A DNA stretch of 64,000 bases from Microbulbifer sp. YPW16 (lineage in GTDB: Bacteria; Pseudomonadota; Gammaproteobacteria; Pseudomonadales; Cellvibrionaceae). The position numbers were made by a program, and so were the translations under genes. The stretch spans positions 1,720,501 to 1,784,500 of the forward strand of contig NZ_CP089928.1 in NCBI RefSeq assembly GCF_021290385.1. Direction: 5' to 3'. Below the pieces are notes generated by a model, which made no database searches, had not been told where the DNA came from, and worked only from the letters and a program-made list of their open reading frames with translations. Positions 1-64,000 of the stretch are shown here, one piece after another; within the stretch, counting starts at the first letter, position 1, and each line of letters begins with the position of its first letter.

Positions 1-379
1 GTTCGAGGGGGACGCCCCGTTTGTGCTCGCCGGCTACATCGGTAGTGGCAACGGGGGCTACCCGCACTGGCGCACCAACACCTCGCTGACCACACGCGGC
101 AACCAGTGGAGCGGCACCTACTCGATCCGCATGATCGGCGAGGGTGACGACTTCAATGCGGACAGCGGCATCGGTTCCAGCATGCCCAGTATCTTCTACC
201 ACAATGTGCAGTTCTCATATGCCCTGAGCGACGCATTGCGGATGAGCGTGGGCGTGGACAACCTGTTCGACCAGGAAGCGCCGCGGGTTGCCAGCTGGAC
301 GGACGGCAATACCGATACCATGACCTATGACCTGGCCGGCATGCGCAGCTATATGCGCATGACCTACCGCTTCGACTGA
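1..379 (+). CDS. TonB-dependent receptor, C-terminal end (partial)
   Basis: The reading frame is already open at the window edge and ends at 379, so only the last ~125 residues are present. They look like the end of an outer-membrane beta-barrel: alternating aromatic and polar strands, a DNLFDQEAPR segment typical of the last extracellular hairpins of TonB-dependent receptors (usually N-L-F-D-x), and a terminal strand YMRMTYRFD ending close to an aromatic residue, as barrel-assembly signals do. The plug domain lies outside the window, so the substrate cannot be told. The PepSY reductase genes immediately downstream suggest a metal chelate such as a ferric siderophore, but that is inference. 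Confidence 0.8.
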   Translation, partial: FEGDAPFVLAGYIGSGNGGYPHWRTNTSLTTRGNQWSGTYSIRMIGEGDDFNADSGIGSSMPSIFYHNVQFSYALSDALRMSVGVDNLFDQEAPRVASWTDGNTDTMTYDLAGMRSYMRMTYRFD

Positions 380-400
380 AGCAGCCGGGACATTCACGGC

Positions 401-430
401 GGCGGGAGGTACACTCCCGCCTGCTGTTTA
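401..430 (+). terminator. Probable intrinsic terminator after the TonB receptor
   Basis: An 8-bp GC-rich inverted repeat (GGCGGGAG at 401-408, CTCCCGCC at 414-421, loop of 5) is followed by a T-enriched stretch TGCTGTTTACTTT. It lies 22 bp after the receptor stop and before the PepSY gene, so it probably separates the two transcription units or attenuates read-through. Confidence 0.55.
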
Positions 431-465
431 CTTTCTCACCAGCTGTAACCCAGAGAAAAATAATC

Positions 466-1197
466 ATGAAAACGGCATCACTTTCCAGGAAGATCCACAA
501 ATGGCTGTTCCTGTTTGTCGGTATCCAGGCCCTGCTGTGGACCCTGAGTGGCGTCTACATGGTGGTGATGGACCTGGATTTTATCCACGGCGACCACCTG
601 GTAAAAAACCTGCGTGAGCCACTACCGGACAACACTGCGCAACTCGTTCCCACCGAAGACCTGCTGCGCGAGTACAGCGACCCCCTGTCGGTGCAGCTCA
701 AGGCCATCCAGGGGAAACCGTTCTACATCCTGCGCGATAACGATGGTGCGCACCTGGTTGATGCCCGCAGTGGTATCGAGGTATCCCCCATAGAGCGGGA
801 CCGCGCCATTGAGCTGGCGGAGCACTACTATACCGGCGAGATAGCTGCCGGAAGCGCGCAACTGATCGAGGAAAACCCTCCCACCGAGCTCCAGTCGCGC
901 CTGCTGCCCCTGTGGCGTGTCGACTTCGACGATCGCTACGGCACCAGTTTTTATATCCACCCGGACACCGGTGCGCTGGTTACCCGGCGCCATGATTACT
1001 GGCGCGCGTTCGACTTCTTCTGGATGCTGCACATCATGGATTACGAGGAGCGCGCGGACATCCACAACCCGCTGCTGCTGACCATCACCCTGGTGAGCCT
1101 CAGTGCTGTTATCGCCGGCCTGGTTTTGCTGTTCTACAGTTTCGGGCGCCGCCGCGATAGCGTGGCTGCGAGCCCGCAGGCGGGAGGTGCACGATGA
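466..1197 (+). CDS. PepSY-associated transmembrane protein
   Basis: A 243-residue inner-membrane protein with one N-terminal membrane segment (about residues 12-35, starting IHKWLFLFVGIQ), a periplasmic middle region, a conserved FFWMLHIMDYEER segment near residue 185, and a second membrane helix near 205-225. This is the layout of the PepSY_TM family, which often accompanies siderophore receptors and flavin/ferredoxin reductases. The stop overlaps the start of the next gene by 4 bases (ATGA), so the two are translationally coupled. It aligns by eye with the first ~230 residues of that neighbour (HKW...IG/VG.Q...W..SG and FFWMLHIMDY in both), so the pair arose by duplication. Exact substrate unknown. 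Confidence 0.85.
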   Translation: MKTASLSRKIHKWLFLFVGIQALLWTLSGVYMVVMDLDFIHGDHLVKNLREPLPDNTAQLVPTEDLLREYSDPLSVQLKAIQGKPFYILRDNDGAHLVDARSGIEVSPIERDRAIELAEHYYTGEIAAGSAQLIEENPPTELQSRLLPLWRVDFDDRYGTSFYIHPDTGALVTRRHDYWRAFDFFWMLHIMDYEERADIHNPLLLTITLVSLSAVIAGLVLLFYSFGRRRDSVAASPQAGGAR

Positions 1198-3059
1198 GTT
1201 TCGTCAAGACAGCCCACAAGTGGCTGAGCCTGGTCATTGGCCTGCAGCTCGCGATCTGGCTGGCCAGTGGCCTCGCCTTTGCCCTGCTGGACTCCAGCAT
1301 TGTCAGCGGTCGTCACCTGGCCGAACGGCAGGCGGCGCAGGCTATCGCGCCGCAACAATCGCTGCTCTCCCATGCGGAAATTGCCCGCCGCCTGGACAGC
1401 GGGGCGGTATTCTCCATTCGCCTGCAACCGGGCCTGGACCGCCCGGTCTACCGGGTGGAAACTGCAGAGGGAATCCAGCTGCGCGATGCCCGCAGCGGCG
1501 GGTTGCTGGCCATCGACGCCACCACGGCCGCCGATATCGCCGCACGGGACTATGCCGGTGACGACAGCCTGGTCGGCGAACCCGTCATGCTCGAGTCCGC
1601 CACCATGGAAACACGTGGCCACAGTGGTCCCATCTGGCGGGTGGATGTCGCCGATGAGTTCGGCACGACCCTGTACATTTCCGCCGGGGACGGGCGGATA
1701 CTGGAGCGCCGCAATGACAGCTGGCGGCTGTTCGACATCTTCTGGATGCTGCACATCATGGACTACACCGAGCGGCAGGATTTCAACAACCCGTTCGTGA
1801 TCGCCTTCGGCATCGGCGCCCTGCTGATGGCGATCTCCGGCTGCCTGCTACTGTTTTCCAGCTTCAGCCGCCACGACTTCAACCTGGTGGCAAAGTTGCG
1901 CCGCAGTAAGGTGGCCGTAACCCTGCTTGACCGGGCCGCCGCGCCGGTGCAGGAGCTGGCACTGCCCAGCGGCGTGAGCCTGTTCGAGGGCCTCGCCGCC
2001 AACGGCGTGCAGCTGCCCTCCAACTGCGGCGGCGGTGGCAGCTGTGGCCTCTGCCTGGTGCAGATGCCGGCGGACACGCCAGTCACCGGCAATGAGAAGG
2101 CCCTCCTGTCCCCATCCGAGCTCTCCGCCGGTTACCGCCTCGCCTGCCAGCAGCGCGCCAGCGGCGCAACCCGCCTGGTGCTGGATGACAGCGTGCTGCA
2201 GGCCGGCCAGTTCGAGGCCGAGGTGGTTGAAAGCCGTTTCCTGACGCCCTTTATCAAGGAAATCCGGCTGCGCCCCGACAGCAGCGGGCCCTTTTCCTTC
2301 CGTGCCGGCAGTTTTGTGCAGGTGGAGATCCCCCCACACCAGCTGCGGCTGGGAGAAATGATTGTGGAGCCCGCTTACCGCGACGACTGGCAACAGTGGC
2401 ACGACACCCCTGCCGGCGCGCACGGCGAGCCCCTGCGGCGCTCATACTCGATGGCCAGCGCCCCCGGCGAGGCCCTCGACGGCACCGACGGAGAGGGCAT
2501 CATTTCCCTGAATGTGCGCATCCAGCCCCCGCCCCCGGGCCAGGCCGCAGTGCCTGCCGGCGCCGGTTCAAGCTACATGTTCAACCTCACCAGGGGTGAC
2601 CGCGTACAGCTGAGCGGCCCCTTTGGCAGCTTCCACGCCAGCGACAACGACCGGGAAATGATCCTGATCGGTGGTGGCGCGGGCATGGCACCGCTGCGCT
2701 CGATCATCGTGGACCAGCTGCGCAACCGCGGTAGCCGGCGAAGGATCCACTTCTGGTACGGCGCTCGGAGTCTTCGCGAGGTTTTTTACCGGGACCTGTT
2801 TGATACCCTCGCGGCCGAGCACCCCAATTTCCACTGGCACCTGGGACTGTCGGAACCGCACCCGGATGACCGCTGGTCCGGCCCTACCGGTTACATCAGC
2901 GATATTGCGGCGGAACAGTACCTGCGCGGACACCAGGACCTGGACGAGTGCGAGTTTTACCTCTGCGGCCCCCCGGCCATGCTCAAGGCGAGCATCGCCA
3001 TGCTCACGGCACTGGGCGTACCGCGGGAACAGATCGCGTTTGATGACTTCGGCTGCTGA
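1194..3059 (+). CDS. PepSY membrane domain fused to 2Fe-2S ferredoxin and FAD/NAD(P)H reductase
   Basis: A 621-residue fusion. Residues 1-230 are a PepSY_TM module with two membrane helices. Residues ~240-335 are a plant-type [2Fe-2S] ferredoxin domain with Cys at about 277, 283 and 286 (NCGGGGSCGLC) and a fourth at ~318 (RLACQQ). Residues ~340-480 are an FAD-binding domain with an RRSYSMAS motif, and ~490-621 an NAD(P)H-binding domain (GGGAGMAPLRS, YLCGPPAML). The C-terminal half resembles NqrF and phenol-hydroxylase reductases. The likely role is moving electrons from cytosolic NAD(P)H through flavin and Fe-S to the membrane PepSY part, to reduce a metal chelate taken up by the adjacent receptor. 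A cupric substrate is possible because copper genes follow. Confidence 0.85.
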   Translation: MSFVKTAHKWLSLVIGLQLAIWLASGLAFALLDSSIVSGRHLAERQAAQAIAPQQSLLSHAEIARRLDSGAVFSIRLQPGLDRPVYRVETAEGIQLRDARSGGLLAIDATTAADIAARDYAGDDSLVGEPVMLESATMETRGHSGPIWRVDVADEFGTTLYISAGDGRILERRNDSWRLFDIFWMLHIMDYTERQDFNNPFVIAFGIGALLMAISGCLLLFSSFSRHDFNLVAKLRRSKVAVTLLDRAAAPVQELALPSGVSLFEGLAANGVQLPSNCGGGGSCGLCLVQMPADTPVTGNEKALLSPSELSAGYRLACQQRASGATRLVLDDSVLQAGQFEAEVVESRFLTPFIKEIRLRPDSSGPFSFRAGSFVQVEIPPHQLRLGEMIVEPAYRDDWQQWHDTPAGAHGEPLRRSYSMASAPGEALDGTDGEGIISLNVRIQPPPPGQAAVPAGAGSSYMFNLTRGDRVQLSGPFGSFHASDNDREMILIGGGAGMAPLRSIIVDQLRNRGSRRRIHFWYGARSLREVFYRDLFDTLAAEHPNFHWHLGLSEPHPDDRWSGPTGYISDIAAEQYLRGHQDLDECEFYLCGPPAMLKASIAMLTALGVPREQIAFDDFGC

Positions 3060-3178
3060 AGCGGTTGACCGCTGAGCAGTCGGCTGCGGGAGTGCCTTGC
3101 AATGCGCTCCCGCAGCCACTAATCTCCGGCGGGTCTCTTCGCGAACCAGGCTTCCGGACTTACGGGACAAGACATTTA

Positions 3179-3595
3179 ATGTACAAATTCACCGCACGGA
3201 CATTGCTGTTGCTGATGCTGGTCACCGTCTTCGGACAGGTGGCGGCCCAGGCGTGCGTGGACATGCACGGCCAGGTTCCCGCGGCGGTGTCCCTTTCCGG
3301 CCCGGGAGAAGCCTCTCCTGCGGAAGGCACTGCCGGCATGGCAGGCATGGATCATTGCGGTGAAAGTAATATCGACCCGGTGAGCGACAACCGGGACCAC
3401 TGTGCGGATCCGGCCACCGCCGGCGATGACTGCACCCAGGAATGTACCTGCTGTCCTGGCCACTGCGCCTCGGCAGTTCCCGTCGCGGAGGATTGCGCCT
3501 CGCAACCGCTGCGCCCCGTTTCCGACAGCACCTACCGGGAAATCGTCTCCTCTCCAGTCCCGGAAAGCGAGTTCCGCCCGCCCATAACTGCCTGA
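3179..3595 (+). CDS. Cys/His-rich secreted small protein (possibly CopL-like)
   Basis: A 138-residue protein. I start it at the ATG at 3179 because it opens a clear signal peptide (MYKFTARTLLLLMLVTVFG, cleavage near AQA) missing from the longer upstream frame. The mature part holds many Cys and His residues, including MDHCG, HCADP, DDCTQECTCCPGHCAS and EDCAS. This composition, and its place just before a copper operon, resembles the CopL/DUF2946 group of metal-binding periplasmic proteins. Direct copper binding is inferred from the residues, not shown. It could also be a zinc- or silver-responsive sponge. No enzymatic domain is visible. Confidence 0.7.
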   Translation: MYKFTARTLLLLMLVTVFGQVAAQACVDMHGQVPAAVSLSGPGEASPAEGTAGMAGMDHCGESNIDPVSDNRDHCADPATAGDDCTQECTCCPGHCASAVPVAEDCASQPLRPVSDSTYREIVSSPVPESEFRPPITA

Positions 3596-3746
3596 CCACA
3601 GGGGCAGTGCGCCCGTAAAAAGGCGCAATCCCAACCGAACACTCCGTAGCAGGACGGCATTGCCCCGGCATGCGCGCGTTTGCAGGCCGGCCCCATGTGC
3701 CGCCATTGCTGCGACCACCCGAATTATATTTATGGAATATCCAGTT

Positions 3747-4259
3747 ATGTATCGCAAAGTGAAAGCCACCCTGCTCGGCAGCCTGGCAGCCCTCCTCCTT
3801 GCCGCCTGTACCGGCGAGAAAGCCGGTGCGGCAGGCCCGGCCGTTGCCGCAGCATCGACAGACATCCCCATTACAACCTTCAAGAGCGCCACCTGTGGCT
3901 GCTGCGGGAAGTGGGTGGAACACGCCCGCGACAATGGCTTTGCAGTGACCGCAAAAAATGTCGACGACCTGAATGCGGTCAAGGGCCAGCACGGGATCGC
4001 GCCGCGGCACCAGTCCTGCCACACCAGTGTGTCAGCCGAAGGCTTCGTGTTCGAGGGCCATATACCGGCCCGCTACATCCGCCAGTTCCTGCAACACCCA
4101 CCCGCCGGTGCGCGCGGCCTGGCCGTGCCGGCAATGCCCCTGGGTAGCCCGGGCATGGAAGTGGGCGATCGTTTCACTCCCTACGCCATCATGCTGCTGC
4201 ACGAAGATGGCAGCGAGAGCGTGTACGCACAGATCGACAGCGCAGAACAACAGTACTGA
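3747..4259 (+). CDS. DUF411 metal-binding lipoprotein
   Basis: A 170-residue lipoprotein: a hydrophobic N-terminus with lipobox LAAC near residue 20, then a DUF411 domain with the hallmark TCGCCGKW motif and a conserved Cys-His pair (HQSCHTS). DUF411 proteins are periplasmic, bind copper or related metals, and occur in copper operons (CopG-like). I prefer the ATG at 3747: GGAA at 3734-3737 is well spaced from it, while the in-frame ATG at 3732 is also possible. It lies 8 bases before the multicopper oxidase, consistent with one operon. Confidence 0.85.
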   Translation: MYRKVKATLLGSLAALLLAACTGEKAGAAGPAVAAASTDIPITTFKSATCGCCGKWVEHARDNGFAVTAKNVDDLNAVKGQHGIAPRHQSCHTSVSAEGFVFEGHIPARYIRQFLQHPPAGARGLAVPAMPLGSPGMEVGDRFTPYAIMLLHEDGSESVYAQIDSAEQQY

Positions 4260-4267
4260 GGTGTGCA

Positions 4268-6217
4268 ATGAAAAAAACAGATCCTCAACCGGTCGGGTTC
4301 CCGCAGATCTCCAGGCGCCGCTTTGTGACCGGTATGGCCGCCGGGGCGGCGCTGCTGGGCATGCCTGGCAGCCTCACCGCGGGTGCGCCCAGAACGAACC
4401 CCGCTCCCCAGACCCTGCGGGGAAACCAGTTTGACCTGAGCGTCAATTACCTCCCGGTGAATTTTACCGGCCGCGACCGCACCGCAGTGGCGGTGAACGG
4501 TGGTGTACCGGCGCCGATCCTGCGCTGGAAAGAAGGCCAGACCGTCACGCTGAATGTCACCAACCATCTCGCCCACGACACTTCCATCCACTGGCACGGC
4601 CTGATCCTGCCCAGCAATATGGATGGTGTCCCCGGGCTCAGCTTCAACGGCATCAAGCCCGGTGAAACATTTACCTACCAGTTCCCGGTAAACCAGAGTG
4701 GCACCTACTGGTACCACAGCCATTCCGACTTCCAGGAACAACAGGGCCACTACGGGGCCATCGTCATCGATCCCGCCGAACCCGACCCGGTGGCCTATGA
4801 CCGCGACTACGTAGTGATGCTGACTGACTGGAGCGATGAATCCCCGCACGACATCTACGCCAGGCTGAAAAAGGAAGGCCACTACTACAATCGTCGCCGG
4901 CGCACAGCGGGAGACCTGTGGCGCGACATTCGCGAAAAGGGGGTGGCGCAGACCTGGCGCGAGCGGGAAATGTGGAACGACATGCGCATGTCCGACCGCG
5001 ACATTTCCGACGTTACCGGTTACACCTACACCTACCTGATGAATGGCCAGACACCGGACGCCAACTGGACCGCCCTGTTCCGGCGCGGCGAAAAAGTCCG
5101 CCTGCGCTTTATCAACGGCTCGGCCATGTCGATTTTCGATATTCGTATTCCCGGCCTGAAGATGACTGTCGTGGCGAGCGATGGCCAGAATATCGAGCCG
5201 GTCACGGTGGATGAATTCCGCATCGGTGTTGCGGAGACTTACGACGTGGTGGTGGAACCGGCAGGCGACCACGCTTACACGCTGTTTGCCCAGACCATCG
5301 ACCGCAGCGGCTACGCCCGCGGCACCCTGACCGCGGACCCTTCCCTGCGGGCCGAGGTTCCGGCGATGGATTACGCCCCGGTGCTGGGACACCGCGACAT
5401 GGGCATGGGGCACGGCAGCCATGGCGGCCACAACATGAACAAGGCGGCAGGCAAAATGGACCACAGCGGCCACGGCGACATGAGTGGTATGGACCACAGC
5501 CAGCACGGTGCCGACATGGACGGTATGGACCACAGTCAGCACGGTAGCACCATGGATGGCATGGACCACAGCCAGCACAAGGCGGACATGAAGGGTTACA
5601 GCCTGCACGGCGGTCGCCCGGAACTCGGCGGCATGCAGGGGGTCTGGCATACAAACGACCTGGGGCGGGCCGGCCACGGCAGTAACAGCCCGATCGTCCA
5701 CCTGCCCAGTGAGCACGGCTACGGCGTGGACATGCGCTCGGAAATGCCGGCCAACGGCCTGCACGACCCGGGTATCGGGCTGCGCGACCACGCCGAGCGC
5801 TACGGCCGGCGGGTACTCAATTACAGCGATATCCGCAACCTGACGCCGACCCTCGACCGACGCGAACCCACCCGGGAATTACAGCTGCACCTGACCGGAA
5901 ATATGCACCGCTATATGTGGTCGATGAACGGCATCAAGTTCAATGATGCCGAGCCGCTGGTGCTGAAATATGGCGAGCGGATTCGCATCACCCTGGTGAA
6001 CGACACCATGATGACGCACCCGATCCACCTGCACGGTATGTGGAGCGAGCTGGAAACCGGCGACGCCGAATACATTCCGCGCAAGCACACCATCCTGGTA
6101 CAGCCCGGCTCCAAGGTCAGTTACCTGGTCACCGCCGATGCCTACGGCCGCTGGGCCTACCACTGTCACCTGCTGTACCACATGCCGGGAATGTTCCGCG
6201 AAGTGCGGGTCGTATAA
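4268..6217 (+). CDS. copA: Copper-resistance multicopper oxidase CopA (periplasmic)
   Basis: A 649-residue Tat-exported multicopper oxidase (signal SRRRFVTGMAAGAALL). Copper ligand motifs are present: HWHG (~residue 107), YWYHSHSDFQ (~147), HPIHLHGMW (~583) and HCHLLYHMPGMF (~631), which hold the type 1 and trinuclear centres. It presumably oxidises Cu(I) to Cu(II) in the periplasm. Between domains 2 and 3 (about 375-440) lies a Met/His-rich stretch with near-identical units around MDHSQHG. This region is typical of PcoA/CopA but here is tandemly repeated. It sits between the DUF411 gene and copB. The name follows Pseudomonas usage and is distinct from the ATPase at 11057-13357. Confidence 0.95.
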   Translation: MKKTDPQPVGFPQISRRRFVTGMAAGAALLGMPGSLTAGAPRTNPAPQTLRGNQFDLSVNYLPVNFTGRDRTAVAVNGGVPAPILRWKEGQTVTLNVTNHLAHDTSIHWHGLILPSNMDGVPGLSFNGIKPGETFTYQFPVNQSGTYWYHSHSDFQEQQGHYGAIVIDPAEPDPVAYDRDYVVMLTDWSDESPHDIYARLKKEGHYYNRRRRTAGDLWRDIREKGVAQTWREREMWNDMRMSDRDISDVTGYTYTYLMNGQTPDANWTALFRRGEKVRLRFINGSAMSIFDIRIPGLKMTVVASDGQNIEPVTVDEFRIGVAETYDVVVEPAGDHAYTLFAQTIDRSGYARGTLTADPSLRAEVPAMDYAPVLGHRDMGMGHGSHGGHNMNKAAGKMDHSGHGDMSGMDHSQHGADMDGMDHSQHGSTMDGMDHSQHKADMKGYSLHGGRPELGGMQGVWHTNDLGRAGHGSNSPIVHLPSEHGYGVDMRSEMPANGLHDPGIGLRDHAERYGRRVLNYSDIRNLTPTLDRREPTRELQLHLTGNMHRYMWSMNGIKFNDAEPLVLKYGERIRITLVNDTMMTHPIHLHGMWSELETGDAEYIPRKHTILVQPGSKVSYLVTADAYGRWAYHCHLLYHMPGMFREVRVV

Positions 6218-6225
6218 GGAGCGCG

Positions 6226-7140
6226 ATGATGAAATTGAAAACACTGGTATTTTTCTGCAGCGCGTTCGTTACATCCCAGGTCCTGGCGCAGGATGCCATG
6301 GATCACCAGGGTCACGGCGCGCACGAGTCACATAACACCGGAGCAACGACTGCGGCGGGCGATGAGCCGAAAGGTGAAAGTGGCCACGGGGCCCACAAAG
6401 GCCACTCCATGCCGCAATCCGGGGAGCACCACGGCCACCATGGCGATATGCAGGTGCCGGCGGCAGCTAACCTGGAGCATGCCCCTGACCAGCCCGACCA
6501 TGTCATGGATCACGAGGTCCTGCTGACCAAGGTCACCATTGACCAGCTGGAAGTACGCGAGCATGAGGGCAGCGCCCTTGAGGGCAGTGCCTGGTTTGGC
6601 AGCGACAGGAACAAGCTGTGGCTCAAGACCGAAGTGGAGCGCGAGGAAGGCAGCACCGAAAACGCCGAATTACAGGCCCTGTACAGCCGCGCGATCGCGC
6701 CCTACTGGGACCTGCAGGTAGGCGTACGCCATGATTTCCAGCTGGAGGATGGTGACAGCAAGAACTGGGGCGCAATCGGCTTTAACGGCCTGGCACCCTA
6801 TTTCTTCGAGGTGGACTCGGCACTTTTTGTCAGTGATGATGGTGATACGGCATTGCGCTTGGAGGCGGAATACGAGCTGCTGTTTACGCAACAGTGGATT
6901 CTGAGCCCGGAAGTAGAGGCGAATTTCTATGGCCAGGACGATCCGGACACAAACACCGGATCCGGCCTGTCGGATGTGGAGGCCGGTTTACGCCTGCGCT
7001 ATGAATTCACCCCGCAGTTCGCGCCCTATATCGGCGTGAATTACGAGAAGAAATTCGGCAACACCGCCGACTTCCTGCGCGCGGAGGGCGAGTCCACCGG
7101 CGAGACCACCTGGGTGGTCGGGCTACACGCCTGGTTCTAG
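6226..7140 (+). CDS. copB: Copper-resistance outer-membrane protein CopB
   Basis: A 304-residue protein: signal peptide (FFCSAFVTSQVLAQ), a His/Met/Gly/Asp-rich linker at about 22-95 (MDHQGHGAHESH, GEHHGHHGDM), then a beta-barrel region with DVEAGLRLRYEFTPQFAPYIGVNYEK and a C-terminal aromatic end (VVGLHAWF). This is the standard CopB/PcoB layout. The protein sits in the outer membrane and binds or passes copper in partnership with CopA. An ATG 8 bases after the copA stop with GGAG before it sets the start; the longer frame into copA is a shadow. Confidence 0.92.
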   Translation: MMKLKTLVFFCSAFVTSQVLAQDAMDHQGHGAHESHNTGATTAAGDEPKGESGHGAHKGHSMPQSGEHHGHHGDMQVPAAANLEHAPDQPDHVMDHEVLLTKVTIDQLEVREHEGSALEGSAWFGSDRNKLWLKTEVEREEGSTENAELQALYSRAIAPYWDLQVGVRHDFQLEDGDSKNWGAIGFNGLAPYFFEVDSALFVSDDGDTALRLEAEYELLFTQQWILSPEVEANFYGQDDPDTNTGSGLSDVEAGLRLRYEFTPQFAPYIGVNYEKKFGNTADFLRAEGESTGETTWVVGLHAWF

Positions 7141-7148
7141 GCCGGGCA

Positions 7149-7188
7149 ACCGGGCACCTTTCGGGACGTTGCTCCCCGGGTGCCCGGG
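7149..7188 (+). terminator. GC-rich hairpin between copB and copC
   Basis: CGGGCACC (from about 7151) pairs with GGGTGCCCG (ending about 7187) around a ~19-base loop. There is no T-run after it, so it may only stabilise the copAB mRNA end or attenuate read-through into copCD. Confidence 0.35.
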
Positions 7189-7235
7189 GCCCCACCGATT
7201 CCAATAATGCACAAACAACCCGTGGGAGTTTAACC

Positions 7236-7598
7236 ATGCTTAAAGCTTCATTCGCCAGGTTGCTGGCACTGGGCACACTGCTTTTCAGTACCGCGCTCTT
7301 CGCCCATACCGGCCTGCAGGGTTCCAGCCCGGCTGACGGCGATGAACTCAGCCAACCGCCGGTGGAACTCAAGCTGCAATTTTCCGGTAAGGTCCGCCTG
7401 ATGCGGGTCTCACTGGAAGAGACCGATCGGGGTGAAGTCAAGCTGGCCTTTATGCCCGGCGCGGTGGCGGAGAGAGATATCAGCCTGCCACTGCCGGCCC
7501 TGGACGCGGGCGACTATACGGTTTCCTGGATGGCGATGGGAGGCGACGGCCACAAGATGACCGGCAACCTCTCGTTCAAGATCGTCGCGGAAAAATAA
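7236..7598 (+). CDS. copC: Periplasmic copper-binding protein CopC
   Basis: A 120-residue protein with a signal peptide ending LFA, so the mature protein starts with His (HTGLQGSSPADG). CopC proteins use this N-terminal His with a downstream Asp-x-His to bind Cu(II), and both are here (GGDGHKMTG near residue 105). The body is the CopC immunoglobulin-like fold (PVELKLQFSGKV). It is a copper chaperone, usually paired with the membrane protein CopD, which follows after 3 bases. Confidence 0.92.
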   Translation: MLKASFARLLALGTLLFSTALFAHTGLQGSSPADGDELSQPPVELKLQFSGKVRLMRVSLEETDRGEVKLAFMPGAVAERDISLPLPALDAGDYTVSWMAMGGDGHKMTGNLSFKIVAEK

Positions 7599-7601
7599 GT
7601 C

Positions 7602-8456
7602 GTGTGGGCCGCAGCGTTTGCGCTGAACAAGTGGCTGCTCTACGGCGCGCTTTCGGTATGTGTGGGTGGCACAGCCGCCGTCCTGCAGTGGACACCGCGG
7701 GGTGATGTCCGCCCGCAGGCACGGACCTACCTGCTGCCCGCCGCGATCGCCGGCCTGCTGTTCACCGTCTCGGGATTCCTGCTCCAGGTAGGCACATTCG
7801 CGGAAGCCGGCCTGTCCGGCATGTTCGACCCGCTTTACCTGTCAATCCTGTGGGAATCCCCGGCGGGCGAAGTGGCCTTGCTGCTGGTTCCCGGTTTTGC
7901 CGTGGCGGCGCTTGCCGCCATTTGCCTGCTGCAGGGGAGGAACCGGGCTGCCGCGATACTGTGGCTGGTAGCGGCGGTGCTGTTGCTGTTGCCATTCAGC
8001 TGGCGCGGCCATACTGCCGAGTCCTCCCTGTGGGTACGTGCCGCCCTGTCGCTGCACGCGGGGCTCGCCGCCTGGTGGATGGGTGCCCTCTACCCCCTTT
8101 GGCGCCTGAGCCGCCAGGGTGATCCCGCACAGTATGGCGCTGCCATGGCCCGCTTCGGACAGCAGGCCTCCTGGCTTGTAGCGCTGCTGGTTATCTGCGG
8201 GACCTGGGTGCTGTATTCCCTGCTCGGCGGTTTCGGCGCCCTGGTGCAGGGCAGTTACGGACTGGCGATGCTGGTGAAACTTGCCCTGGTCGCCAGCCTG
8301 TTGCTGCTCGCGGCCCAGAACAAATGGCGGCTGGTGCCGCAGTTGCCCAACACCGCCGCCGGGCTCTCCGGAAGTATCCGCGCCGAGATGCTGGTGGGGA
8401 CTGCGATCCTCCTGGCCACCGCCCTGCTGTCCACACTGACCGGCCCGGGGCACTGA
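7602..8456 (+). CDS. copD: Copper-resistance inner-membrane protein CopD
   Basis: A 284-residue polytopic membrane protein with about eight hydrophobic helices and the CopD signatures of His and aromatic residues at helix ends (FSWRGHTAESSLWVRAALSLHAGLAAWWMG). It likely takes copper from CopC and moves it across, or delivers it within, the inner membrane. It starts with GTG three bases after the copC stop, so the genes are co-translated. Confidence 0.9.
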   Translation: MWAAAFALNKWLLYGALSVCVGGTAAVLQWTPRGDVRPQARTYLLPAAIAGLLFTVSGFLLQVGTFAEAGLSGMFDPLYLSILWESPAGEVALLLVPGFAVAALAAICLLQGRNRAAAILWLVAAVLLLLPFSWRGHTAESSLWVRAALSLHAGLAAWWMGALYPLWRLSRQGDPAQYGAAMARFGQQASWLVALLVICGTWVLYSLLGGFGALVQGSYGLAMLVKLALVASLLLLAAQNKWRLVPQLPNTAAGLSGSIRAEMLVGTAILLATALLSTLTGPGH

Positions 8457-8498
8457 CCGCCACCGCAAAAAAATAAATAAACTTGAAGGAACAACATT

Positions 8499-8999
8499 AT
8501 GACGCGTGATTCTTTACCGGGCACCACCACCCGGGTCCTGCTGCTCACGCTGCTGGCCCTGCTCCCATTCGGCGTCGCCGCACACGGAAACAAGCAGGCA
8601 CAGCAAGCGGATACCCCACTGTATTCCGGCCAGGACTCGGATGCCGGCAGGGCCGTGCAATCCTTCCACCGCGCACTGCGCACTGGTAACCGGGAAGCTG
8701 TGCTCGCCGCCCTGGCTGAGGATGTGGTCATTTTCGAGGGCGGCAAGGTGGAGCGGTCCCGGGAGGAATACGCCGGCCACCACCTGGGTGCGGATATGAA
8801 ATTCCTGCAACAGCTACAACCGACCCAGCTGGAGCTGCAGGTACAGGAGGGCCGGGAACTGGCCTACGCCTACGGCCGCAGCAGGCTGCAGGGTGACTAC
8901 CAGGGCAAGCCCCTCGACCTGCTGGCCATGGAGACACTGGTACTCAGGCGCATGGACTCGGGATGGAAGATTGTGCAGATACACTGGTCCAGCAAATAA
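8499..8999 (+). CDS. Secreted NTF2-like (SnoaL/DUF4440) protein
   Basis: A 166-residue protein with a signal peptide (VLLLTLLALLPFGVAA) and a cone-shaped NTF2-like domain: AVQSFHRALRTGNREAVLAAL, then DVVIFEGGKV, and a C-terminal GWKIVQIHWSS strand. Periplasmic DUF4440 proteins recur at the end of copper-resistance operons but have no assigned reaction. An AAGGA ribosome site at 8484-8488 precedes the ATG. It is likely the last gene of the copper run because the next gene faces the other way. Confidence 0.8.
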   Translation: MTRDSLPGTTTRVLLLTLLALLPFGVAAHGNKQAQQADTPLYSGQDSDAGRAVQSFHRALRTGNREAVLAALAEDVVIFEGGKVERSREEYAGHHLGADMKFLQQLQPTQLELQVQEGRELAYAYGRSRLQGDYQGKPLDLLAMETLVLRRMDSGWKIVQIHWSSK

Positions 9000-9074
9000 G
9001 TTCAACCCACTGCCACAACCGGATCAGGCCAGGGCCGGCGCAAAGAGCGGCAAAACGGAACCGCTCACCGGCCT

Positions 9075-9329
9075 CTAGACCAGCCGGTTGTACACCCGGG
9101 CCAGTAGCCAGCCAATTAAACCGGCGCTGACCGACCAGGCCACCAGGCCAACCAGCACACCGGGGAGAGTCAGGTCCCAGCCCATACCGGCCAGGTCCAT
9201 ATGCACCATATCCCCGGACATACTCATCATCATCCCTGGCATCAGCACCACCAGCAGCGCACAGACCAGCCATGCGATTCCAAAGCTGATCGCTGCAGCA
9301 AGACCAAATTTGGCGGCGTTCAGTTTCAT
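9075..9329 (-). CDS. DUF5676 small membrane protein
   Basis: An 84-residue protein with two hydrophobic segments: FGLAAAISFGIAWLVCALLVVLMPG near the N-terminus and VLVGLVAWSVSAGLIGWLLARVYNRL at the C-terminus, joined by a Met-rich loop (MPGMMMSMSGDMVHM). The architecture matches DUF5676. The ATG at 9329 is chosen because GGGAGACAGG precedes it; the longer open frame into the neighbouring gene has no such site. Family members are found near copper and redox genes. The Met-rich loop could bind copper, but no function is established. Confidence 0.75.
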   Translation of the reverse strand: MKLNAAKFGLAAAISFGIAWLVCALLVVLMPGMMMSMSGDMVHMDLAGMGWDLTLPGVLVGLVAWSVSAGLIGWLLARVYNRLV

Positions 9330-9400
9330 CCTGTCTCCCTCTGCGTTTGCTGTGATTCCCGGCGCGAAACCCCAGCTACTTACGCCGAATACAAACCCTG

Positions 9401-9859
9401 TTACAGGTCCAGCAGGCGATTGGCAGCCTGGGTCATCTGCATGGCCTCGTGCTCCTCCAGTGACTTCAGCTTCTCCATCAGGTCCCGGGTCGCATCGATG
9501 TCGGCCCTGGCGTGAAGATAGCGGTACAGGTCGATCACCTGTTGGTGCTGGCCGGAGACCACATCCATGATCTCTTTCGCGTCCATGTCCTGGAAGGGCG
9601 CGTCGCAGCGCGTGCTGTGAAGGATTGGATGCTTGTCCATGTAGTCGTAGCACCAGGTGTTGAGCGCCCTGGTTTCAGCGCCAACCTCGAACTGGTCGAC
9701 GAGGCCAGACAGCCGCTGCTCATGCTCGGCCAGGTAATCCAGCAACATGCTGGCACGTTTATCGTCGTTCGCTTTTGCGCAATCCGCCAGGCACCCGGAG
9801 AGGTTCCGGTGCAATGCCGTGGTCCAGTCAAGCACATCTTCCAGAGTTTCAACCTGCAT
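9401..9859 (-). CDS. Helical protein of unknown function, paralogue 1
   Basis: A 152-residue, all-helical, soluble protein that I cannot name. It is the same length as the neighbour at 10133-10591 and close to it in sequence: both have LLDYLA..EQ.L, ALNTWCY.Y..K.PI, H..VI.LYR.LH.R and LK.LEE...MQM.QAANRL.D. The regular Glu/His spacing recalls four-helix ferritin-like or hemerythrin-like bundles, but no definitive metal motif is seen. The start is set by equality with the paralogue. A perfect FNR-type box lies 106-119 bp upstream, so expression is probably raised under low oxygen. Confidence 0.7.
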   Translation of the reverse strand: MQVETLEDVLDWTTALHRNLSGCLADCAKANDDKRASMLLDYLAEHEQRLSGLVDQFEVGAETRALNTWCYDYMDKHPILHSTRCDAPFQDMDAKEIMDVVSGQHQQVIDLYRYLHARADIDATRDLMEKLKSLEEHEAMQMTQAANRLLDL

Positions 9860-9964
9860 CGGGACTCCCGGACAATCGTAAATGGAACAGTTGTTATCGT
9901 AGCGCCCGAATCGGTCACGGGCACCCGGTGTCTGGAAATTTACCGCTCCTCGCGCCCGCAACGA

Positions 9965-9978
9965 TTGATTTGCATCAA
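9965..9978. promoter_or_regulatory. FNR/Anr-type box
   Basis: TTGAT-TTGC-ATCAA is an exact match to the FNR/Anr consensus TTGATnnnnATCAA. It lies in the 273-bp gap upstream of the minus-strand gene at 9401-9859. The site is symmetric; the only gene start it faces is that one. Confidence 0.7.
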
Positions 9979-10132
9979 CAGGTTACCAATTGAGGAATAC
10001 CCGGCCCCTCGCGCGACATACAGCCTGCAACCAGCGGGTGCAGAAAGCACCTTTGCAGGACGCCAGGGAACGGCACGCACCAGCGGAACGTACCGCCGCC
10101 ACACTACGCAGGCTGACGCTTCGGCGCCGGCC

Positions 10133-10591
10133 TCAGGCGTCCTGCAGCCGGTTCGCAGCCTGCATCATCTGCATGGTCTGCTGCTCCTCGAGCGTTTTCA
10201 GGTTGGCCATCAATTCGCGCGAGGATTCGGTCTCCATGCGCCGGTGCAGGAAACGATAGAGACCAATCACCTCATTGTGGTAATTCATGACCACTTCCAT
10301 GACCCGGTCCGGGTCCTCCTCCAGAGACGGGATGCTCGTGACATCGATATGATCGATCGGGTATTTGTGCAGGTACTCGTAGCACCAGGTATTCAGGGCC
10401 TTGCCGTCCGCGCCCCGCTCTATCGCAGTCACCAGTTCGGCGAGGGTCTGCTCGAACTGCGCCAGGTAGTCCAGCAAGAGCGTGACGCGACTGCGATCAC
10501 TGGCCTCGCGCCCCTCCTGTAATCGTTTATTCAACTGCTCATGGAAGCTGCGCGTACGCGCAATGACATCCTGCAGGGTTTCGGTACGCAT
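10133..10591 (-). CDS. Helical protein of unknown function, paralogue 2
   Basis: A 152-residue helical protein, paralogous to the gene at 9401-9859, sharing roughly half its residues by eye over the full length, including NTWCYEYLHKYPI, YHNEVIGLYRFLH and MQMMQAANRLQD. It carries acidic/His-rich helices that could form a ferritin-like bundle, but conserved metal ligands are not proven: HE at the first EQ.L motif of paralogue 1 is FE here. It starts at the ATG at 10591 with GGTGGAGGAACC before it. It lies between the cupredoxin and paralogue 1, in the same orientation. Confidence 0.7.
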   Translation of the reverse strand: MRTETLQDVIARTRSFHEQLNKRLQEGREASDRSRVTLLLDYLAQFEQTLAELVTAIERGADGKALNTWCYEYLHKYPIDHIDVTSIPSLEEDPDRVMEVVMNYHNEVIGLYRFLHRRMETESSRELMANLKTLEEQQTMQMMQAANRLQDA

Positions 10592-10688
10592 GGTTCCTCC
10601 ACCTTATCGGGAAATTCCGGTGCGGGGCCACAGCCTGGCCCACGCGCTTATCAACAGACCTGAAGGTGGCCGCGCCCGAATTCAACCC

Positions 10689-11060
10689 CTACTCAATGCT
10701 GAGCGACCCGCGGTACATCTGCATCTGGCAGGTAAACGGGTACTTGCCGGGCTCTGCTGCGGGCAGCCTTACCGGCGTGCGCTCGCCCACGGCCAGCTGT
10801 GCACTGACCTCCAGGTCGGGGAACAAGACATACTCCGCGCAGGGGCTGGGATCTTCGCGGCGAAAATAGAGTGTGGCGGGCTCGCCCGCCGGCAGGCGAA
10901 TATGGTCCGGCTCGTAGACGCCGTCTTTCACCAGGACTTCCATTTCCTCATCCGTGGCGCGGACTGGTTCCGATTCACGACCGGCTTCCGCCAGCCAGAA
11001 CCACCAGACGATCGCCACGATCAGTACCAGCCCGGTAACGTTCACCAGTAATGTCATCAT
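10689..11060 (-). CDS. Membrane-anchored cupredoxin-domain protein
   Basis: A 123-residue protein: an N-terminal membrane anchor ([19 protein letters not shown]) and a cupredoxin-like domain. Candidate copper ligands are Cys in [14 protein letters not shown] and Cys/Met in the C-terminal [17 protein letters not shown]. The second motif resembles the FTC-x-M-x-MYRG ending of the short cupredoxins found next to copper ATPases. Its start overlaps the ATPase stop by 4 bases, so the ATPase and cupredoxin are translated together and probably hand copper to each other. Confidence 0.82.
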
Positions 11061-13357
11061 TGCACCTGCCCTCCGGTCGCCGGTTCATTTGTATTACTCT
11101 TGCCACTGCCCTGCGGCTTGAAAAAGCGCAGCCGGTTGGCATTGGAGACCACCGTTACTGACGACATGGCCATGGCTGCACCGGCGATGACCGGGCTCAG
11201 CAGGGCACCGGTAAACGGGTACAGCACACCGGCGGCAATGGGAATCCCCAGGGTGTTATAGATAAAGGCCCCGAACAGGTTCTGCTTGATATTGCGCAGC
11301 GTCGCCCGGGACAGTTCGATCGCATCTGCGACACCATGCAGCGAGGAGCGCATCAGCGTCACGTCCGCGGTCTCGATGGCCACGTCGGTACCGGCACCAA
11401 TGGCAAAACCCACATCCGCGCGTGCCAGCGCCGGGGCATCGTTGATACCGTCGCCGGCCATACCCACCTGCTCACCACTGCCCTGCAGTTCGCCGATGAT
11501 TTTTTCCTTGTCCTCCGGTTGCAGCTCGGCGTGCACCCGGTCGATGCCCAGCTGGCGTGCCACCGCCTGGGCCGTGCCCTCGTTGTCACCGGTGAGCATT
11601 TCGATGCGCAGGCCGAGTTGCTGCAGGCGCGTCACCGCTGTTTTGGCATCCTCGCGCAGCGGGTCTGACACGGCGATGATGCCGGCCATTTTTCCATCCA
11701 CCGCCGCGTACATTGCCGTGCGGCCCTTACCCGCGAGTTCCTGTACCCGCTCGCGCCAGCCGCCGGCGTCAATTTTTTCCCGCTCCATCAGTTTGCGGTT
11801 GCCCAGGAATAGCACCTTGCCGTCGACACGGCCGGTAACGCCGTGGGCGGTAATCGCCTCGAACTCTTCGGTGCGCAGGAATTCGACATCCCGGTCACGG
11901 GCAGCGGCCACTACCGCTGCCGCCAGCGGGTGCTCCGAGCCCTGCTCCAGGCTCGCCAGCAGTTGCAGCAGGTCGTCGGCACTACCGGCGAAGCCATCGT
12001 CAGTTTCGATTTCAGTGAGTTTCGGTTCGCCCTCGGTCAGGGTGCCGGTCTTGTCCACCACCAGCGTGCGCAGCTTGCTCGCCTGCTGCAGCGCCTTGCC
12101 ATTGCGGATCAGTACCCCGTGCTCGGCGCCCTTGCCCACGCCGACCATCACTGACATGGGTGTCGCCAGGCCGAGCGCGCAGGGACACGCGATAATCAGT
12201 ACTGCGGTCATCACCACCAGCACATGGGCGGCGCGCGGCTCCGGGCCGAAATTGAACCACGCCAGCGCCGCCAGCACCGCAATGATCATTACCGTCGGCA
12301 CGAAGATGGCCGAGATGCGGTCCGCCAGCCGCGCGATGGGTACCCGCGAACTCTGGGCGTTCTTCACCATCTCGATAATTTGCGCGAGGCGGGTGTCGGC
12401 GCCGACTTTTTCCGCACGAAACAACAGGGTGCCATTCTTGTTCAGGGTACCGGCGGACAGGAAATCCCCCTCACCCTTTTTCACCGGCACCGGCTCGCCG
12501 GTGAGCATGGACTCGTCAACCAGGCTGCTGCCTTCCTCGACGGTACCGTCCACGGGGATTTTCTCGCCGGGCCGCACCCGCACGCGGTCATCCACGCGCA
12601 CCTCTTCCAGCGGCAGGTCGCGCTCCTCGCCGTCGCGCACCACGCGCGCGGTGGGGTCCTGCAACTCCAGCAGTTTTTCCACCGCCGCGCTGGTGCGACC
12701 GCGGGCGCGCAGTTCCAGTGCCTGCCCCAGGTTGATCAGGCCGATGATCATGGCGCTGGCCTCGAAGTAGACATGCCGCGCCGCCTCGGGCAGCAGTTGC
12801 GGGGCCAGCACCACCGCCATGGAGAACAGCCAGGCGGCGCCGGTACCCAGCGCCACCAGCGTATCCATATTGGCATTGTGGTGACGGAAGGCACGCCAGG
12901 CGCCGGTAAAGAAATGCCCGCCGCAGTAGACCAGCACCCCCAGGGTCAGCAGGCCCACGGCGCCCCAGGCCAGCTGCTGCGACGGCGTATTGACCATCAT
13001 GTCACCGCCGAGCAATCCCCACGCCATCAGCGGCACACCCAGGCCCAGCGCCAGGGCGCAGCGCAGCAGCAGAGAGCGGTAATGGCGCTGCTCTTCCTCA
13101 TGTTGCTGCTCGCGGCGTTCCCGCTCACTGGCGCGCACCCGCTCGGCACCGTAACCGGCGGACTCCACCGCGGCGATGCACTCCGCGTCACTGGCCTCAC
13201 CGGACACCTGTAGCGTCCGGTCCGCCAGATTGACGCGCGCTTCGGCTACGCCCTCGACAGCCCCCAGTGAATTCTCGATCTTGCGCACGCAGCCGGCGCA
13301 GGTGACGCCCTCCAGGCGAAAAGTCCGGGGCGAAGTTGTCGTTGTTTCCGCGCTCAT
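11057..13357 (-). CDS. copA: Cu(I)-exporting P1B-type ATPase
   Basis: A 766-residue copper ATPase. One N-terminal heavy-metal domain carries GVTCAGC (Cys ~20 and 23). The membrane copper site CPC is in [13 protein letters not shown] (~390), the phosphorylated Asp in [12 protein letters not shown] (~434), an HP motif in [12 protein letters not shown], and [11 protein letters not shown] near 634. A Cys-free acidic/Gln stretch ([17 protein letters not shown]) joins the metal domain to the first helix. It exports cytosolic Cu(I) at the cost of ATP. The cupredoxin and helical genes follow on the same strand. The name clashes with the oxidase copA upstream, which is a different protein. Confidence 0.95.
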
Positions 13358-13454
13358 GTTCTCTCCGTTATCAACTGGACGCGTTCTCGTGGCTGCGACT
13401 TACGCCCACAGGCAAGCGGACCAGTTCGATGTTTTGGACACGCGACAGAGAATA

Positions 13455-13477
13455 AAACCCTGCCCCGGGGGCAGGGC
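13455..13477 (-). terminator. Intrinsic terminator of the permease gene
   Basis: CCCTGCCCC at 13458-13466 pairs with GGGGCAGGG at 13468-13476 around one base. Read on the minus strand the stem is followed by TTTTATT, the usual terminator tail. It stands between the permease stop and the ATPase start. Confidence 0.65.
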
Positions 13478-13515
13478 AAGCATCCTGACACCGCAATGGG
13501 GAATCGAAGGCAGCG

Positions 13516-14718
13516 TTATGCCGGCAGCAGCACCCCGATCACCAGCCAGATAACCGCCAACGTCGCCAGCACCAGCAAGATACGCTCACTCAGGCTGTCG
13601 GTTTTCAGCCCCGGCAGCCCTTTTGCCTTCCAGCGCCAGATAAGGAATACCAGTCCCTGCAGGGCAAACAGCAGGTTCAGGAACAGGGTGTAGTCCACCT
13701 TGAAGAATTCGCGGTCGGTCACCGTCTTCGCGGACGACGGGTCCGGCAGCAGGTCGAGGGCGGCGAACCCGTAGTGCAACAGCAGCGCAGTGCTGACGAG
13801 GATCAGCAGGAATACCCCGAGGATATACAGCGCCATCTTCCAGCCGTAATACTGCGCCTGGATACGCAGCACCGGCAGCACCACCAGGTCGCTGAAAATA
13901 AACGCCATGATCCCGGCAAAGGCCACCCCGTTATCGAACAGCACCGCGGCCAGGGGAATATTGCCCATGGAGCCGATAAAGGTAAAAAAGGCGGCCACCG
14001 GCCCCACCAGGCACTGCAACAGCACTTCCCAGAAAGCGGGGTCCGCTTCGCCGGAACCGACGAACAGGCTGCGGAAAAATGACTGCGGCACGAAGGCAGC
14101 GATGATGCCCGCAACGGTGAAACCCACCGTGACGTCCTTCCATACCATGTGCCATTCCATGACGTACTTGCTCGCCACCATGCGCCAGCCCTCGCGGCTG
14201 CGGATAAGCTCGCGCCAGTCGGGCACCTCGCCGCCGTCGTCGCTGGACTCCTCGGCAGAGCGGGCGCGCTTGCGTGCCTTCTTGACCAATCCCTTCGGTG
14301 CCGTCAACCGCACCACCAGCCACATCAGCAGGATCAGCAGCACGCCGCCGGCATATTCACCCACCACAAACTGCCAGCCCAGGAACACCGCGATCACGAT
14401 GCCCAGCTCGATGACCAGGTTGGTGGACGCCAGCAGGAAGGCCAGTGCCGGCACCAGCCCGGCGCCCTTGGCAAACAGGGCGCGCGTGGTGGCCAGCGCG
14501 GCAAACGAACAGGAACTGGAAATAAACCCGAAGAAGGTGCCCAGTCCCACACTCCCGGCGCCCGCCTCCCCCATGCTGCGCCGCATACGCTCGCGGGTCA
14601 CAAATACCTGGATCATGCTGCTGATCAGGTAGCCGAGGCCAAAAGCCCAGAAAGCCATCCAGAACAGGCCCAGGGTGGTGACGGCCGCTTCGTGCCAGGT
14701 GGACAGGAATGCCTGCAT
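13516..14718 (-). CDS. COG0701-type permease (UPF0718/ArsP-like)
   Basis: A 400-residue inner-membrane protein with about eight to ten hydrophobic helices in two halves, joined by a charged cytoplasmic loop (KKARKRARSAEESSDDGGEV). It contains FFGFISSSCSFAALATTRALFAKGAG and GPVAAFFTFIGSMGNIPLAAVLFDNG, both typical of the predicted permease family that includes ArsP. The conserved Cys in SSSCSF and the placement upstream of a Cu ATPase suggest a metal or organometal substrate, but the family is broad and the substrate is open. It has its own terminator, so it is probably a separate unit. Confidence 0.8.
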   Translation of the reverse strand: MQAFLSTWHEAAVTTLGLFWMAFWAFGLGYLISSMIQVFVTRERMRRSMGEAGAGSVGLGTFFGFISSSCSFAALATTRALFAKGAGLVPALAFLLASTNLVIELGIVIAVFLGWQFVVGEYAGGVLLILLMWLVVRLTAPKGLVKKARKRARSAEESSDDGGEVPDWRELIRSREGWRMVASKYVMEWHMVWKDVTVGFTVAGIIAAFVPQSFFRSLFVGSGEADPAFWEVLLQCLVGPVAAFFTFIGSMGNIPLAAVLFDNGVAFAGIMAFIFSDLVVLPVLRIQAQYYGWKMALYILGVFLLILVSTALLLHYGFAALDLLPDPSSAKTVTDREFFKVDYTLFLNLLFALQGLVFLIWRWKAKGLPGLKTDSLSERILLVLATLAVIWLVIGVLLPA

Positions 14719-14914
14719 GGTCGAGTCTCCAGTTCGGCCGACCCACGACGGGCCGCACTTTCACTTTAGCGAAACCCGGTCCCCCCTATCGGGGGAAACC
14801 ACGTACTGTGCCGGAGAACAACACAGCCCCGACCCGGCAGTCAAACCCGCAACGGGCCAATTTCGGTTCCGGAAGACCTCTGCGGGAGGGCGGCGGGGGT
14901 GATAGAATCGCGCC

Positions 14915-16252
14915 ATGAAACACCCCCTGCTACCGGAAAGACCCCTGAGCCTGTCCCCTACTCTGGCCGCCACCATCGGCCTGGAGGAGGCGGTATTGCT
15001 CACGGCACTCGGCGACCTGCTGCCCTTCCTGCAGCCGGAATCGCACCCGGGACGGGAGTGGTACACCGCCGAGGGAGAACAGCTGCAGCTGCTGCTGCCC
15101 TTCTGGGAGCCGGCGGACATCCAGCGCGTGGCCACCAGCCTGCGCAACCAGGGCGCCCTGCTGCTGGGCTCAGCCCCCTACGGCACCAGCATGCAGCTCA
15201 AGTTTGCCCTGCCCGGCGAACACCGGCGCCCGGAGTCCACAGGCCACATCGACCACTCCCCGCGAATGCAGGAGCCACCGCCCCCGGAACACAACGCCCG
15301 CAGCGCCAATACCATCGGACCCGGCTGGCAGCCGGACCGGGAGACCCAGGCCCGTATCGCCCAGCTGGGTGTGCCCGAGCATTTCTGGCGCGAGCAGCTG
15401 CCGGAATTCGTCACCTACTGGCGCGAGCGCGGCGAACCACGGCATTCCTTCGGCTCGCTGTTCCTCAAGCAGGTCAAGAGCCGCTGGGAGGCATTTCGCG
15501 CCACCGCCCAGCGCAAGCAGCCCCTGCCGCAGGGCTGGTACCCGGGTGAGGACACCCTGCGCAAGCTGGCGGACGAGGGCGTACCCAGCACCTTCGTGCA
15601 GCGGGCCCTGCAGCGCTTCGTCGACTACCACCGCTCCAGCGGCAAGCAGTCCATCTCCTGGGACCTGGAGTTCAATGACTGGGTCACCGAGGACTGGGAG
15701 AAGCAGGACACCCCGTTTATCGAGAAGCGCAAGCCCACCCCAATGACCCGTGACTGGCAGCCCAGCGAGCACACCTGGGAGCAGCTGCGCCGGCTGGCGA
15801 TCAACCCAAGTTTTGCCGCCGAGCTGCTGCCCGAATTTATATACAAGTGGCTGGAGCGCGGTGGCCACAGCGCCCGTTGGGGGGAGCTGTTTATCGAGTA
15901 CGCACGCGAGGAATGGGCCTACTACTGCCAGGGCATTGAAAAGAACCCGGTAGCCAAGCCCATAACACGCAACTGGCAACCCGGTGGTGACTGCTTGAGC
16001 CACCTGGTAAACCAGTGTGAAATAGACCGCGACTTCGCCCTGTCGCTGGTCCCCGAATTTATTATCTACTGGCGGGGCCAGAATGCGGCGCGCAAGAGCT
16101 GGGACGCCGTGTTCGTCCGCCATGCGCGCTACCAGTGGGCAGAGCGCAACAAGCTGGCGATAGGAAAGACCAATGGCACGCAGCAACACACCGACAACCA
16201 GAGAACCCGGGATCGCTCCGTCCTCGACATCGTCACGGACACAGACTGGTAG
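14915..16252 (+). CDS. Protein with four DnaT-like repeats (primosome-type)
   Basis: A 445-residue protein. Residues 1-100 resemble a winged-helix start (LEEAVLLTALGDLLPFLQ, then DIQRVATSLRNQGALLLG). Residues 100-135 are a Pro/His-rich linker. Four ~58-residue repeats follow at about 137-194, 206-265, 279-339 and 352-412. Each opens with W-x-P (GWQPDRET, GWYPGEDT, DWQPSEHT, NWQPGGDC), then a hydrophobic helix, a LPEF(V/I).(Y/K)W motif, and closes with a F/L...(V/A)...W helix. This is the DnaT single-strand-DNA-binding fold, which normally occurs once. It likely loads or restarts replication. It overlaps the next gene by 80 bases. Confidence 0.75.
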   Translation: MKHPLLPERPLSLSPTLAATIGLEEAVLLTALGDLLPFLQPESHPGREWYTAEGEQLQLLLPFWEPADIQRVATSLRNQGALLLGSAPYGTSMQLKFALPGEHRRPESTGHIDHSPRMQEPPPPEHNARSANTIGPGWQPDRETQARIAQLGVPEHFWREQLPEFVTYWRERGEPRHSFGSLFLKQVKSRWEAFRATAQRKQPLPQGWYPGEDTLRKLADEGVPSTFVQRALQRFVDYHRSSGKQSISWDLEFNDWVTEDWEKQDTPFIEKRKPTPMTRDWQPSEHTWEQLRRLAINPSFAAELLPEFIYKWLERGGHSARWGELFIEYAREEWAYYCQGIEKNPVAKPITRNWQPGGDCLSHLVNQCEIDRDFALSLVPEFIIYWRGQNAARKSWDAVFVRHARYQWAERNKLAIGKTNGTQQHTDNQRTRDRSVLDIVTDTDW

Positions 16253-16829
16253 CGGAGCCGGCGACGAACAGCTGAACGAGCGCAAGCGGGCCCTGAACGA
16301 GGTCTTCGGCCTGCTGAAACTGAGCTATCACAACCAGTTCAATTCGGCCTTCCCCGACACCGAGACCCTGAACCACGCCAAGCGCCTGTGGCTGGAGTCC
16401 CTGGCGGCCTTTTCCCCGGCGCAGATCGTCGCCGGGGCCAAGCGCGCTATCCGCCAGAGCGAATACCTGCCCACGGTACACAAGATGCTGCAGCTGTGTG
16501 CCGCCGGCGACAACGGCCTGCCCGAGGCCCGCGCCGCCTATCGCGAGGCCTGCAACGCCCCCAGCCCCAAGGCCGCGTTCAACTGGAGCCACCCGGCGGT
16601 CTACCACGCCGGCCGCGAGGCCAACTGGTTCTTCCTCGCCAACAACCCGGAACACGTGGCCTACCCGGTGTTCGCCGAGCACTACCGCAAGATCTGCGCC
16701 CGGGTGCTGGAGGGCGATGCGCTGCCCGCACCCGAGCAGCCCCTGCTGGAGGAAAAGCCCGGCGAGCCACTGAGCAAGGCGGAAAACGCCGAGCGCATGG
16801 CGCAACTGCGGGCAGAGCTGGAACTCTAG
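16173..16829 (+). CDS. Replication protein P-like protein
   Basis: A 218-residue protein. After a Ser/Thr-rich start it reads NEVFGLLKLSYHNQFNSAFPD and then KRLWLESLAAFSPAQIVAGAKRAIRQSEYLPTVHKMLQLC. This is the core of the phage lambda P-like family, whose members recruit the replicative helicase. The C-terminus is acidic and coiled. The ATG at 16173 lies inside the upstream gene; another in-frame start further in cannot be excluded, but the family domain starts after residue 30 either way. Paired with the DnaT-like gene it forms a primosome-like module on what otherwise looks like ordinary chromosome. Confidence 0.75.
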   Translation: MARSNTPTTREPGIAPSSTSSRTQTGSGAGDEQLNERKRALNEVFGLLKLSYHNQFNSAFPDTETLNHAKRLWLESLAAFSPAQIVAGAKRAIRQSEYLPTVHKMLQLCAAGDNGLPEARAAYREACNAPSPKAAFNWSHPAVYHAGREANWFFLANNPEHVAYPVFAEHYRKICARVLEGDALPAPEQPLLEEKPGEPLSKAENAERMAQLRAELEL

Positions 16830-16844
16830 AGACCCTCTCGCGCC

Positions 16845-16866
16845 CGGCCCGTCCGGGCCGATAAAA
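16845..16866 (+). terminator. Weak hairpin after the lambda P-like gene
   Basis: CGGCCCG at 16845-16851 pairs with CGGGCCG at 16854-16860 around two bases, followed by ATAAAA rather than a T-run. It is a possible transcript end only. Confidence 0.35.
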
Positions 16867-16958
16867 GGAAGCAACCGCCAAATTTCATCCCGTGGCAAAC
16901 AATCCGCGTAGGGTTGGGGGAAGATAGACCCCGATATCAACCGAATGCAGGTATTGCC

Positions 16959-17672
16959 ATGCCCAGGCCCCATGTTCTGCTCGCGGTACTCACCTCCCTT
17001 ACCCTTGCCCTGCCCGCCAGTGCAGACTTTTATTCCCACCGTTATGTCGGCGTCAGTGTCGGCGACGCCGGCCAGGGTAATTTCTGCCCACAGGCGTCGG
17101 ACCGGGTGCAACGTTTCAGCTTCAACGGCGAACCGGCCCGGCTGCTCAATTGCGGCGAGGGCGGCGAGACCTGGAAGCTGTACACCGGCTGGCGCTGGAG
17201 CCCCTACTTCGCGGTGGAAGCCAGCCTGCAGCAACTGGCCAGCAGCGACCTGGACTTCGAATTCCGCAATGCGCGCGGCGAGTTCCTGCGCCTCGAGGAT
17301 GAGCTCGAGACCTACCTGGTCAACGCCTACGCCGTGGGGCACTGGCCGCTATACCGCGGCCTGAGCCTGTTTGCCAAGGTCGGCGGCGGCGCCTGGAATA
17401 TGGAACTGTCCGAGCGCCAGGCGGGTGAATTCCTGTTCCGGTTCCAGCAGGAAGACGGCACTATCACCGAAGAGCTGGTACCGGTAAACGGCAGCAGTGG
17501 TGCAACCGATAACGGCTTCCACTACGGCTACGGCGCCGGCATCAGCTACCGCCACCACAACAACTGGACCCTGCGGGCCGAGTGGGAGACCTTCAGCGAT
17601 ATCGGCAGCGGCGAGCTGCGCGGCGAGTTCGACGTGGAGACCGCATCGCTGGGGTGGAGTATGCATTTTTAG
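16959..17672 (+). CDS. Outer-membrane beta-barrel protein
   Basis: A 237-residue protein. I start it at the ATG at 16959, which opens a signal peptide (VLLAVLTSLTLALPASA). The mature part alternates hydrophobic and polar residues in OMP style: HRYVGVSVGDAGQGNF, YTGWRWSPYFAVEASL, YAVGHWPLYRGLSLFAKVGGGAW, YGAGISYRHHNNWTLRAEWETF, ending MHF. It fits an eight-stranded OmpA/OmpW-like small barrel. Cys residues at about 34 and 55 may form a loop disulfide. Function unknown. Confidence 0.75.
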   Translation: MPRPHVLLAVLTSLTLALPASADFYSHRYVGVSVGDAGQGNFCPQASDRVQRFSFNGEPARLLNCGEGGETWKLYTGWRWSPYFAVEASLQQLASSDLDFEFRNARGEFLRLEDELETYLVNAYAVGHWPLYRGLSLFAKVGGGAWNMELSERQAGEFLFRFQQEDGTITEELVPVNGSSGATDNGFHYGYGAGISYRHHNNWTLRAEWETFSDIGSGELRGEFDVETASLGWSMHF

Positions 17673-17703
17673 GCCATAACAATCGCTAAAACCCAGCCAC
17701 TCC

Positions 17704-17727
17704 GTAGGAGCGGCCGCTGGCCGCGAC
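17704..17727 (+). repeat. REP palindrome (left of RAYT)
   Basis: A 24-bp repeat that begins GTAGGAGCGGCC and ends GGCCGCGAC, with an internal palindrome GCGGCCGCTGGCCGC-like. The same sequence recurs at 18224-18247 (inverted) and 18267-18289 on the other side of the transposase, and in variant form near 26.7 and 35.0 kb. Confidence 0.85.
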
Positions 17728-17739
17728 TCAGGCACGCAT

Positions 17740-18213
17740 ATGGATATGCCAATAGCTCACTCACGAAAAGGACATCGTTCACTACGCCGGGGCCGGGTTT
17801 CCATGCCCGGGCAGGTATACCTAGTAACCACCTGCACTCACCAGCGCCTACCAATATTCAAAGATTTCACATTGGCACGGCAGGCCTGCACATCTTTTCA
17901 GGACCCTTCATTACTGGGCGATGCCAGGATGCTCGCCTGGGTATTGATGCCCGATCATGTGCACTGGCTGATACAGCTTGGAAATTCCTTTGACTTGAGT
18001 GAACTTATCAAGCGTCTCAAATCTTCCAGTGCATACCAGGTTAACCAGTGTCTGCATCAAGAAGCGATTTGGGAGCGCGCCTTCCATGACCGCGCACTAC
18101 GAAAAGAAGAAGGGGTTATCGAAGCGGCACGGTATGTGATTGCCAATCCTTTGCGCGCGGGGCTCGTACAAAACGTCGGGGAATATCCGTTCTGGAATTC
18201 TGCCTGGTTATAA
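17740..18213 (+). CDS. REP-associated tyrosine transposase (RAYT)
   Basis: A 157-residue member of the Y1 single-strand transposase group (TnpA_REP). The HuH motif is in LMPDHVHWLIQLG (His ~73 and 75), after VYLVTTCTHQRLPIF. The catalytic Tyr is probably in EAARYVIANPLRAGLV, which is the family's C-terminal signature. RAYTs are single-copy housekeeping-like enzymes that act on REP hairpins, and here REPs flank the gene at 17704 and 18224-18289. It carries no IS ends of its own. Confidence 0.93.
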   Translation: MDMPIAHSRKGHRSLRRGRVSMPGQVYLVTTCTHQRLPIFKDFTLARQACTSFQDPSLLGDARMLAWVLMPDHVHWLIQLGNSFDLSELIKRLKSSSAYQVNQCLHQEAIWERAFHDRALRKEEGVIEAARYVIANPLRAGLVQNVGEYPFWNSAWL

Positions 18214-18223
18214 CCCGGGAATT

Positions 18224-18289
18224 GTCGCGGCCAGCGGCCGCTCCTACATGATCGTGTTAAGTGCCATAGGAGCGGCCGCTGGCCGCGAT
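18224..18289. repeat. Inverted REP pair (BIME) right of RAYT
   Basis: One REP in inverted orientation (18224-18247, ending GGCCGCTCCTAC) and one direct (18267-18289, starting TAGGAGCGGCC) enclose 19 bases. The two can fold into a long cruciform, the BIME arrangement RAYTs are thought to act on. Confidence 0.85.
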
Positions 18290-18296
18290 TGTTATC

Positions 18297-18836
18297 CTAC
18301 CACTTCATCATCGGCAATGGCCGCAGCGGATGCCGGGGTAGCCAGCGCAGGGCGCGCCTGCCCAGGCTTTTGTGGAAACCCGCATTGGGGAAAGCGCGAC
18401 GCACCTCTTCCACCAGACCGGCGTCCAGCCCGAAACGGACCAGGCCGCAGGAAAAATCCACCAGGTCACCACGGCGGAACAGTTCCACCAGCGGTGCGTA
18501 CTCGCCGCGATACCGGCGCAGTTTGTGGTGCTCGCTGATCATCAGGCGCACCTCGTCGCACCAGCCTTCCCGACCGTTGTGCTTCAGGTATTGCATCGCC
18601 GGGGTAATAGAGGGCGGGAGATAGTCGACGGTATCATCGACCCAGATACCGATATCGTGAAAGGCGCCGGCAATCACCAGCTTCTGCCGCTCTTCCTCGC
18701 TGCATTCACGCAGTGCAAAGCAGAAATGCAGCATGCGGTAGACGTGATTACGGTAGCCCGGGTATTCCGGGCCAATACATTCCCGCCAGTCAGCCAGTAT
18801 CTCTTCCAGCAGCGGGATCTTCTCTTCGATTTCCAT
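18297..18836 (-). CDS. HD-domain phosphohydrolase-like protein
   Basis: A 179-residue soluble protein with an HD-superfamily metal site: a His in GYRNHVYRM (~30), the HD pair in AGAFHDIGIW (~59-60), and a downstream His-His-Lys (ISEHHKLRRY, ~102). HD proteins hydrolyse phosphate esters such as nucleotides. The substrate cannot be told here, and no regulatory or synthetase domain is attached. The stop is close to the REP pair, on the opposite strand from the RAYT. Confidence 0.75.
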   Translation of the reverse strand: MEIEEKIPLLEEILADWRECIGPEYPGYRNHVYRMLHFCFALRECSEEERQKLVIAGAFHDIGIWVDDTVDYLPPSITPAMQYLKHNGREGWCDEVRLMISEHHKLRRYRGEYAPLVELFRRGDLVDFSCGLVRFGLDAGLVEEVRRAFPNAGFHKSLGRRALRWLPRHPLRPLPMMKW

Positions 18837-18904
18837 AGGTGATCACCGGGTTATCCATCACAGCCCACCCCGCGACCAACACATCACAGGGCCGACAGGA
18901 GAAG

Positions 18905-20854
18905 TTACTGCAGTTGCAGCTGTTCCTCAATATCCGCCCAGGACACCAGCTTGAAATTCTGCGGCCCCGCGGGCATGCGCTTGCGCCCGTCCTGCACCAC
19001 CAGCAGGCCACCCGGGTAGTCGTCGCCCAGGGCCGCACTGGTCACTGCCAGGCCATCGGTTTCCGAGCTCCCGTCGATACCCAGCGCCAGGTTGATATCG
19101 ACCCGAAAATGGCCGATAAACTCGCTGCCGTCGCGGGTATAGAGGGCGTAGCTGTCATTGCCCTGGCTGGAGACCACCAGGTACCCGCGTTCTCCATCGT
19201 GGAAAATATCGATACCCTCCACGTCCGCCACCAGCTGCCGGTCATCGACTTCCACCAGCAATTCCGGTTGCGCATTGCCGGCCAGGAATGCGGCGATATC
19301 GAGGCGCCATATACCACGGTCCTCCTCACCGAAGAACAATACGCCACGCTCGTCATCCACGACACAACCCTCCACCTGGCTCTGCACCGGCAGTTTTGCC
19401 CGCGGCTGCAACTGCCATTCCAGCGGGTCATCGCCCAGCTCGATCTCCGCCAGGTGCAGGGCGCCATCCTTGTCCGATACCCATACCATGGTGCGCCCGT
19501 CGTTGCGGTACATGCACAGGCCATACGGGTCCTGCAATCCCATCTCGCGTAACCCCAGGTGTTCCACATCGCCACTGCGGTGGATACCAAACAGGTTTAC
19601 GCCCGGCGTGGTTCGGTTCGACGTGGCCGCCAGTGCAGCAAAGCGGCCGCTGTCCACCGGTCGCAGGTCGACGTTGTTTACCCGCCCGACAACGAACTGT
19701 TCCTGCAGCCGGCCGGACAGGTTGTATACATTGAGGCCGCGCTTCTTGTCGGTTCCCAGTACCAGGCTCTTGCTGCTGTCCTTCGGGTTGACCCAGATTG
19801 CCGGGTCATCGGCGGCATCGCCACCGGATGCCACCGGTACTGTCTGTGCCCTTGCGCCAACGGTAGGGATCTGCGGTGCGGCGGTTGCCGCAGTCGGTGA
19901 CTCTTCCGCAGGCCCGGGCTCCGGTAGCTGCACCGCATAACGCTGTACAGCATTGCTTTCCTCTTCCAGGGCAAACAGCGCATCGCTCTGCCGTGCGATG
20001 GAGACCGGTTCCAGTTCCTGCAACGCGCGGTTATAGATCGCCTCGCCCCGCGGCCCTGACAGTGGAAAGGCTTCCACACGGTCGCCGCTGGCCAGCCACA
20101 GCAGGTCCCGGTCGGCGTCCAGCCACAAACCGCCGAACTGCTCGCCCAGGGTATCGCCGGCAATAAATACCGCGCGTTCCTCGTCGCGTTCCGCACTGGC
20201 ATTCAGGCTCCAGACCCCCAGCGGCGGCTGCGATACCAGCAGCCGCTGGCGCTGGTCGTCCACTACACAGCTGTTGACCTGCTGGCCGAAGTGCAGCGGG
20301 CGCAGCTCGGTGAACAACCAGGCCTGGTCGCGCGGGTGAACCACATATTCATGGCCGAGGCCATTTTCATCGATGGTATACAGGTGGGAGCGATTGCCCT
20401 GGCGGGAGAAGCACAGCGCTGTCTGCGGTGCCGCAACCTTGAGCATGCCCAGGTATTTCATCCCCGGCTGGCCGCTACTTGGCTCGACTTCAAGTGATCG
20501 CAGGTGCACCTGGCCGTCGTCCTCATCGAAGGCCGCGACCAGCCAGCTGCCGTCCGCGCGCGACTGCACGGCAAAGCGCTCGACACTGCCGCCATCGAGG
20601 GAAGCGGCCTCGCTGCCGTCTTCCCGCAGCAGGACCAGGCCACGCACCTCGCTCGCCAGCAGCAGGTAATTTTCCCCACCCAGTGCCAACGGGGCGACCT
20701 GGCTGGAAACCACACCGGAGAGCTCGAGGGTGCCGGAAGCCTGGAGGGCCTGGGGCGAGCTCTGCACGGATTCTCCGGGTCGCCTATCACAGCCCGCCAG
20801 CAACACCACCACAGCGGCAACCGGCGCGATTTTCGACAGAATATTGAGTGCCAT
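18905..20854 (-). CDS. Beta-propeller phytase, tandem-domain lipoprotein
   Basis: A 649-residue lipoprotein (lipobox LLAGC). I start at 20854, where the signal peptide begins; the longer frame starts inside the promoter. The C-terminal half (~335-640) has full BPP signatures: DDPAIWVNPKDS, NNVDLRPV, VEGCVVDDERGVLFFGEEDRG and VEGIDIF. Acidic Ca2+/substrate residues are present. The N-terminal half (~50-330) is a second, decayed propeller: VNSCVVDDQRQRLLVSQPPLG matches the former motif but without the acidic GEED. It releases phosphate from phytate or other inositol phosphates outside the cell. The TonB receptor upstream likely imports the products. A PhoB-like site precedes it. Confidence 0.9.
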   Translation of the reverse strand: MALNILSKIAPVAAVVVLLAGCDRRPGESVQSSPQALQASGTLELSGVVSSQVAPLALGGENYLLLASEVRGLVLLREDGSEAASLDGGSVERFAVQSRADGSWLVAAFDEDDGQVHLRSLEVEPSSGQPGMKYLGMLKVAAPQTALCFSRQGNRSHLYTIDENGLGHEYVVHPRDQAWLFTELRPLHFGQQVNSCVVDDQRQRLLVSQPPLGVWSLNASAERDEERAVFIAGDTLGEQFGGLWLDADRDLLWLASGDRVEAFPLSGPRGEAIYNRALQELEPVSIARQSDALFALEEESNAVQRYAVQLPEPGPAEESPTAATAAPQIPTVGARAQTVPVASGGDAADDPAIWVNPKDSSKSLVLGTDKKRGLNVYNLSGRLQEQFVVGRVNNVDLRPVDSGRFAALAATSNRTTPGVNLFGIHRSGDVEHLGLREMGLQDPYGLCMYRNDGRTMVWVSDKDGALHLAEIELGDDPLEWQLQPRAKLPVQSQVEGCVVDDERGVLFFGEEDRGIWRLDIAAFLAGNAQPELLVEVDDRQLVADVEGIDIFHDGERGYLVVSSQGNDSYALYTRDGSEFIGHFRVDINLALGIDGSSETDGLAVTSAALGDDYPGGLLVVQDGRKRMPAGPQNFKLVSWADIEEQLQLQ

Positions 20855-21232
20855 CGTCTTCGTTTTTCCGCAAAGTATCTTTAAGAATATGACAAATTTA
20901 CGCCAGCTTTGTGGCAAAAGAATGACCCGCGGGGCTCTATGCGCCGCGCCGGGATAGTCCCGTGACCACCAGCTGCCCGAGGGGTCCCTGGTCGGGGTAA
21001 TGACAGGGGCGAGCAAACAAAATGATGAGCGAACTTGCGCCAAAATCCAGGCAAATAAAACTGGCAGGCAAAAACGAATGGGGCCGGCAGGACCTGTCGA
21101 CAGCTCCTGCCCCGGTCCACGGCTGGCAGGTTACAACCCATCAGCAACAGGAAGCCGGTCCCCAACCCGGGGGCCCGGCTTCTGCTGCTATTCGCTCCCG
21201 GCTCTATCCCGCTGCTGTCCCGACTCTAGACT
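20855..21232. other. Intergenic region between phytase and TonB receptor
   Basis: There is no gene here. It holds the phytase promoter (20874-20917), then about 200 bases with nothing I recognise, and near the receptor stop a hairpin at 21151-21182 (GAAGCCGG pairs with CCGGCTTC). That hairpin lacks a T-run on the minus strand and is a weak candidate for the receptor terminator. Confidence 0.6.
20874..20917 (-). promoter_or_regulatory. PhoB-like box and -10 of the phytase gene
   Basis: Reading the minus strand, three heptamers at exact 11-bp steps (TTGCCAC, CTGGCGT, TTGTCAT; 20917 down to 20889) resemble the Pho box half-site CTGTCAT. Ten bases on comes GATACT (20879-20874), a fair -10. In PhoB promoters the box replaces the -35 at just this spacing. 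Confidence 0.65.
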
Positions 21233-23842
21233 TTAGAAGGTGCTGTAAGTCAGGCCCAGCGCGTAGGTGGGACCATATTCCTCATACTGGCCGTTATAGC
21301 CAGAGTTCTCGACAAAGAACGGCTCGTCGGTGAGGTTGACACCGCTGAAGGTCAGTTGGAGCCCGTTACTGAAGCGGTACCTGGCCGACAAATCTACCTG
21401 CATGTGGTCGGATTCATACCGGTCTCCCGCGGCATCCTCCAGGTCCACTTCGAGCAGGCGCTCGCCCTTGAACGTGGTGGCCAGGCGCAGGCTCAGTGCA
21501 TCGCGCTCGTAACCAACGATAAAGTTGCCCACTATATCTGCCTGTGAGGGCAGTGATATCTCGTCGTTGCGCCCGGCACCAGCCCCGGGGCCAAGGCTGG
21601 CTTCCGAGTCTGCGAAGGTGGCATTGGCACGCAACAGCAGGCCGTTATCGAAACCGCGGGTCCATGACAGCTCGGCGCCGGTCAGGGTTGCAGTGTCGCC
21701 GTTGATCGACTGCAGGACTTCCGCGTCCTCTACCGGCAGACTGCCCACATAGCGGCTGAAGTCCGTAGTGCTGGCCACGTCTGCGGTCACGATAAAGTTA
21801 TCGATACGCTTGTGGAAAATGCCCGCTGAGAACATGCCCAGGGCATCGGCGTAATACTCCGCAGTGAAGTCCAGGTTCTGCGCTTCATAGGGATCCAGTG
21901 CCGGGTTGCCTGCTTCCACCTCCAGCTCGCCTTCATCGTATTCAATGGTTTCCGGTGACGGGTTGAGTGCACCAAACGCGGGTCGCGACAGGGACTCGGT
22001 ATAGGCGGCGCGCAGAACGATATTATCGTTATAGTCGTACTTGAAGTTCACACTCGGGAACAGCTTGCTGTACTCCTGTGCAAAACTCACCGGGGAAACA
22101 TAAACGTCTTCGGCAACTTGCTCCGCACCGGGAATGGCTTCACCGGACTCAACCACCTGGTTTCCCGCGGCGGAGAAGTCGGTCGACTCGTAGCGAACGC
22201 CGTATACCAACTGGGCACGGTCCATCTCAATGCTGTTCATGACATACAGCGCAGAAATATCCTCGTTCATGGCATAGTCGCGTGCAGAGTCCAGGGCGGT
22301 ATCGGTTTCATCCACTGCAAAGCTGGACAGGCTGGCGTCGATGAAGTTATTCAGGCCACCCATATTAATCCCGGGACCAAAGCGGCCCAGGCTGTAGTCG
22401 ACATTGTTCATGGCGAAATCAGCCAGGGTAAAGTCGCCACCAAAATCGTCGTAAACCACGGCATTCAGGTCACCGGTCTTTTCCCGGCGTCGCTCGTGCA
22501 AACCGAATTTCAGCTCGGAAGGGTTACCGGCCAGCTGTATTTCGCGGCTGATATCGATGCGGAAGCTGACCTCCTCATCCTCGGTAAAATTGTCCTCGAT
22601 CACAATCTCGTCGAGCTTGTAATTGGACGCATCCATCGCCGCTTCGACATCACCAGCACCGATGGCCAGGGTGGGTTTTTCCCCGGCACTGGTGTAGCCC
22701 AGCTGCAAGCCTTCCTGTACAAAATCTGTATCGCGGCGGTGTGGCTCGGCTTCCTCGGCATGGGAGTAGCCCAGCGCATATTCAACGCCCCATTGACCCA
22801 GGTCATGCTCTCCGCCAAAGACCATGGAGAGGATCTGCTGCTCCTCGAAGCGGTCCTTCAACGACTTTTCCAGTGCCGCGTCGTTCCATACCGCAGAGCT
22901 GGCTGTGATAGTGGCCGGATTATCATTTTCCTCATCCAGCTTCCAGGAATTACGCTGGCGCTCTTCTTCATCGGAGAAATCGGAATAGAGGGTATGCAGG
23001 TAAAGCAGGCTGGTCTCGCCCAGGCTCAGGTCGAAATTGGCGGCCAGGCCGGTACGCTCGCGGGTCACGGTGTAATCGCGCTGCTCAATCTCGGCGGCCC
23101 CAAAGCCCTCACTGCCATCCTCCGCGGTAAGCTCCTCCCAGATGCCATCTGTCTCCACATTTTCAGAGCCGAATTTTCGTTCCTGGTGGCTCGCGGCAAT
23201 CGCTACCCCCAGCTCGCGACCGCCATCCAGCTCGAATACCCTGGTGAGGGTACCGGCAAGCTTCGGGCTGTTCTCCTCCTGCAACGTGCTGTAACTGTTC
23301 TCGACACTCAGCTTGAACTGCTGGCCATCCTGGTCCAGGGCATTCAGGCTCTTGATCTCAATGGCACCGCCGATGGAGTCCGCGCTCATATCCGGCGTGA
23401 GCGTCTTGAATACTTCCAGGCTGGCAAGCAGGTCGGAGGGGATCACATCCATGGCCACGGCCCGGCTGTCGGTTTCCGGCGCGGGCAGGCTGACCCCATT
23501 AATAGTCGCCGCATTCAGGTTCGGGTCGATACCCCGCACACCGACGAAACGCCCCTCCCCCTGGTCGCGGGCGATAAATACACCTGGCATGCGCTGCAGT
23601 GCTTCGGTGACGTTGGCGTCTGGCAATTCGCCAATCGCATCGGAAGTCTGCACCGCAACAACTTTGTTGGAGCGGCGCTGGCGCTCGATATCACTGCTGG
23701 CGTTGGCCGCCTGGGCAGTCACCTCGATGGTTTCCAGGGCGCCTTCCCCAGCCTGTGCCACTGCATTCACAGAAATAACCGCAGCAGCGATTGCCGTTAG
23801 CGGCAGTGTAACGAGTGCGACCCGGGTCGATCGGTTTTTCAT
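21233..23842 (-). CDS. TonB-dependent receptor (phosphate-linked)
   Basis: An 869-residue outer-membrane receptor: signal peptide (LPLTAIAAAVISVNAVAQA), TonB box region ETIEVTAQ, plug domain (about 55-200: AIGELPDANVTEALQRMPG, VGVRGIDPNLNAATINGV, ADSIGGAIEI), then a ~650-residue barrel ending GLTYSTF with the terminal Phe needed for assembly. It belongs to the group often paired with phytases or phosphodiesterases. Together with the phytase and divergent PhoX this suggests import of organic phosphate, perhaps inositol phosphates. The exact ligand is inferred from context only. A PhoB-like box lies upstream at 23901-23929. Confidence 0.9.
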   Translation of the reverse strand: MKNRSTRVALVTLPLTAIAAAVISVNAVAQAGEGALETIEVTAQAANASSDIERQRRSNKVVAVQTSDAIGELPDANVTEALQRMPGVFIARDQGEGRFVGVRGIDPNLNAATINGVSLPAPETDSRAVAMDVIPSDLLASLEVFKTLTPDMSADSIGGAIEIKSLNALDQDGQQFKLSVENSYSTLQEENSPKLAGTLTRVFELDGGRELGVAIAASHQERKFGSENVETDGIWEELTAEDGSEGFGAAEIEQRDYTVTRERTGLAANFDLSLGETSLLYLHTLYSDFSDEEERQRNSWKLDEENDNPATITASSAVWNDAALEKSLKDRFEEQQILSMVFGGEHDLGQWGVEYALGYSHAEEAEPHRRDTDFVQEGLQLGYTSAGEKPTLAIGAGDVEAAMDASNYKLDEIVIEDNFTEDEEVSFRIDISREIQLAGNPSELKFGLHERRREKTGDLNAVVYDDFGGDFTLADFAMNNVDYSLGRFGPGINMGGLNNFIDASLSSFAVDETDTALDSARDYAMNEDISALYVMNSIEMDRAQLVYGVRYESTDFSAAGNQVVESGEAIPGAEQVAEDVYVSPVSFAQEYSKLFPSVNFKYDYNDNIVLRAAYTESLSRPAFGALNPSPETIEYDEGELEVEAGNPALDPYEAQNLDFTAEYYADALGMFSAGIFHKRIDNFIVTADVASTTDFSRYVGSLPVEDAEVLQSINGDTATLTGAELSWTRGFDNGLLLRANATFADSEASLGPGAGAGRNDEISLPSQADIVGNFIVGYERDALSLRLATTFKGERLLEVDLEDAAGDRYESDHMQVDLSARYRFSNGLQLTFSGVNLTDEPFFVENSGYNGQYEEYGPTYALGLTYSTF

Positions 23843-23886
23843 AAGGTCCCCATTCCTTTTTATGGCAGGTGTTCGATGGGGCGCAG

Positions 23887-23929
23887 GTTAGACGTCGGGC
23901 GTGACTGTTGGGTGACATTTTGTTGAAAA
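23887..23929 (-). promoter_or_regulatory. PhoB-like box and -10 of the TonB receptor
   Basis: On the minus strand, heptamers TTTTCAA, ATGTCAC and CAGTCAC lie at 11-bp steps (23929 down to 23901). Eight bases later is TCTAAC (23892-23887), matching four of six -10 positions. The spacing is that of PhoB-activated promoters. Confidence 0.65.
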
Positions 23930-23943
23930 TTGTGGCACCGCAG

Positions 23944-23972
23944 GCATCACTGATCGTTCACTGAATTGTCAC
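23944..23972 (+). promoter_or_regulatory. PhoB-like box upstream of phoX
   Basis: On the plus strand, GCATCAC (23944), CGTTCAC (23955) and TTGTCAC (23966) form an 11-bp-spaced triple repeat, back to back with the receptor's box. A further CTGTGAC (24023) and CTGTCAC (24045) lie 22 bp apart nearer the start. No clear -10 follows at ideal spacing, so this site is less certain than the others. Confidence 0.5.
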
Positions 23973-24070
23973 GGGACACTGGCAGACTCCGATGCCCACT
24001 AAACTACTATGAGGTTGCAAATCTGTGACAGCGAGCCCTGGTCACTGTCACAGAAAGAGCCGGAGACAAA

Positions 24071-25999
24071 ATGAAAAAGCTGCCGCCAGACCCGTCCCGC
24101 CGCACTCTCTTCAAAGCGATAGGTGCCCTCGGTGCAACCGGTGCCACCAGTGGCCTGCTATCAGCGTGCAATCGAAGCCCCGGGCTTGACCGGGCTTCGC
24201 TGACTTTTACCGAGGTCCCCCACGGCCTGGATGCCAGCCATCACCTGCCTGAGGGTTATCGCGCCGACGTGCTGCTGCGCTGGGGGGATCCCATCGAGGC
24301 GGGGGCCGGTGTATTCGACCCGGAAGGGCTGACCGCGGCAGAGCAGCAGCAACGCTTTGGTTACAACAACGACTTCATTGCCTTTATGCCACTGGCCGAG
24401 GACGCCGGCCCGGGGGATGGGGACAGGCACTGCCGCAGCGACAGCAGCAAGCGCGGCCTGTTGTGCGTCAACCACGAATACACCCAGCCGCACCTGATGT
24501 TTCCTGGCTACAACGATGAGTACAGCGCCACCCGCGGCGTGAGCGCCGAACATGTGGCCATCGAGCAGGCCGCCTGTGGTCACGCCATCGTGGAGATCGA
24601 GAAAACCCCGGCTGGCTGGCAGGCAGTGCTGGACAGCCCCTACAACCGCCGCATCACCCTCGGCACCGAAATGGATATCGTCGGCCCCGCCGCCGGTGAC
24701 CCGCGCCTGCAGACCGCCGCCGACCCCAGTGGCACCCGGGTGTTCGGCACCGTGGGAAACTGCGCCGGCGGCAAGACCCCCTGGGGCACGGTACTGATTG
24801 CCGAAGAGGGCTTCGGTGGCGCTTTCCAGGGAGACCCGGACGCCATTGCCGACCCGGTAGAGGCCCGCAATCACCATGCATTTGGCATTGCCCCGGACAA
24901 TCGCAACTGGGGTGACCATGACCCGCGCTTTGATATCGGCGTCGAGCCGCATGAGCCCAACCGCTTCGGCTGGATGGTGGAATTTGATCCCTACGACCCG
25001 GAATCCCGCCCGCGCAAGCTGACCACACTGGGACGCTTTGAACACGAGGGGTTTACCCTGGCCTGCAAGCCAGGCCAGCCAGTGGTGGCCTATGGTGGTG
25101 ATGACGACGAGGGCCAGTTCGTCTATCGCTTCGTCTCCGCCGAGGCCTACCGCCCCGGAAACCACCGGGCCAATCGCAACCTGCTTACGGCAGGCACCCT
25201 GTTTGCCGGGCAATTCAATGCCGACGGCAGCGGCCGCTGGCTGCCGCTGATCTTTGGCGAGGGTCCACTGACACCGGAAAACGGTTTCCGCAACCAGGCT
25301 GACGTCCTTGTAGACGTCCGCCGCGCCGCCAGCCTGCTGGGCGCCACGCCCATGGACCGGCCGGAGGATGTGGAGACCAACCCGGTCAACGACTGCACTT
25401 ACGTCATGCTGACCAAGAACAAGAGGCGCGGCGCCGACGACACCAACGCCGCCAATCCCCGCCCACGCAATGCCGCCGGCCACGTGCTGGAAATCGTACC
25501 GCCGGGCCGGGATGGCGAGCGCGACCACACCAGCGACATTTTCCGCTGGCATACCTTCCTGCTCGGCGGCAACCCCAACGCCGAGGACCCGAACGAGCGC
25601 GGCGCCTACGGCCAGCAGGTGACCGGGGCTATATCGCCGCACGGCTGGTTCGCCAACCCGGACAATGTTGCGTTCGACCACGCCGGCAATATGTGGGTTG
25701 CCACCGACGGCTGCGAGGACTTCGGCTTCCATGACGGCCTCTGGGCCATGGCCACCGAAGGTGAATTACGCGCCGCTCCGAAACATTTCTTTGGCTGCCC
25801 GCAGGGCGCCGAGGTGTGCGGGCCGGAATTCACCCCCGATGGCACCACCCTTTTTATCGCCGTGCAGCATCCCGCCGACGGTGGCCGCTCAAGCTTCGAC
25901 AACCCCATGCATCGCTGGCCGGACAATGACCCGGCCTTGCCGCCGCGGCCCAGTGTGCTGGCGATCAGCCGGAAAGATGGCGGCGTAGTGGGAAGCTGA
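24071..25999 (+). CDS. phoX: PhoX-family alkaline phosphatase (DUF839)
   Basis: A 642-residue Tat-exported protein (SRRTLFKAIGALGATGATSGLLSAC, a twin-arginine signal with lipobox-like end). DUF839/PhoX hallmarks are present: LLCVNHEYTQPHLMFPGYND, GTVGNCAGGKTPWGT, EHEGFTL, GQFVYRFVS, NPDNVAFDHAGNMWVATDG and PDGTTLFIAVQHP. PhoX enzymes use Ca2+/Fe3+ to remove phosphate from organic monoesters in the periplasm or at the surface. It is divergent from the TonB receptor, sharing a 228-bp control region, and completes a phytase-receptor-phosphatase set. Confidence 0.93.
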   Translation: MKKLPPDPSRRTLFKAIGALGATGATSGLLSACNRSPGLDRASLTFTEVPHGLDASHHLPEGYRADVLLRWGDPIEAGAGVFDPEGLTAAEQQQRFGYNNDFIAFMPLAEDAGPGDGDRHCRSDSSKRGLLCVNHEYTQPHLMFPGYNDEYSATRGVSAEHVAIEQAACGHAIVEIEKTPAGWQAVLDSPYNRRITLGTEMDIVGPAAGDPRLQTAADPSGTRVFGTVGNCAGGKTPWGTVLIAEEGFGGAFQGDPDAIADPVEARNHHAFGIAPDNRNWGDHDPRFDIGVEPHEPNRFGWMVEFDPYDPESRPRKLTTLGRFEHEGFTLACKPGQPVVAYGGDDDEGQFVYRFVSAEAYRPGNHRANRNLLTAGTLFAGQFNADGSGRWLPLIFGEGPLTPENGFRNQADVLVDVRRAASLLGATPMDRPEDVETNPVNDCTYVMLTKNKRRGADDTNAANPRPRNAAGHVLEIVPPGRDGERDHTSDIFRWHTFLLGGNPNAEDPNERGAYGQQVTGAISPHGWFANPDNVAFDHAGNMWVATDGCEDFGFHDGLWAMATEGELRAAPKHFFGCPQGAEVCGPEFTPDGTTLFIAVQHPADGGRSSFDNPMHRWPDNDPALPPRPSVLAISRKDGGVVGS

Positions 26000-26039
26000 C
26001 AGGTTGGCTGCTGGCTCGTAAATGGATCGCGGTCGGCAC

Positions 26040-26648
26040 TCAGATGGAAAAGAACTGCTGGATTCCCACCAGCACATTGGTGGTGGCAACCGATGCGAGG
26101 ATCAGCCCCATGACCCGACTGACGATACTGGCGCCAGCATTGCCAATCCAGCGGTGAATCCACTGTGCGGTAAGCAGCAACAGGAGGACGATCCCCAGCA
26201 CCGCCAGCATTGAAGTGGCGGTGCGCATCTGGTGGATCGGGTCAAAGCGGTAATTGTCGGTCAGTACCACTGCCGCCAGCATGGCCCCGGGCGAGGCGAT
26301 GGAAGGTACCGCCAGCGGGAATATCGCCGTCTCGTGGCCACTCCTGGCGATCTCGACTTCCTGCTCCGGCTTGCCCTCACCGAAAATCATTGTCAGGGCA
26401 AACAGGAACAGCACCACACCGCCGGCCACCTGGAAGGCCGACAGGGGCACGCCGATGGTCTCCAGCAGGTACTGGCCGGCGAGCAGGAAGAACAGCAGGA
26501 TACCGGTGGCTACCAGCACCGCGATGATCGCGATCTTGCGCTTCTGCCATTCCGCATGCCGCGCCGTCACGGCGATAAACACCGGCAGCGTGCCCACTGG
26601 GTCGATTACGGCAAAGAAAAAGACAAAGCTGCTGATCCAATCGTTCAA
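26040..26648 (-). CDS. MarC-family integral membrane protein
   Basis: A 202-residue protein with six hydrophobic helices and the MarC/YchE family signatures FAVIDPVGTLPVFIAVT at the start and FPLAVPSIASPGAMLAAVVL in the middle. Members were once linked to multiple antibiotic resistance, but that role was withdrawn and the transport function is unknown. The start is the ATG at 26648 opening MNDWISSF. Its upstream side holds a REP pair. Confidence 0.88.
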   Translation of the reverse strand: MNDWISSFVFFFAVIDPVGTLPVFIAVTARHAEWQKRKIAIIAVLVATGILLFFLLAGQYLLETIGVPLSAFQVAGGVVLFLFALTMIFGEGKPEQEVEIARSGHETAIFPLAVPSIASPGAMLAAVVLTDNYRFDPIHQMRTATSMLAVLGIVLLLLLTAQWIHRWIGNAGASIVSRVMGLILASVATTNVLVGIQQFFSI

Positions 26649-26692
26649 TGGCTGCTCCGGCGCACCGTGCTACTATCGGCTAGGAATCACTT

Positions 26693-26759
26693 GTAGGAGC
26701 GGCCCATGGCCGCGATCCACCCGGGACCGGGAACTGTCGCGGCCATGGGCCGCTCCTAC
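26693..26759. repeat. REP inverted pair (BIME) between marC-like and aceK
   Basis: GTAGGAGCGGCCCATGGCCG at 26693-26712 and its inverse at 26740-26759 are variants of the REP at 17704 (CATGG replaces CTGG in the loop). They enclose about 27 bases and form a BIME 8.5 kb from the RAYT. Confidence 0.85.
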
Positions 26760-26790
26760 GGCAATGGCCTTGAAATACGAAGTCTAGTGC

Positions 26791-28545
26791 ATGACCAACC
26801 ACTCCCCGACAGCCCGGCGAATCGCCAAGACCATCCTCAATGGCTTCGACGCCTATTTCGCGGACTTCCAGAATATTACCCTGGGGGCCAAGGCACGTTT
26901 TGAGACTGCCGCCTGGCAGGGCGTCCACCACGCCAACAAGGAGCGCATCGACCTCTACAAGACCAAGGTCAACCAGGTGGTAAAGCTGGTGCACTCGGTT
27001 ACCAGCAAGGACACCACCATGCTGCAGCTGTGGCGCGAGGCCCGCGCCACTTTCGCCCAGCTGATCGCCAACCACAGCAACTATGAAATTGCCGAGACAT
27101 TCTTCAACTCGGTTTTCTGCAAGCAGTTCGAGCATGCCCATATTCACGACAGTAACCTGTTTGTGAAACCCTCCCGGCCACCGGACGACAAGCCGCTGCG
27201 GGACTACAGCATCTATATCAGCTACAGCGGGAAGCACGGCCTCGAGTGCATGATCGAGGACATCCTCAACGACTATGGTTTTTCGATCCCCTGGGAGAAC
27301 CAAGAGCGGGATATCAAGAATATCTGTGAGGCCCTGCGGGCCAGGCCACTCTCCCACGTGACCGATGAAAAACAGTTGCGCGTGGATATGCTGGAGTCGG
27401 TGTTCTACCGCAACAAGGCCGCTTACCTGGTGGGCAGGCTGATGTACGGTGGTGAGGTGATCCCGCTGATACTGCCGTGCCTGAACAATGGCCGCGGCGC
27501 CATTTTCGTGGACACGGTGCTCTACAGTAACGATTCCGCCAGCATTATCTTCAGTTTCACCCGCTCCTACTTCATGGTGGACGCCCCCATCCCGTCGCGA
27601 TTCGTGCGTTTCCTCTCCACCATCATGCCACTCAAGGAGCGCTCGGAGCTGTATAACTCCATCGGCTTCCACAAGCACGGCAAGACCGAGTTCTATCGCC
27701 ATATCCTGGCCCATATGAAGGTGAGCAATGACAAGTTCATCATTGCCCCGGGGATCAAGGGCATGGTGATGAGCGTATTTACGCTCCCCTCCTACCCGGT
27801 AGTATTCAAGGTCATCAAGGACAGGTTCGACCGGCCCAAGACGGTCACCGAGGAAATCGTCAAGGACAAGTACAAGTTCGTATCCCGGTCAGACCGGGTC
27901 GGGCGCATGGCGGATACCCAGGAATACACCAATTTCATTTTTTACCGCAACCGCTTCAGCGACGAGCTGCTGGAAGAGCTGCAGGAGCTGGCTCCCTCCA
28001 AGCTGCAGATCGACGACAAATGGGTGATCATCAAGCACCTGTATGTGGAGCGGCGCATGGAGCCACTCAACCTCTACCTGCAAGACGCCAGTGATGAGGA
28101 GGTACGCGAGGCCATGGAGGAGTACGGCAACGCCATCAAGCAGCTGGCGGCCGCCAATATCTTCCCGGGTGATATGTTGTTGAAAAACTTTGGCGTCACT
28201 CGCCACGGCCGGGTGGTGTTCTACGACTACGACGAGCTGTGCCCGCTGACCGAATGCAACTTCCGCAAGATTCCGGAACCCCAGACCGCAGAGCAGGAGT
28301 TGTCTGACCAGCCCTGGTATACCGTGGCCGAAGCAGACGTATTCCCGGAGGAATTCCGGCTGTTTTTCTCCGGCAACCCTTTTGCGCGGAAGGCGTTCGA
28401 GAGACAGCACAGCGACCTCTACGACTACCGCTACTGGCAGCGCCTGCAGGACCGCATCCGCGACGGCCATATCGAAAGCGCCTTCCCCTACCGCCGCAAA
28501 TGGCGCTTCAGGCGTCGCTCCGGCAAGAAAGCGAAGGCGCAATAA
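26791..28545 (+). CDS. aceK: Isocitrate dehydrogenase kinase/phosphatase AceK
   Basis: A 584-residue protein of the normal AceK length. The N-terminal regulatory part reads RRIAKTILNGFDAYFADF, the ATP-binding P-loop-like motif is in IAPGIKGMVMSVFTLPSYP (~330), and the catalytic Asp region in KHLYVERRMEPLNLYL, NIFPGDMLLKNFGVTRHGRVVFYDYDE (~460). It switches the TCA cycle to the glyoxylate shunt by reversible phosphorylation of isocitrate dehydrogenase, so the cell likely grows on acetate or fatty acids. The shunt enzymes are not in this window. Confidence 0.96.
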   Translation: MTNHSPTARRIAKTILNGFDAYFADFQNITLGAKARFETAAWQGVHHANKERIDLYKTKVNQVVKLVHSVTSKDTTMLQLWREARATFAQLIANHSNYEIAETFFNSVFCKQFEHAHIHDSNLFVKPSRPPDDKPLRDYSIYISYSGKHGLECMIEDILNDYGFSIPWENQERDIKNICEALRARPLSHVTDEKQLRVDMLESVFYRNKAAYLVGRLMYGGEVIPLILPCLNNGRGAIFVDTVLYSNDSASIIFSFTRSYFMVDAPIPSRFVRFLSTIMPLKERSELYNSIGFHKHGKTEFYRHILAHMKVSNDKFIIAPGIKGMVMSVFTLPSYPVVFKVIKDRFDRPKTVTEEIVKDKYKFVSRSDRVGRMADTQEYTNFIFYRNRFSDELLEELQELAPSKLQIDDKWVIIKHLYVERRMEPLNLYLQDASDEEVREAMEEYGNAIKQLAAANIFPGDMLLKNFGVTRHGRVVFYDYDELCPLTECNFRKIPEPQTAEQELSDQPWYTVAEADVFPEEFRLFFSGNPFARKAFERQHSDLYDYRYWQRLQDRIRDGHIESAFPYRRKWRFRRRSGKKAKAQ

Positions 28546-28627
28546 CAGCACCCGGTAGCGGCTATAGTGAAAGGGACAGGGCTCTCCCGGGAGGCGCCCC
28601 GCATCTAAACCGTACCAGGAGTTGACT

Positions 28628-29116
28628 GTGCAGTTTTACGGCGCGGCATTATTGGTTGGCATCATGGCAGTGGCTGGTCCCGGCTGCGGTTACCTGCCCA
28701 GCGAGCTGAATGGCGGCAAGAAAAGCGACCGCGGGCATGCGCGGGTGGTGGCCAAGCAGCACACCACCAGCTGTGACGCCCCGGCGCGTGGCTTCCGCAA
28801 GGTCAGCTTCTCCCGCCTGTATCGCACCACCGGCGACCGGGATACTCCCTTCGTGGAAACCAGTGAACACCCCGCCCAGTATGACGTTTACGCCTACGTA
28901 TGGGGCTACGGCAAGTGCGGTGCCTCCGGCGACTGCGCGGCGGGGGATCACTACTGGCTGATCGAGCGCGGCCCCGGCAATGAATTCAGCACCTGGGTGG
29001 TCACCCCTCAGTACCCCCGTATCACGATCCAGTCGAAGTGCAGCGACCGGCTGAAAGTGGGCAAGCGTTACCGCTTCTCATTCAGTCGCGGCCACCTGGT
29101 CGGCTTCAGTCGATAG
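28628..29116 (+). CDS. Small secreted protein of unknown function
   Basis: A 162-residue protein with a hydrophobic start (FYGAALLVGIMAVAGPGCGYL) that could be a lipoprotein or cleaved signal. I choose GTG at 28628 because AGGA at 28617-28620 is spaced 7 bases before it, whereas the in-frame TTG at 28622 is too close. The mature part has five Cys (TTSCDAP, YGKCGASGDCAAGDH, SKCSDRL), pointing to disulfides. No family was recognised. Its end overlaps the end of ppk on the other strand by 39 bases. Confidence 0.6.
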   Translation: MQFYGAALLVGIMAVAGPGCGYLPSELNGGKKSDRGHARVVAKQHTTSCDAPARGFRKVSFSRLYRTTGDRDTPFVETSEHPAQYDVYAYVWGYGKCGASGDCAAGDHYWLIERGPGNEFSTWVVTPQYPRITIQSKCSDRLKVGKRYRFSFSRGHLVGFSR

Positions 29117-31168
29117 CGGCAGCCTGTCCTGGGCTTTCTTCAGGAAGCGATAGACCGAATCCTGCGCCCGGCAGCCACGGGCACCGTGGCCGGCGATTCG
29201 GGTGTTGCTCTGGTCGCGGTCGAGTATCCGGGCCTTGCGGTTGTCACGCCACTGCAACTCCATGATCTCCCGCACCGTATCACGATGCTTCTGGTCCCAG
29301 ATGGGGAAGGTGACCTCTACCCGGTGATCCAGGTTACGGGTCATCAGGTCTGCGGACGACAGCCACACTTCTTCCTCGCCGCCGTTGTGGAACATATACA
29401 CCCGTGCATGCTCCAGGTATTTGTCCACCAGGCTGATCACCTCGATATTGTCAGACAGGCCCGGCGTCTCGCAGACCAGTGAGCACATGCTGCGCACAAT
29501 CAGGCGAATGCGCACACCGGCACCACTGGCACGGTAGAGCCGCGCGATGATTTCGCTGTCCACCAGGTTGTTGCACTTGAAAAACAGTTCGGCTCGCTCA
29601 CCGCGCTCGGCAGCCTGGATTTCCCGGTCAATGGCGTACAGCAACGCCGGCCGGTTGGTATAGGGTGACACGGCAATATGCCGGTACTCGGGACGCTGGT
29701 GTGTGTACTGGATGAACTCGAACACGTTGTACACGTCCTGCCCCAGCCTCTGGTCACTGGTCAACAGGCTGAAATCGCAGTAGACGCGCGCGGTGCTCTC
29801 ATTGAAGTTGCCTGTGCCCAGGTGACTGTAGAATCGTTGCTGGCCGTTTTCCTCCCGCAGGATCGAGATCAGCTTGCAGTGCACTTTCAGCCCTGGCACC
29901 CCGTATATCACCTCGACACCGGCATCACGCAGTTCGTTGGACCAGTGAATATTGGCCAGTTCATCGAAACGTGCCTGCAGCTCCACCACCGCCACGACGC
30001 GCTTGTTATTGCGCACCGCATTGATCAGTGCGGCCACCACACGGGAATTGCTGGCCACCCGATAGAGGTTGATGCGAATCTCCCTTACCTGGGGGTCGAT
30101 GGCCGCGGAAATCAGCAGGTTGCTGATCGCCCGGAAGTCGTGGTACGGATAGTAGAGCAACTGGTCACGGACATTCAGCAGCCCGAAGACACTCTCCTTT
30201 TCCGGCAGGGTCTCGAGTGGTTGCAGCGGCTTGTAGCGATGCCGGGCAGATTCCGCCGGGAATTTCATGAAATCCTTGGAATTATGGTAGCGCCCGCCCG
30301 GGGTATAGCTGTCAAAGCTGCCCATCCGCAGCTTTTTCTTCACCAGGTTGAATACCACTTCCGGCATGGCCGCATCGTAAGCCATCCGTACCGGGTCCGC
30401 CTGCTTGCGTTTTTTCAGGGACTTGGCCACACGCGCGACGATATTCTGCGTGATTTCCTCACTCAGCTCGAGTTCCGCATCGCGACTGATCTTGAACATG
30501 AAGGCTTCCGCACGCTCGATGGGCAGTACATAGCGGAAAACATCCACCAGGCAGGCACGGATGATATTATCGAGGACGATATAAACCTTTTCGTGATGTC
30601 CTTCCCGCGGCGGGATCACCACAAACCGTGGCAGTGTATCAGTAGGGATCTCCAGGGCCGCGAAACGCTCACTACCATCTTTCAGCTTTAAGTAAATAGC
30701 GAAGTAAATACTCGCCTCATTCAGCAGCGGCATATTTTCCCGGTCATCGATAAAGAAGGGCTCCAGCTCCGGCAGCACCTCGCTGTGAAAATACTCCTCC
30801 ACGAACGTGCGCTGTTTGTCTGTCAGCTGGTTCTCGCTGACCAGGTGGATATTATGCTGTCCCAGGTCCGAGAGCACCTTGGTATAGGCAGCGTATGAGC
30901 GCCTTTGCAGGCGCAGTACCCTCTCATTGATACTGGCCAGCAGCTCGGAAAAATACTGCTTCTTTTTTGCGCTCTTGGCAAAAGTCGCTACCCGCCGCAC
31001 ATCGGCAACCCGCACACGATAGAATTCGTCCAGGTTACTGGAGAAAATACCCAGGAAGCGCACCCGCTCGATAATGGGTACGCGCTCGTCCTCCACCTCC
31101 TGCAGGACGCGCTCATTGAAGGAGAGCCAGCTTAGCTCTTTGGGATATACCGGTGTATTGTTAACCAT
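29078..31168 (-). CDS. ppk: Polyphosphate kinase Ppk1
   Basis: A 696-residue Ppk1: N domain with ELSWLSFNERVLQEVEDERVP, FFIDDRENMPLLNEASIYFA in the head domain, and the two catalytic His in GLKVHCKLI (~428) and DKYLEHARVYMFHNG (~585). It builds polyphosphate from ATP. The start MVNNTPVYPKELSW (ATG at 31168) matches the family; the longer frame adds 40 residues that do not. A strong PhoB-like promoter lies about 240 bp upstream. Divergent ppx is next to it. Confidence 0.95.
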   Translation of the reverse strand: MVNNTPVYPKELSWLSFNERVLQEVEDERVPIIERVRFLGIFSSNLDEFYRVRVADVRRVATFAKSAKKKQYFSELLASINERVLRLQRRSYAAYTKVLSDLGQHNIHLVSENQLTDKQRTFVEEYFHSEVLPELEPFFIDDRENMPLLNEASIYFAIYLKLKDGSERFAALEIPTDTLPRFVVIPPREGHHEKVYIVLDNIIRACLVDVFRYVLPIERAEAFMFKISRDAELELSEEITQNIVARVAKSLKKRKQADPVRMAYDAAMPEVVFNLVKKKLRMGSFDSYTPGGRYHNSKDFMKFPAESARHRYKPLQPLETLPEKESVFGLLNVRDQLLYYPYHDFRAISNLLISAAIDPQVREIRINLYRVASNSRVVAALINAVRNNKRVVAVVELQARFDELANIHWSNELRDAGVEVIYGVPGLKVHCKLISILREENGQQRFYSHLGTGNFNESTARVYCDFSLLTSDQRLGQDVYNVFEFIQYTHQRPEYRHIAVSPYTNRPALLYAIDREIQAAERGERAELFFKCNNLVDSEIIARLYRASGAGVRIRLIVRSMCSLVCETPGLSDNIEVISLVDKYLEHARVYMFHNGGEEEVWLSSADLMTRNLDHRVEVTFPIWDQKHRDTVREIMELQWRDNRKARILDRDQSNTRIAGHGARGCRAQDSVYRFLKKAQDRLPLSTEADQVAATE

Positions 31169-31400
31169 GTACCACTTGCTAGATTCTTTTGGGCGACTGA
31201 GATGATACGGCCCGGCGGATGCGGTGGATGCAATGAATGGATGCGGCGGATGCAAAGGCCCCCCGCTACCCTGTAGCTCTATCCACATTGCCCCGCTCGC
31301 GTATCTGCGCCAGTATTTTACGTACAGCGATTATTCTGCCCGGCTCCACTGGCAATGCTCGCAGGTGACGGCGGGCCCGGTTTTATTGTATCGCCGGATA

Positions 31401-31444
31401 ATAGTAGGGCAGTTTGCTACATTCAGATGACAATTTTTTGACAG
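31401..31444 (-). promoter_or_regulatory. PhoB-like promoter of ppk
   Basis: On the minus strand, CTGTCAA (31444-31438) and TTGTCAT (31433-31427) are near-perfect Pho half-sites with a third, weak ATGTAGC (31422-31416) at the same 11-bp step. After nine bases comes TACTAT (31406-31401), a -10. The box overlaps the ribosome-site region of ppx, so PhoB binding could also affect ppx. Confidence 0.7.
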
Positions 31445-31452
31445 GAACAATA

Positions 31453-32925
31453 ATGCTGCATGACGCCGAACGCTACGCGGCACTGGATCTCGGCTCCAAC
31501 AGCTTCCACCTGTTGCTGGCCGAATTCCGCGACCAGCGCATGGTGCGCCTGCATACCGACCGCGCCATGGTACGGCTCGCCGCGGGGCTGGACGACGAGC
31601 GCAACCTGGACCCGGAGGTGGCCGAACGCGCCCTGGCAGCCATGCAGAGATTCCGCCCGGTGCTGGAACAATTGCCTGTGGACCATGTGCGGGTAGTCGG
31701 CACCAACACCCTGCGCGCCGCCAGCAATGCCGATGGCTTTATGGAGCGGGCCGAGGCGATTCTAGGGGTTCCGATTGACATTATCAGCGGTATCGAGGAA
31801 GCGCGGCTAATCTACTCCGGCGTCATCGCCGCCGCGGATGGCCCGCCACGATTGCGCTGCGCAGTGGATATTGGCGGCGGCTCCACAGAACTGGTGCGCG
31901 GGCGCGAAGTACCCCATGAATTGCAGAGTCTCTACATGGGTTGCGTGGCCTACAACCGCCGCTTCTTTGCCGACGGCAAAATAGACGCCGCCAGGAAAAA
32001 CAGCTTTACCCGCGCGCGCCGCGCCGCCAGCGCCGAACTCCAGGGCCTGCGCCACTTCGCCGAAAACGCCGAGGCCATCGGTGCCTCGGGCACCATCAAG
32101 GCGGTGGCGCGGGTGCTGAACAATGGCGAACTGCTCGACATCGAGCGCGACGCGCTGGAGGGGCTGGCAGAACGCGTGGCAGCCTGCAAGACCGTCGCCG
32201 ACCTGGACCTGCCGGACTTCGACGAGGAGCGCCGCCCGGTATTCGCCGCCGGCCTGGCGATCCTGCTGGCGGTGTTCCGCGAGCTGGATATCGAGCGCAT
32301 GCGGGTTTCGCCCTACGCGATCCGCGAGGGCATCGTCCACGACCTGGCCGGGCGCCTGCACGGCGGCGACCGCCGCGCGGATACCGTCGCGGATATGATG
32401 CAGCGGGGGCAGATAGACCCGGACCAGGCACGCCGCGTGGTGAATACCGCCGAGGACCTGCTGCTGATGCTGCGCCCGGAATGCCCCCACGACCAGCGGC
32501 GGCGCCTGCAGTGGGCGGCACAGTTACACGAGCTGGGCCTGGCACTGTCCCACAGCAATTCCCGCAAGCTGGGGGCCTATATGATCGAGAAGGCGGACCT
32601 GGCCGGGTTTGGGCGCAGTGAGCAGGAGCACCTGGCGCACCTGGTGCGCAACCAGCGCGGGCGCATCAAGCCGCCGCGCGAGCATTACGGCTTCCACCCC
32701 AATCCCGACCTGTTGTTGTGCCTGCGACTGGCCTGTATCGTGCACCGCGACCACGCCGACCACGACCTCGATGGCGTGGAACTCAGTGCGGGCGGGGAAC
32801 ACTACCGCCTGCGCCTGTCCCGGCAGTGGCTGGAAAGCAATCCGGCGATCGAGGACCTGCTGTACCAGGAAGCGGAGCACTGGCAGTCACGTTCGCCGGG
32901 GCTGCTACTGGAGCCCTACAATTAA
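31453..32925 (+). CDS. ppx: Exopolyphosphatase Ppx/GppA
   Basis: A 490-residue member of the actin-fold Ppx/GppA family: YAALDLGSNSFHLLLAEF (phosphate loop) at the start, RCAVDIGGGSTELV (~140), then an HD-type C-terminal domain (LQWAAQLHELGLALSHSN, KADLAGFGRSEQEHLAHLV). It removes terminal phosphate from polyphosphate or pppGpp. The ATG at 31453 with AGGA before it is preferred over the TTG at 31414. Divergent from ppk, so synthesis and breakdown genes sit together. Confidence 0.93.
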   Translation: MLHDAERYAALDLGSNSFHLLLAEFRDQRMVRLHTDRAMVRLAAGLDDERNLDPEVAERALAAMQRFRPVLEQLPVDHVRVVGTNTLRAASNADGFMERAEAILGVPIDIISGIEEARLIYSGVIAAADGPPRLRCAVDIGGGSTELVRGREVPHELQSLYMGCVAYNRRFFADGKIDAARKNSFTRARRAASAELQGLRHFAENAEAIGASGTIKAVARVLNNGELLDIERDALEGLAERVAACKTVADLDLPDFDEERRPVFAAGLAILLAVFRELDIERMRVSPYAIREGIVHDLAGRLHGGDRRADTVADMMQRGQIDPDQARRVVNTAEDLLLMLRPECPHDQRRRLQWAAQLHELGLALSHSNSRKLGAYMIEKADLAGFGRSEQEHLAHLVRNQRGRIKPPREHYGFHPNPDLLLCLRLACIVHRDHADHDLDGVELSAGGEHYRLRLSRQWLESNPAIEDLLYQEAEHWQSRSPGLLLEPYN

Positions 32926-32932
32926 AGGCACT

Positions 32933-34402
32933 ATGAAAAAACTGGACCAGGTCACCCTCAGCCATCACTTTGCGGATCTCGGCGACGCCTTCGGCAGCCG
33001 GGTCGATCCCGCCCCATTCGAGCGCCCGCACCTTATCCACGCCAACCCGGCGGTGATGGCGCGGCTGGGCATCGACCCGGCCGAGGCCGGTAATCCCGCG
33101 TGGGCGGAGCTCGGCTGTGGCAAGCGCCTGTTCCACGGCAGCCGGCCATTCGCGATGAAATATACCGGCCACCAGTTCGGCGTTTACAACCCGGACCTGG
33201 GGGATGGCCGCGCCCTGCTGCTCGGCGAGGTGGAACACGATGGCCGGCTCTGGGAACTGCACCTGAAAGGCGCCGGCAAGACACCCTATTCGCGCTTCGG
33301 TGACGGCCGCGCGGTGTTGCGCTCCACCATTCGCGAATACCTGGCTGGAGAGGCCCTGCACGGGCTGGGCATCCCCACCACCCGCGCCCTGTGCATTGTC
33401 GGCAGCGACGAACCGGTGGCCCGCGAGCAGATCGAGACCGGCGCCATGCTCATCCGCGTAGCGGAGTCCCATGTCCGCTTCGGCCACTTCGAGTACCTGT
33501 TCTACACCAGGCAACTGGAGGCGCTCCACCGGCTGGTGGAATTCACCTGTGCGCGCTTCCTGCCCGAAGCAGTCGATTTGCCCGCCGCAGAGCAGGCCGA
33601 GGCCCTGCTGCGCTTCGCCACCCGCCGCAGCGCCGAGGTGGCCGCCGGCTGGCAGGCAGTGGGTTTCGCCCATGGGGTACTGAACACCGACAATATGTCG
33701 ATTATCGGTGATACCTTCGACTTCGGCCCCTACGGTTTCCTCGACGATTACGAACCCGGTTTTATCTGCAACCACTCGGACCACACCGGCCGCTACGCCT
33801 TCGAGCAGCAGCCCGGTGTCGTGCTGTGGAACCTGAACGCCCTGGCCCACGCCTTTTCGGACTTTGTCAGCGCCGATACGCTGAAGGACTGCCTGGAGGA
33901 ATTCCAGCCGCTGCTGATCGAGGAATACGCGGCGCGCATGCGCAGCAAACTGGGGCTGGAGAGCGCCGATGATGCCGACCAGCAACTGTGCGCACAACTG
34001 CTGCAACTGCTGGAGCAGGCCGGTGCCGATTACACCCTGTTCTTTCGCGCACTGGCCCACTACCGGGGTGAACGCCCGCCCGCAGCACTGCAGGAGCTGA
34101 TCCCGGTGGCGCAGCACGAGGCCCTGGATCACTGGCTCAACCACTACGACCAGCGGCTGGCCCACGAACAGCGCGACAGCCGCAGCCGTAACCGCGCCAT
34201 GCTGGCGGCCAACCCCAAGTACATCCTGCGCAATTACCTGGCACAGAAAGTGATCGATGCCGCCGGCAACAATGATTTCCGGCCCCTGGAGACCCTGTTC
34301 GGGCTGCTGCAGGCGCCGTTCGACGAACACCCGGACCACGAGACCTGGGCCGCCGCCCCGCCGGACTCGGGCAAACACATGCCCATCAGCTGTTCTTCCT
34401 GA
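32933..34402 (+). CDS. selO: Protein AMPylase SelO (YdiU family)
   Basis: A 489-residue pseudokinase-fold protein. Motifs: HQFGVYNPDLGDGRALLLGEV, LHLKGAGKTPYSRFGDGRAVLRS, HGLGIPTTRALCIV and GFAHGVLNTDNMSIIGDTFDFGPYGFL. It transfers AMP to Ser/Thr/Tyr of target proteins under oxidative stress in E. coli. The C-terminus is Cys-Ser-Ser; eukaryotic and some bacterial relatives have selenocysteine at that position, here it is a plain TGT Cys. Start ATG at 32933, seven bases after the ppx stop, so likely co-transcribed. Confidence 0.94.
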   Translation: MKKLDQVTLSHHFADLGDAFGSRVDPAPFERPHLIHANPAVMARLGIDPAEAGNPAWAELGCGKRLFHGSRPFAMKYTGHQFGVYNPDLGDGRALLLGEVEHDGRLWELHLKGAGKTPYSRFGDGRAVLRSTIREYLAGEALHGLGIPTTRALCIVGSDEPVAREQIETGAMLIRVAESHVRFGHFEYLFYTRQLEALHRLVEFTCARFLPEAVDLPAAEQAEALLRFATRRSAEVAAGWQAVGFAHGVLNTDNMSIIGDTFDFGPYGFLDDYEPGFICNHSDHTGRYAFEQQPGVVLWNLNALAHAFSDFVSADTLKDCLEEFQPLLIEEYAARMRSKLGLESADDADQQLCAQLLQLLEQAGADYTLFFRALAHYRGERPPAALQELIPVAQHEALDHWLNHYDQRLAHEQRDSRSRNRAMLAANPKYILRNYLAQKVIDAAGNNDFRPLETLFGLLQAPFDEHPDHETWAAAPPDSGKHMPISCSS

Positions 34403-34516
34403 ACCCGGGCAAACAGGATGCTCCGCTGGCAGCTAAACTGAAAACAGATTCCTGCTCCTGTGGTGACCTGTTGTAAGATGGTGGTCACCTGAAGCAACAA
34501 TCACGGGTATAGAAAG

Positions 34517-34933
34517 ATGATGAGAAGTCTGCTGACCTTCGCCGCCGGCCTGCTCTTCGCGTTCAGCGCCACCGCCGCCGAAGTAACGGGCAAGTGGCGC
34601 ACCATCGACGACGAGACCGGGCAGCCCAAGTCCATCGTGGAAATCTACGAGAGTAATGGCCGCTATTACGGTCGCGTGGTGGACCTGCTGATGAAGCCCG
34701 ACGACACCCTGTGCGACAAGTGCCCGGGTGAGCGCCAGGGCAAGCCGATTGTCGGTATGAACGTGATCACCGGCATGGTCAAGAAAGGCGATATTTACGA
34801 GGGCGGGCAGATCCTCGACCCCACAAAGGGCAAGGTCTACGACTGCAAGATGTGGCGCGAGGGCAACACCCTCAAGGTGCGCGGCTACCTGGGCTTCTTC
34901 TACCGCACCCAGAGCTGGCAGCGGGTCGAATAA
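34517..34933 (+). CDS. DUF2147 secreted protein
   Basis: A 138-residue protein with a signal peptide (LLTFAAGLLFAFSATAA). The body reads VTGKWRTIDDETGQPKSIVEIYE, a Cys pair LCDKCPG, then GGQILDPTKGKVYDCKMWREGNTLKVRGYLGFFYRTQSW, which is DUF2147. The family is small, periplasmic and lipocalin-like; function is unknown. It starts at the first ATG of a tandem pair, after an AGAAAG site. Confidence 0.85.
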   Translation: MMRSLLTFAAGLLFAFSATAAEVTGKWRTIDDETGQPKSIVEIYESNGRYYGRVVDLLMKPDDTLCDKCPGERQGKPIVGMNVITGMVKKGDIYEGGQILDPTKGKVYDCKMWREGNTLKVRGYLGFFYRTQSWQRVE

Positions 34934-34957
34934 CCCCTTCCACGCGGCCGCATTACC

Positions 34958-34982
34958 GGGCGAACACAAGGTTCGCCCCTAC
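34958..34982 (+). repeat. REP-like repeat, second family
   Basis: GGGCGAAC and GTTCGCCC form an inverted repeat around ACAAG, followed by CTAC. Relatives lie at 35095-35115 and 35133-35158. The sequence differs from the GTAGGAGCGGCC family and may be a second REP class. Confidence 0.65.
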
Positions 34983-35034
34983 GCGGCCCAATCCTACCTG
35001 GTTGTCCCGGCGCGATAACAGTGGCAATGGTGGC

Positions 35035-35058
35035 GTAGGAGCGGCCGCTGGCTGCGAC
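35035..35058 (+). repeat. REP palindrome, variant of the RAYT family
   Basis: GTAGGAGCGGCCGCTGGC then TGCGAC: one base differs from the 17704 copy. It lies alone between two copies of the second family. Confidence 0.8.
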
Positions 35059-35094
35059 CGTCCGGCGGAGCGCCGGGCGGCAAACGCACAACCA

Positions 35095-35158
35095 GGCGAA
35101 CACAAGCTTCGCCGACTCAGTGCTGGTGATTCGTAGGGGCGAACCTCAAGTTCGCCCC
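35095..35158. repeat. REP-like repeats, second family (two copies)
   Basis: GGCGAACACAAGCTTCGCC at 35096-35114 and GTAGGGGCGAAC...GTTCGCCCC at 35133-35158, the latter in the opposite sense to the copy at 34958. The whole 34.93-35.20 kb gap is therefore made of REP-type elements and holds no gene. Confidence 0.6.
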
Positions 35159-35199
35159 GGTTCAGGATCCCCCGCAGTTCGTCACAAACCCCAACCCTA

Positions 35200-36684
35200 T
35201 CAGGCCGCCTGCGGCTCCCGTCCCGGGTTGGTCAGCAGCAATACCAGCGGCATGGCCGCCAGGTTGATCCACATCAGCATCTGGAAATCATTCACGTAGG
35301 CAATTTCCGCCGCCTGCCGGGAAATCTCGTTCACCAGTGCCTGCGGCACCGCCATCAGCTGCTCCGCAGACGGCGTGCCGGACAGCATGCCCCCCGGCAC
35401 CTGCACCCGTTCCGCCAGCTGCTGCTGGTTGATCCACAGGTTGCGGGTCAGCACCGCCATCACGATCGACACGCCGACACTGCTGCCCAGGTTGCGCGAC
35501 AGGCTGAACAGCGCCGTGGCCTCGCCGCGCAGATGGCCCGGCAGGGTGGCGTAGGCGAGCGTGGAGATGGGCACAAACACCATCCCCAGGCCGAACCCCT
35601 GCAGCACGCCGGTGGTCACCAGGGCGCGCTGGCCCACCTGCAGGTTGAACCCGGCCATCTGCCACAGGGACAGGCTCACCAGCACCATGCCCACCAGGAT
35701 CAGCAGCCGCCCGTCGATATACTTCAGCAGTCGCCCCACCACCAGCATCGCCAGCATGACCCCCACCCCGCGGGGCATCAGGATCATGCCGGTGGCCACC
35801 ACCGGGTAGCCTTTCCACTGTTGCAGGTAAGACGGCAGCAGCGCCATGGTGGCCAGCAGGATGATGCCCACCACAAAAATGAAGGCGAGCCCGGAGACAT
35901 AGTTGCGGTCGCGGAACAGGCCCGGCGACAGGAAGGGGCTGCGGCTGGTCATGGAGTGCACCACAAACAGGTACAGCCCCAGCGCCGCGGCGATGGCGTA
36001 CAGCTGGATTTCCAGGGACTCGAACCAGTGCACCTGCTCACCGCGATCCAGCAGCATCTGCAGCGCCCCCACGGCCAGCGCCAGCAGGCCGAAACCCAGG
36101 GCGTCGAAGCGCGGTTTTTCGGTTTTGCCCCCGGGCAAATATAGATAGACCCCCACCAGGGACAGGATGCCCAGGGGCAGGTTGATGTAGAAGACCCAGC
36201 GCCAGGAGTAGTACTCGGTGAGCCAGCCGCCCAGGGTGGGCCCCAGGATGGGTCCCAGCATTACCCCCACGCCCCACAGGCTCATGGCGGAGGCGTGCCG
36301 CTCGGGCGGGTAGGTATCCAGCAGCGTGGCCTGGGACAGCGGCACCAGGGCGGCGCCGAAAACGCCCTGCACCAGGCGCCACAGGATCATCTCATTGAGG
36401 CTGCCCGCCTGGCCGCACAGCATCGACGCCAGGGTAAACCCGGTTATCGACCACAGGAACAGCTTGCGCCGGCCATAGCGCTGGGACAGGTAGCCTACCG
36501 GCAACGTCATGATCGCCGCCGCCACGATATAGGAAGTGAGCACCCAGCTGATCTGGTCGCTGCCCGCGCCCAGGCTGCCCTGCATATGCGGCAGGGCCAC
36601 ATTGGCAATGGTGGTATCCAGTACCTGGATCACCGTTGCCAGCATGATGCTCACGGTGATCAGTCTGCGGCGGGTTTCCGTCAT
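35200..36684 (-). CDS. emrB: DHA2-family MFS multidrug efflux pump (EmrB-like)
   Basis: A 494-residue transporter with about fourteen hydrophobic helices, the DHA2 count. Family motifs: QVLDTTIANVALPHMQGSLG in helix 1, LSQRYGRRKLFLWS between helices 2 and 3, and WRWVFYINLPLGILSL in helix 5. It overlaps the membrane-fusion gene by 4 bases. Proton-driven export of hydrophobic drugs together with EmrA and an outer-membrane channel is expected. Confidence 0.93.
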   Translation of the reverse strand: MTETRRRLITVSIMLATVIQVLDTTIANVALPHMQGSLGAGSDQISWVLTSYIVAAAIMTLPVGYLSQRYGRRKLFLWSITGFTLASMLCGQAGSLNEMILWRLVQGVFGAALVPLSQATLLDTYPPERHASAMSLWGVGVMLGPILGPTLGGWLTEYYSWRWVFYINLPLGILSLVGVYLYLPGGKTEKPRFDALGFGLLALAVGALQMLLDRGEQVHWFESLEIQLYAIAAALGLYLFVVHSMTSRSPFLSPGLFRDRNYVSGLAFIFVVGIILLATMALLPSYLQQWKGYPVVATGMILMPRGVGVMLAMLVVGRLLKYIDGRLLILVGMVLVSLSLWQMAGFNLQVGQRALVTTGVLQGFGLGMVFVPISTLAYATLPGHLRGEATALFSLSRNLGSSVGVSIVMAVLTRNLWINQQQLAERVQVPGGMLSGTPSAEQLMAVPQALVNEISRQAAEIAYVNDFQMLMWINLAAMPLVLLLTNPGREPQAA

Positions 36685-37790
36685 TCCGACAGGACAACGC
36701 GGCTGCCGTCACCCCCGGAAACGCGGGCGGAAACCAGCTTGTCGTCCTCGCTGGTGTCGATGGTGACCTCGGCGCTCATACCGGCGCGCAGGGTCGGGGA
36801 GTCCTTGGCCGGGTAGAGGCGCAGGCGCACTGGCACCCGCTGCACCACCTTGACCCAGTTGCCGCTGGCATTCTGCGGCGGGATCAGCGCGAACTCGCTG
36901 CCGCTGGCCGGGCTCAAGCTGTCCACCTGCGCCTGCCAGGTAAAGCCCGGGTAGGCATCCAGGGTGACTTCCGCCTGCTGCCCGGCACGCACGCGCGCCA
37001 GCTGGGTCTCTTTCAGGTTGGCCTCGACCCACATGCCCTCGCCCCCCAGCATACTGACCAGGCTCACCCCGGCGGGGGCCATCTCCCCAACCTGGGGCAC
37101 ATCGTTGGCGATCAGGCCATCGGCCGGGGCGGTAATTTCGGTGCGGGACAGCTGGTAGCGGGCCTTGTCCAGCTTGGCCTGGGCAACCTTGAGATCCGCC
37201 TGCTCCTCAAGCGGGATCATCGGGTTGCCGCCCAGCTCCGCACGCAGGCTGGAAAGCTTCTCGGTATTGATGGAGATCTGGGCGCGGGCGTGTTCCAGTT
37301 TCTGGCGCGACTCGTCCAGCTCCGCCTCGGACAGCGCCTTGCTACCCAGCTTCTCATTGCGCTCCAGCTGGCGCCGGAGGAAGTCGGCATCCTTGCGCGC
37401 CTGCTCCACCGCTGCCTCGGCCTCCGCGTACTCGGCACGGCGGGCCAGCAGCTGGTTGCGCACCTGGGCCAGGTGCGCCTCGGCCTCTTCCACCGCCAGG
37501 CGGAAGGGGGTGTCGTCCAGCTTCAGCAGCAACTCGCCGCGCTTCACCGGCTGGTTGGGACGCACCGCAACGATAGAGATAACACCGCTGACCTCGGGCG
37601 CCAGCGCGATCTTGTCGGCCTTGATATAGGCGTTCTCGGTCTCGACGGTGCTGCCGCCGCCGAACAGGCACCAGCCGGCCACCAGCAGCGCCACCAGGAT
37701 GCCCGCGGCAAATCCCGCCTGGCGCACCCCGAAGCGGCGCGGCGCGCGCTCGGCCAGCCTGCCGGCCACTTGCTCCAGTTTCTTTACCAC
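36681..37790 (-). CDS. emrA: Membrane fusion protein EmrA/HlyD-type
   Basis: A 369-residue periplasmic adaptor: one N-terminal membrane helix (FAAGILVALLVAGWCLFGG), a barrel-sandwich start VETENAYIKADKIALAPEVSGVI, a long coiled coil (about 100-200: EEAEAHLAQVRNQLLARRAEY, SEAELDESRQKLEHARAQ), and the beta-barrel (TEITAPADGLIANDVPQVGEMA). It links the EmrB pump to the outer membrane. One base separates it from the MarR gene. Confidence 0.93.
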   Translation of the reverse strand: MVKKLEQVAGRLAERAPRRFGVRQAGFAAGILVALLVAGWCLFGGGSTVETENAYIKADKIALAPEVSGVISIVAVRPNQPVKRGELLLKLDDTPFRLAVEEAEAHLAQVRNQLLARRAEYAEAEAAVEQARKDADFLRRQLERNEKLGSKALSEAELDESRQKLEHARAQISINTEKLSSLRAELGGNPMIPLEEQADLKVAQAKLDKARYQLSRTEITAPADGLIANDVPQVGEMAPAGVSLVSMLGGEGMWVEANLKETQLARVRAGQQAEVTLDAYPGFTWQAQVDSLSPASGSEFALIPPQNASGNWVKVVQRVPVRLRLYPAKDSPTLRAGMSAEVTIDTSEDDKLVSARVSGGDGSRVVLSE

Positions 37791-37791
37791 C

Positions 37792-38277
37792 TCACTTCTC
37801 CTCGCGCGTCAGGTTGTCCCGCAGACGGCTGAGCAGGCCCTGCAGCTGTATCACTTCCTCGGTGGAGAACCCGTCCAGGGCCTGGGCACGGGCCTGCTGG
37901 GCCAGTCCCCGCAGCACCTGCAGTGCCGGCTCCGCCGCCCGGGTCAGGAAAATGCGGAAACAGCGGCGGTCGTCAGGGTCCTGGCGGCGCTCCACCAGCC
38001 CCTCCCCCTGCAGGTTGTCCAGCTGCCGCCCCAGGCTGATGGGTGCAATATCCATCAGCTCGGCCAGCTCCGCCTGTTTCAGACCCTGCTCCCGCGACAG
38101 GTACCACAGCACCTGCCAGCGGGAGCGGCTCAGGTCATGGGCGCGGGCGCGGCGGTCGAAATTGCGACGCAGCAGGCGTGCGGCGCTGTGGAGCTCGAAG
38201 CTCATCTGCGCGGCTATATCCTGGGTTGCGGAATCCACAGCGGGAATTTGCTGGACGGAATTGTTGTTTACGGTCAT
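37792..38277 (-). CDS. MarR-family repressor of the emr operon
   Basis: A 161-residue winged-helix regulator: DIAAQMSFELHSAARLLRRNF, then LKQAELAELMDIAPISLGRQLDNLQGEGLVERRQDPDDRRCFRIFLT, the MarR DNA-reading helix and wing. I start at 38277, which leaves the operator palindrome at 38300-38319 in the upstream region; the longer frame runs through it. It is expected to repress its own operon and release on binding a drug-like ligand. Confidence 0.9.
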   Translation of the reverse strand: MTVNNNSVQQIPAVDSATQDIAAQMSFELHSAARLLRRNFDRRARAHDLSRSRWQVLWYLSREQGLKQAELAELMDIAPISLGRQLDNLQGEGLVERRQDPDDRRCFRIFLTRAAEPALQVLRGLAQQARAQALDGFSTEEVIQLQGLLSRLRDNLTREEK

Positions 38278-38299
38278 GCCCCCTCCGATAAGGGCGCCA

Positions 38300-38319
38300 A
38301 TTATAAGCTTGCTTATAAT
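38300..38319. promoter_or_regulatory. MarR-type operator palindrome
   Basis: Perfect 9-bp arms ATTATAAGC and GCTTATAAT around TT, 23 bp upstream of the marR start. The size and AT content fit a MarR dimer site, and TTATAAT reads as a -10 within the arm, so binding would block the promoter. Confidence 0.75.
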
Positions 38320-38428
38320 CTTCGCAATGGGGGGAGGGAAATCCGCATGGACTGGCTGGATGGGTAGTCGATAAGCCTGAAAACTGCCTGAACGGCCAGT
38401 CATCGCCGGGGAGCTTCCAGGGCCACTA

Positions 38429-39019
38429 TCACAGTGGCCTATTGCGTCCCTTCTGCAGTGCCCCCAGCCCTCGCCAATCTTCAAGGTCCAGGTCAGGTTT
38501 CTCGGAGCGAAATCTACGATAAAGCCCTGCTCCCTGGCTGTCCTCGAGAATATCGACCGGGATACCCTTTGCCCGCAGCAGCGCTTCATTGCCGGCCGCG
38601 TTGGTTACATCCCCTACTACCACGCGGCTGAAGCCCCGCATGTAGATCAGGGTCGCACAGACGTCACAGGGGCTCAGGCTGGTAAACAGGGTTGTCCGGC
38701 CGAAGTCGATCCGCCCCGCATCCCTGATAGCGGCAGTCTCGCCGTGGTTATAGGGGTGATTTTCCTGAACCAGGGTATTGTGCCCCTTCCCTACGATCTG
38801 CCTGGTCGAATTATCAATGATCACCGCCCCAATGGGGCAACCGCCCTCACCGTAGCTTTTATGGGCCAGGAACACAGCAATACGCATAAAATCCGCATCT
38901 GTCAGTCCACGGGCAAAGTCACTGCCCATTAGCACCGGCAGGCTTTTGGTCGGCATATGGGCGATCACCCTTAACGCCTCTTCGCTTGATTCCGCGTCAG
39001 CAGCGAGAAGTGGTTTCAT
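38429..39019 (-). CDS. Nucleoside/cytosine deaminase-like protein
   Basis: A 196-residue zinc hydrolase of the cytidine-deaminase fold: HGETAAI (zinc His and proton-shuttle Glu) and SPCDVCATLIYM (zinc Cys pair). PIGAVIIDNSTRQIVGKGHN precedes them. It resembles yeast-type cytosine deaminase and guanine deaminase; the substrate base is not decided by these motifs. A later start (MPTKSLPVL, 38956) has an AAGGGTG ribosome site and is a real alternative. Confidence 0.82.
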   Translation of the reverse strand: MKPLLAADAESSEEALRVIAHMPTKSLPVLMGSDFARGLTDADFMRIAVFLAHKSYGEGGCPIGAVIIDNSTRQIVGKGHNTLVQENHPYNHGETAAIRDAGRIDFGRTTLFTSLSPCDVCATLIYMRGFSRVVVGDVTNAAGNEALLRAKGIPVDILEDSQGAGLYRRFRSEKPDLDLEDWRGLGALQKGRNRPL

Positions 39020-39420
39020 CCTCTAACCCCAGGAATTTCCTTTATTTCGTCAAGGCGTAACACCCCGATACAAGACATTACAGCACAGTGAAGTCCCGAT
39101 GCGGTCGAGCATCATGGCAACACACCTTTTCAGGCTCGAGCCGAGAACAGAACCTGCTGAGATAAAGGTCAATCGAGAGGTCATTGCTGATAACCAGCAA
39201 CCCCATCCGCCAATGAGAAATCGTAACTTTGTCGTCGACAGGCAAGAGTTGCACAGGAAGCACCGACCATGCCTATGGCATCGCGCATCAATGGCAAGTC
39301 TGCTTTCTCAAACTATACTGCTTGGCCAACTCAATTCCCCTTACCCGGCCTCACCCGACTCGGAAACAGGGCTCACCATATCCGGAATGAGGGGAAAACA
39401 CTGCCAGGCCGCACGCGCGC
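39020..39420. other. Intergenic region, 400 bases, no supported gene
   Basis: Only short open frames are present, none with a ribosome site and a recognisable product. The composition is lower in GC than the flanks. A 61-residue minus frame at 39078-39263 reads protein-like in part but I cannot place it. Confidence 0.5.
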
Positions 39421-40458
39421 TCACCCACCCCAGAACAACAATGCCACCCCGCTGAAATAGCATGCCAGTACCGCAATCCCTTCAAAACCGATATTTCCTG
39501 ATCCGTGGGCCTGGCGGCGCAGCAGCCCCATCATAATAATCGCACTGAGGACAATGTTCATGGCCAGCCAGAAGGTCTGCTGCTGGTTGATGGTGGTGTA
39601 GATAGAGCCCTGGCGGAAGGCAATATCGGAGCCGACCAGAAAAAGTACGTCGAAGGAGTTCCCACCAATAATATTGCCGACAGCCAATGTGACAGCGCCG
39701 CGCCTGGCTGCAGTGAGGGCAATAACCAGCTCCGGAAGGGAGGTGGCGACGGCGGTAAACAGACTGCCGACAATTGTCTGCGACAGCCCTGACTCCCGCG
39801 CGATGACAATGCCGGCGTGGCTGGTGACCCAGCCGGCCGCGGCCACCACCATGGCCAGCGCTGCGAAGGTCAACCAGAGCTGCCTGAGATCAACAGGTGC
39901 TGACTCACGCTCAGTTGGTTCGCGCTGGGTCAGGGCGGTCTGGCGTGGTTGCCACATGGGGTAGTCTCCGGCGGCAGACAACAGGCGAACGCCGCCAATA
40001 TAGGCTGCTAATAGCAGTGGAGAAAACAGGTCGACATGACCGATGGTATAACCGGGACCGGCGCTGGCGAGTATCGCCAGGCCCAGCATAAGCATGACCA
40101 GCACGGTCTGAAACAGGTTTTGTTCGGAGGCCGCGGCGTGTTCCAGGTTGGCGCGCCGGTAGACTATGTCGGCGAATACAAGAAAGGTAGTCTGCGCGGC
40201 GATGCCACCGATGGCGTTACTGACAGCCAGCTCCCCCGCCCCCTGCCAGGCCGCATTTATCGAGGTGATGACTCCAGCGACGGAAGTGATCATCCCGAGA
40301 AACAGGGTGCCCATGATGGCCTGGCCCATTCCTGTACACTGGGCGAGGATTTCGGCGCGGTGCGTCAACTTCACGCCACACACGCCGATAACTGTAGCTG
40401 CTGTACAGAGCAATATAATACTGGTGGTCAGGGACCAGTTAGCGGGATCTAGGGTCAC
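39421..40458 (-). CDS. Sodium/calcium exchanger-family (CaCA) antiporter
   Basis: A 345-residue membrane protein with ten to eleven helices in two inverted halves. The two alpha-repeats are visible: AISNAIGGIAAQTTFLV-type at ~80-100 (here NAIGGIAAQTTFLVFAD) and GNIIGGNSFDVLFLVGSD at ~260-280. These hold the ion-binding residues in the NCX/CaCA family, though the first repeat is Gln-Thr rather than Asn-Ser-like. Ion specificity is therefore uncertain. The upstream side is the broken end of a cassette array. Confidence 0.82.
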   Translation of the reverse strand: MTLDPANWSLTTSIILLCTAATVIGVCGVKLTHRAEILAQCTGMGQAIMGTLFLGMITSVAGVITSINAAWQGAGELAVSNAIGGIAAQTTFLVFADIVYRRANLEHAAASEQNLFQTVLVMLMLGLAILASAGPGYTIGHVDLFSPLLLAAYIGGVRLLSAAGDYPMWQPRQTALTQREPTERESAPVDLRQLWLTFAALAMVVAAAGWVTSHAGIVIARESGLSQTIVGSLFTAVATSLPELVIALTAARRGAVTLAVGNIIGGNSFDVLFLVGSDIAFRQGSIYTTINQQQTFWLAMNIVLSAIIMMGLLRRQAHGSGNIGFEGIAVLACYFSGVALLFWGG

Positions 40459-40513
40459 GAAATCACCTCGGCCGGCTCACTAGAAGCCGCAGGTAGGTAG
40501 TTTCAAAATGGCT

Positions 40514-40541
40514 GTTTGGCACCACAGTCGCTTGTTAGGCG
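40514..40541 (-). repeat. attC half-site, truncated end of cassette array
   Basis: On the minus strand GCCTAACAAG is a perfect RYYYAAC core with the usual AAG after it. It comes just after the stop of the gene at 40552-41181, as an attC should, but the matching GTTRRRY core does not follow, so the array is cut here. Confidence 0.55.
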
Positions 40542-40551
40542 GTACTGCGAA

Positions 40552-41181
40552 CTAAATCTCCGGATTTGGAGTTGGGTCAGGTATCTCAATGTTATTAGAA
40601 TAGGCGCAAGGCTCTAGCAAAACTCCATTAACCTTCAGCTGAGCAACCACTGCAGCATGTACTTTTGTGCCAAAAACCCCATGATAGTGGTGGGTGCTTA
40701 TATCCCAATCACGCTCACTTGTCCCCAGCTTTTCTGGCTCACTCCCAGTACAAGAAAATACTTCAAAGAAAAATGCATTACCTCCATAACCATGAGTAAG
40801 GCGGATTACTACAGCTCCTAGAGCTCCCCCACTATATGGAAAAACGCTTGAATCAAATTCGATATGGACTGAAGAAGTACTCTGGGGCTGGACGGCTCCA
40901 GATGTATCGCCAGGCCTCCATTCCTTAGATTGACCAGAGTGGTAAACATTGCTCGGATTATCAAGACTAATCCCCGGGGGAAGTTCATTTGATATAAATT
41001 TAGTTTGCACCACCTCTCCAGCATCATCCTTTAAAACAAGTAAGAGAACATTACCGACTTGATCAAAATAATAACAACTAGCCCTACAGTTCTCCTTTGA
41101 CTCACGTGTAAAAAGACTGTCTGCATACAAATAACTAGAAAATATAGTGACTACTGAAAATACAATTAACTTTATTGTCAC
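40552..41181 (-). CDS. Cassette gene: secreted protein of unknown function
   Basis: A 209-residue protein with a signal peptide (IKLIVFSVVTIFSSYLYA) and a Cys pair ENCRASCYYF at the start of the mature part. The rest is beta-rich (VHIEFDSSVFPYSGGALGAVVIRL) and ends in a Pro/Asn tail. No family recognised. It is markedly AT-richer than the genes outside the array. It is the last cassette, with a 225-base leader between the preceding attC and its ATG that probably holds its own promoter. Confidence 0.65.
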   Translation of the reverse strand: MTIKLIVFSVVTIFSSYLYADSLFTRESKENCRASCYYFDQVGNVLLLVLKDDAGEVVQTKFISNELPPGISLDNPSNVYHSGQSKEWRPGDTSGAVQPQSTSSVHIEFDSSVFPYSGGALGAVVIRLTHGYGGNAFFFEVFSCTGSEPEKLGTSERDWDISTHHYHGVFGTKVHAAVVAQLKVNGVLLEPCAYSNNIEIPDPTPNPEI

Positions 41182-41408
41182 GATATCTTTCCTTTGATCG
41201 GTTTAATTTTCCATGCTATATGTACTCACAGCGCCTGCGGAGATTACTGCAGATAATAGACACACACGTTTCGAACATTCTTCATACAACCACAAATGCA
41301 GACTGCAGCAACAAGACGAGCAAAACTAAATCTTCAAGTAGGTTAAAATTTTGACGCTGAAATCTCGTATTTGGCGCGAGTACTTTCGTACTTTTTATCA
41401 CTTGGCGC

Positions 41409-41470
41409 CCTAACGACATAGGCAACGATCGTAGCGCTTGCGCTGCGTATCGTTCGGCGTCTTGTTATAT
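41409..41470 (-). repeat. attC-like site 4
   Basis: On the minus strand it begins ATATAACAAGACG and ends GTCGTTAGGG. The inner arms pair: AACGAT..G.AGCGC on each side of AAGC. The outer cores TAAC and GTTA pair too. This is attC geometry, about 62 bp. Confidence 0.7.
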
Positions 41471-41792
41471 TTTGCCGCAGCGAACATTATGAGCTCGCCC
41501 CTGGCACCTAGTAAATCCCCACTGCGAAAGCGAGGCCCGTCAAACTGTGTGGAGGTGAAGTTACTACTGGAAGGGATAGTAGATGCGGCAAGACGCGTTC
41601 CCGTGAGGTAAGGCTTACGTCCGCAACCAATCGCGCTTGCGAGTGGAAGCAACGCTTCACGGTAACATGAAAAATTTTTGACGGTCACCTTCCTTTTAGA
41701 AGCAATTCCACTGTCCATTTCTATGATCACCGCCGGCGGTGGCGGCGTGCACTGTATGTGTCAGCCGCTGGCAAGAAAGCCCGCGTAACCCG

Positions 41793-41845
41793 CTGCATAA
41801 ACGAAAAAAGGTCGGCCCCGGGCCGACCTTTTTCCGTTTATGCAG
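41793..41845. terminator. Strong bidirectional terminator
   Basis: A near-perfect inverted repeat with arms of about 25 bp (CTGCATAAACG... to ...CGTTTATGCAG), with GGTCGGCC stems next to T5/T6 runs on both strands. It ends the cytochrome c transcript on the minus strand. Confidence 0.85.
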
Positions 41846-41882
41846 AGCGCTCTCTCGTTCCGCCCGGTTCAGTAGAGCCGAT

Positions 41883-42272
41883 TCAGCGCGCCGCCTTGAT
41901 TTCCCCTTCACTCACCAGCAACACCTCATCACCCCAGGTATTGGTGATAAACGCGATGATCGCCGAGATTTCGCGGTCCGTCAGAAACTCCAGCGCCGGC
42001 ATCAGATCCTCTTCACCGCCATTGCGGCGGGGTGCCGAGCGGCCGTGCAACAGCGTGTCAATGAGCAGTGGCTTGTTTGCCAGCAACGCGGGATCGCGCA
42101 GGGATGGGTACAGCGCTTCCTCACCATAGCCGTCTATCTTGTGACACTTCACACAATTGTCGGCAAATGTAAGGGCACCAAACCCAATGAGGTGACGGGT
42201 CTCCTGCTCTGAAGCACCTGCCCCCAGCGAGAACGTTGCCAATAATGTTGCGATGGATAGTGTGCGTTTCAT
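41883..42272 (-). CDS. Secreted c-type cytochrome (monohaem)
   Basis: A 129-residue protein: signal peptide (RTLSIATLLATFSLGAGA), one haem-binding CVKCH in TFADNCVKCHKIDGYGEEALYPSLRDP, and a likely axial Met in EEDLMPALEFLTDREISAIIAFI. It carries electrons in the periplasm; the partner is not visible. Start at 42272 because CAGGA lies at the right distance. It lies inside the stretch bounded by attC-like sites yet has near-genomic GC, so it is either an unusual cassette or a chromosomal insert in the array. Confidence 0.82.
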   Translation of the reverse strand: MKRTLSIATLLATFSLGAGASEQETRHLIGFGALTFADNCVKCHKIDGYGEEALYPSLRDPALLANKPLLIDTLLHGRSAPRRNGGEEDLMPALEFLTDREISAIIAFITNTWGDEVLLVSEGEIKAAR

Positions 42273-42306
42273 ACAGTGCATCCTGTTGCCAGTCAATTGA
42301 GCCAGA

Positions 42307-42543
42307 TTATTTTCCCTGTGCGCGCAGCCAGCCTGAGCCCGCAATACCACCTGCAGCACAAACCAGAATGATAACCAGGGGCGTCAGTGTCACCAGTACC
42401 AGCACACCGACACCAAAGCCGCGCATCGGCAAAAGCAGCAGCAACAAAATGCCGGCGGACATCAGCGACAGCAGAAAACCACGGTTAATCCAGCTATTGC
42501 GCCATGGTAGTAGGAAGATTAGCCCACAGATTCCGCCCCACAC
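42307..42543 (-). CDS. Small membrane protein
   Basis: A 78-residue, very hydrophobic protein with two or three helices: GGICGLIFLLPW, FLLSLMSAGILLLLLLPM, GVGVLVLVTLTPLVIILVCAAGGIAG. The start is uncertain: GTG at 42543 is the only standard start, but the same frame stays open upstream with protein-like sequence and no ATG. It precedes the cytochrome by 34 bases and may be co-transcribed. No function recognised. Confidence 0.5.
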   Translation of the reverse strand: MWGGICGLIFLLPWRNSWINRGFLLSLMSAGILLLLLLPMRGFGVGVLVLVTLTPLVIILVCAAGGIAGSGWLRAQGK

Positions 42544-42648
42544 CCCGCTGGTAGATATAGGAATTTTAATTTTTACTTTGTTACCGTCTTCATATTCAGT
42601 ATTTTATTTCTACTAAGATCCAAAATCCAGTCCCTCCGAGGCGGACAG

Positions 42649-42714
42649 AATCTAACGACCTAATAACCAGCAGCCGAAGCGCAGCGTAGGTTTGTCCCTA
42701 GCAGCACCTTGCTA
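42649..42714 (-). repeat. Degenerate attC-like site 3
   Basis: On the minus strand it starts ATAGCAAGG (one base off TAACAAGG), right after the stop of the gene at 42719, and ends GGTCGTTAGAT, a perfect GTTRRRY core. The inner arms pair poorly, so it may be decayed. Confidence 0.45.
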
Positions 42715-42718
42715 TGCC

Positions 42719-43234
42719 TTAATAGCCTTCGAACCACGGCACGTCCTTAATAGGGGGAATTTCTTCATTTACCGGCTCTAATGCAACTATGTAATGCGGT
42801 ATTGTTTGATTAAACACGTCGTCAGACTCAGCTTGCTCAGTTTTAAAGCACTGAATTACTGTAACTCTATAGCTGCCTGGCGCCACCTCAATAACCCGCT
42901 CGACTTCGTGTGCCTCCGGAAGAGAAACATCTTCGAACTGAGCTGCCATCGTTAAGCTATCGTATGTTGTGATAAGTAATTTTCCATTTGTTTTAAGGCC
43001 GGAGAAGAATGATCGAACCCCTACCTCATTAGATGAACCAAAAACCAATTTAACAATCCAATTTCCGTAGCTGCAGCCCCAAGAGATTAGAGAGCCACAT
43101 TTATTTTGATCAATGAAGTGCTTTTTTAATCCTTCAATAGCCCAATCCTCAGATACGAAGCCGACATAGCTTTCTGGATCAAGAATTGCTAAACAACCAT
43201 AATCGGCTGGAATGGTAAGTTTTTTCTCAGTCAT
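42719..43234 (-). CDS. Cassette gene: soluble protein of unknown function
   Basis: A 171-residue soluble, acidic protein (KKLTIPADYGCLAILDPESYVGF, PPIKDVPWFEGY end). I start at the ATG at 43234 (MTEKKL); the longer frame begins inside an attC site. Reads like an immunity- or DUF-type small protein common in cassettes, but no family is recognised. About 45% GC by eye, below the flanks. The stop is 5-6 bases from a decayed attC. Confidence 0.7.
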   Translation of the reverse strand: MTEKKLTIPADYGCLAILDPESYVGFVSEDWAIEGLKKHFIDQNKCGSLISWGCSYGNWIVKLVFGSSNEVGVRSFFSGLKTNGKLLITTYDSLTMAAQFEDVSLPEAHEVERVIEVAPGSYRVTVIQCFKTEQAESDDVFNQTIPHYIVALEPVNEEIPPIKDVPWFEGY

Positions 43235-43249
43235 CGATTCCACGTGAGG

Positions 43250-43331
43250 TATAACGCCGCGGTTTGGGGCTGGCATGGAGCGCCAGCGGAATGGCAGTCC
43301 CAGCCGAAGGCGACAACACCGCCTTGTTAAC
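43250..43331 (-). repeat. attC site 2
   Basis: On the minus strand it runs from TTAACAAGGCGGTG to GCGGCGTTATAC. Outer TAAC/GTTA and inner GCGGT/ACCGC arms pair, with a further hairpin (GGCTGG...CCAGCC) inside. The stop of the gene at 43327-43659 is the TAA of its first core. Confidence 0.8.
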
Positions 43332-43659
43332 TGTTGCTGAACGCACGGAACAGCCTTTTCTTATTGGTTTCTGATATTTCACAGAAATATACCCCCATTG
43401 GTATGAAGCCCAAATATAAAGGGTATATTCGTAGCTTCAACAGCCCCGGCACATATGGCTTGAAGGCCATCTTCAATTTTAGGCCGCCACGCTTTAGCAA
43501 CAGCACCTCACCCGTGTTTTTTAGTACTTTGATCTCGGACACTGGGGCATCCAAAAAGAAGTTAATTTGTTGCCCGAGTATTGGCGATATCTTGTAGTAA
43601 GTTTCTCCATTCTTCTCATAGAACTTCGAGTTAAGTGATCCTAGTGCGATTTCTTCCAT
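43327..43659 (-). CDS. Cassette gene: PH-like small protein of unknown function
   Basis: A 110-residue protein rich in beta-strand pattern (YYKISPILGQQINFFLDAPVSEIKVLKNTGEVLLLKRG), with no signal peptide or membrane helix. No family recognised. Its ATG is 9-10 bases after the core of attC site 1 and its TAA is shared with attC site 2, so gene and sites form a minimal integron cassette. Confidence 0.65.
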   Translation of the reverse strand: MEEIALGSLNSKFYEKNGETYYKISPILGQQINFFLDAPVSEIKVLKNTGEVLLLKRGGLKLKMAFKPYVPGLLKLRIYPLYLGFIPMGVYFCEISETNKKRLFRAFSNS

Positions 43660-43667
43660 ATTTTTAC

Positions 43668-43728
43668 AGTTAACGCCGCCAACACCGAGCGAGCGTTAGC
43701 GAGTCCGCGTGCTTGGCCTTGTTATGTG
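43668..43728 (-). repeat. attC site 1
   Basis: On the minus strand it runs ATAACAAGGCCAAGCACG to GTGTTGGCGGCGTTAACT. TAAC/GTTA and GCCAA/TTGGC pair, and one extra G interrupts the left arm, as the strand-determining unpaired base does in true attC sites. The centre is an imperfect GCTCGC/GCGAGC hairpin. Confidence 0.82.
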
Positions 43729-44021
43729 TTTTGTACAAAATGAGCTCGCAACCTTACGTGCGCCTCTTCAAACAATAGGGTAAAGCGAACAGACTCTCTA
43801 CTACCCGAAACCAACTTGTAGTTGTTTGCCACTAGCTTGCCAAAATGCTCATCGAAATTACCAACCTCTCTGCTTTGATATTCCTTCTGAAACGCTTTGA
43901 AGAATTCTTCGTGTTCGCTAAACCTCTCTAAAGGCGAAAACTCGCAGATGTGCCATGGCTGATCAGATTCAAAAACCTTAAAGCTAGCAATTCGATTTCC
44001 TTTGTGCTCGAGATATATCAT
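43722..44021 (-). CDS. Cassette gene: small soluble protein of unknown function
   Basis: A 99-residue protein (EHKGNRIASFKVFESDQPWHICEFSPLERFSEHEEFFKAFQKE, VRFTLLFEEAHVRLRAHF) with no signal or membrane segment. No family recognised; it has the charged, mixed alpha/beta look of many cassette proteins. Its stop TAA is the first core of attC site 1, and a GTTATGT core lies 24 bases before its start. Confidence 0.65.
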   Translation of the reverse strand: MIYLEHKGNRIASFKVFESDQPWHICEFSPLERFSEHEEFFKAFQKEYQSREVGNFDEHFGKLVANNYKLVSGSRESVRFTLLFEEAHVRLRAHFVQNT

Positions 44022-44075
44022 TTATAGATCGCTCTTAGCTCACAGACACATAACAGTTTATTAATAGGCGTGGCC

Positions 44076-44139
44076 ATATCTGGGCATATGGTTACATCTG
44101 ACCATCAATGCCTATATCTGGACATATATGCCCAGATAT
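44076..44139. repeat. Three copies of ATATCTGGRCATAT
   Basis: ATATCTGGGCATAT (44076-44089), ATATCTGGACATAT (44114-44127) and the inverse ATATGCCCAGATAT (44126-44139) lie between the array and the parC terminator. The last two overlap head to head into one large palindrome. This could be an operator cluster or a recombination-site remnant. Confidence 0.7.
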
Positions 44140-44165
44140 AACCATCCCCTGTATCCACATGCAAA

Positions 44166-44193
44166 AAAACAGGCGCCATTTGGCGCCTGTTTT
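44166..44193. terminator. parC terminator
   Basis: Perfect 13-bp arms AAAACAGGCGCCA and TGGCGCCTGTTTT with a TT loop. On the minus strand the stem runs into T7, so it ends the parC transcript. Confidence 0.9.
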
Positions 44194-44225
44194 GAGTTGC
44201 TGTTGTCATTCCCGGCGGAGCGGGC

Positions 44226-46472
<2,247 letters not shown>

Positions 46473-46628
46473 ACAGCGTGAATCTCGTTATTCTGTCTGG
46501 GAGAGGCGGATTATGGCGAGGAATCGGGAAGGGTTCAAAGGCCGGGAGTAACTGTGGGCCTGGGCAACCCGTTTTTGGCACTTGCGGGGACAGCGATCAC
46601 TGCCCCCGGGAAAGCCCATGGCGACCGC

Positions 46629-47240
46629 TTACATACGGACTTCGGCGGAGAACTGCAGCGTGCTTTCCACACCCTTGTCACCGTTGTAGCTGTAGTAGGC
46701 CAGGGAGCCCAGTACCCGGTCGGTGAACAGGAACCTTGCGAATGGCTTGATGTAGCTATCGCTCTCGATGCTGATATCCTCGCTGTAGCAGTCGGTACAG
46801 CTGGTGATGGTGCGGTCGATATCAAAGTATCGGTAACCGACGTTGACGCCAGCCTCGAAACGGTCGCTGAAGGAGTGCACCAGGCCGCCGTCGATATACA
46901 GCGAGCCGGCATCGATGCTCGAATCTTGCGTCCTCTGGTCGCCGGTTACGATATTCTCCACGTCCTGGGAGAACTCGTCCTCGTCATCAATAAAGAAAAT
47001 GCTACCGCCGACAGAGAAGTTGAACATGCCTTTGCGACCGGCATAGCTGGCGCCGATTCCGAACCCGCTGTCGGCGATGCCATTGAGCGCGGCGGCATCG
47101 GCGTCGAGGCTGATGGTCTCGCCATGAAAGCCCCAGCTGCCCTGGTATACCGCACCGACTTCGGCGACTGGCTGTGCTGCCAGTGGCATGGCCACACCAC
47201 CGGCGACAAGGATTGCAGCCAGTTTGCTGAGTTTGGACAT
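46629..47240 (-). CDS. Small outer-membrane beta-barrel protein
   Basis: A 203-residue protein with signal peptide (AAILVAGGVAMPLAAQ) and barrel-like strands (GFGIGASYAGRKGMFNFSVGGSIFF, FEAGVNVGYRYFDIDRTI, GSLAYYSYNGDKGVESTLQFSAEVRM). Cys pair TSCTDCYSE in one loop. Likely an eight-stranded OMP; role unknown. An AT-rich leader with TATATAA precedes its start. Confidence 0.7.
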   Translation of the reverse strand: MSKLSKLAAILVAGGVAMPLAAQPVAEVGAVYQGSWGFHGETISLDADAAALNGIADSGFGIGASYAGRKGMFNFSVGGSIFFIDDEDEFSQDVENIVTGDQRTQDSSIDAGSLYIDGGLVHSFSDRFEAGVNVGYRYFDIDRTITSCTDCYSEDISIESDSYIKPFARFLFTDRVLGSLAYYSYNGDKGVESTLQFSAEVRM

Positions 47241-47408
47241 AGTGATTACCCCAAGGTTATATAGTTAAAATAAGCGCCAATATTGAAACAAAAAATCACT
47301 TATGACTCAAAAAAAGAAATTTTTTTCCGATAACCCGGCATTGCGCCCCGACGCGCCAAGCGCTGTGTGTAGCCCCCGGACTCCCGGGCATGACAGCGGG
47401 AAATTACC

Positions 47409-48008
47409 TTGAAGGAGCAGCGTCTTTCCCTCGACCAGCTCTCCACCGACCTCCTGCAGCCCGCCTCCCTGGAGGTGGCGCCCGGCGAGATCATCTGCCT
47501 GTCCGGGGCCAGCGGCAGCGGCAAGACACGGCTGCTGAGGGCGATCGCCGACCTGGAGCCCCACGGCGGCACGGCCCGGCTGGGGCACCGGGCCCAGGGG
47601 GAAATGCGTGGTCATGCCTGGCGCCGCCAGGTGATGCTGGTGCCGGCCGAGAGCGCCTGGTGGTTCGATACGGTGGGGGAACACCTGCAACAACCGCAGC
47701 CCGAGGCGCTGGCCGCACTGGGCTTCAGTGATGAGGCGGGGGAGTGGTCGGTGGACCGCCTGTCGTCCGGCGAAAAGCAGCGCCTGGCCCTGGTGCGGGC
47801 CATGTCGTTCAAACCGGCGGCCCTGCTACTGGACGAGCCCACTGCCAACCTGGACCCCGACACCACCCGCGCCACTGAAAACTGGCTGGTGGAGTGCATT
47901 CACAAACGCCGCTTGCCGGCACTCTGGGTCGCCCACGACCAGGAGCAGATCGAACGCGTCGCCGACCGGCATTTCCATATTGCCGATGGCCGGCTGGAGG
48001 AGCGCTGA
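47409..48008 (+). CDS. fetA: ABC transporter ATPase FetA
   Basis: A 199-residue ABC ATPase: Walker A GASGSGKTRLL (~33), signature LSSGEKQRLALVRAM (~123), Walker B ALLLDEPTANLDPD, H-loop WVAHDQ. The short length and direct junction with a UPF0014 permease (ATG immediately after the TGA) identify the FetAB pair, an exporter linked to iron homeostasis and peroxide resistance in E. coli. Start ATG follows AAGGAG after the AT-rich leader. Confidence 0.9.
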   Translation: MKEQRLSLDQLSTDLLQPASLEVAPGEIICLSGASGSGKTRLLRAIADLEPHGGTARLGHRAQGEMRGHAWRRQVMLVPAESAWWFDTVGEHLQQPQPEALAALGFSDEAGEWSVDRLSSGEKQRLALVRAMSFKPAALLLDEPTANLDPDTTRATENWLVECIHKRRLPALWVAHDQEQIERVADRHFHIADGRLEER

Positions 48009-48812
48009 ATGGAAGTGATTGACCTCTCCTGGTGGCAACTGGCGCTGGCCGCAGGACTGGTGGTGGTGCTGGCCACCTGTATTTACCTGGCCCGACTGGG
48101 CCTGGCCGGCTCACTGCTGGTGGCCGCCACACGCACGGCGGTGCAGCTGGCGCTGGTGGGCCTGGTACTGGAGGCACTGTTCTCCGTCGGCAGCCTGCTG
48201 TGGGTGGCGCTGATGGGGCTGGGTATGCTGTTGCTGGCCGGTCGCGAGGTGATGGCGCGGCAGCAGCGACGACTGCGCGGCGGCTGGAGCTTTACCATCG
48301 GCACCGCCGCCATGTTTGTCTCGGCATTCAGCGTTACCGTGCTCACCCTGGTGGCGGTGATCGGGCCCACGCCCTGGTACGAGCCACAGTACGCAATCCC
48401 GCTGCTGGGCATGATGCTGGGCAACACCATGACCGGCGTGGCACTGGGACTGGACCGCCTGACCGAGGGGCTGTGGCGACAGCGCCAGCTGGTGGAGAAC
48501 CGCCTGATGCTGGGGGAAACCTGGTCCAGCGCCTGCGGTAGCATCCGCCGCGAAGCCATGCGCTCGGGGCTGATGCCGATCATCAACTCGATGGCGGCGG
48601 CCGGTATTGTCTCGCTGCCGGGCATGATGACCGGCCAGATCCTGGCGGGCACGGCGCCGGCACTGGCGGTGAAATACCAGATCCTGATCATGTTCACCAT
48701 TGCCGCCGGCACCGGCTTCGGCACCTTTGTCGCGGTGAGCGTGGCTTCGCGCCGCCTGTTCGATCACCGCGAGCGCCTGCGGCTGGACCGGCTTACCAGC
48801 AGTACCGCCTAA
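48009..48812 (+). CDS. fetB: ABC transporter permease FetB (UPF0014)
   Basis: A 267-residue membrane protein with about seven helices. UPF0014 signatures: RTAVQLALVGLVLEALF, YAIPLLGMMLGNTMTGVALGLDRL, IINSMAAAGIVSLPGMMTGQILAG. It forms the membrane part of the FetAB iron exporter. Tail-to-tail overlap of 4 bases with the MgtC-like gene. Confidence 0.92.
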   Translation: MEVIDLSWWQLALAAGLVVVLATCIYLARLGLAGSLLVAATRTAVQLALVGLVLEALFSVGSLLWVALMGLGMLLLAGREVMARQQRRLRGGWSFTIGTAAMFVSAFSVTVLTLVAVIGPTPWYEPQYAIPLLGMMLGNTMTGVALGLDRLTEGLWRQRQLVENRLMLGETWSSACGSIRREAMRSGLMPIINSMAAAGIVSLPGMMTGQILAGTAPALAVKYQILIMFTIAAGTGFGTFVAVSVASRRLFDHRERLRLDRLTSSTA

Positions 48813-49294
48813 TCGCCGGGATCCTCTGTTTTTTTCACCCCCGGCAGGTGCTCCTTGGCCGATGTCACCACCCGCAGGGTGGTAAAGGTGAGCGCGCTGA
48901 TCACGATGGCTATCTCCATGCGGCCCAGGGCCACCGACAGGCCGATGGCGCCGGTGGCCCAGAGGCTCGCCGCCGTCGCCGTGCCCTGCACACGCCCCTC
49001 GCCCTCGGACACGCTTTTCAGGATGGCGCCGCCGCCGATAAAGCCCATGCCGGTGATGATCCCCTCGATCACCCGGCCTTCGGCGCCGGTGGAGTCCAGC
49101 ACCGCGAACCCCACCAGCGTGTAACCACAGGCGGCCACCGCCACCAGCGGGAAAGTTCGCAGGCCTGCAGAGCGCTCGCGCTTTTCCCGGTCCCAGCCGA
49201 TGGGCAAAGCCAGCACATAGGCACAGGCCATATCAACCACGTGGTGCAATACCAGCTGCCAGTCGATATCCAGGAACTGCTGCAGCGCTTCCAT
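48809..49294 (-). CDS. MgtC/SapB-family membrane protein
   Basis: A 161-residue protein with four to five helices: AYVLALPIGWDREKRERSAGLRTFPLVAVAACGYTLVG (the conserved RExxGLRT signature of the family), GIITGMGFIGGGAIL, ATAASLWATGAIGLSVALG. MgtC proteins help bacteria cope with low magnesium and inside acid vacuoles by controlling ATP synthase, but most members are uncharacterised. A short C-terminus shows this is the SapB-like form without the ACT-like tail. Confidence 0.88.
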   Translation of the reverse strand: MEALQQFLDIDWQLVLHHVVDMACAYVLALPIGWDREKRERSAGLRTFPLVAVAACGYTLVGFAVLDSTGAEGRVIEGIITGMGFIGGGAILKSVSEGEGRVQGTATAASLWATGAIGLSVALGRMEIAIVISALTFTTLRVVTSAKEHLPGVKKTEDPGD

Positions 49295-49320
49295 GCGAAT
49301 AAACCCCGGGCGGGACCGGA

Positions 49321-51267
49321 TCAGGCGTCGATATCCGGATGGTCCTTGCGTGTCTTGTTGATCAGCCCGCCCTGTTTCAGGGTATCGATTTCCTCAGCGG
49401 AGAGGTTGTGTACCACGGTGAAGGTGTCGCCGCTCTTGCCATCCCTGACTTCCACCGGCTCACCCTCCTTCAGCTGGTCGGCAGGGTTGTCGATTTCCAG
49501 CTCGGCGTCCTGCTCCAGCCGGTCGTAATCCTCCGGTTTGTCGAACAGCAGCGGCAGCACACCGAAATTGATCAGGTTGCGCCGGTGGATGCGCGCCATG
49601 CTCTTGGCAATCACGCAACGCACACCCAGGTAACGGGGGGTAATGGCGGCGTGCTCGCGGCTGGAACCCTGGCCGTAATTCTCACCGCCGATCACAAAAC
49701 TGTCGCCATCCAGGTCCATGGCACGGTCGTAAAACTGCTCGTCAATGCGCGAGAAGGTGTAGCGGCTGATCTCGGGAATATTCGAGCGCAGCGGCAGGAT
49801 CTCGGCGCCGGCCGGGAGGATCTCGTCGGTGGAGACATTGTCGCCGGCCTTCAGCAGGATCGGGCCCTTCAATGTTTCCGGCAGCGGGTCAAAATCCGGT
49901 AGCGGCTGGATATTGGGGCCCTTGACCAGCTCCACTTCCACCGGGATTTCCTGCGGCGGCTGCAGCAGCGGGCGCATATCCGGCAGCTCATCGGGCTCGC
50001 TGAATTGCGGGTAGTCCATATCCATATCGCGGGGATCGGTGATCTCACCGCGCAGTGCGCTGGCGGTGGCCGTTTCGGGGCTGCAGAGGTAAACCTGGTC
50101 TTCCTTGGTGCCGGAGCGACCGGGGAAATTGCGCGGTACCGTGCGCAGGCTGATCTGGCCGCTGGCCGGAGCCTGGCCCATGCCGATACAGCCACCGCAA
50201 CCGGTCTGGTGCAGGCGCGCACCCGCCTCGAGCAGTCGCGCCAGGTCACCCGTACGGCTGATCTCCTCCAGCAACTGGCGGGAAGTGGGGTTGATGTCGA
50301 ACGAGACGCTCTCGTCCACATGTTTGCCCTCCACCATCCGCGCCGGTATCACAAAATCCCGCAGGCCCGGGTTGGCGGAGGAACCGATATAACTCTGGTA
50401 GATTGGCTTGCCCGCCACTTCGCTCACCGGCACCACATTGTCCGGACTGGAGGGGCAGGCGATCAGCGGCTCCAGCGAAGACAGGTCGATGGTCTCTTCC
50501 TCGTCATAGGTAGCCCCCTCGTCGGCCTTCAGCTCGACAAAGTCGTCCTCGCGCTGCTGCTGGCGCAGGAAGGCGCGTACCGTTTCATCGGCAGGGAACA
50601 CGCTGGAGGTGGCGCCCAGTTCCTGGCCCATATTGGCAATCACGTGGCGATCCATCGCCGTGAGGTTCTTCAGGCCAGGCCCGTAATATTCGATGACCTT
50701 GTTGACCCCGCCCTTGACCGAATGCCGGCGCAGCATTTCCAGGATAATGTCCTTGGCGCTGACCCAGGGTGGCAGTTCGCCCTCCAGCTTCACCCCCATG
50801 ATTTTGGGCATGGTGACGGAGAACGGCATACCCGCCATGGCCAGGGCCACCTGCAACCCGCCGGCGCCAATCGCCAGCATGCCCATGGAACCAGCGGCAC
50901 AGGTGTGGCTGTCGGACCCCAGCAGGGTCTTGCCGGGCACCCCGAAGCAGGACATATGCACCGGGTGGCTGACACCGTTGCCCGGGCGCGAGTACCAGGC
51001 GCCGAACTTGCGACAGGCGCTCTGCAGGAACAGGTGATCGTCGGCGTTCTTGAAGTCTGTCTGCAGCAGGTTGTGGTCGACATACTGCGCCGACACCTCG
51101 GTCTTGACCCGCGGCAGCCCCAGCGCTTCGAATTCGAGCATCACCATGGTGCCGGTGGCATCCTGGGTCAGGGTCTGGTCGATCTTAAGTTCGATCGGCC
51201 TGCCCGGTTCCAGGGTGCCGCTTTCCAGGTGTGACTCGATCAGTTTCTGGGCGAGGTTCTTCGGCAT
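49321..51267 (-). CDS. acn: Aconitate hydratase
   Basis: A 648-residue aconitase with cluster ligands in GSDSHTCAAGSMGMLAIG (~119) and TGCGGCIGMGQAP (Cys ~358 and 361), and the swivel domain IGGENYGQGSSREHAAITPRYLGV (~535). It interconverts citrate and isocitrate through a [4Fe-4S] centre. The short length and motif order are of the mitochondrial/AcnM-like type rather than AcnA (~890) or AcnB (~865). The ATG at 51267 has GGGAGA at the right distance; the longer frame has none. Confidence 0.92.
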   Translation of the reverse strand: MPKNLAQKLIESHLESGTLEPGRPIELKIDQTLTQDATGTMVMLEFEALGLPRVKTEVSAQYVDHNLLQTDFKNADDHLFLQSACRKFGAWYSRPGNGVSHPVHMSCFGVPGKTLLGSDSHTCAAGSMGMLAIGAGGLQVALAMAGMPFSVTMPKIMGVKLEGELPPWVSAKDIILEMLRRHSVKGGVNKVIEYYGPGLKNLTAMDRHVIANMGQELGATSSVFPADETVRAFLRQQQREDDFVELKADEGATYDEEETIDLSSLEPLIACPSSPDNVVPVSEVAGKPIYQSYIGSSANPGLRDFVIPARMVEGKHVDESVSFDINPTSRQLLEEISRTGDLARLLEAGARLHQTGCGGCIGMGQAPASGQISLRTVPRNFPGRSGTKEDQVYLCSPETATASALRGEITDPRDMDMDYPQFSEPDELPDMRPLLQPPQEIPVEVELVKGPNIQPLPDFDPLPETLKGPILLKAGDNVSTDEILPAGAEILPLRSNIPEISRYTFSRIDEQFYDRAMDLDGDSFVIGGENYGQGSSREHAAITPRYLGVRCVIAKSMARIHRRNLINFGVLPLLFDKPEDYDRLEQDAELEIDNPADQLKEGEPVEVRDGKSGDTFTVVHNLSAEEIDTLKQGGLINKTRKDHPDIDA

Positions 51268-51480
51268 GTTGGCGTCTCCCTTTGATGAGCGCTTGCGCTG
51301 CAGATTTCTGCCACTTGGCAGGTATTGCCACAATCGGGAAAACCCGCAAAGTGGATCGCACGTCAATAAATTGCATTCACATGAACGGCTTTTCAACCAT
51401 AGCTGGCAATTGGGTTTTCCAATCCCGGCAATTGCCGCGCACTATCTGTGGACGGCCGGGTATTCAACGCCCGCGCGCCC

Positions 51481-54400
51481 CTAACTGGAAAACTCCACCC
51501 GCGGCTCGTCGAAATCCCGGCCGTTGTAATCGGGCGCGCACTGGATAAATTCATCGGCGGAAATACCGGCCTCAATCAGGAACCGGGCCACCGCGCGACT
51601 GCGCCGGCGCGCCAGGCGTTCCAGTTCCTCCAGTTTTTCAATCGGCGGGTACCGGTACAGTGTTTCCCGTGTCCGGCGACTGTGCCACATGGGTGGCGTG
51701 GTCTGCGGGTCCAGTGCGTGCCAGTCGCGGGCATTCGCAATGCCGCAGATACCGGGACGCGCCTCCGGTCTTTCCTGCAGGGTTTCCACAACCTCGTCGA
51801 GCTGCCGCCTGGCGGCATCATTCAGCTCGGCGCTGCCTGGCGCAAATTCAATCGGGTCAAAGTCCACTGCCATCAGGCGTTGCCATGCCAGTTGCCCCAG
51901 GCTGTAAAAGCCCAGCGGGGTAAAATAGCTGAACAGGGCCTCGAGAATGGCGCGCTGCAACAGCTCGCTGAAAATAAAGCTGAAGGAAAAACTCGGGTCG
52001 TAGAGGTTGCCAGTCACCGGCATGGTGAAGCGGACATCGCCCTTCCCGTCCCGCAACAGGTAGAGAGCGACGTTCAGGGGAATCATTGATTCTTCCACCG
52101 ACAGCTGATCGCTGTCACGCACCCGGCGCACCCGTATTTTATTCAGGCGCATGTCTGCCACCGCGTCCACCTTGTTTTCGTGGATGATGATATCGACAAC
52201 AGCATCCAGCTGGCCCTGCAGGATTTTATAGCCCAGCAGGTTGGCCATATACGGCGTGGCGGGAATCAGGTTGGCGTTGGCGATGCTGGCAGTCAGGCTG
52301 GCATTCCATTTTTCTGTCGCCAGGTAATCGAGCGTACCCGCCAGCTGCAGCTCGCCATAGCCGCCGGGACGGCCTTTCAATACGATCGTGGCCGGGTCGT
52401 CCTCGGGATAATTGCCGGCATTTTCCAGCTTTACGTAGATCTGGCGGATAGGCAGCCGTGCGCGGAACTGCCCCTGCCGGTCGAGCCAGGTAAAGCGTCC
52501 TCCCTGCAGGGTGGCGTGATGCAGCCGGTAACGGAACGGCCGCCGTTCCGCGGTAGCGGGCTCGGGTTCGCCCTCCACTCCCAACAGCTTCCCGAATCGC
52601 TCTTCAATCGGGAAGTCGCCTCCCTTGTCGCGGAACAGGATCAGCTTGGGCCGCTCGATCTCAAGATCGCTGATCTCCAGCGCGTTGGCTGCAGTTGAAT
52701 AGGTTACCTGCTCCGCCCGCAACTGCCGCACCTCACTGTCCCAGCCATGGCGCTTGAATTCGGGCGCCTCCTCGTGGCGCCCCAGGAATCCCAGCTCACT
52801 GGCCTCCAGCCACGGTATCCCGATTTCCCCTTCACGCAGTACTGCCTGCGCGGTATGGATCTCGGTGGCCCGCACCAGCTCCCGCCCATCGGTGCCGAGT
52901 ACCAGCAACTCGTTGGCATCAAGCTTTGCCAGCTGCAGGTATTGGTCCCCGGCCCGGTAACTGCCGTCGACATCCAGCCGCCCGAGGGTAAAGCAGTGGT
53001 GGATCGGCGCCACGTACCCCCTCGGCAGGCAACCGGAGATGGTATCCAGCAACAGGCCATCGACCGCGAAGAGGCCTTCGCCAAGATACACACGGTCGGC
53101 GCCCAGGGAGTCAAACAGCAGCAACCCGGAAGGCAGCCCGGACGGGAAACCGTCCTGGGTGAACCGGCCCTCCCCCACTGTCAGGCCGTAAATGGTACTG
53201 GCACCGTTGGCCGGGTCGACGCCCCGCCGCTCCACGCGGATCTCACCCAGCTGGTAGCAGGGGGTCAGGCCGGTACCCGGGAACCAGTCTGCGGAGAGAC
53301 ACCCACTGGCTCCCGCCAGGCTGATAAAGGGCGACTCCCCCCCATAGCTCAGCTGGTCCAGTCGCAGCTGCCGGATTTCCAGCGGCCGCCCGGCGCGGCC
53401 ACTGATTACCAGACCGTCCAGCTCGATGGCGCCATCGCTGCCGAATGGCCCCGCCAGCGACAATTGTTGCCGGCCCGGCAGGGACAGGCTGCGCAGGCGG
53501 ATACAGGGTTCGGTGGCCGGGGGTTCCAGCGCCTCCGCCACTTGCTCCACCGCCCGCGCAACAGGACCCGTATCACAGCCGACAAAGCCGCCCAACCGGA
53601 AATCGGTGACGGACAGCTCTGTCCCGCCGCTCCAGCGCAGCCTTTGCCAGCCCAGTTGGTCCACGCCAAAACGGGCGAAATCACCGCCTTCCTGCCAGAG
53701 CCGGATTGGCTCCGGCTGTAGCGCTGCCAGTTCCACCATTGGCGCCGCGGCGCCCAGGCCGATGCGGCTGACACCGGTGAACTCGAGTCGCGGCGCCACG
53801 ATGCAGTCGCCGACCCCGCGCGCCCGCACGGCCGGCGGCAAGAGCTCGCGCATGCCGCAGGCCTGCACTTCCCGCAGCTCCAGGTTGCGCAGCAACAGCG
53901 CCTCCTCATCCAGCCCCAGCTCTGCCACGCGCGCCGACTCGAACCGCCACAGCGGCCGGGCCACCGGCGATGTTTTCATCACCGTTTCCCCCAGTCGCAA
54001 TTCGGCTGCGTCGTCACTGCCCTGCAGCCTCACATCGTCGACCGAACCACAGCGCGGCAATCCCGGCCGCAGGGAGACACTCTCCGGCAGGCAACCGTGG
54101 ACTTCTGCCACTGCCACGTCCTGCGCACGTAACCGGTCGGGCATCTTGTCCGGCCGCGACCAGTCGAGCTTCAGCAAGCCGACACGGGCGTCTTCAATCC
54201 CCGCCAGGTACTCATCTTCGGCACCCAGCAGCCGCGCCTGTCCCAGCCGGGATTCACCCAGGTCCATGGCCAGCTGGCGCGCGTCGGCGCGAATGCTGAA
54301 GCTGTTCCCCAGGGCCAGGTCTTCCAGCCGGGCGCATTCCGCCGTGTTCCCGGTGTCGCGACTGCCCTTCCGCGGCCGGCAACCGCGGGCCGCCTCCAGG

Positions 54401-56748
54401 GACATGCCGGGCAGTTCCACCAGGCGCGGCCCGGCGGCAGGCAAAAGGACCTTCGCAGCCGGTATCTCCAGCGCCTCCAGGTAGAGGAGCTCGCGCCCGC
54501 CGCGGGTGGTGGCAAGTACCCGCTCCGCACTGGTATCGCCGGCCTGCAGTAACAGGCCGCCACCCCAGGCCAGGCGCAGTTCGCTCTCCTGCTCGAGTTT
54601 GTCCATCTCGAAACAGGTGGGCATCCCGGCGGAATTGCGATAAAGCAATACTTCCCAGGCCGGCGGCAGGCACCCCTGTAATTGCGCCAGCGTGAATTCC
54701 TCCACCTTCAGGTTGGGGTTATCAAGGCTTGTAGTGCCGGGGCCGTCCGGCTCTTCCGTCCCATCGGCTTCACGGCGCGAGCGCGCCAATTCTTCCGGCA
54801 GCAGGCCCTTTTCTGCCCCGATTGCGAATTCGCCATCACCAGCCGGGCTTCCCGGCGACGCACCTCCCCCGGCGCGCCCCGTGCCAGGACCAGTGGCCCT
54901 CTCCCCGCCCGCCAGGCGCAACATTGCCGGCCCCCCGTGCAGGCCGGTGAGCAGTAGGCCGGTGGGCTGGTGCAGGCCGTCGGCCAGCAGCAGTCGTTCC
55001 AGCACCAGCTCGCCCGCCACCAGGTATCCCGCTTCGCCGCCCTGCCAGGCAAAGCTGCCGCGTCCCTGCAGGTGCTGTGCGCGCCCGCAAAGGGGGCGCA
55101 GGTCTTTCGGCAATGCAGCATCGGGGACACAACCCGACAGGTGTGCCAGCGAGAAATCCTGCACCAGGTAGGGCGTCTCGCCACCCAGCAGGTTAAGCCG
55201 CTGCCAGCGCAATGCCTCCAGCTCGAGCAGTTGCTTCTGCTCCCCACGACGACCCGCTGCCGGCTTCTGCCACAGTTGCAGCTGCCCCAGGCGCAGGGGG
55301 CCACTGCTGGCACCCAGGGGCAGGTCCCGGGTGCTGTCGGGGAAGCGAAAACCGAGTCGCTCCGGGGTTTTCAGGCCCGCCAGCCGACCGCAATAATCCG
55401 GTATCCCCCACAGTCGCCCGGGCAGGCAGCCGCTGGCACTTTCCAGCTGGAAGGCGTCCAGGGACAGGCGGCGTGACTTGCCACGGTATTCCAGGGAGGA
55501 GGCGAAAACACTGTGGGCAGTGAGTGGGTCGTTGTTGGCACCAGCGACATCCAGCAGTTGTACCTGCCGCAGGTCCACCGGGCCACCGTGGATCACCAGG
55601 CGGTTCTGCCAGTCGATAGTGGTGGGGTCGGGCAGGTTCATACTGCCGGCGCGCACGCAGTAGTGCATCCCCGGCCGGCGCCACGCCGGCGGACACCAGT
55701 CGAACGCGGTGGCACCGCCCTGCTGCCAGGCGAGCGCGCTTGCGCTGCGGGAGTATTCCATCTGGTTGATGTCCAGGGTTTCCGCGCGCCAGTCGGGCCA
55801 GCGCCGGTCACTGCGGCGCAGGATCACGCCCTGGCCGTTGCCACGCAGCCAACCGACCTGCGCGCCGGACCCGAAACTGAAAGACAGGTCGCCCTCCAGC
55901 TGTAACCGGCGGGCGATGCCACAGTGCCCGATGATGCGCCCGAAGGCGGGGAAGGCATCGGCCCATTCCTGCGGCAGGCAACTGCCAAAACGATCCGCCA
56001 CCAGTTCCACGGCAGTGATGCGGGTACCGGGCCGGGCAAACAACGCATCGGTCAGGTCAAGCCCTACCAGTACCGTATGGATCGACCGGGAACCCTGTTC
56101 ACGCACCAGTAGGTCACGCGCCGACAGTTTCCCGGCAGCCACTTCGACCTGCAGGGGGGTGTCGCCCTCGCGGTGTAGTGACAGCCGCCAGTCCTGTGCC
56201 GACAGGCGACTGAATTGCAGGCAATTGGGTTTCTTCCAGGCTTCGCGGGCGCGATAACAGAGCTGGCTGTCACGGATATAGAGCTGGTCGATCAACAGCT
56301 GAAAATCCCGGTCGCGCTTTTGCCCGCCCTCGCCCAGGTCCCAGCCGGCGACTTCCCAGATGCGCCGCACCTGCTCTCCCGGTCGCGATTCCAGGTCGAA
56401 CTCAACACCATCCAGCCAGGCGCGCTGGAAATGCATACGGCGCCGCAGCAGCTGCCACCAGCTGTAATCGAGCATCAGTTCGCGGGCACGCAAACCGCGC
56501 CCCTCGCGATTGCGCAATTCCACACCGTGGATTTCCACACGCAGGTCGGCAATCGACAGGTGCAGGTAACCGATGTCGGCGCGGTAACCCCGCTGCTCCA
56601 GCCAGGTTTCCAGGCGCTGTTCCAGCACCATGGCCAACACCAGCTGAAGCAGGCCCGTTACCACGACAATTCCCACCACCAGCCATAGCAGGCGCGCGAC
56701 ATGATCGGGACTTTGCTGGGCGGACTGCTTTGGCATTATTGATGACAC
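51481..56748 (-). CDS. Giant DUF748/AsmA-like envelope protein with paired-Cys repeats
   Basis: A 1755-residue protein: one N-terminal membrane anchor (LLWLVVGIVVVTGLLQLVLAMVL), a very long periplasmic body, and a C-terminal DUF748 part (about 1390-1640: DRQGQFRARLPIRQIYVKLENAG, ATPYMANLLGYKILQGQLD, MPVTGNLYDPSFSFSF) followed by an OmpA-like tail (FAPGSAELNDAARRQLDEVVETL). Between about 160 and 1255 there are about twelve repeated units, each with one Cys pair, often GCLP...C. DUF748/AsmA-like proteins bridge the inner and outer membranes, probably to carry phospholipids; the Cys-rich middle is unusual. Confidence 0.85.
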   Translation of the reverse strand: MSSIMPKQSAQQSPDHVARLLWLVVGIVVVTGLLQLVLAMVLEQRLETWLEQRGYRADIGYLHLSIADLRVEIHGVELRNREGRGLRARELMLDYSWWQLLRRRMHFQRAWLDGVEFDLESRPGEQVRRIWEVAGWDLGEGGQKRDRDFQLLIDQLYIRDSQLCYRAREAWKKPNCLQFSRLSAQDWRLSLHREGDTPLQVEVAAGKLSARDLLVREQGSRSIHTVLVGLDLTDALFARPGTRITAVELVADRFGSCLPQEWADAFPAFGRIIGHCGIARRLQLEGDLSFSFGSGAQVGWLRGNGQGVILRRSDRRWPDWRAETLDINQMEYSRSASALAWQQGGATAFDWCPPAWRRPGMHYCVRAGSMNLPDPTTIDWQNRLVIHGGPVDLRQVQLLDVAGANNDPLTAHSVFASSLEYRGKSRRLSLDAFQLESASGCLPGRLWGIPDYCGRLAGLKTPERLGFRFPDSTRDLPLGASSGPLRLGQLQLWQKPAAGRRGEQKQLLELEALRWQRLNLLGGETPYLVQDFSLAHLSGCVPDAALPKDLRPLCGRAQHLQGRGSFAWQGGEAGYLVAGELVLERLLLADGLHQPTGLLLTGLHGGPAMLRLAGGERATGPGTGRAGGGASPGSPAGDGEFAIGAEKGLLPEELARSRREADGTEEPDGPGTTSLDNPNLKVEEFTLAQLQGCLPPAWEVLLYRNSAGMPTCFEMDKLEQESELRLAWGGGLLLQAGDTSAERVLATTRGGRELLYLEALEIPAAKVLLPAAGPRLVELPGMSLEAARGCRPRKGSRDTGNTAECARLEDLALGNSFSIRADARQLAMDLGESRLGQARLLGAEDEYLAGIEDARVGLLKLDWSRPDKMPDRLRAQDVAVAEVHGCLPESVSLRPGLPRCGSVDDVRLQGSDDAAELRLGETVMKTSPVARPLWRFESARVAELGLDEEALLLRNLELREVQACGMRELLPPAVRARGVGDCIVAPRLEFTGVSRIGLGAAAPMVELAALQPEPIRLWQEGGDFARFGVDQLGWQRLRWSGGTELSVTDFRLGGFVGCDTGPVARAVEQVAEALEPPATEPCIRLRSLSLPGRQQLSLAGPFGSDGAIELDGLVISGRAGRPLEIRQLRLDQLSYGGESPFISLAGASGCLSADWFPGTGLTPCYQLGEIRVERRGVDPANGASTIYGLTVGEGRFTQDGFPSGLPSGLLLFDSLGADRVYLGEGLFAVDGLLLDTISGCLPRGYVAPIHHCFTLGRLDVDGSYRAGDQYLQLAKLDANELLVLGTDGRELVRATEIHTAQAVLREGEIGIPWLEASELGFLGRHEEAPEFKRHGWDSEVRQLRAEQVTYSTAANALEISDLEIERPKLILFRDKGGDFPIEERFGKLLGVEGEPEPATAERRPFRYRLHHATLQGGRFTWLDRQGQFRARLPIRQIYVKLENAGNYPEDDPATIVLKGRPGGYGELQLAGTLDYLATEKWNASLTASIANANLIPATPYMANLLGYKILQGQLDAVVDIIIHENKVDAVADMRLNKIRVRRVRDSDQLSVEESMIPLNVALYLLRDGKGDVRFTMPVTGNLYDPSFSFSFIFSELLQRAILEALFSYFTPLGFYSLGQLAWQRLMAVDFDPIEFAPGSAELNDAARRQLDEVVETLQERPEARPGICGIANARDWHALDPQTTPPMWHSRRTRETLYRYPPIEKLEELERLARRRSRAVARFLIEAGISADEFIQCAPDYNGRDFDEPRVEFSS

Positions 56749-56943
56749 TGGCGCGGGAGCAATGAATTTGGTGCAAGCGCTAACCGCACTTGTGCCCGGT
56801 AATTAAAGACCAGCGCCACGATTTTTTTTGGCGGCTGTCGCCGGCTTTCGCCATAATGCGCCCGACTTCCATGCGAATTCGGATCGAACAGATAGACTGT
56901 CTATCTCAACCAACCACTCACCCGGGTTTCCCGGCGAGCGATC

Positions 56944-59241
56944 ATGCAACAGAACCCTGATTACCAGGACATCGTCCTTGTCGGCGGCGGACACTCCCAC
57001 GCCATTGTCTTGCAGATGTGGGCCATGAACCCCCTGCCCGGTGTGCGCCTGACCCTGGTGTCCCCCGACGTACAGACAGCCTATTCCGGCATGCTGCCGG
57101 GGCTGGTGGCAGGCCACTACCAGCTGGACGAAACCCATATCGACCTGGTGCGCCTGTGTCGCGCCGCGGGCGCCCGCTTTATCCGTGCCCGTGCACGCCG
57201 TATTGACCCGGTCAGCCGACGCATCTCCCTGGAGGGCCGCCCGGAGCTGGAATACGACCTGGTTTCACTGGATATCGGCGCCGGCCCAGCCCGCAACCTG
57301 CCGGGTGCCCAGCGCGCAGTGCCGGTAAAACCCATCAACCGCTTCCACCATTTCTGGCAGCAGCTGCAGCAGCGTGTACTGAAGAGCCGCGAGCATATCC
57401 GTATCGGTGTGGTGGGTGGCGGCGCCGGCGGCTGCGAGCTGGCCATGGCTATTGCATGGTCGCTGGAAGAACAGATCTATACCGGGCGGGTCGAGGTGCA
57501 CCTGGTCCATGGCGGTGCGCACCTGCCCGACGGCTACCCGCTACTGGCACGCCGGCTGGTAGCGGGTGAACTGCGCCGGCTGGGAGTTACCGTGCACCGC
57601 AACTGGCGTGTGCAGGCGGTCACCGACGAGGGCCTGGTCAGTGACGACGATCGCACCCTGGCACTGGATGAAATTGCCCTGTGCACCAATGCGGGGGCCC
57701 ACCCGTGGCTGGCCGACTGCGGCCTGGCGCTGGATGAGCGGGGTTTTGTCCGTGTCGACGAGAACCTGCGCGCCGAAGGCTTTGACAATGTGTTCGCCGC
57801 CGGCGACACCGCCAGCTTCGTGCCGTCACCGCTGCCCAAGGCCGGTGTCTACGCGGTGCGCCAGGGCCCGGTGCTGTTCCATAACCTGCGCGCCGCGGTA
57901 ACCGAGCGTCCCCTGCGGGCCTTCCGGCCCCAGCGCGATTTTCTCAGCCTGCTGTCCTGCGGCGACCGGCGCGCGGTGGCATCCCGCAACGGCCTGGCCC
58001 TGGCGGGAGGATCCCTGTGGCGCTGGAAAGACCATATCGACCGTGCGTTTATGCGCCGCTTTGCCGAGTTACCGGTGGACATGGACCGCGACGGCGGACG
58101 GCAACTGTTCCGCCGCCGCCCCGAGGCGGTGCGCGAACGCGGCGGCGCCGCCCTGTCACAGATGCGCTGTAACGGCTGTGGCGCCAAGGTGGGTGCGGAG
58201 ATCCTGCAGCGGGCACTGCAGCAACTGCCGCGCCAGCAGTCGCAGTTCCTGCTGCGCGGCGCCGGTGACGATGCGGCGGTAATGGAGCTGCCCCCCGGCC
58301 AGCTGCTGGTGCAGAGCTCGGACCAGCTGCGGGCGCCCATCGACGACCCGTGGATCTTTGGCCGCCTGGCGACCCTGCACGCACTGTCCGACCTGTTTGC
58401 CATGCATGCACGGCCCGTGACCGCGCAGCTGCTGGCCACCCTGCCGGTAGCAGCACCGGAACTGGTGCAGCGTGACCTGCAGCAATTGCTCGACGGCGCC
58501 ATCTACGAACTCAACCGGCACGACTGCGCGCTGGGCGGCGGCCACACCGCCGAGGGTGCCGAAATGCAACTGGGCCTGACCGTCAACGGGCTCGCCGATG
58601 CCGGCCAGCTGCTTGAAAAGACCGGTGCCCAGGTGGGCGACCAGCTGATACTCACCAAGCCCCTGGGCATCGGCGCGGTACTGGCCGCGGAGGGCGCCGG
58701 TGCCGCCCACCCGCGCTGGGTGGAGCATGCACTGGCAACCATGCTGACCAGTAACGCCGGTGCCGCGGATGTGTTCGGGCGCTATGGCACCCATGCCCTC
58801 ACCGACGTCACCGGCTTCGGCCTGCTGGGCCACCTGCTGGAAATGCTGGCCGGCCCGCCGGCGTGTGGTGCGTCACTGGTGGCGGAGGAGCTGCCGCTGG
58901 TCGAGGGAGCCGCCGACTGTGTCGAAGCGGGCTGGTTATCCAGCCTGCATCCCCAAAATGCGCGCTTTTACGACCGGGTGCAGAACCCGCGTGCCTGGCA
59001 GCCGCTGCCACACTGGGCGCTGCTGGCGGACCCGCAGACCTGCGGCGGCCTGCTGGCTGCGGTACCGTCGGACCGGGCGGGCGACTGCCTGCGCGAGCTG
59101 CACCGCGTAGGCTGCACCGATGCGACCATCATCGGCAGTGTGACGGAGATAACCGGTGACCAGCCGATTACCCTGCAGCGGGCCGGCGAGCAATCCCGCC
59201 CAGTCCCCCGCGCGGAGAACGCTGAGCCGGTACGCGCCTGA
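56944..59241 (+). CDS. selD: SelD fused to an N-terminal flavin oxidoreductase
   Basis: A 765-residue fusion. Residues 1-~390 are a pyridine-nucleotide-disulfide oxidoreductase/type II NADH dehydrogenase domain (DIVLVGGGHSHAIVLQMW, GVVGGGAGGCELAMAIAW, NVFAAGDTASF). Residues ~395-765 are selenide, water dikinase: catalytic Cys/Lys in RCNGCGAKVGAEIL (~407), AGDDAAVMEL, GGGHTAEGAEMQLGLTV, TDVTGFGLLGHLLEML, DPQTCGGLL. It makes selenophosphate; the flavin domain may supply reduced selenium or electrons. No selenocysteine machinery (selA, selB) is in the window, so its product may serve 2-selenouridine in tRNA. Confidence 0.92.
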   Translation: MQQNPDYQDIVLVGGGHSHAIVLQMWAMNPLPGVRLTLVSPDVQTAYSGMLPGLVAGHYQLDETHIDLVRLCRAAGARFIRARARRIDPVSRRISLEGRPELEYDLVSLDIGAGPARNLPGAQRAVPVKPINRFHHFWQQLQQRVLKSREHIRIGVVGGGAGGCELAMAIAWSLEEQIYTGRVEVHLVHGGAHLPDGYPLLARRLVAGELRRLGVTVHRNWRVQAVTDEGLVSDDDRTLALDEIALCTNAGAHPWLADCGLALDERGFVRVDENLRAEGFDNVFAAGDTASFVPSPLPKAGVYAVRQGPVLFHNLRAAVTERPLRAFRPQRDFLSLLSCGDRRAVASRNGLALAGGSLWRWKDHIDRAFMRRFAELPVDMDRDGGRQLFRRRPEAVRERGGAALSQMRCNGCGAKVGAEILQRALQQLPRQQSQFLLRGAGDDAAVMELPPGQLLVQSSDQLRAPIDDPWIFGRLATLHALSDLFAMHARPVTAQLLATLPVAAPELVQRDLQQLLDGAIYELNRHDCALGGGHTAEGAEMQLGLTVNGLADAGQLLEKTGAQVGDQLILTKPLGIGAVLAAEGAGAAHPRWVEHALATMLTSNAGAADVFGRYGTHALTDVTGFGLLGHLLEMLAGPPACGASLVAEELPLVEGAADCVEAGWLSSLHPQNARFYDRVQNPRAWQPLPHWALLADPQTCGGLLAAVPSDRAGDCLRELHRVGCTDATIIGSVTEITGDQPITLQRAGEQSRPVPRAENAEPVRA

Positions 59242-59377
59242 CCGGCTCCCGCAGTGGCACGCGCCAGCGCGGCATTGCCAAGCCGCTGCCGGCGCGAGAT
59301 ACTGCGCCCATAACTAATCAGAATCAGGTCTTCACAGTTGGGGAGTCGAATTCAAAAACGACACAGGAAGACCATCC

Positions 59378-60685
59378 ATGAAGCAGATCGTAATCGTCGG
59401 CGGCGGTGCCGGGGGGCTACAGCTCGCCACCCGTCTCGGGCACTATTTCAATCGTTCGCTACTGCCCGGCCGCACCCGGAAAAATCCCGCCGCCCGGGTA
59501 ACCCTGGTGGACCGGAACCGCACCCATATCTGGAAACCCCTGCTGCACCAGGTGGCCACCGGCTCGATTGACACCGGCCTCGACGCACTCAATTACCAGG
59601 TACATGCCCGCAAGAACCAGTTCAACTTCGAGCTGGGCAGCCTCGAGTCTGTCGACCGCGAGCGCAAGGTTATTACCCTGTCACCGGTTATCGACGAGGA
59701 TGACCACGAGCTGGTTCCCGCGCGGGAGCTCGAGTACGACTACCTGGTGCTGGCCCTTGGCAGCCAGAGCAATGACTTCAACACGCCGGGGGTGCGCGAA
59801 CACTGCGTCTTCCTCGACAGCAGTGAGCAGGCTCGCCGCTTTCACCGGCTGCTGCTGGACCGGTTCCTGCAGCTGGAAACCCGCACCACCGAGCGCCTGC
59901 AGATTGCCATTGTCGGCGGCGGAGCCACGGGCGTGGAACTGGCGGCAGAACTGGTGGATGCCGCAGAGCAGATGGGACGCTATGGCAAGATCGACAGCGA
60001 TGCACTCCAGATTACCCTGATCGAGGCGGGAGACCACCTGTTACCGGCCCTGCCCGCACGGCTCGGCAACAACGCCGAACGGGAACTGCAACGCCTGGGT
60101 GTACGGGTCATAACCGGCTGTGCGGTAGCCGAGGCGTCGGCCGACGGGCTGACCACTGCAGACGGCGAGAAAATCCCGGCGGCCATCCGTGTCTGGGCAG
60201 CGGGCGTCAAGGCGCCGGACTTCCTTTCCCGCCTCGATGGCCTGGCCACCAACAAGCTCAACCAGATTGAGGTTTCACCAGAGCTGGTATCGGATACCGA
60301 CCCGGACATCTTCGCCATAGGCGACTGTGCCGGCTGCCTGGATGCCAGGAATTTCCGCGTGCCACCCCGGGCGCAATCCGCGCAACAGATGGCTGGCGTG
60401 GCAGAGCACAACCTGATTGCCAGGGTTGAAGGAAAACCCCTGCGGGCATTTCGCTACAACGACCGGGGGTCGCTGGTATCCCTCAGCAAGCACACCGCGG
60501 TGGGCAACCTGATGGGAGCGCTGGTCAAAGGCAGCCTTACCATCGAGGGACGCGTTGCCGGGCTCGCCTATCGCTCGCTGTACCGCATGCATCTCGCTGC
60601 CGTGCACGGCTGGGCAAAAGCCATGGTGATCTACCTGGTGGGACAGGCCAACCGCTTTGTAAAACCGCGCATGAAGCTTCACTGA
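59378..60685 (+). CDS. ndh: Type II NADH:quinone dehydrogenase
   Basis: A 435-residue, single-chain NDH-2: QIVIVGGGAGGLQLATRLG (FAD), IAIVGGGATGVELAAELVD (NADH, ~183), VWAAGVKAPDFL, FAIGDCAGCLD and an AQSAQQMAGVAEHN quinone-site region. It passes electrons from NADH to quinone without pumping protons. Length and order match E. coli Ndh, and the C-terminal amphipathic end (GWAKAMVIYLVGQANRFVK) fits membrane attachment. It lies downstream of the SelD fusion, whose N-domain is related. Confidence 0.95.
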   Translation: MKQIVIVGGGAGGLQLATRLGHYFNRSLLPGRTRKNPAARVTLVDRNRTHIWKPLLHQVATGSIDTGLDALNYQVHARKNQFNFELGSLESVDRERKVITLSPVIDEDDHELVPARELEYDYLVLALGSQSNDFNTPGVREHCVFLDSSEQARRFHRLLLDRFLQLETRTTERLQIAIVGGGATGVELAAELVDAAEQMGRYGKIDSDALQITLIEAGDHLLPALPARLGNNAERELQRLGVRVITGCAVAEASADGLTTADGEKIPAAIRVWAAGVKAPDFLSRLDGLATNKLNQIEVSPELVSDTDPDIFAIGDCAGCLDARNFRVPPRAQSAQQMAGVAEHNLIARVEGKPLRAFRYNDRGSLVSLSKHTAVGNLMGALVKGSLTIEGRVAGLAYRSLYRMHLAAVHGWAKAMVIYLVGQANRFVKPRMKLH

Positions 60686-60769
60686 GCCGCGGCCCGGCCA
60701 ACCCGTTTTCGGGTACTCCGGGCCCAATACCGGTTTTCCACGCAACTGATCCAGAGCCGGGCATTGCCA

Positions 60770-61483
60770 ATGCGCTACCAAAATATCGTTGTACTGACCG
60801 GGGCTGGAATTTCCGTGGAATCCGGCCTGCAGACATTCCGCGGCGGCGACGGGTTGTGGGAAAACCATCGCCTGGAAGATGTGGCCACCCCGGAAGCCTT
60901 CGCGCGGGACCCGCAACTGGTGCAGGCTTTCTACAATGCCCGGCGCCGGCAACTGCTGTCGCCGGCAGTCGCCCCGAATCCGGCACACCAGGCCCTCGCG
61001 GAGCTTGAACAGGCCTGTACCGGAAATTTCCTGCTGGTCACCCAGAATATCGACGACCTGCACGAACGCGCCGGCAGCCGCGCGCTGGTGCATATGCACG
61101 GGGAGCTGCTGAAGATGCGCTGTAGTGCCAGCGGCCGGTTGTTCCCCCTCCGCGGCGATCTCACCGTCGATATGCCCTGCGCATGCTGCCACCGCACCGG
61201 CACCCTGCGCCCGCATGTGGTCTGGTTCGGGGAAATGCCCCTGCAGATGGATCGCATCTACGATGCACTCTCACGCTGCGACCTGTTTATCAGCGTTGGC
61301 ACTTCCGGCAATGTCTATCCGGCAGCAGGCTTTGTTGAATATGCCAATCTGGCCGGTGCCCGCACAGTAGAAGTCAACCTTGAACGCAGCCGTCTCGGCA
61401 ATGCCTTTTGCGAGCACCGCTACGGTAAGGCGTCCAGCACTGTTGGCGAACTCATTGGCGAGATACTGGACAGGCAGGAGTAA
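60770..61483 (+). CDS. cobB: NAD-dependent protein deacylase CobB (sirtuin)
   Basis: A 237-residue class III sirtuin: [30 protein letters not shown] (Tyr and Arg for succinyl/malonyl-lysine), [12 protein letters not shown], the catalytic His in VHMHGEL, zinc Cys in MRCSASG and PCACC, and HVVWFGEMP. It matches the E. coli CobB pattern point for point. It removes acetyl or succinyl groups from metabolic enzymes. ATG at 60770 is preferred over an in-frame TTG two codons earlier. Confidence 0.95.
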
Positions 61484-61519
61484 GGGAAAGGGAAATGGAA
61501 AGGGGAATATCGAACGTAA

Positions 61520-61552
61520 AAAAACCGGGCAGAAACCTTCTGCCCGGTTTTT
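61520..61552. terminator. Bidirectional terminator between cobB and MvaT-like gene
   Basis: Perfect 15-bp arms AAAAACCGGGCAGAA and TTCTGCCCGGTTTTT around ACC; T-runs follow on both strands. It ends both convergent transcripts. Confidence 0.92.
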
Positions 61553-61561
61553 CTCAGGTAA

Positions 61562-62035
61562 TCAGATCTTCCACTCTTTCACTGTTTCCAGCCCGTGCTC
61601 TTCAATCCACTGGTTCAGCTGCTTCGGGTTGCGCTTTTTCTTTTCCACGGTTCCGCCGGTGTAAGGATTGCGGTAATGGCCAACTTCCAGCTTGGGCTCG
61701 CTGGCCTTGCCGTTGGCAGCCTTACGCCCACGCTTCGGTGCCTCGCCATTACGCTTCAGCGAGCGGGCCACGCGCGCCTTCAGGGTCTGCACATATTCCG
61801 GTGCATCCTCATCATCGAGCTGGGCCACGAGCCAGTTCACAATGGCCTCACCACGGGCGACAAAGAACTCCTCTTCGTCCATCTGGTATTCAGCCGACAG
61901 GTTGACCAGCGCTTTATCGAAAGCAATTACACCGTCTTTTTTGCGTTCCGCCCGGGCCATCTGCTCCTGCAGCTCCTCTATTTTTGCCTGGTGCTCGGCA
62001 ATCTGCTGCTCAATCTGGTCAAACTCCTGAAACAT
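61562..62035 (-). CDS. MvaT/H-NS-like nucleoid protein (xenogeneic silencer)
   Basis: A 157-residue protein: an N-terminal coiled coil (FDQIEQQIAEHQAKIEELQEQMARAERKKDG), an acidic middle, a basic linker (KRNGEAPKRGRKAANGKA) and a C-terminal DNA-binding motif HYRNPYTGGTVEKKKRNPKQLNQWIEEHG, which matches MvaT. It probably coats AT-rich, foreign DNA such as the cassette array and the AT-rich gap upstream of itself. Its own leader is unusually AT-rich, which fits autoregulation. Confidence 0.85.
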   Translation of the reverse strand: MFQEFDQIEQQIAEHQAKIEELQEQMARAERKKDGVIAFDKALVNLSAEYQMDEEEFFVARGEAIVNWLVAQLDDEDAPEYVQTLKARVARSLKRNGEAPKRGRKAANGKASEPKLEVGHYRNPYTGGTVEKKKRNPKQLNQWIEEHGLETVKEWKI

Positions 62036-62639
62036 TCACTCCACCTCGACTCTTGCAATATTGATAGTGCTTGCTGGGACAATTCCTGCGCTGCCAAAAC
62101 GCTGCGGGCTGACTGGGATCATGCACGCACTGGCAGGAAACCAGGAATCTATTAAACAAATAAAATTTTTTAATACTTATTTATGTATTACCACCATACC
62201 GTCGCCGTTATTTTTACTTTCCCAGGGCATGGGCATATAACCCCGTAAAGGTTTCCAGCCAATCGATACTGGCGCACCTGAACGGGAAAAACGACGGTTA
62301 AACGGAGTGTTATTACCAGCCCCGGGGCTGTACGGAACCAAAAAACAGATTCCAGGCACAATTCCGAATAAAGGTTGGATAACTCGTTGCATCAATTATA
62401 TACATTCCGGCCGCTGGGGTATTGCGCGGCGGGGGGCAGAATAATAAGCCCTCCCCCCTAAATATCAACTGGTATTGCCTGCCTCACGGGATAACCACAG
62501 CCATAAAGAATCAATATTCCAAAAACACCAGGTAAGACTTACTTTTTGTTCTAAGGCTGCGGTGGCGCACAGTTCATCTGTTTGGCCCTGCCGATCCCAT
62601 GGCCTATGCTACTTGGGCTGGAAAAACCCGGGGGCCCAT
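62036..62639. other. AT-rich intergenic region upstream of the MvaT-like gene
   Basis: About 600 bases with no convincing gene. The part from 62140 to 62210 is very AT-rich (AAATAAAATTTTTTAATACTTATTTATG) and is probably the MvaT-like promoter. A 72-codon minus frame at 62177-62395 has a protein-like composition and a TATAAT near its start, but no ribosome site and no recognised family. A GC-rich hairpin lies at about 62430-62460. Confidence 0.5.
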
Positions 62640-63086
62640 ATGTCAAAACCGCATGATATTCACCAGATACCCACACTCGCTGCAGTCATGACGCCTTTTC
62701 CGTTACATATTGATATCAATGCCACGGTTGAGGCGGCACTGGAAATGATGGAAGAGCACGAGGTCCACCACCTGCCGGTAACCCGGGATGGAGACCTGGA
62801 AACGATTATCTCGCGGGGCGATATAGAGCGCGCCAACGCTCCGGGACACCGGCTGGAGGAGCAACAGCTGTATGTACACGACCTCTGTGCCCGGCGCCCC
62901 TATATTGCCGATATCCACGACCCCCTGGACCGGATCCTGATGGCCATGGCCGATACCGGCATCGGCTCGGTGCTGGTAATGCGCGAGGGCGAACTCGCCG
63001 GCATCGTCACGGTAACCGATGTATTGCGCTTCTGCGGCAAATTCCTGGCGGAGCTGGCGCAACCGGTAGACGATTCCATCGCCTGA
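62640..63086 (+). CDS. CBS-domain protein
   Basis: A 148-residue protein made of two CBS motifs: MTPFPLHIDINATVEAALEMMEEHEVHHLPVTRDGDLETIISRGDIERA and YIADIHDPLDRILMAMADTGIGSVLVMREGELAGIVTVTDVLRF. CBS pairs bind adenosine nucleotides and usually regulate a partner; none is attached here. The ATG at 62640 opens MSKPHDIHQIPTL, and the longer frame has no supporting site. The SLC13-type gene downstream faces the other way. Confidence 0.85.
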   Translation: MSKPHDIHQIPTLAAVMTPFPLHIDINATVEAALEMMEEHEVHHLPVTRDGDLETIISRGDIERANAPGHRLEEQQLYVHDLCARRPYIADIHDPLDRILMAMADTGIGSVLVMREGELAGIVTVTDVLRFCGKFLAELAQPVDDSIA

Positions 63087-63107
63087 ATACCCGCACCATT
63101 GGCAGGG

Positions 63108-64000
63108 TCAGAGCGGCCAGACCCACAACAGCATAGGTACGCTCACCAGTATCACCAGGATTTCCATGGGCAGCCCCATCTGCCAGTAATCGCTGAACTT
63201 AAAGCCACCGGGCCCCAGGATCAGCGTATTGTTCTGGTGCCCCACCGGGGTCAGGAAGGCGCAGGATGCGCCGATCGCCACCGCCATCAGGAAACTGTCG
63301 GGGTTCACCTGCAGCTGGGCCGCGGCACTGATGGCGATCGAGCACATCACCGCGGCGGTGGCGGCATTGTTCATGAAGTCCGACAGGGTCATGGTTACCA
63401 CCAGCAGGATCACCAGGGTAATCACTGCGTTACCCTGGGCAATATTATCCAGCAGCACTCGAGCGATCAGGTCCGCGGCGCCGGTCTGCTCCATTACCTC
63501 CGCCACGGTAATCAGTGCCCCCAGCAACACAATTACCGCACCGTCCACAGACTCGTAGACGCTGCGCAGCGGCATTACCTTCAGCGCCATAAAAGCCAGC
63601 ACGCAGGCCGAAAACGAGATCGCCGCGGGCAGCAGGCCGAAGGCCGCCCCCGCCACCGCGAGCGCCATGGCCACCAGGGCGACCACGGCTTTTTCCTTGT
63701 TGGGGATACTGATATCCCGCTTGGCCAGGGGAACACAGCCCTGCTCCGCAGCGAAAGTATTCAGGCTGTCGTCGGTACCCATCATCAGCAGCGCGTCACC
63801 GGGCCGCAGCGGGGTCGAGCGCAGGCGCCGGACCGAGCGACGCCCCTGGCGGGACAGCGCCAGCAGGTTGATTTCATAGCGGGCCGGCAACCGCAACATG
63901 CGCGATGTACGGCCGGTGAGTGGCGAATCCGGCATTACTACCAGTTCCCGCAGCTGGATATCGTCGGCGGTGGAGCGCTCTTTGTCCTTATCTTTCTCTT
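63108..64000 (-). CDS. SLC13/DASS-type transporter with TrkA-C domain (partial, N-terminus missing)
   Basis: The frame is open to the window end, so the N-terminus is missing. The visible part starts with a TrkA-C-like regulatory domain (LRELVVMPDSPLTGRTSRML, LRPGDALLMMGTDDSLNTFA), then about six helices with the family's second SNT-like loop (TMTLSDFMNNAATAAVMCSIAI) and FLTPVGHQNNTLILGPGG. These are sodium-coupled carboxylate or sulfate carriers; the TrkA-C insert is typical of the subgroup annotated as sulfate or unknown anion. Substrate undecided. Confidence 0.85.
   Translation of the reverse strand, partial: EKDKDKERSTADDIQLRELVVMPDSPLTGRTSRMLRLPARYEINLLALSRQGRRSVRRLRSTPLRPGDALLMMGTDDSLNTFAAEQGCVPLAKRDISIPNKEKAVVALVAMALAVAGAAFGLLPAAISFSACVLAFMALKVMPLRSVYESVDGAVIVLLGALITVAEVMEQTGAADLIARVLLDNIAQGNAVITLVILLVVTMTLSDFMNNAATAAVMCSIAISAAAQLQVNPDSFLMAVAIGASCAFLTPVGHQNNTLILGPGGFKFSDYWQMGLPMEILVILVSVPMLLWVWPL

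Follow-up and report, generated by a model that had tools for sequence, protein, structure and literature searches.

On the chromosome of the marine Microbulbifer sp. YPW16 (genome 4.19 Mb), an array of integron cassettes adjoins parC, with no integron integrase gene (intI) beside it. Arrays of this kind, known as CALINs, have been explained by degradation, off-target insertion or rearrangement (PMC9024848, PMC8618304). The locus raises the question of whether the array is a remnant, or whether cassettes may still enter it. The reading favored here, at a probability of roughly 75%, is that an attI-like site heading the array is a working one, at which cassettes would be exchanged, at a GTTA core, by a distant IntI. 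All positions given below refer to the window, i.e., the whole stretch of 64,000 nucleotides that was analyzed.

The cassette array beside parC

The upstream neighbor of the array, and its ancestral left flank, is parC (topoisomerase IV subunit A, 748 aa; 44226..46472, minus strand), which was named from similarity rather than from a family search, and whose protein is matched in 48 of 48 Microbulbifer genomes, that of YPW16 counted. A terminator-like hairpin lies 3′ of parC (44166..44193); it is a 13-bp perfect inverted repeat (I6) with arms 2 nt apart, and is absent from the output of a simple terminator scan. The right neighbor, a Na+/Ca2+ exchanger-like gene (39421..40458, minus strand; PF01699, 94 bits), occupies the same position in the relative G060. 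In the 64-kb window, no integrase was matched by the TIGR02249 profile or by tblastn with IntI-A, as a preliminary description of the sequence had stated. That description also proposed a search for intI elsewhere in the genome, which yields two intact integron integrases (intI-A and intI-B). One of these genes lies at 0.02 Mb and the other at 2.08 Mb, and the only TIGR02249 matches above the cut-off, two in number, are at distances of 0.3 and 1.7 Mb from the array. A complete integron, in which intI adjoins attI and the array, is not what stands beside parC.

Two covariance models were used to search for attC sites. A hand-written scan with strict R boxes missed true sites, and model 1 was trained on the intI-adjacent matches of a looser scan (7 attC sites adjoining the two intI genes of this genome, the window sites being excluded). 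Candidate A5 (L015 2469-2568), which was misaligned with the others and doubtful in appearance, was dropped from this training set. Model 2 was built from 80 model-1 matches at 26 loci in other Microbulbifer genomes. Both models find attC 1 (43666..43729, minus strand; model 1, 36.1 bits, E 1.1e-7 in the 64-kb window; model 2, 39.7 bits, E 3.1e-9) and attC 2 (43247..43334, minus strand; model 1, 34.7 bits, E 2.8e-7 in the 64-kb window; model 2, 34.7 bits, E 1e-7). The third and last window match of model 1 has 11.2 bits (E 1, 64-kb window), and model 2 gives nothing beyond these two sites up to E 10.

Four attC sites and a half-site had been listed in the preliminary description. With filters off on 40400-44300, these four are the best among 15 matches; the positions were right, and two of the sites are strong. 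The other two are degenerate, namely attC 3 (42648..42719, minus strand; 9.9 bits, E 0.17 in 3.9 kb, filters off), in which TAGC replaces TAAC and the L box is broken, and attC 4 (41406..41472, minus strand; 12.7 bits, E 0.024 in 3.9 kb, filters off). A pair-by-pair check finds all 4+5+3 R/L pairs formed and the extra G present in attC 1, where this G had been noted before, and in attC 2; attC 3 and attC 4 each have 5 of their 8 L-box pairs disrupted. The half-site, at which the array ends (40518..40540, minus strand; TAACAAG CGACT G TGG, read by eye), retains a truncated left half and lacks the right one. An attC of array c7, elsewhere in the genome, is 96.5% identical to attC 2 over 85 bp, and the DNA on either side is unmatched. 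Across the window, Rfam has no match at gathering score; 11 low-threshold Rfam matches on 40400-44300 belong to unrelated families, all under their own gathering scores.

With two strong attC sites, two degenerate ones and no neighboring integron integrase, the array falls under the usual definition of a CALIN, which asks for at least two attC sites and no intI next to them. The array is real; the earlier observation of it is confirmed in part, and its interpretation is in part supported.

An attI-like head and its counterparts in the genome

The earlier proposal that parC occupies the place of attI and intI does not hold for attI, as an attI-like core, AATAAACTGTTATG (44049..44062, minus strand), which had been missed, sits between the parC hairpin and cassette 1. 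This core is identical to the attI core of intI-A in 14 of 14 bp, and its GTTA lies where cassette 1 begins. The left part of the intI-side consensus, which ends in GCTTTTGAAT, is absent; instead, the window carries a repeat ("beta") leader (44051..44145, minus strand), with about four imperfect palindromes around CAGATAT at ~23-25 bp spacing. The leader matches the head of array c5 (82% over 95 bp) and that of array c2 (76% over 85 bp), which stand in different contexts, and 14 leaders of the beta type were aligned. Six copies of the sequence CCAGATATRRSCA are present genome-wide, against none of the control, and three array heads account for five of them. The remaining one, at 2,023,073, was set aside as being off any head; it falls within a permease-like gene, and a 14-kb stretch there gave no attC match. 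No consensus promoter is listed in the window leader, and none of 31 intI loci read, out of 72 intI matches, has a beta leader beside it. We take the repeats in this leader to be putative accessory binding sites.

The genome yielded nine cassette loci, of which two have intI and seven lack it, and all begin at an attI-like core. Since the genome-wide attC-model search, which scored 150 of 488 candidates, missed the window's own sites, the number is a lower bound (at least nine). RAATWAACTGTTA occurs seven times in the genome, always at the head of a cassette locus (control, 0), and the window and array c6 carry variants of it. When up to 3 mismatches were allowed in the core scan, three further matches appeared (window 3736, L017 917 and L050 9935), which are not heads. 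At c4, one of the integrase-less loci, attC was matched once, aside from a reverse-strand echo. A repeat of ~1.8 kb common to six arrays is an IS1182-type element (266.8 bits, cut-off 270) and not a cassette.

The integrase-less array c1 and the intI-A array, which are 1.0 Mb apart, share stretches of 607 bp at 100% and 473 bp at 99.8% identity. These common cassettes are cut at G|TTA and their order is swapped, while the two leaders agree at 68% over 263 bp. In 15 relatives, the counterpart of the upstream flank of c1 is found at an intI locus, and c1 probably lost its own intI. Among other integrase-less heads, weaker likeness to intI-bearing loci is seen in the flank of L255 (46-48% over 47-48 aa, beside intI in three relatives) and in those of L243 and L250 (28-30%, away from intI). 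Judged from comparisons of sequence, the integrase-less heads look active in trans, and it appears that one or two distant recombinases act on the attI-like docking sites scattered over the chromosome. The shared cassettes of c1 concern a head of the alpha type, not the beta type of the window; we infer that the head in the window would be used by IntI-A or IntI-B.

Turnover at the core and the competing readings

In 48 Microbulbifer genomes, the core pattern has 129 matches (control, 15), and 20 of the 129 lie within 1.5 kb of intI. All 39 matches without a near intI were fetched from 13 other single-contig genomes of the genus, and 33 of them have an attI-type leader by eye. Matches to attC on the same strand follow 27 of the 33 leader-bearing heads vs. 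0 of the 6 leaderless matches, in a comparison where the leaders were scored visually, without blinding to the attC matches; neither model finds attC at the other six leader-bearing heads.

Fifteen pairs of orthologous integrase-less heads were compared. In seven pairs, from four loci, homology spans flank and leader and ends at +11 to +14 of the core (with W for the window, W/G011, W/G060, G011/G060, c5/L244, L251/L267, L251/L277 and L254/L265), and beyond the GTTA core the cassettes at these loci differ between species. Homology of the window (genome G000) to G011 and G060 ends at +11/+12, and the first cassettes differ among all three; at the parC head of G011 the core itself is altered. 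Six of the remaining eight pairs lose homology before the leader, one aligned piecewise, and one continues to +381. An intI formerly nearby would leave homology ending at the core as well. Arrays within other genomes also share DNA: a 496-bp cassette is present in two integrase-less arrays of G010 (99.8%), and a 397-bp stretch in one intI and two integrase-less arrays of G053 (97.7-98.0%). The sharing between L274 and L276 and between L271 and L272 was dropped, the common DNA reading by eye as transposase genes. As the definition of a CALIN applies and cassettes turn over between relatives, neither outcome named beforehand as refuting the array (no attC model match, or a gene order conserved in many relatives without cassette turnover) occurred.

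Under the favored reading, cassettes would enter and leave at the GTTA core through an IntI encoded elsewhere on the chromosome. The cassettes near the head, with intact attC sites, would be the newer ones, and those at the distal end, with decayed attC sites and a truncated terminus, the older ones. The parC array is one of at least seven integrase-less, attI-headed cassette loci in this genome, an arrangement that recurs in other Microbulbifer genomes.

Alternatively, a complete integron beside parC may have lost its intI, with the remaining cassettes merely decaying. This is unlikely. Array c1 of the same genome does occupy the place of intI in 15 relatives, and the distal attC sites of the window have decayed, but parC heads are found in six species, which form one clade nested among empty-site lineages on the ParC tree, and intI is absent between parC and the head. 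Moreover, G000, G011 and G060 have different first cassettes, their homology breaking off at the core, and tblastn with IntI-A detects no remnant in the window or four other parC loci (G021 left out). A still less probable origin is an off-target event, in which IntI placed cassettes in an ordinary chromosomal site (attG) by parC and the likeness to attI is that of the recombination core only. Insertions at attG are on record (PMC12444791), and 20 of 47 relatives have an empty site, with marR closely after parC and no attC match. However, the likeness covers the 95-bp leader, which is common to heads in other contexts, and the core is common to intI-A, unlike ordinary chromosomal sequence unrelated to attI; genus-wide, core-pattern matches beside parC occur only in G012 and G021, both of which have a head there. 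Chance formation of attC-like hairpins with no integron link is already contradicted and has a negligible probability, for although attC 3 and attC 4 are weak and unconstrained single-strand DNA folds of the four sites (z = -0.19, -1.17, 0.85 and -0.50), which are not a test of attC, are not clearly above shuffles, a model blind to the window sites gave two matches at E <=2.8e-7 in the 64-kb window, and 342 kb of parC loci from 27 relatives gave 1 match up to E 1 (15.6 bits, E 0.33).

Known systems and the cassette genes

Like other CALINs, the parC array has attC-bounded cassettes and no neighboring intI, an arrangement stated to be mobilizable in trans (PMC12444791); it differs in its attI-like head and in turnover on the insertion side. 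With sedentary chromosomal integrons it has in common an attI-type core, attC sites, cassettes mostly without assigned function and insertion at the head, whereas here intI is far off on the chromosome and two intI genes stand against at least nine heads. The Xanthomonas CALINs away from ilvD are likewise integrase-less arrays at conserved loci, in genomes that may keep intI elsewhere; in the passages on them, an attI head is unmentioned and activity is given as progressively lost (PMC12444791). In Delta-attI gene cassettes of mobile integrons, an attI away from the intI side recombines, but it is part of a cassette inside one integron, whereas the Microbulbifer sites head separate arrays (PMC12901181). 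Among the literature matches listed (titles and abstract beginnings, with subscription papers and preprints outside the scope), there is no account of integrase-less arrays headed by attI. IntegronFinder seeks attI only for class 1 integrons (PMC9024848), and attI-headed arrays without intI would therefore be filed as plain CALINs.

The array is best read as part of a distributed integron, in which few integrases would serve many attI-headed arrays, and as a variant of CALIN. In the broadest and more tentative form of this idea, to which we would give slightly less than even odds, Microbulbifer as such would have a distributed integron, with few integrases acting in trans on attI-headed arrays across the chromosome, and the CAGATAT-palindrome leader, seen so far only at integrase-less heads, would form a docking site of its own type, by which arrays stay alive during species divergence. 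Integrase-less arrays, elsewhere proposed to be degraded or accidental, here have their own attachment sites and appear to gain cassettes. Two questions become testable through the core pattern and the set of orthologous heads: which of the heads is used by which integrase, and whether a single integrase could supply many chromosomal places by way of heads at many loci.

The genes of cassette 1 (43722..44021, minus strand; 99 aa) and cassette 2 (43327..43659, minus strand; 110 aa) have no family found, and their stop codons, at 43722 and 43327, fall within the TAAC core of attC, as had been observed before. New defense or stress functions had been suggested for the cassettes, for which the searches give no support: PADLOC has 0 matches for five cassette proteins (E up to 1), PHROG has 0 for four (E up to 0.01), and, with Pfam and NCBIfam, nothing lies above cut-off except a cytochrome c in Pfam. 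Structure models are of low confidence, with a mean pLDDT of 58.6 for cassette 1 and 38.3 for cassette 3. Cassette 5 (40552..41181, minus strand) encodes 209 aa with a signal-peptide-like start, read by eye. Cassette 3 (42719..43234, minus strand) encodes 171 aa from an ATG past attC 2, or 185 aa from an ATG within attC 2, and its protein has one distant tblastn match, on a Variovorax plasmid (31% over 85% of the protein).

Cassette 4 (41411..42660, minus strand) has four components: genes for a small membrane protein (42307-42543, minus strand) and a cytochrome c (41883-42269, minus strand; PF00034, 35.6 bits), an inverted-repeat hairpin (I1, 41793-41845) and an ORF-like element (41410-41730). 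Because the two genes form a GC-rich block at 41.9-42.5 kb, the array genes are not all small and AT-rich, as they had been described. Array c5 and arrays of G012, G023 and G008 contain relatives of the ORF-like element, and a block 90% identical to cassette 4 lies within the parC-side array of G012, beginning where an attC match of this array ends.

Array beside parC

The single-contig genome of Microbulbifer sp. YPW16 spans 4,194,587 bp, in which the window lies at C1:1720501-1784500; among the named relatives found, Microbulbifer sediminum TT37 is the closest, with 99% identity in ParC. Read along the minus strand, the array occupies 44145 to 40518 of the window: a 95-bp repeat leader comes first, then an attI-like core, and five cassette units follow before a truncated attC. 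Two covariance models were applied to the attC sites. Model 1, built from seven attC sites adjoining the two YPW16 intI genes and excluding the window sites, places attC 1 at E 1.1e-7 and attC 2 at E 2.8e-7, with a sole further match at E 1. Model 2 was trained on 80 matches from arrays of other Microbulbifer, including one truncated by the end of its locus and one lying opposite a better match on the other strand, and it agrees with model 1 on the window sites. Of the four attC sites in the preliminary description, attC 1 and attC 2 are thus strong in both models; with filters off, the third and fourth best of 15 matches are site 4 and site 3, respectively, both weak, with 5 of 8 L-box pairs broken in each. 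Their R boxes still pair, with one G-T pair in site 3. The attC sites close to the head are intact and those farther away decayed, which fits insertion at the head, and we infer that the cassettes nearer the head are the later insertions. The attC at 43247-43334 matches one in another YPW16 array (L117, 445-532; 96.5% over 85 bp) in different surrounding DNA, and may record one attC having served different genes. A long inverted repeat (GTCGCGGCCAGCGGCCGCTCCTA) at 18208-18297 was a false candidate in the attC scan and is found by neither model.

Two complete integron integrases were identified elsewhere on the chromosome, at C1:20785-21726 (424.7 bits) and C1:2076920-2077849 (402.3 bits; cut-off 265). 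The window has none, as claimed earlier. By definition, the label CALIN is correct. Integrase matches above this cut-off are present in 42 of 48 Microbulbifer genomes. A tblastn search with IntI-A (E 0.01) recovered intI in 5/5 control loci and nothing in the window, six other intI-less YPW16 clusters, four parC loci or 39 intI-less loci matching the core pattern described below.

attI-like heads of arrays without intI

Immediately before cassette 1 of the window, the minus strand reads AATAAACTGTTATG, the core that precedes cassette 1 of the integron of intI-A, one of the two YPW16 integrase genes. The genome contains seven copies of the pattern RAATWAACTGTTA (0 of the reversed control), at the two intI integrons and at five heads of intI-less cassette loci, while the window and locus c6 carry the variants TAATAAACTGTTA and AATAAAACTGTTATA. 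All nine cassette loci found in YPW16 start at an attI-like core, nine being a lower bound given an incomplete attC scan; one of them, c4, has a single attC match. The leaders fall into three classes, named by us and assigned by eye: alpha (GACGCGTC palindromes and a TTGACTT-type promoter), gamma (AGCCnnnGGCTT) and beta (repeated CAGATAT palindromes; the window, c2 and c5). Among 72 intI matches, 31 loci were read; a core could be recognised at about three quarters of them, and a beta leader at none.

Across 48 genomes, the core pattern, which is strict and so gives head counts as lower bounds, yielded 129 matches, 20 of which lie within 1.5 kb of an intI above cut-off; the control yielded 15. 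All 39 matches without a nearby intI in 13 other single-contig genomes were then sorted, by eye and not blind to attC matches, into 33 with an attI-type leader and 6 without. A same-strand attC (E up to 0.1, within about 4.5 kb) follows 27/33 of the former and, by the same criteria, 0/6 of the latter; model 2 added none at the 12 loci lacking attC matches. The last 19 consensus bases (gCtTTTGAATaAACTGTTA), 13 of which were preset by the search pattern, are the same for the 33 intI-less and 17 intI-adjacent heads.

A review gives off-target insertion, intI loss or rearrangement as CALIN origins (PMC8618304), and the IntegronFinder 2.0 paper recalls a proposal that CALINs are degraded, noting that attI sites outside class 1 are poorly described and that the program does not detect them (PMC9024848). 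CALINs occur in Shewanella genomes with and without intI (PMC9229058), and a Xanthomonas study places CALINs at conserved loci and states that their mobilisation in trans is possible (PMC12444791). The YPW16 intI-less arrays found here are each headed by an attI-type core; among the papers listed in the literature searches, none was seen to describe sets of intI-less arrays each headed by a cassette-receiving attI-type site.

Turnover and exchange of cassettes

Fifteen pairs of heads with matching flanks were compared, with position 0 as the first base of AATAAACTGTTA. In seven pairs, from four loci, the alignment spans flank and leader and ends at the core: window/G011 (95%, to +11), window/G060 (87%, to +12), G011/G060 (to +11), c5/G040 (79%, to +14), G010/G051 (89%, to +11), G010/G003 (89%, to +11) and G010/G051 at a second locus (90%, to +11), G numbers denoting other Microbulbifer genomes. 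Flank and leader of G020/G018 align as separate pieces ending at +12, and G051/G003 homology runs to +381, the first cassette being in common. The remaining six pairs (c5/G050, G040/G050, c6/G052, c4/G052, G015/G050 and window/G012) lose homology before the leader, so leaders also differ at orthologous places. For the beta head, use in trans is suggested by turnover at the core and not by any observed shared cassette.

The intI-less array c1 (head C1:1041220) has two cassettes in common with the intI-A array (607 bp, 100%; 473 bp, 99.8%); their order is swapped and the cut falls at the G of GTTA, while the leaders of the two arrays have 68% identity over 263 bp. This pattern is explained by site-specific movement and not by whole-region copying. 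Upstream, the flank of c1 (locus L112, C1:1033000-1046000) matches that of the intI locus in 15 Microbulbifer relatives, and no intI was found at L112; c1 has therefore probably lost its intI, though it shares recently moved cassettes with the intI-A array. Elsewhere, two G010 arrays without intI share a 496-bp cassette (99.8%), and three arrays of G053, one with intI and two without, contain a 397-bp stretch with no obvious same-strand gene.

An IS1182-type element (518-aa transposase) lies in six YPW16 arrays (L014/L015, L017, L113, L114, L115 and L117), in near-identical copies (98.7-100% between pairs). The copy in the intI-A array directly follows the bases GTT in the R' box of an attC, and targeting of attC sites by this element is suggested.

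The parC locus and its cassettes

In 20 of 47 relatives the site is empty, with marR within about 330 bp after parC (measured to the tblastn match start) and no attC match. Heads at parC are present in YPW16, G011, G060, G012, G040 and G021, which group as a single clade in a FastTree phylogeny of ParC (printed without support values); the G011 and G021 loci are cut by contig ends. The other 22 relatives have longer gaps, different neighbours or contig ends. Of the heads at parC, those of YPW16, G011 and G060 have the beta leader and those of G012, G040 and G021 other leader types; the G012 array also contains, at 90%, the window's distal cassette with its two genes. From these sequence comparisons, an intI-less array would have stood at parC since the ancestor of the six species, its first cassettes changing since. 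To the right of the array, an exchanger-like gene (39421-40458) is present at the same place in G060, and a search of 37 further relatives at E 1e-40 gave no match.

PADLOC and PHROGs gave no match for any cassette protein tested, among which cytochrome c alone passed a Pfam cut-off, and the structure models of cassette proteins were too poor for use. Cassette 3 has one distant relative among PLSDB plasmids, on a Variovorax plasmid. Inside cassette 4, an ORF-like element at 41410-41730 (minus strand) recurs in c5, G012, G023 and G008, possibly not as a protein but as a conserved element that cassettes carry.
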